Source of the DNA: an uncultured Chitinophagales bacterium
Lineage (GTDB): Bacteria; Bacteroidota; Bacteroidia; Chitinophagales; Chitinophagaceae
Direction of reading: 5' to 3'
Length of the DNA stretch: 15,923 nucleotides
Assembly (NCBI GenBank): GCA_946886475.1
Contig: CAMPIQ010000083.1
Coordinates: 1-15,923, forward strand
Below are positions 1 through 15,923 of this stretch, piece after piece. Positions within the stretch are counted from its first letter, which is position 1, and each line of letters opens with the position of its first letter. The notes below the pieces were generated by a model. The model was not told the origin of the DNA, made no database searches, and saw only the letters and a list, made by a program, of their open reading frames with translations. Made by a program: the position numbers and the translations under genes.

Positions 1-33
1 CTTATTTTTTTTCATTTTTCATTTTGACTTATT
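1..33 (+). repeat. Heptad-repeat arm upstream of nuoE
   Basis: This T-rich stretch has CA dinucleotides at 13-14 and 20-21 followed by GAC at 26-28, giving a spacing of about 7 bases, and it ends next to the nuoE start codon at 34. The 15-mer TTTTTCATTTTGACT (15-29) recurs exactly at 4578-4592 and 7218-7232, upstream of nuoH and nuoL. Only a right arm is visible; any left arm would lie before the window. Function is unknown. It belongs with the other heptad arrays of this window. Confidence 0.7.
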
Positions 34-531
34 ATGAAATTCTCAGAAGAAAAACTAACAAAAGTAAACGAGATCATTGCACGTTATCCTCAGGGAAAAC
101 AAAAAAGTGCTTTGCTGCCCGTACTTCATATTGCGCAGGAGGAGAATAATGGCTGGCTGAGTGTTGAGGTAATGGATTATGTAGCTGGTATATTACAGAT
201 CAAACCTATTGAAGTTTATGAAGTAGCTACTTTTTACAGTATGTATAATCTGAAACCTGTAGGTAAATACATATTTGAAGTTTGCCAGACCGGACCATGC
301 ATGCTGAATGGAAGTGATAACATCATTGATTACATAAAGGAGAAACTGAATATTAAAACAGGAGAGACCACGGCTGATGGCATGTTCACACTTAAAACGG
401 TTGAATGTCTTGGCGCCTGCGGTTACGCGCCAATGATGCAGATGGGAAAATTTTATAAAGAACACTTAACTAAAGAAAAAGTTGACCAGATCATTATGGA
501 GTGCAGAAACAATGCTGCCACCAATAATTAA
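34..531 (+). CDS. nuoE: NADH-quinone oxidoreductase subunit E (NuoE, 24 kDa [2Fe-2S] subunit)
   Basis: This is a peripheral-arm subunit of complex I in the NADH-oxidising module, on the cytoplasmic side. The protein has 165 residues, close to the 166 of E. coli NuoE. An N-terminal helical region (about 1-75) contains the family-typical segment EVATFYSMY (63-71). A thioredoxin-like ferredoxin domain follows, with the N1a [2Fe-2S] ligands C84, C89, C125 and C129 (CQTGPC and CLGAC). The start at 34 fits the family N-terminus and follows a T-rich heptad array; there is no Shine-Dalgarno site. The partner NuoF lies downstream but is separated by two unrelated genes, which is unusual because nuoE and nuoF are normally adjacent. 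The gene is intact, with stop at 529-531, three bases before the next start codon. Confidence 0.97.
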   Translation: MKFSEEKLTKVNEIIARYPQGKQKSALLPVLHIAQEENNGWLSVEVMDYVAGILQIKPIEVYEVATFYSMYNLKPVGKYIFEVCQTGPCMLNGSDNIIDYIKEKLNIKTGETTADGMFTLKTVECLGACGYAPMMQMGKFYKEHLTKEKVDQIIMECRNNAATNN

Positions 532-534
532 AGA

Positions 535-966
535 ATGAAAATTTCATTATACATATTATTTCTATTTTTTTCTGTAACGGCCTTCAGCCAGAAAAATGAT
601 GAGATAAGGTTGATGGCCAATACTAGATCATTGCACCAGGCTGTTTTTGTGTCAAAGGACAGCATGGCCCTTGATAAACTTTTTTCGGAAAAGCTTTCAT
701 ATGGCCACTCGGGCGGCAAAATCGAAAACAAACAGGAAGCGCTCAATGGAATTGTCAACAACAGATCGGTTTATGAACAACTGACATCCGGAACAACCAG
801 TGTTTGGCTGAATGATAAAACAGCTGTAACCCGTTATTCCATGTCGGCAAATGAAAGAACAAAGGAAGGAAAGGTCAGTTCTCTGAAACTTCATATCATG
901 CTGGTATGGGCAAAGGAAAAAAAGGACTGGAAGCTGATGGCAAGACAGGCAGTAAAGATTAACTAA
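535..966 (+). CDS. Exported NTF2-like (DUF4440/SnoaL-like) protein
   Basis: The 143-residue protein starts with a clear signal peptide: a hydrophobic core at about 4-16 and a likely cleavage near AFS-Q (18/19), so the mature protein should be periplasmic. The rest fits the cone-shaped NTF2-like fold seen in DUF4440 proteins: helices at 23-53 (LHQAVFVSKDSMALDKLF), a strand containing SYGHSGG, and C-terminal beta strands ending in W-K-L-M-A-R-Q. No catalytic residues can be assigned, and the family covers enzymes and binding proteins, so the substrate is unknown. The start codon lies three bases after the nuoE stop, which suggests co-transcription with the nuo operon. The protein is not a complex I subunit and looks like an accessory gene inserted between nuoE and nuoF. 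Confidence 0.8.
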   Translation: MKISLYILFLFFSVTAFSQKNDEIRLMANTRSLHQAVFVSKDSMALDKLFSEKLSYGHSGGKIENKQEALNGIVNNRSVYEQLTSGTTSVWLNDKTAVTRYSMSANERTKEGKVSSLKLHIMLVWAKEKKDWKLMARQAVKIN

Positions 967-968
967 CA

Positions 969-996
969 GCCATTAGCCTTTTGCTGGTGGCCGGCA
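969..996 (+). repeat. GC-type heptad array, four units
   Basis: Four consecutive 7-base units start at 969, 976, 983 and 990, each beginning GCC or GCT. The first unit (GCCATTA) is identical to the unit at 9174-9180 in the nuoL-nuoM gap, where six such units occur. The array fills most of the 51-base gap between the NTF2-like gene and the VOC gene; the remaining bases before the next start are A-rich. It has no clear long inverted partner here. Confidence 0.6.
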
Positions 997-1017
997 GGAA
1001 AATTAAAAACCAAAAAT

Positions 1018-1425
1018 ATGCAACTAACTCCTTACATCATTTTCAACGGCAACTGCGAGGAAGCCCTGAAATTTTATGAAAAGGCTTTGGGTGGTGAAAT
1101 AAAGGACCTGATGAGATTTGAAGGATCGCCTGTTGAAAATATGACGGATGATAAACAAAAGGTCATGCATTCACATTTTTATGCAGACGGTAACCTGTTG
1201 TTCATGGCTTCTGATAGTGGAACAGGTGGTCCACAGGCCACAACCGCCGGCCTGGTTCACCTGAGCATTAACTTTCCTGATAAGGGAAAGCTCGAAAATG
1301 TTTTTGCGAAACTGAGCGATGGTGGGAATGTCACCATGCCTTTACAGGATACATTCTGGGGGGCAAGGTTTGGGATGTTAACGGACCAGTTTGGGATCAA
1401 CTGGATGTTCAACTGTGATAAATAA
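1018..1425 (+). CDS. PhnB-like VOC (glyoxalase/bleomycin-resistance fold) protein
   Basis: The 135-residue protein belongs to the vicinal-oxygen-chelate superfamily, PhnB/YjdN-like subgroup. Visible family marks are the N-terminal PYIIFNGNCEEALKFYEKAL (5-24), HSHFYADGNLLFMASD (51-66) in the middle strand-loop-strand, and the C-terminal DTFWGARFGMLTDQFGINW (111-129). Members are small cytoplasmic dimers; many are annotated as 3-demethylubiquinone methyltransferase-like, but enzymatic activity is rarely shown, so I assign no reaction. The start at 1018 follows an A-rich leader and matches the usual family N-terminus. It lies between nuoE and nuoF and is transcribed in the same direction, 51 bases after the NTF2-like gene. 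Nothing indicates a role in complex I. Confidence 0.88.
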   Translation: MQLTPYIIFNGNCEEALKFYEKALGGEIKDLMRFEGSPVENMTDDKQKVMHSHFYADGNLLFMASDSGTGGPQATTAGLVHLSINFPDKGKLENVFAKLSDGGNVTMPLQDTFWGARFGMLTDQFGINWMFNCDK

Positions 1426-1426
1426 A

Positions 1427-1440
1427 TGGCGTCCGCGCCA
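1427..1440 (+). terminator. Short GC hairpin after the VOC gene (weak terminator candidate)
   Basis: Two bases after the VOC stop codon, TGGCG (1427-1431) and CGCCA (1436-1440) form a perfect 5-bp stem around the loop TCCG. The sequence after it is A/T-rich but has no proper T-run, so intrinsic termination is doubtful. If it works, nuoF would need its own promoter in 1441-1555; a loose -7-like box, TATTTTTC, lies at 1491-1498 without a convincing -33 element. Confidence 0.3.
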
Positions 1441-1555
1441 CTATTTGATATTAAATAAAAATAAGGTTCTTAATAAAAAACAGGTGCCGGTATTTTTCAC
1501 TGAAAAGCAAAAAAACAGCACTTAAGTCAAACGCAAAAGCGTAAGACAAGGGAAT

Positions 1556-2908
1556 ATGGGAAGAAAATTATTATTAGATAAAGCACACATAGAAGGCATC
1601 CGGTACTATGATACTTACCGGAAAAATGGCGGTTATGCCGCTATGGAAAAAGCATTTAAAATGCCGCCGGCAGATGTGATAGAAGAAGTAAAGAAAAGTG
1701 GATTGCGCGGAAGAGGTGGCGCTGGTTTTCCAACAGGTATGAAATGGAGTTTTCTGGCAAAGCCGGAAGGTGTTCCCCGTTACCTGGTGTGCAACGCCGA
1801 CGAATCTGAGCCCGGTACGTTCAAAGACCGTTATCTGATGGAGTTCCTTCCTCATTTGTTTGTTGAAGGACTGATCATTTCATCTTATGCTCTTGGCGCC
1901 AATACCTGTTATATCTACATACGTGGCGAATATGCCTGGATCCCCGATATTCTTGAGCAGGCGATCACTGAAGCAAAAAATGCAGGCTGGCTTGGAAAAA
2001 ATATATTAGGCAGTGGCTTTGATCTTGAAATATACGTGCATCGCGGTGCAGGGGCCTACATCTGCGGGGAAGAAACTGCCTTATTGGAATCGCTCGAAGG
2101 TAAACGCGGCAACCCAAGGATCAAACCTCCATTCCCGGCCGTAAAGGGATTGTATGATTGCCCTACAGTGGTAAATAATGTTGAAACCCTTGCCGCTATA
2201 GTTCCTATTATCAATATTGGCGGAGAGGAATATGCGAAGATTGGAATTGGTAAATCAACGGGCACCAAACTGATCTCAGCCTGTGGTAATATCAACAGGC
2301 CAGGGGTGTATGAAATTGATATGACCATTTCCGTTGAAGAGTTTTTGTATAGTGAAGAATACTGCGGTGGCATTGCCAATGGAAAAAGGCTAAAGGCCTG
2401 CATCCCCGGTGGCTCTTCAGTGCCAATTGTTCCTGCCAGCCTTTTATTGAAAACGGCAAAAGGTGAGCAAAGGATGATGACCTATGAAAGCCTTGCTGAC
2501 GGCGGCTTTCAAACAGGAACCATGATGGGGTCGGGTGGATTTATTGTTCTGGATGAAGACCAGTGCGTGGTGCGTCACACCTTAACGCTGGCCACTTTTT
2601 ATCGACATGAAAGTTGCGGCCAGTGTTCACCCTGCAGGGAAGGAACAGGATGGATGGAAAAGATCCTTCACAATATTGAATATGGCAAAGGCAAAATGAG
2701 TGATATTGATTTATTGTGGGATATACAAAGCAAGATCGAAGGCAATACCATTTGTCCGTTAGGAGATGCGGCTGCATGGCCTGTAGCAGCAGCCATCCGG
2801 CATTTCCGTGATGAATTTGAATGGCATGTATTAAATCCGGACGAAGCACAGAAGAGAAATTTTGGATTGGGGAATTATGCGGATCCGCTGGGAGTGGCGG
2901 TGGGTTAA
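1556..2908 (+). CDS. nuoF: NADH-quinone oxidoreductase subunit F (NuoF, 51 kDa NADH/FMN subunit)
   Basis: NuoF oxidises NADH, takes the electrons on FMN and passes them to the [4Fe-4S] cluster N3. The 450-residue length matches the family (445 in E. coli). The glycine-rich FMN/NADH segment GRGGAGFPTG is at 52-61, the NADH-binding CNADESEPGTFKDR at 79-92, and GAGAYICGEETALLESLEG at 164-182. The SLBB-like region follows, with CIPGGSS at 282-288. The N3 ligands are C354, C357 and C360 (SCGQCSPCREG) and C400 (TICPLGD). The start ATG at 1556 has an AAGGGA just upstream. The gene is complete. Its 3' neighbour nuoG is separated by about 440 bases that hold a degraded inserted gene. Confidence 0.98.
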   Translation: MGRKLLLDKAHIEGIRYYDTYRKNGGYAAMEKAFKMPPADVIEEVKKSGLRGRGGAGFPTGMKWSFLAKPEGVPRYLVCNADESEPGTFKDRYLMEFLPHLFVEGLIISSYALGANTCYIYIRGEYAWIPDILEQAITEAKNAGWLGKNILGSGFDLEIYVHRGAGAYICGEETALLESLEGKRGNPRIKPPFPAVKGLYDCPTVVNNVETLAAIVPIINIGGEEYAKIGIGKSTGTKLISACGNINRPGVYEIDMTISVEEFLYSEEYCGGIANGKRLKACIPGGSSVPIVPASLLLKTAKGEQRMMTYESLADGGFQTGTMMGSGGFIVLDEDQCVVRHTLTLATFYRHESCGQCSPCREGTGWMEKILHNIEYGKGKMSDIDLLWDIQSKIEGNTICPLGDAAAWPVAAAIRHFRDEFEWHVLNPDEAQKRNFGLGNYADPLGVAVG

Positions 2909-2951
2909 TTCAAAATTCAAAAATGGAAAATAAAAAATGGAAAATGAAAAA
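2909..2951 (+). repeat. Left heptad arm of the nuoF-nuoG insertion
   Basis: Directly after the nuoF stop codon come six A-rich 7-base units starting at 2909, 2916, 2923, 2930, 2937 and 2944: TTCAAAA twice, then units of the form ATnnAAA or ATnAAAA. Bases 2920-2951 are complementary to 3315-3346: 28 of 32 positions pair by Watson-Crick rules and 2 more by G-U. The arms would form a long stem enclosing the four-helix-bundle pseudogene. The likely ancestral start codon of that gene (ATG at 2923) lies inside this arm. Confidence 0.8.
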
Positions 2952-3314
2952 GACAAGCGGTTGATGATCCGGAAAAACCTTATAGGATAGGACATCGGTG
3001 CTTTCTTTTTTCAAGGGAATTAATATGGTTCATGGCCTCCTGTAAGTATGAGCGTATTCATTTTTCGATCTTGATCAATTAGTAAGAAGTGGCACTTCAA
3101 TAGGTGCAAATGTAGCAGGGGGTGGATCAGGAAGTAGTAAAAAGGATTTTATCAATTCCTGCAAATCGCACTCAAATCAGCCAGTGAAACAAAATATTGG
3201 CTTTGCCTGATCAGGGATTGTATTGAAGTTGATAAAAATAAATTGGAAGAATTATTAAAAGAGTCAAATGAAATATCAAAGATCATAGCCAGGGTCATTT
3301 TGAATGCCAGGTGA
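2923..3314 (+). pseudogene. Decayed four-helix-bundle protein gene (23S rRNA intervening-sequence protein family)
   Basis: The remains are recognisable as the four-helix-bundle/23S rRNA-IVP family (Pfam PF05635). From 3076 one frame reads QLVRSGTSIGANVAGG, the family hallmark, and continues to SSKKDFIN at 3156. A one-base deletion near 3156-3157 then shifts the frame, after which FLQIALKSASETKYWLCLI and the C-terminal helix follow to the stop TGA at 3312-3314. Upstream, helix-1-like sequence (DRTSVLSF from 2986, CKYERI from 3041) is spread over different frames with stops at 2962-2964 and 3043-3045. An ATG at 2923 in the heptad arm would give the lysine-rich start MENKKWKMKK, like other Bacteroidota members; this start is inferred. 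The usual GANVAEG has become GANVAGG. Living members form small oligomers of unclear function. The copy is enclosed exactly by inverted heptad arms. Confidence 0.85.
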
Positions 3315-3349
3315 TTTTTTATTTTTCATTTTTCATTTTACATTTTACC
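3315..3349 (+). repeat. Right heptad arm of the nuoF-nuoG insertion
   Basis: Five consecutive T-rich 7-base units start at 3315, 3322, 3329, 3336 and 3343: TTTTTTA, TTTTTCA twice, TTTTACA, TTTTACC. They begin directly after the pseudogene stop codon (3312-3314) and end exactly at the GTG start of nuoG (3350). The arm is the inverted partner of 2920-2951. The AU-rich stem with no following T-run does not look like a rho-independent terminator. Confidence 0.8.
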
Positions 3350-4516
3350 GTGGAAGAAAAAAAACTATTCAAAGTAACCATCGATAACATCACCATAGAT
3401 GTGGAGCCTGGAACCACTGTGCTCCAGGCAGCCAGGATGATTGGTGGGGATGTTGTGCCGCCTGCCATGTGTTACTACAGCAAATTAAAACACACAGGCG
3501 GGTATTGCCGTACATGTCTTGTAAAGGTTGCAGCAGGATCCACTGCCGATCCACGGCCCATGCCAAAGCTGGTTGCCAGTTGCCGTACTGCGGTAATGGA
3601 TGGAATGATCGTTGAAAATATTACCAACCCTGCCGTGCTTGAAGCAAGAAAAGGTGTGGTTGAATTCCTGTTGATCAATCATCCGCTTGACTGTCCCGTG
3701 TGCGACCAGGCAGGAGAATGTGATCTGCAGGATCTCAGCTATGAACATGGCACCGAAGGCACACGGTATGAATTTAAACGCCGCACTTTCGAACGCATAG
3801 ATATTGGTCCATTGATCCAGTTGCATATGACGCGTTGCATACTTTGTTACCGTTGTGTACATACCGCCAACCAGGTGGCAGGAAACAGGGAACATGGAGT
3901 ACTCGACAGGGGTGATCACGCACAGATTGCAACCTATATTCAGGAATCGCTCGACAGTGAATTTATAGGGAATGTAATTGATGTTTGTCCGGTTGGAGCG
4001 CTTACCGACAGAACTTTCCGGTTTAAGAACAGGGTGTGGTTTACAAAGCCAATGGAAGCACACCGCGATTGTGCTACGTGTAAGGGAAAAGTGAGATTAT
4101 GGTTGCGCGGTGATGACGTGCTAAGGGTAACAGCAAGAAAAGACCAGTGGGGTGAAGTGGAGGAGTGGATCTGTAACGAATGCAGGTTTGAGAAAAAGAA
4201 AGTGAGCGACTGGGTAATAGAAGGTCCAACACGGGTTGCCAGGCATTCTGTAATTGGGCAGGGACATTATACCAATATCACCAAACCAAAAGAAACCATT
4301 TCAGATGTAATGGGAGGACGTAAACCCAAACTGCTGATGGATATTCACCAGGTTAGCGAGGTTAATTCCGTTGATCTTAACAAGATCAAAGGGCCGGCCA
4401 CCGGAAAAACCTTTAATGGTGATCCAACTGCAGAGGGCAGAAATATTACCGATGAAAAAGAAGGATTCGGCAGAAACATGGCAGGAACGGATTCGACCAA
4501 TGCAAATACACCCTGA
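3350..4516 (+). CDS. nuoG: NADH-quinone oxidoreductase subunit G, short Bacteroidota form (iron-sulfur protein)
   Basis: NuoG carries the iron-sulfur chain from NuoF towards NuoB/NuoI. I place the start at GTG 3350: the open frame reaches GTG 3311, but that part only translates the T-rich heptad array, while VEEKKLFKVTID fits the family start. The protein has 388 residues. The [2Fe-2S] N1b ligands are C41, C53, C56 and C78. N5 is H111, C115, C118 and C124 (HPLDCPVCDQAGEC). N4 is C163, C166, C169 and C213. A further Cys set, C241/C244 and C275/C278, lies where N7 would be, but the classical third Cys of C-x2-C-x3-C is absent. The large molybdopterin-like domain of E. coli NuoG (about 900 residues in total) is missing, as in other Bacteroidota. 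The last 65 or so residues are polar and low in complexity. Confidence 0.95.
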   Translation: MEEKKLFKVTIDNITIDVEPGTTVLQAARMIGGDVVPPAMCYYSKLKHTGGYCRTCLVKVAAGSTADPRPMPKLVASCRTAVMDGMIVENITNPAVLEARKGVVEFLLINHPLDCPVCDQAGECDLQDLSYEHGTEGTRYEFKRRTFERIDIGPLIQLHMTRCILCYRCVHTANQVAGNREHGVLDRGDHAQIATYIQESLDSEFIGNVIDVCPVGALTDRTFRFKNRVWFTKPMEAHRDCATCKGKVRLWLRGDDVLRVTARKDQWGEVEEWICNECRFEKKKVSDWVIEGPTRVARHSVIGQGHYTNITKPKETISDVMGGRKPKLLMDIHQVSEVNSVDLNKIKGPATGKTFNGDPTAEGRNITDEKEGFGRNMAGTDSTNANTP

Positions 4517-4610
4517 GAAGTAAAAATTTAAAATGAAAAATTGAAAACAGACCCGATTTTTCGTTTTAAATTTTCCATTTTTCATTTTGACTATTGAATT
4601 TTGAATTTAT
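4517..4610 (+). repeat. Heptad-repeat hairpin between nuoG and nuoH
   Basis: The whole gap is a heptad element. 4523-4541 pairs with 4556-4574 over 19 bp (18 Watson-Crick pairs and one G-U at 4534/4563), leaving a 14-base loop at 4542-4555. On the right, seven consecutive 7-base units start at 4557, 4564, 4571, 4578, 4585, 4592 and 4599, nearly all beginning TTTT. Five bases later comes the nuoH ATG. The stem is almost pure A/T and has no T-run after it, so it is unlikely to be an intrinsic terminator. mRNA processing or attenuation is possible but unproven. Confidence 0.75.
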
Positions 4611-5657
4611 ATGTACTTACTACAAATAGACTGGTGGATCATTGTTGAAAAGCTGATACTCATTGGTATCATCATTGGACTTTCCATGGTGGTGGCCATG
4701 TACAGCACTTATGCGGAAAGAAAGATCGCTGCCTTTCTGCAGGACAGGGTAGGCCCTGATCGTGCAGGTCCCTTTGGCATATTACAACCAATGGCAGATG
4801 GGCTGAAGCTCTTTATGAAAGAGGAGATCATACCGGTACTGTCATCCAAATTCCTTTTTATCATTGGTCCGATGCTGGCAATGATCACGGCGCTGCTTAC
4901 CAGTGCGGTCATTCCCTGGGGCAGTACAATAGAAATTGCCGGCAGGCAGGTGTCCTTGCAGATTGCAGATGTCAACATTGGAATATTATACGTTTTTGGG
5001 GTGGTAAGTCTTGGTGTTTACGGGATCATGATCGGAGGCTGGGCATCGAATAATAAATTTTCGCTGCTGGCATCCATACGTGGAGCAGCCCAGATGATCT
5101 CTTATGAACTGGCCATGGGACTGGCCCTTATTGCGGTGCTTATGGTTTCAGGGTCCTTAAGAATGAGTGTGATAGTGGGTGAACAAATTGCAAATGGCTG
5201 GAATATTATTTATCAGCCATTGGGTTTTCTGATCTTTTTTGTTTGTGCCCTTGCCGAGTGCAACCGTACACCATTTGATCTTCCCGAAGCAGAAAATGAA
5301 CTGAATTTTGGTTATCACCAGGAATATTCATCCATGAAACTTGGCTTTTATCTTTTTGCCGAATACATCAATATGTTCATCAGCAGCGTAGTGATGGCAA
5401 CCCTGTTCTTTGGTGGATATGATATTCCATTTGTAAACGAAGCCGCATGGGGTAATCATTGGTGGGTTGGATTGATTGGATTCCTGGTGTTGATGACGAA
5501 AGCAGCCATTTTCATTTTCATTTTTATGTGGATCCGCTGGACCATACCACGTTTCCGCTTCGACCAGTTGATGAATCTTGGCTGGAAAGGATTATTGCCG
5601 TTGGCACTGGTAAATATGTTGATAACAGCAGTAGTGATACTGCTGCTGAATAAATAA
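4611..5657 (+). CDS. nuoH: NADH-quinone oxidoreductase subunit H (NuoH, quinone-site membrane subunit)
   Basis: NuoH is the heel of the complex I membrane arm. It joins the peripheral arm and forms much of the quinone-binding cavity. The 348-residue protein has about eight hydrophobic membrane segments. Conserved family segments are present: YAERKIAAFLQDRVGPDRAG (34-53) with the amphipathic quinone-channel residues, GILQPMADGLKLFMKE (56-71), and the charged loop AECNRTPFDLPEAENELNFG (215-234), followed by YHQEYSSMKLG and the segment LFAEYINMF (248-256). The C-terminus runs through RWTIPRFRFDQLMNLGWKGL (309-328). The gene is complete. It follows the heptad hairpin element and precedes nuoI by 77 bases to the chosen nuoI start. 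Confidence 0.98.
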   Translation: MYLLQIDWWIIVEKLILIGIIIGLSMVVAMYSTYAERKIAAFLQDRVGPDRAGPFGILQPMADGLKLFMKEEIIPVLSSKFLFIIGPMLAMITALLTSAVIPWGSTIEIAGRQVSLQIADVNIGILYVFGVVSLGVYGIMIGGWASNNKFSLLASIRGAAQMISYELAMGLALIAVLMVSGSLRMSVIVGEQIANGWNIIYQPLGFLIFFVCALAECNRTPFDLPEAENELNFGYHQEYSSMKLGFYLFAEYINMFISSVVMATLFFGGYDIPFVNEAAWGNHWWVGLIGFLVLMTKAAIFIFIFMWIRWTIPRFRFDQLMNLGWKGLLPLALVNMLITAVVILLLNK

Positions 5658-5671
5658 TTTGAATTTGAAAC

Positions 5672-5690
5672 ATGTTCGCCCTGCGGACAT
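5672..5690 (+). terminator. Hairpin after nuoH (weak terminator candidate)
   Basis: ATGTTCGC (5672-5679) pairs with GCGGACAT (5683-5690), giving 8 bp with one G-U around a 3-base CCT loop, 14 bases after the nuoH stop. Only ATTAAA follows, not a T-run, so termination would be partial at best. It sits just before a promoter-like box at 5701-5708. Confidence 0.3.
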
Positions 5691-5695
5691 ATTAA

Positions 5696-5714
5696 ACGGC
5701 TAATTTTGCGCCGT
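5696..5714 (+). promoter_or_regulatory. Candidate internal promoter for nuoI onwards (TAATTTTG box inside an inverted repeat)
   Basis: TAATTTTG at 5701-5708 matches the Bacteroidota -7 consensus TAnnTTTG and is followed by CGCC, a common context in this phylum. No good -33 TTG lies 17-23 bases upstream, so this is only half a promoter. The box is flanked by ACGGC (5696-5700) and GCCGT (5710-5714), a 5-bp inverted repeat that could be an operator or an RNA 5' hairpin. A start near 5715 would leave about 20 bases of leader before the chosen nuoI ATG. Confidence 0.35.
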
Positions 5715-5734
5715 GAATGTTGAAGGATAAAAAA

Positions 5735-6280
5735 ATGCAACTGACAAACAGAAAAATAGAAGTGGAGCGCAAGCCCATGACCCTGATGGAGAAGATGTAT
5801 CTCCCTGCCATATTCAAAGGCATGGGCATTACACTGAGCCATTTATTCAAAAAAACGCCTACCATAAAATATCCGGAGCAGAAAAGGGAATTTTCAGCTG
5901 TGTTTCGCGGCCTGCATATTTTGAACAGGGATGAGGAAGGACGTGAACGATGCACAGCCTGTGGCCTTTGTGCTGTTGCCTGTCCCGCAGAAGCCATAAC
6001 CATGGAGGCAGCTGAAAGACAGCCGGGGGAGGAACACCTTTACCGCGAGGAGAAGTATGCTGCCAAATATGAGATCAACATGCTCAGGTGCATATTCTGC
6101 GGTTTATGTGAAGAAGCCTGTCCCAAGGATGCTATTTATTTAACACAGACATTTGCCCCATCCAATTATGCGCGCCAGGGTTTTATCTATGATAAGGAAG
6201 ATCTGCTGATACCTGATCCGGTTACGCAACCTGAAGAATACGCCAGGGCAAAGGGTAAGGTAGGCAAGGATATTAAATAA
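5735..6280 (+). CDS. nuoI: NADH-quinone oxidoreductase subunit I (NuoI, 23 kDa 8Fe ferredoxin-type subunit)
   Basis: NuoI carries clusters N6a and N6b and hands electrons towards NuoB and quinone. From the start chosen here the protein has 181 residues (180 in E. coli). Two ferredoxin motifs are intact: C73, C76, C79, C83 (CTACGLCAVACP) and C119, C122, C125, C129 (CIFCGLCEEACP), each followed by a Pro. The N-terminal segment ERKPMTLMEKMYLPAIFKGM (11-30) is the usual membrane-facing amphipathic helix. An upstream in-frame ATG at 5717 is possible. I prefer 5735 because GAAGGA at 5722-5727 is placed 7 bases before it and because MQLTNR matches the usual family start. It lies 16 bases upstream of nuoJ. 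Confidence 0.95.
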   Translation: MQLTNRKIEVERKPMTLMEKMYLPAIFKGMGITLSHLFKKTPTIKYPEQKREFSAVFRGLHILNRDEEGRERCTACGLCAVACPAEAITMEAAERQPGEEHLYREEKYAAKYEINMLRCIFCGLCEEACPKDAIYLTQTFAPSNYARQGFIYDKEDLLIPDPVTQPEEYARAKGKVGKDIK

Positions 6281-6296
6281 AAGAACCAACTGCGGA

Positions 6297-6791
6297 ATGA
6301 ACATAACAGAAATATTATTTTGGATTCTTTCAGGTATTGCATTGATCAGCGCACTGTTGGTTGTTACCAGTAAGCATCCAGTGTATAGTGTGCTCGCTTT
6401 GATCGTTACTTTCTTTTGTATATCCGGGCACTATATCTTACTGAATGCGCAATTTTTAGCCGTAGTAAATATTATTGTATATGCAGGTGCCATTATGGTA
6501 CTGTTCCTGTTTGTGATCATGCTAATGAATCTCAATAAGGATACCGAACCACAAAAGAACAAATGGCTCAAACTTGCAGGTGCAGTGGCTGGTGGTACCT
6601 TATTACTGGTAATGGTAGCTGCCTTAAAATCAACAGAACAAAGAATGACAGAATTAGGAACAGGCGATATCGGCCTGATACAAAACCTTGGAAAAGTTTT
6701 GTTCACCGATTATGTTGTTCCATTTGAAATAGCCAGTATCCTTTTCCTCAGTGCCATGGTTGGTGCGGTGGTGATAGGGAAAAAAGACTAG
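6297..6791 (+). CDS. nuoJ: NADH-quinone oxidoreductase subunit J (NuoJ membrane subunit)
   Basis: NuoJ is a membrane-arm subunit between NuoH and NuoK and takes part in coupling quinone reduction to proton movement. The 164-residue protein (184 in E. coli) has five hydrophobic segments, at about 5-22, 28-46, 53-77, 91-109 and 141-161. The third contains the conserved FLAVVNIIVYAGAIMVLFLF (53-72), with the pi-bulge helix typical of NuoJ. The loop between segments 4 and 5 is poorly conserved. The start is 16 bases after nuoI, and the stop lies 5 bases before a heptad hairpin that fills the gap to nuoK. Confidence 0.97.
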   Translation: MNITEILFWILSGIALISALLVVTSKHPVYSVLALIVTFFCISGHYILLNAQFLAVVNIIVYAGAIMVLFLFVIMLMNLNKDTEPQKNKWLKLAGAVAGGTLLLVMVAALKSTEQRMTELGTGDIGLIQNLGKVLFTDYVVPFEIASILFLSAMVGAVVIGKKD

Positions 6792-6796
6792 AAAAT

Positions 6797-6852
6797 GCTT
6801 TGAGCTGTGAGCTGCGAGGTCAGCCCACAGCTCAAAGCTCAAAGCTCAAAAT
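6797..6852 (+). repeat. Heptad-repeat hairpin between nuoJ and nuoK
   Basis: Eight 7-base units occupy exactly 56 bases and end at the nuoK ATG (6853). Three units of the form GCTnnGA (6797, 6804, 6811) are followed by units in inverted orientation, including TCAAAGC at 6832 and 6839. Bases 6797-6809 and 6826-6838 form a perfect 13-bp stem. After one A-C mismatch, GCTG (6811-6814) pairs with CAGC (6821-6824), leaving a 6-base loop. This is the most GC-rich and probably the most stable hairpin of the series. No T-run follows, so it could attenuate, stabilise or provide a processing site rather than terminate. Confidence 0.8.
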
Positions 6853-7182
6853 ATGCCCATAAACTATTACATATTTCTATCCATCGCCTTATTTGTTATA
6901 GGCATTATTGGCGTGCTTACACGGCGCAATGCCATCATTGTATTCATGTGTATAGAACTGATGTTGAATGCAGTGAATCTGTTACTTGTTGCATTTTCAA
7001 AAATGCACCATTTTGCCAATTCCTCCAGGGATATCACGGCAGGCAGCGATGGGCAGTTATTTGTTTTTTTTATCATGGTTGTGGCAGCGGCGGAAGTAAG
7101 CGTCGGACTCGCGATCATAGTAATGCTTTACAGGAATACACATTCAGTGGACATTAATTTTTTGAACAGGTTGAAACACTAA
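6853..7182 (+). CDS. nuoK: NADH-quinone oxidoreductase subunit K (NuoK membrane subunit)
   Basis: NuoK is a small Mrp-type membrane subunit of complex I. The 109-residue protein (100 in E. coli) has three hydrophobic segments, at about 5-22, 28-50 and 68-92. The two membrane-buried glutamates needed for proton translocation are present: E35 in [13 protein letters not shown] and E81 in [13 protein letters not shown]. The loop between segments 2 and 3 ([17 protein letters not shown]) is slightly long, as in other Bacteroidota. The ATG abuts the last unit of the heptad array, with no Shine-Dalgarno site. Confidence 0.98.
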
Positions 7183-7265
7183 AAAGTAAAAATTAAAAAT
7201 TTAGTACCGGTTGTACTTTTTTCATTTTGACTTTTGATTTTTGACTTTGCATTTGACTTTGAAGA
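7181..7265 (+). repeat. Heptad-repeat element between nuoK and nuoL
   Basis: The left side has three A-rich units at 7181, 7188 and 7195 (AAAAAGT, AAAAATT twice), the first overlapping the nuoK stop codon. AGTAC (7203-7207) and GTACT (7213-7217) form a small central stem. On the right, units TTTTTCA, TTTTGAC, TTTTGAT and TTTTGAC start at 7218, 7225, 7232 and 7239, followed by 6-base units up to 7263. The left and right arms pair imperfectly, about 16 of 19 positions with a small bulge. The right arm shares an exact 15-mer with 15-29 and 4578-4592. Confidence 0.7.
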
Positions 7266-7266
7266 A

Positions 7267-9159
7267 ATGAAGAACTTAATATTACTCATCCCGCTTTTGC
7301 CTTTTATAGGTTTTCTCATCAATGGCCTGGGAAGGAAGCACCTTTCAAAAACTGCCACCGGTTTGATTGGAAGCGGAACGGTACTCGCTGCTTTTATTCT
7401 AAGCATTGTTGTATTTATAAGGATTGATGAAATCTCCACGATCAATGATGGTGTGTACAAATATTTTGATTTTATCAATATCGGTTCGCTCAATATTCCA
7501 TTTGCCTTCCAGGTTGATCAGCTCACCGCTATATTCCTGTTGATCATTACAGGCGTAGGTTTTTTAATACATGTGTATTCAACAGCCTACATGCACGAAG
7601 AAAAAGGGGAACACTTCGGAAGATATTTTGCCTACCTCAACCTTTTTGTTTTTTCCATGTTGCTGCTCGTAATGGGTGCCAACTTCGTGATCATGTTCAT
7701 TGGCTGGGAAGGGGTAGGTCTTTGTTCCTATTTACTGATCGGATACTGGTTTAAAAGCATCGACTATACCAATGCAGCAAAGAAAGCCTTTGTAATGAAC
7801 CGCATTGGCGACCTTGCATTTTTACTGGCCATATTCTGGCTTATTCAAAAAACCGGGACAACAAATTTTATTGAGATTTTTAAAATTGCCCACAACCTTC
7901 CACCAGCTGATATAACGGGCATAACCATTTTACTTTTTATTGGCGCCACTGGTAAAAGCGCCCAGATACCATTATATACCTGGCTGCCCGATGCCATGGC
8001 CGGTCCAACACCTGTTTCAGCGCTGATCCATGCAGCAACCATGGTTACTGCGGGTATTTACATGATAGCAAGAAGCCATGCATTATACGAACATGCAGCG
8101 CTTACCAATAACATCATTGCCATCATTGGGGCAGCTACGGCCATTTTTGCGGCTACCATTGCCATGAAACAAAATGATATTAAAAAAGTGCTGGCTTATT
8201 CAACGGTTAGCCAGCTTGGATATATGTTTCTGGCACTGGGCAGTGGCGCTTATGTAGCTGCCGTGTTTCATGTAATGACGCATGCCTTTTTTAAGGCCTT
8301 GTTGTTCCTTGGATCGGGTTCGGTAATTCATGCCATGAGTGGCCAGCAGGATATCAGGTTTATGGGTGGATTAAAAAAGAAATTAAAAATAACCTACGCA
8401 ACCTTCCTGGTTGGTTGCATAGCCATTGCCGGAATATTCCCCTTGTCGGGTTTCTTTTCCAAGGACGCCATATTACTGGCTGCATTTGAGAAGAATATTA
8501 TTCTTTATGTAGTAGGTGTCATTACAGCGGGTCTCACTGCATTTTATATGTTCAGGCTTTTGTTCATAACCTTCTCAGGCGGTTTCAGGGGAACAGAAGA
8601 ACAAAGACACCATGTGCATGAAAGTCCTGCGGCCATGACCATTCCCCTGGTTATTCTTGCTATATTATCCATTGCAGGAGGTTTTATAGGGATTCCTGAA
8701 ATTTTTGTGCAGGGATGGGACAGGCTCGGTGCATTCCTTTCCGGAGCAGAAATTAAAAATATAAAGCATGATGCACCGGTATCGCATGCTACCGAATACA
8801 TATTGATGGCATTAACAACAGTAGTGGCTGTAGTAGCCATCATCATTGCCTGGCTGAGATACAGGAATTACAGGGAAGAGCAGCCAACCGCCATTGGAAA
8901 AGTGCTGGAGAACAAATGGTATGTGGATGAATTGTATGATAAGATTTTTGTGAAACCTGTGAACAGGCTGGGTATTGTTGCCGACAGGTTCCTTGAACGA
9001 AGCGGGATTGATTTCATTGTAAATGGGATTGGCCGTCTTGTAAATTATGGTGGAAGGCAGATGCGCTGGTTGCAAAGCGGACAAATAGGAAGTTATGTGC
9101 TTCTTATGGTGATCAGCATGGTTTTGTTTTTTGTGATACAGTTTTTTTTAAAGAAGTAA
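7267..9159 (+). CDS. nuoL: NADH-quinone oxidoreductase subunit L (NuoL, antiporter-like proton pump)
   Basis: NuoL is the distal antiporter-like subunit of the membrane arm, with the long lateral helix. I start at ATG 7267, after GAAGAA: the frame is open back to TTG 7234, but that part only translates the heptad array. The protein then has 630 residues (613 in E. coli). Functional residues are in place: E148 in GWEGVG (TM5), K230 in GATGKSAQIPLYTWLPDAM (TM7) and H255 in SALIHAATMV (TM8), matching E. coli E144, K229 and H254. About 16 membrane segments can be seen. The C-terminal part contains the lateral helix region with NKWYVDELYDKIFVKP. The gene is complete and ends at the GC-type heptad array before nuoM. 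Confidence 0.98.
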   Translation: MKNLILLIPLLPFIGFLINGLGRKHLSKTATGLIGSGTVLAAFILSIVVFIRIDEISTINDGVYKYFDFINIGSLNIPFAFQVDQLTAIFLLIITGVGFLIHVYSTAYMHEEKGEHFGRYFAYLNLFVFSMLLLVMGANFVIMFIGWEGVGLCSYLLIGYWFKSIDYTNAAKKAFVMNRIGDLAFLLAIFWLIQKTGTTNFIEIFKIAHNLPPADITGITILLFIGATGKSAQIPLYTWLPDAMAGPTPVSALIHAATMVTAGIYMIARSHALYEHAALTNNIIAIIGAATAIFAATIAMKQNDIKKVLAYSTVSQLGYMFLALGSGAYVAAVFHVMTHAFFKALLFLGSGSVIHAMSGQQDIRFMGGLKKKLKITYATFLVGCIAIAGIFPLSGFFSKDAILLAAFEKNIILYVVGVITAGLTAFYMFRLLFITFSGGFRGTEEQRHHVHESPAAMTIPLVILAILSIAGGFIGIPEIFVQGWDRLGAFLSGAEIKNIKHDAPVSHATEYILMALTTVVAVVAIIIAWLRYRNYREEQPTAIGKVLENKWYVDELYDKIFVKPVNRLGIVADRFLERSGIDFIVNGIGRLVNYGGRQMRWLQSGQIGSYVLLMVISMVLFFVIQFFLKK

Positions 9160-9201
9160 GCCGGTGGCCGATGGCCATTAGCTGTTAGCTTATAGCTTTT
9201 T
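9160..9201 (+). repeat. GC-type heptad array between nuoL and nuoM, six units
   Basis: Directly after the nuoL stop codon there are six uninterrupted 7-base units at 9160, 9167, 9174, 9181, 9188 and 9195, every one beginning GCC or GCT, with drifting bases at positions 4-7. One T separates the last unit from the nuoM ATG (9203). Unlike the other elements, this array has only direct units and no long inverted arm; TGGCCGATGGCCA (9165-9177) makes a small 5-bp stem. The unit GCCATTA is shared with 969-975. Confidence 0.75.
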
Positions 9202-9202
9202 T

Positions 9203-10687
9203 ATGATCGTATTATTAATTTTCCTGGTTCCCTTATTAAGCGGCCTGTTTGCATTCTTTTTGAAAAAAGATATGGCCGTACGCAGCCTTGCGTTGATCTC
9301 ATCTTTCATCACGCTTGCACTCACCCTTGTGGCCCTTTCTATTGGTAAACCGGAGCAACTTGTTTTTCATGCGGACTGGATGGGAAGTCTGGGAAGTTCC
9401 TTTTCACTGGAGCTGGATGGAATGTCGCAAATGCTTTGCCTGCTTACCGCAGTTTCATATCCTATAATTCTGATCTCAACCTGGAGGTCATCTTATACCA
9501 GGCCTAATAATTTTTTCGCCTTGATGCTGCTTACCCAGGCCGGGCTTTTGGGTGTGTTTACGGCAACTGATGCCTTATTATTTTATTTCTTCTGGGAACT
9601 GGCACTGGTACCTGTTTATTTTTTATGTTCCGGGTGGGGAGGTGAAAAAAGGATAGCGGTCACATTTAAATTTTTCATTTACACTTTCACCGGATCTGTA
9701 CTGATGCTTGTGGGTCTGCTTTATATTTATTTCCAGACACCCGACCGTTCATTTTCACTGGAATCTTTTTATGCGCTTGATCTGGCCAGTTCACTTGGCG
9801 GTACAACCCAATCCTTGCTGTTCTGGATATTATTTATTGCATTTGCCATCAAGATGCCCGTGTTCCCATTTCATACCTGGCAACCGGATACATATGAACA
9901 GTCGCCCACTGCTGTTACAATGGTTTTAAGTGGCATCATGGTTAAAATGGGTGTGTTTGCAGTGATCCGGTGGGTATTGCCGGTTCTTCCTTTATCAGCT
10001 TATGCCTGGGGAGATGTGGTTATGAGCCTGGCCGTTGCGGGAATTATTTATGCTTCCATTATTGCAATACAGCAGGATGATCTGAAAAGACTGATCGCTT
10101 ATTCATCCATTGCACATATAGGTTTGATGGCCACCGCCATTTTTGCAGAAACGGAAAGCGGTTTCCAGGGTGTGATGATCCAGATGTTCAGTCATGGTAT
10201 CAACATCATAGGGTTATGGATACTGGCGGAAATAATTGAACGGCAGTTTAAAACCAGGAAACTTTCGGGGCTGGGTGGAATTGCTCAAAAGGCGCCTGCA
10301 CTGGCAACACTTCTGGTAATAGTATCACTTGCCAATATTGCCCTGCCCCTGACCAATGGATTCATTGGCGAATTTCTAATGTTCAATGGCATCTGGAATT
10401 CTACGGTTACCCGTTTCAGTGGTGTATTTACGGCTATCGCCATCATCAGTATCATACTGGCCGCCGTATATACACTGAACATGATTCAAAAAGTGTTTTT
10501 TGGAGATACCAATACCATAACGGGTAATACAAAGGAGATACATGTTAATGAAAAGCTGGCTTTGTCCGTTATTGTTTTACTGATCATTGTTTTTGGCGTT
10601 TACCCGCAACCTTTATTGAACCTGACAGATGGTTTTGTAGAAAACCTGTTGAAGGACATAAATGTTGCACCCATGTTTTTAAAATAA
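9203..10687 (+). CDS. nuoM: NADH-quinone oxidoreductase subunit M (NuoM, antiporter-like proton pump)
   Basis: NuoM is the second antiporter-like pump subunit. The 494-residue length is close to the family (509 in E. coli), with about 14 hydrophobic segments. The key residues are E132 in FFWELALVPVYFLCSGWGG (TM5), K217 in AFAIKMPVFPFHTWQPDTY (TM7) and K248 in LSGIMVKMG (TM8), equivalent to E. coli E144, K234 and K265. The ATG follows the GC-type heptad array and a short T-run without a Shine-Dalgarno site. The stop at 10685-10687 is one base before the nuoN start, so the two genes are probably translationally coupled. Confidence 0.98.
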   Translation: MIVLLIFLVPLLSGLFAFFLKKDMAVRSLALISSFITLALTLVALSIGKPEQLVFHADWMGSLGSSFSLELDGMSQMLCLLTAVSYPIILISTWRSSYTRPNNFFALMLLTQAGLLGVFTATDALLFYFFWELALVPVYFLCSGWGGEKRIAVTFKFFIYTFTGSVLMLVGLLYIYFQTPDRSFSLESFYALDLASSLGGTTQSLLFWILFIAFAIKMPVFPFHTWQPDTYEQSPTAVTMVLSGIMVKMGVFAVIRWVLPVLPLSAYAWGDVVMSLAVAGIIYASIIAIQQDDLKRLIAYSSIAHIGLMATAIFAETESGFQGVMIQMFSHGINIIGLWILAEIIERQFKTRKLSGLGGIAQKAPALATLLVIVSLANIALPLTNGFIGEFLMFNGIWNSTVTRFSGVFTAIAIISIILAAVYTLNMIQKVFFGDTNTITGNTKEIHVNEKLALSVIVLLIIVFGVYPQPLLNLTDGFVENLLKDINVAPMFLK

Positions 10688-10688
10688 T

Positions 10689-12077
10689 ATGAACACATTA
10701 ATCATAATAGCATTAAGCGGAGTACTGATGATGTTCAGCGGATTTATGCTGAGATCAAAAACCGGCATAAGAACCCTGGCGCTGGTATTGTTGTTTGCCG
10801 CCATTGTTATGAACCTGCTTGAATTAAGAGGAATTACCCTTTTTGATATTGATACGAACGGCATGCTTGACTTTGATGGAAGCGACGGTCGTTTTGCTTT
10901 GTTATTTACACTTGTTGTCAATGTTTCAACCTTTGCATTTTTTCTTTTGTCAGCAAAGGACATGGAGAAAGTAGGCCTGAACTACAGCGATTATTTCGCA
11001 CTTATCTTTTTTATATTGAGTGGTGTTGTTTTAGCCGCATCGTTCAAATCTTTGCTGATGTTATTCCTTGGTATAGAGATCATTTCAATACCGCTTTATA
11101 TACTTACCGGGAGTGCAAAGCACAACCTCAAAAGCAATGAAGCCTCGCTCAAGTATTTTTTAATGGGCTCATTTTCCACCGGATTAATGCTCATGGGCAT
11201 AGCGCTTGTTTACGGAGCCACTGGTACATTTTACACTGGTGTTAGTTATGCTTTCGGAGATGAAAAGGTTCCGGTGTTGTTAATTGCAGGCATGATGATG
11301 CTCTTATTTTCCATGTCGTTTAAGGTGAGTGCGGCCCCCTTCCATTTCTGGACGCCCGATGTATATGATGGAGCCCCAACTGTTTTCACATCATTTATGG
11401 CCACTATAGTAAAAGTGGCAGGGTTCATAGCTTTTATGCGGTTGTTTGAAGATGCATTTGGCCAGATACAATCGGAATGGAAATTAGTGGTATCCCTGGT
11501 TGCAGCCGCCACTTTATTCATTGGAAATATTACTGCAGTATTTCAGCAGAGTGTAAAAAGGATGCTGGCTTATTCCAGTATCTCCCAGGCAGGTTTTATG
11601 ATGCTGGCCATTTTTGCCATGAATGCAGACGCAAAAGAAGGGTTGATACTGTATGCAGGTGCTTATTCGCTGGCCACCATTGGGATCTTTGGAGTGCTGG
11701 CAAAAATGAGCGACATGAGCTTTGATGCTTTCAATGGTTTTGCAAAACAGGAACCCGTTATAGCAGGAACATTGGTAATTTTTCTGCTTTCACTGGCAGG
11801 CATTCCATTGACAGCAGGTTTTCTCTCCAAATTTTACATGCTCAAAGCAACCATCAACGCCGGAAGCGTGTGGCTTGCCGTATTTGCCGTATTAATGGCT
11901 GCAGTGAGTGTTTATTATTATTTCCGGCTCATACAGGCTATGTACTTTAAAAATGGCACCACCACCATTCCTCATATGTCGCAGGGATTCAGGTATACCA
12001 TGATTTGCCTTGCGGTGGTTACCATTGTTTTGGGCGTATTCCCTAACCTGCTTACCAACTGGCTGTACTTTTCATAA
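10689..12077 (+). CDS. nuoN: NADH-quinone oxidoreductase subunit N (NuoN, antiporter-like proton pump)
   Basis: NuoN is the third antiporter-like subunit and the last nuo gene. The protein has 462 residues (485 in E. coli) and about 14 membrane segments. Buried charges are conserved: E130 in LFLGIEIISIPLYIL (TM5), K155 in EASLKYFLMGSF, K212 in FKVSAAPFHFWTPDVYDGAP (TM7) and K242 in IVKVAGF (TM8). The YSSISQAGFMML segment typical of TM10 is present. The start codon is one base after the nuoM stop. The stop at 12075-12077 is followed by a heptad inverted-repeat region that probably marks the operon end. Confidence 0.97.
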   Translation: MNTLIIIALSGVLMMFSGFMLRSKTGIRTLALVLLFAAIVMNLLELRGITLFDIDTNGMLDFDGSDGRFALLFTLVVNVSTFAFFLLSAKDMEKVGLNYSDYFALIFFILSGVVLAASFKSLLMLFLGIEIISIPLYILTGSAKHNLKSNEASLKYFLMGSFSTGLMLMGIALVYGATGTFYTGVSYAFGDEKVPVLLIAGMMMLLFSMSFKVSAAPFHFWTPDVYDGAPTVFTSFMATIVKVAGFIAFMRLFEDAFGQIQSEWKLVVSLVAAATLFIGNITAVFQQSVKRMLAYSSISQAGFMMLAIFAMNADAKEGLILYAGAYSLATIGIFGVLAKMSDMSFDAFNGFAKQEPVIAGTLVIFLLSLAGIPLTAGFLSKFYMLKATINAGSVWLAVFAVLMAAVSVYYYFRLIQAMYFKNGTTTIPHMSQGFRYTMICLAVVTIVLGVFPNLLTNWLYFS

Positions 12078-12091
12078 AATAATATTGGGAT

Positions 12092-12214
12092 AGTTCTTAG
12101 TTCATAGTAGAGTTCAAAGTTCAAAATCGGTGCACTTTATTTATATAGTGGTGTCATTTATCTGAATGATCTCTGCCAGGAAATGTTTTGAACTTTGAAC
12201 TTTGAACTCTGAAC
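12092..12214 (+). repeat. Heptad inverted repeat with 59-base loop, downstream of nuoN
   Basis: The left arm has AGTTC motifs at 12092, 12099, 12111 and 12118 (spacing 7, 12, 7; one 5-base unit, AGTAG, interrupts the series). The right arm has GAAC at 12190, 12197, 12204 and 12211, exactly every 7 bases. 12111-12126 and 12186-12201 form a perfect 16-bp stem. The 59-base loop (12127-12185) shows no ORF or known motif. The layout is that of the nuoF-nuoG insertion but with a short, empty loop. It fills most of the 168-base gap before the permease gene. Confidence 0.75.
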
Positions 12215-12230
12215 GAATCAAGTAACTTTA
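12201..12230 (+). promoter_or_regulatory. Candidate promoter of the ABC permease gene
   Basis: TTTG (12201-12204) and TAACTTTA (12223-12230) are separated by 18 bases and resemble the Bacteroidota -33/-7 pair TTTG and TAnnTTTG (seven of eight at -7). TCCGGCC follows, similar to the sequence often found at starts in this phylum. The -33 element would be part of a heptad unit in the right arm. The leader before the ATG at 12246 would be under 15 bases. Confidence 0.4.
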
Positions 12231-12245
12231 TCCGGCCTGTTTTAT

Positions 12246-13517
12246 ATGAGGATATCAGATGTATTATCGCTTGCATTCCGCACTATTAAAAGCAATAAGC
12301 TTCGAACGGGAATTACCATAGCCATAATAGCTTTTGGCATCATGGCTTTAATTGGCATCATCACCGCCATACAGGCCATGAACCAGAAGCTCACCGAAAG
12401 CTTTTCCCAAATGGGTTCCAATGGGTTTACCATCCGCTATAAGGAAAGGAATTTGCGTATAGGTAATAACGGCAATGATGTAAAACTTTCCAGGAAGGGA
12501 GCAAAAAAGCAAAAAGTTTCAAATCTTGATAAACGCATTACTGAAGATGAAGCTGAAAGGTTCATTGAATATTATGAATTTCCGGCCATAGCCGGTATAT
12601 CAACATTTGGAGGAAGAGACGCTATTGTTTCTTACCAGTCAAGGAAAACCAGCCCGAATGTTTTCATGTTTGGAGGTGATGAATACTATCTCGATTTAAA
12701 TGGATTTGACCTGGCTGCGGGACGCAACTTCAGCAGGCAGGAAATTTCATCAGCGCAAAATGTTTGCATCCTTGGCTATGATGTTGCTGAAAAATTATTC
12801 AGGCTGGATGCTGCAATGGCCGTGAGCCATATAGTACGCATCAATGAAGTTCCCTACCGTGTTATCGGAGTATTAAACAGCAGGGGGTCATCTTTTGGAT
12901 TCAGCCGCGATAATATTGTGGTCATCGGGTACAGGAACATCAAAAAATATTTTGATGCGGGATCGTATACCATTGGTGTTAAAACAAATGATCTCAACCA
13001 GGTGGAGAACGGGATGGGTGAAGCGGAAGCAGTTTTCAGGGCAGTGAGAAAGCTGGATGCCATTGAGGAAAGTAATTTTAGTGTAGAGCGCAGCGACAGT
13101 ATTGCTGAAAAGGCCATCAACGTACTTGGATTTTTAACTGCTGCCATCATTGTCATTGGATTTATTACCCTCATTGGTTCTTCAATAGGGTTGATGAATA
13201 TTATGCTGGTATCTGTATCTGAAAGGACCAGGGAAGTGGGTTTGATAAAAGCCATTGGCGGTAAAAGTAAAAGTGTAAGACAGCAGTTTCTTTACGAAGC
13301 TGTATTGATCAGTTTTATGGGAGCCATACTGGGTATAATACTTGGAGTTTTTGTCGGCAACCTGTTCTCCATGGTATTGGATACGGGCTTTGTGGTTCCG
13401 TGGCGCTGGGTTTTATATGGAGTGGTGCTCTGTACCATTGTGGGATTGCTGGCGGGCTTATATCCGGCACTCAAGGCGGGGAAGCTGAACCCTATACAGG
13501 CTTTGAGATATGAGTAA
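12246..13517 (+). CDS. ABC transporter permease, FtsX/MacB family
   Basis: The 423-residue protein is an inner-membrane permease of the MacB/LolCE/FtsX type (type VII ABC superfamily), which uses ATP hydrolysis to drive work in the periplasm rather than transport through the membrane. TM1 is at about 21-45, followed by a MacB-like periplasmic core (about 46-285). TM2 is at about 293-322, TM3 at 352-378 and TM4 at 386-410. The family coupling segment SERTREVGLIKAIGGKSKSV (325-344) and the C-terminal LNPIQALRYE (414-423) are typical. No ATPase gene is adjacent in this window; the genes on both sides are nuoN and exbB. The substrate (lipoprotein, antimicrobial or other) cannot be told. It has its own candidate promoter and is probably not part of the nuo operon. 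Confidence 0.93.
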   Translation: MRISDVLSLAFRTIKSNKLRTGITIAIIAFGIMALIGIITAIQAMNQKLTESFSQMGSNGFTIRYKERNLRIGNNGNDVKLSRKGAKKQKVSNLDKRITEDEAERFIEYYEFPAIAGISTFGGRDAIVSYQSRKTSPNVFMFGGDEYYLDLNGFDLAAGRNFSRQEISSAQNVCILGYDVAEKLFRLDAAMAVSHIVRINEVPYRVIGVLNSRGSSFGFSRDNIVVIGYRNIKKYFDAGSYTIGVKTNDLNQVENGMGEAEAVFRAVRKLDAIEESNFSVERSDSIAEKAINVLGFLTAAIIVIGFITLIGSSIGLMNIMLVSVSERTREVGLIKAIGGKSKSVRQQFLYEAVLISFMGAILGIILGVFVGNLFSMVLDTGFVVPWRWVLYGVVLCTIVGLLAGLYPALKAGKLNPIQALRYE

Positions 13518-13660
13518 CGGTGCCGGAACCCATCTTAATAAATTATGATCTTTAAAAATACAAGATATACCTACCTTTAAAACGGAGCAGGATATGAAAT
13601 TTTTTTGGGTAAACTTGCTGGAAATTACAGGCTATATAAACAATCAATGCTTTTTTTCAG

Positions 13661-13668
13661 TAGAATTG
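13661..13668 (+). promoter_or_regulatory. Weak -7-like box upstream of exbB
   Basis: The 203-base gap 13518-13720 contains TAGAATTG at 13661-13668, seven of eight to TAnnTTTG, but no TTG at the right distance upstream. A second box, TACCTTTA (13572-13579), has TTTA 17 bases before it. Either could start the exbB-exbD-exbD transcript. The A/T-rich leader just before the ATG (13690-13720) is typical for well-expressed genes of this phylum. Nothing else was recognised in the gap. Confidence 0.2.
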
Positions 13669-13720
13669 TGACCCCAAGTTTAAACTCTGATTAAAAAATT
13701 AAAATTTAAAAATTACAATC

Positions 13721-14584
13721 ATGGCAGAAACAAGACCGACTGCAAGTGCAACAACATCAGTTAAGGCAACATCAGTGCAACCTAAAAAAGGTGGGAATGC
13801 AATTTCATGGCTCGCTCCATTAATTTGTCTTATCGCCGGTTATGCTATCTGGCGTTTTATTTTAGGAGCTGCAGATGGATTTGCTGAACCAGATCCAGCT
13901 GGTGGTTTCTGGCCTAAGCATCATAAACCAAAAGATGGATTGCATGGTATTTATGAAGGCGGTATCATCGTACCGATTTTGATCGGAATGTTGTTAATGA
14001 CGATCACATTTTCCATTGAGCGTTTATTAACTATTTCAAAAGCTTTAGGTAAAGGTTCAATTGCAAACTTTATCCGTAAGGTTCAATACCACCTGGCTAA
14101 CCGTAATGTGGATGCAGCTCTTGCAGAGTGCGACAGGCAGCGCGGTTCAGTTGCCAATGTTATGAAAGCCGGTTTGCGCCGTTACAAAGAAATGATCGGC
14201 AATACAGAGTTGGATACGGAACAAAAAGTGATCGCAATCCAAAAGGAAGTGGAAGAAGCAACTGCACTGGAACTTCCTATGTTACAGCGCAACCTTGTAT
14301 TCTTATCTACCATTACCTCAGTAGGTACCCTGGTGGCCCTTTTAGGAACGGTAATCGGAATGATCCGCGCCTTCTCTGCGCTGGGTGCATCGGGTGGCGG
14401 TGATGCAACTGCTCTTGCGGTTGGTATCTCTGAAGCCCTTTACAACACGGCATTAGGTATTGGTACATCAGCCCTGGCCCTGATCATGTATAACGTGTTT
14501 ACCACCAAGATCGACAGCATTACTTATGGTATTGATGAATCAGGATTTACGTTAACACAATCTTTTGCTTCTTTATATAAATAA
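13721..14584 (+). CDS. exbB: MotA/TolQ/ExbB proton-channel family protein
   Basis: This is the inner-membrane proton-channel subunit that, with ExbD, converts proton motive force into work on TonB for outer-membrane uptake. The 287-residue protein begins with a Thr/Ser-rich tail (1-25) and has TM1 at about 29-49, as in Bacteroidota ExbB proteins, which carry an additional N-terminal segment. TM2 is at 79-101 (GIIVPILIGMLLMTITFSIE) and a long cytoplasmic helical domain at about 102-190. TM3 is at about 196-218 (TSVGTLVALLGTVIGMIRAF) and TM4 at about 236-258 (ISEALYNTALGIGTSALAL), with the family-typical small and polar residues lining the channel. Two ExbD-like genes follow directly. TolQ or a gliding-motor relative is possible, but the phylum and context favour ExbB. 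Confidence 0.92.
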   Translation: MAETRPTASATTSVKATSVQPKKGGNAISWLAPLICLIAGYAIWRFILGAADGFAEPDPAGGFWPKHHKPKDGLHGIYEGGIIVPILIGMLLMTITFSIERLLTISKALGKGSIANFIRKVQYHLANRNVDAALAECDRQRGSVANVMKAGLRRYKEMIGNTELDTEQKVIAIQKEVEEATALELPMLQRNLVFLSTITSVGTLVALLGTVIGMIRAFSALGASGGGDATALAVGISEALYNTALGIGTSALALIMYNVFTTKIDSITYGIDESGFTLTQSFASLYK

Positions 14585-14648
14585 TTAGCAAATTATCGTG
14601 TGGAATGTTTGAACTGTTTGAATCTCAATACAAAATCTAATTTTTAAA

Positions 14649-15329
14649 ATGCCAAGTGTTAAAATACCCAGAAAGAGTACAGCAACGGATATGACTCCCT
14701 TTGTGGACGTAGCATTCCTGATTCTTGCATTCTTTATGTTGGCTACAAAGTTTAAACCGGATGAGGTGGTACAGATCACAACACCAAAATCTGTTTCTGC
14801 TGATAAGTTAACGGAAGAAAATGCAGTGCATGTAAACTTTGGTCCTGATGGTCGTGTTTTCTTCAGCCTCAGTGTAAAGAGTCCCGATGCACAGGATGAG
14901 ATCAAGACCAATGTGATCCAGGCTGTGAACCAGAGGAGAAATCTTGGTCTGACTTCACAGCACATTGAAAACTTTAAAAGGAATACAACCATTGGCGTTC
15001 CGTTCAATGAATTGAAAGGATTCCTTTCACTGTCAGACGAGCAAAGGAATAACTATAAATTCAAAGGCGTACCTACTGACTCTACCGACAATGAGCTTGC
15101 AGAATGGATCGGTGCGGCAAAGTCTACCTTTTATACGTATGACAAGAACATGAAAGTTCTTTATATGATCAAAGGAGATAATAATGCCAAGTACCCCGAT
15201 TTCAATGGCGTGCTGGAAGCCATGCGCAAAAATGACCAGTATAGTTTTAAACTGATCACTGATCCGCATGATGCTCCCGTTGGTTCAGCTCTTTATGTAC
15301 AACGTCAGAAAGAATTGGCAGGAGATTAA
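14649..15329 (+). CDS. exbD: ExbD/TolR-family biopolymer transport protein (first copy)
   Basis: ExbD is the single-pass stator partner of ExbB. The 226-residue protein has a short cytoplasmic N-terminus, then TM at about 17-36 with the proton-carrying aspartate D20 in DMTPFVDVAFLILAFFMLAT (14-33). The periplasmic domain is longer than in enteric ExbD (about 141 residues in total there). An insert at about 75-165 separates the first strand from the core, which resumes at KVLYMIKGDNNAKYPDFNGV. The gap to exbB is 64 bases and to the next exbD 26 bases, so the three are most likely one operon. Confidence 0.92.
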   Translation: MPSVKIPRKSTATDMTPFVDVAFLILAFFMLATKFKPDEVVQITTPKSVSADKLTEENAVHVNFGPDGRVFFSLSVKSPDAQDEIKTNVIQAVNQRRNLGLTSQHIENFKRNTTIGVPFNELKGFLSLSDEQRNNYKFKGVPTDSTDNELAEWIGAAKSTFYTYDKNMKVLYMIKGDNNAKYPDFNGVLEAMRKNDQYSFKLITDPHDAPVGSALYVQRQKELAGD

Positions 15330-15355
15330 ATTAATTAACCTTAAAAAAAAATCAA

Positions 15356-15923
15356 ATGTCAGATATAGATGTTTCCAGCGAAGGCGGTGGTCATAAGAAA
15401 GGCCCCGGGGTGAAGAAAGCCAAAAAATTATCTACCCGTGTAGATATGACGCCAATGGTGGATCTTGGATTTCTCCTGATCACATTCTTCATCTTTACAA
15501 CTACAATGAGTACGCCTACTACCATGGCCCTCAATGTACCTAAGAAAGTAGAGGATGAAACCAAACAGATTGAAATCAAGGCATCAAATGCCATGACGGT
15601 TATGCTTGGTGCAAATACCGACACGTATAAAAATGTATACTGGTATACCGGACAGCTGGAACCGGATGGTTCTAATTTTAAAACCGGCAGCATACTCGAA
15701 CTCAGGGAAGAGATCGTAAAGAAAAGACAGGAAGTAATCAGCAGGCACGTGCATGAAGAGGCCTGCCAGGAGATACAGGAAAAAGCAAAAGCCAAAGGTA
15801 AGGATGACTGGCAGAATGCCTGCAGGGATAAAGATTTTGTGGTAGTGATCAAACCCAATGAGGAAGCCAGTTATGGTACTACAATTGCGGTACTGGATGA
15901 AATGGCCATCAATGATGTGAAGG
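15356..15923 (+). CDS. exbD: ExbD/TolR-family biopolymer transport protein (second copy, cut by window end)
   Basis: The reading frame opens at ATG 15356 and is still open after 189 codons at the window edge, so the 3' end is missing. A basic, Gly/Lys-rich cytoplasmic tail (1-29) leads into a TM at about 32-50 with the essential aspartate D36 in VDMTPMVDLGFLLITFFIFT (29-48). A Cys-containing helical insert with EEACQEIQEKAK follows, and the conserved core strand-helix DFVVVIKPNEEASYGTTIAV lies near the end. It is clearly diverged from the first ExbD, so it is not a recent duplicate. Paired exbD genes behind one exbB are common in Bacteroidota; a tonB gene is the likely next neighbour but is outside the window. 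Confidence 0.9.
   Translation, partial: MSDIDVSSEGGGHKKGPGVKKAKKLSTRVDMTPMVDLGFLLITFFIFTTTMSTPTTMALNVPKKVEDETKQIEIKASNAMTVMLGANTDTYKNVYWYTGQLEPDGSNFKTGSILELREEIVKKRQEVISRHVHEEACQEIQEKAKAKGKDDWQNACRDKDFVVVIKPNEEASYGTTIAVLDEMAINDVK

Follow-up and report, generated by a model that had tools for sequence, protein, structure and literature searches.

The PF05635 family (23S_rRNA_IVP) encompasses four-helix-bundle proteins in which, to our knowledge, no catalytic site is known. MITEs and insertion sequences are short, harbor terminal inverted repeats and have gene-less copies, and complementary heptads are found in a cyanobacterial tRNA-Leu intron. The 23S rRNA intervening sequence (IVS) described in the available part of PMC4990558 is 428 nt long and has a 28-bp stem, a sense ORF of the PF05635 type (S23p) and cleavage by RNase III. 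REPIN/RAYT systems, or REPtrons, consist, in the accessible portions of PMC3116915 and PMC8266576, of a gene located beside its cognate repeats together with gene-less inverted doublets spread through extragenic DNA. Intergenic tandem heptamers of the word TAACTGA are reported for the Beggiatoaceae, Cyanobacteria and some Bacteroidetes in the text available from PMC4679880. No description of heptad arms around PF05635 genes was found in the literature covered, outside of which most subscription journals fall.

The window, by which we mean the whole 15,923-nt stretch of DNA analysed here, contains a nuo operon. Between nuoF (1556..2908, with 80 relatives at 80-91% identity) and nuoG (3350..4516, with Fer2, NADH-G and Fer4_Nqo3 domains and a GTG start assigned by homology), both on the forward strand, lies a feature composed of a left arm, a decayed gene and a right arm, all likewise on that strand. 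The left arm (2909..2951) is built of the heptads AATTCAA, AAAATGG and AAAATGA, whilst the right arm (3315..3349), built of ATTTTTC and ATTTTAC, runs up to the start codon of nuoG. The sequence-only reading had seen inverted heptad arms here, and these are borne out: the left core, 2920-2951, pairs with 3315-3346 over 32 nt, 28 of which (88%) are complementary, and in a longer register 2903-2938 pairs with 3314-3349 at 81%. The match of the left arm to its own right arm scores 22.0. When the upstream flank of the window was compared with 180 foreign PF05635 downstream flanks this score was reached once, and in the reverse comparison, of the window downstream flank with foreign upstream flanks, it was again reached once, so that the match is more than the mere sharing of common A+T heptads.

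The enclosed sequence, 2937..3314, is indeed a decayed gene for a four-helix-bundle protein, as had been claimed, with matches to Pfam PF05635 in two frames (2.6e-11 and 4.1e-5). An HMM built in this work traces it through three frames (columns 3-39, 37-69 and 60-119) and thus over columns 3-119 overall, from which it follows that the gene is nearly whole with at least two frame breaks. With stops masked the window copy passes the curated PF05635/TIGR02436 cut-off, at 44.1 bits against 33.8; the intact relative L026 scores 84.3 bits against a curated cut-off of 24, and the solved structure found for the L026 protein is one chain, 2rld, of an uncharacterized protein. The stop codon, TGA at 3312-3314, abuts the right arm, and the likely start, ATG at 2937, is located within the left arm, as is the start of the intact relative L025. 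The outer limits of the two arms are the stop codon of nuoF (2906-2908) and the start codon of nuoG (GTG 3350). These positions of stop, start and arms had been pointed out in the sequence-only reading.

Three further junctions in the window, absent from that reading, bear inverted heptads without an ORF. These are a hairpin between nuoG and nuoH (4517..4610; score 17.5, 14-nt loop), one of the word TCAAAGC between nuoJ and nuoK (6792..6852; score 15.5, 13-nt loop) and one of the word TTTGAAC 3' of nuoN (12078..12245; score 18.0, 59-nt loop). Two heptad arrays of opposite polarity also lie between nuoK and nuoL (7180..7262), with a fold-back score of 12.0 that falls below the census threshold of 13. 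No strand is assigned to any of these four features, and the names nuoH to nuoN are those that we presume by eye from the protein sequences. Upstream, between nuoE and nuoF, are two small genes unlike complex I subunits (535-966 and 1018-1425), whose products we take to resemble SnoaL/DUF4440-type and glyoxalase-type proteins, respectively.

Relatives of this region were fetched by means of nuoF, and among the best 80 genome loci both nuoF and nuoG could be read in 77. By HMM, seven of these junctions contain PF05635, as an ORF or a remnant, between arms of the heptad type (L024, a remnant, and L025, L026, L034, L056, L061 and L065), in inserts of 437-494 nt. A GxxExxY (PDDEXK) ORF or remnant, mostly with a non-heptad kind of arm, is present in 15 of the 77, that of L043 being a remnant, and a decayed DUF559 ORF is found in one (L027). 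Another 46 junctions are empty, with a gap of at most 168 nt and no match to PF05635, GxxExxY or DUF559; where such a gap measures at least 30 nt, no inverted match scoring at least 11 was found. Arm scores of at least 15 are reached by five of the six scored PF05635 copies, L061 having 14.5, and by 10 of 14 GxxExxY copies. It had been reasoned that arms present in relatives without the gene would speak against a joint element, and none of the 54 junctions free of PF05635, GxxExxY and DUF559 keeps both heptad arms. Among these 54, arms of the GxxExxY type occur in L044 without an ORF match, a lone right arm in each of L030 and L040, and larger genes in five: a nucleotidyltransferase/HEPN pair in L002 and a similar ATPase gene in L021, L023, L032 and L042, identified as AAA_15 by a scan of L023 only.

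In some relatives the gap between nuoF and nuoG is just 0-15 nt, and the insert therefore occupies exactly the space that separates stop codon and start codon. Several of the empty junctions are of this length and are too diverged to reveal a target-site duplication; no strain-level insertion was seen among the loci compared. The PF05635 copies of this junction fall in one clade of seven, which includes the nuoK|nuoL copies of L030 and L061 (support 0.81). The gap seems to be an insertion hotspot, and GxxExxY genes (TIGR04256, PF13366) with their own non-heptad inverted arms occupy it in L001, L020, L029, L045, L075 and others.

The association of arms with PF05635 genes extends well beyond this junction. 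The first sample comprised 38 genomes searched, 30 of them with PF05635, and the phylum sample 118 genomes, 90 with PF05635; in both, the fetched loci are the best-scoring among the matches listed, and the enrichment figures exclude elements whose flanks were too short or were duplicates. Within these limits, 98 of 180 Bacteroidota PF05635 genes, the best-scoring among the matches listed, have self-matching inverted arms with a score of at least 15, leaving 82 without arms at this threshold, and when the flanks are restricted to strictly non-coding DNA arms are retained at 87 of the 180. Dinucleotide-shuffled flanks reach the threshold once in 900. Arms are found at 59 of 81 Chitinophagaceae loci, against 22 of 1200 mismatched loci, and at 39 of 99 loci of the phylum sample, against 11 of 1476. 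Other ORFs in the same loci have them in 15 of 1088 cases (268 ORFs near an element being set aside), and mismatched arms from the same genome match in 3 of 242. Inverted heptad arrays hence flank PF05635 genes far more often than other ORFs, which is the enrichment that had been foreseen. Most of the fetched genes are intact, since at 167 of 180 loci an open frame extends over at least 100 of the 120 model columns.

The arms of this family have a grammar of their own. Self-identity of PF05635 arms at lags of 7, 14 and 21 is 0.68, 0.66 and 0.63, against 0.22-0.38 at lags other than multiples of 7; for lag 7 the phylum sample yields a lower identity, 0.51. In 48 arms chosen for their periodicity, the right-arm heptads obey a loose rule, approximately TWYHRAC, with A or G and then C in final position. 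Of 98 right arms, 77 are richer in C than in G, 18 are richer in G and three have equal numbers. The same lag comparison found no 7-base period in the arms of GxxExxY or DUF559. Arms accompany 35 of 58 GxxExxY loci, with the sequences CGCAAAGGCGCTAAG, ACCACAGAG or CTGAACC...GATTT, and a GxxExxY arm pattern has matches in 12 of 28 genomes, 10 of the 21 with a GxxExxY match and two of the seven without. Short DUF559 frames have arms in 8 of 17 cases, often C-rich and CCCCTAACCCC-like. Open frames for MetH, LeuRS, CinA (twice) and GcpE (L142, L145, L146, L148 and L149, at the locus centres) were also seen to contain in-frame DUF559 domains, as if DUF559 genes could insert into proteins without breaking the frame. 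In the genomes under study, Y1_Tnp matches with long non-heptad inverted arms (L385, L387, L391, L394 and L398) form REPtron-like loci.

The heptad word varies from locus to locus and yet tracks the lineage of the PF05635 protein. The test of this relation used the 127 of 180 PF05635 rows scoring at least 13, required unlike flanks and treated every nuo-region pair as orthologous. At a protein identity of at least 60%, 9 of 30 non-orthologous pairs have common arms, where permutation gives a mean of 0.52 and a maximum of 5 (0 of 2000 as high), and the other 21 related pairs do not; at 55% or more, 16 of 97 pairs share arms (permuted mean 1.7, highest 7). A looser count of 16 of 37 pairs was discarded in favor of the stricter 9 of 30 because some nuo-region pairs had been scored as non-orthologous. 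GxxExxY arms also track their protein lineage, with 15 of 37 pairs against a permuted mean of 2.5 and a maximum of 9.

Individual cases illustrate the relation. Proteins L098, L186 and L104, which are 74-79% identical and come from three genomes, have the common word CATGAAC; their neighbors are, respectively, UbiA and RuvX, a MoxR-type AAA protein and DUF58, and RapZ_C and a nucleotidyl transferase. The DNA match between L098 and L186 spans from arm to arm and ends there. Conversely, L171 and L178, which come from different genomes, are each flanked by argC (TIGR01850, above cut-off) and an argD-family gene (an acetylornithine-type aminotransferase, with argD TIGR00707 as best model, below cut-off), and their words differ. 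The tree places L171 with L089, and with L247 (0.96), and L178 with L180 (0.92), L089 and L180 being located elsewhere; as L171, L178 and their kin all belong to one 14-tip clade (support 0.875), these lineages are distinct but not remote.

Since the arms are enriched at PF05635 genes and the word tracks the protein lineage, arms and gene behave as one unit. At the level of sequence comparison, the earlier proposal of a single element that can settle between different genes finds good support in the lineage-linked words at unrelated sites; such comparison establishes the behavior as a unit, the intergenic and usually sense placement, and the occurrence of kin proteins with kin words at unrelated places. 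Co-inheritance of the protein and the word is no proof of binding. Concerted evolution of the arms was also considered and rejected; the first test gave 106 of 127 pairs, but its arms had been picked by their within-element match. An unbiased test found no excess of within-element arm identity for PF05635 (at 60-70% protein identity, 14.6 against 16.3 between elements, p 0.32), and above 70% the between-element arm score is the higher. For GxxExxY at 60-70% the same test gives a modest within-element excess (75 of 116, p 6e-5).

Hairpins of this kind are also found without the gene. A census of 511 junctions in the window and the best 80 loci identified 81 with inverted arms scoring at least 13, against 3 after base shuffling. 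Heptad arms account for 48 of the 81 calls, and 8 of these hold a PF05635 ORF. Once an N run (L044), the decayed window copy and the L024 remnant are removed from the remaining 40, there are 37 heptad hairpins with no trace of PF05635, most with loops of 8-25 nt and up to 7 with AATTTGAAA-like units.

Three PF05635 words, picked from strong arms, were then counted in 28 of the 38 genomes, as overlapping matches within arrays, so that sites are fewer than matches. The word GAATTAT has 242 matches in its own genome, G011, one in G034 and none in the 26 others. One word each was counted from G016 and G032, which have 13 and 12 PF05635 genes; TACTSAC has 264 matches in G016, the genome of Sediminibacterium goheungense DSM 28323 that contains L026, and 0-3 in each of 27 others. 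GATTSAC has 15 matches in its PF05635 genome, G032, and is not exclusive to it because G007 (24), G017 (5) and G019 (2) match as well. A decoy degenerate word taken from no arm gave scattered matches, at most 16 per genome. Judged by these counts, two of the three words have multiplied almost only in the genome of their PF05635 element, and, where the copies were examined, as gene-less hairpins. In 20 stretches of G016 there are 25 word clusters, 24 of them intergenic; 21 are inverted, all with one polarity, and 4 are single. Their neighbors are oriented -- in 8 cases, +- in 7, ++ in 6 and -+ in 2, with two clusters at edges. Two stretches of G011, a genome with one PF05635 match, were read whole and contain long arrays that point in opposite directions, between which the annotation shows no PF05635 gene. 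The word arrays of G007 are mostly single-sided. Nested elements occur at L365, L367 and L368, where a hairpin of one word has arrays of another in its loop (about 12 copies of TGTCCAT in L365). A satellite-like arrangement occurs at 820-1340 of L342, in G011, where four units in tandem, each roughly 80 bp in size and each bearing right-arm heptads, come after a long left array.

The feature in the window is probably a decayed small mobile element made of a left heptad arm, a PF05635 gene and a right heptad arm, and this we regard as the best explanation, with a copying role for the protein included in it by inference. Among Chitinophagaceae PF05635 ORFs, 69 of 80 lie in sense between co-directional genes, with 5 antisense, 6 mixed and one more at an edge; for GxxExxY ORFs the figures are 45 of 53, with 1 antisense, 7 mixed and five at edges, both sets resting on crude gene calls. 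Sense placement is consistent with expression from the host transcript, and the PF05635 protein would be made from the operon mRNA. It may then bind hairpins that carry its own word, in either DNA or RNA form, and aid the copying of its own element and of the gene-less hairpins, by analogy with the service that the RAYT is thought to render to REPINs. The element itself would not encode the enzyme that cuts and copies, which could be one of the host's; no catalytic partner was found for the element. Insertions would survive only in the gap that separates a stop codon from a start codon, and RNase III may limit their harm by cutting the hairpin in mRNA. The window copy, its gene lost to frame breaks, should be inert.

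Other explanations have to be weighed against this mobile element. The anatomy resembles that of the 23S IVS in the available part of PMC4990558, and the sense orientation of 69 of 80 ORFs would also suit a classical IVS, in which the arms form an mRNA hairpin for excision by RNase III and a 23S-type IVS has moved to mRNA. However, mismatches in PF05635 arms display no excess of G.U over A.C (63 against 82), so that upkeep of the arms at the RNA level is unsupported; in GxxExxY arms the counts are 56 and 59. None of 244 element loci matches 23S rRNA (blastn against E. coli 23S at 1e-10, in a set without a positive control), and hairpins of the same word are also located at convergent gene ends, in 7 of 25 clusters. 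Although the arms of the window are paired in the minimum-energy structure, as the sequence-only reading would have it, the fold is no more stable than shuffled sequence (z -0.94, with 18 of 100 shuffles as good). What stands of the RNase III and intervening-sequence proposal is thus the anatomy, while excision as the cause of the arms does not gain support, and we consider the classical IVS unlikely. A retroelement, in which PF05635 acts like Avd and a reverse transcriptase copies the hairpin RNA into DNA, would draw on the resemblance of the family to Avd, required for DGR retrohoming in the portion of PMC10053308 available, and on the sense bias of the ORFs. It appears very unlikely given that G016 has no RVT_1 match despite its 13 PF05635 genes and 264 word matches, and that 18 of the 31 genomes searched are in all without an RVT_1 match.

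That a RAYT, a Y1 transposase, spreads the heptad hairpins, with PF05635 a passenger captured in the loop, is very unlikely. The layout is like that of REPIN/RAYT as far as the accessible portions of PMC3116915 and PMC8266576 describe it, and there are four Y1_Tnp matches in G016, of which three fall under the curated cut-off; yet no such match is present in G011 or G007, possibly incomplete genomes in which words have multiplied, and in each of 21 Y1_Tnp loci any one of the three words matches at most twice. On these two results the RAYT was rejected as a general driver. The strong-armed Y1_Tnp loci bear other, non-heptad arms, and words specific to a lineage are not expected of a passenger. 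We give a similarly slight chance to local slippage and inversion as the source of the heptad arrays, with PF05635 genes as ordinary host genes that are there by chance. Heptad hairpins are common here, with 37 free of PF05635 among 511 nuo-region junctions. Against a local origin are the low rate at which mismatched arms of the same genome match (3 of 242), the common arms of same-lineage elements at unrelated places, the multiplication of single words within a genome (242 and 264 matches), the close relatives with empty junctions, the criss-crossed words and kinships at argC|argD and the DNA match between L098 and L186 that extends from arm to arm.

If the mobile-element reading holds, PF05635, hitherto a 23S intervening-sequence protein of unknown role, gains a testable job in the recognition of its own hairpins. 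The 59 of 81 Chitinophagaceae copies with matched inverted arms, mostly heptads, and a word that tracks the protein would offer a source for the heptad hairpins in the gene gaps of these genomes and suggest a REPIN-like system that lacks a transposase; in Bacteroidota, selfish elements would then often occupy the intergenic gaps of operons. More tentatively, this could be transposase-free mobile DNA, in which a four-helix-bundle protein without catalytic activity recognises hairpins that carry its own word and recruits host enzymes for the copying, each genome being colonised by its own words, with GxxExxY and DUF559 as parallel systems that compete for operon gaps.

In comparison with the known systems, the element has the protein family, the approximate length, the hairpin arms and the sense ORF of the 23S IVS, as far as the available part of PMC4990558 allows the comparison, but it lies between protein genes, its arms are heptads and it has gene-less copies of the same word. 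It mirrors REPIN/RAYT in its inverted extragenic doublets of one word, multiplied within a genome, and may do so in the pairing of word and protein, which the lineage test favors while one of the three words counted recurs in three further genomes; here, however, the protein is PF05635 rather than a Y1 (HUH) transposase and the arms are tandem heptads. Avd is described as similar to PF05635 in sequence and structure (PMC10053308, portion available), although G016 is without an RVT_1 match. The TAACTGA repeats, in the text available from PMC4679880, repeat a single word in direct orientation, mostly 5' of start codons, with one inverted case reported, and do not form inverted arms that enclose a gene. 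Like MITEs and insertion sequences, the element is short, with terminal inverted repeats and gene-less copies; unlike them, it has no transposase, the ORF between its arms being PF05635, and its arm sequence varies by lineage. We file it neither as REPIN/RAYT nor as IVS, because it would work like the former, looks like the latter and fails a defining feature of each.
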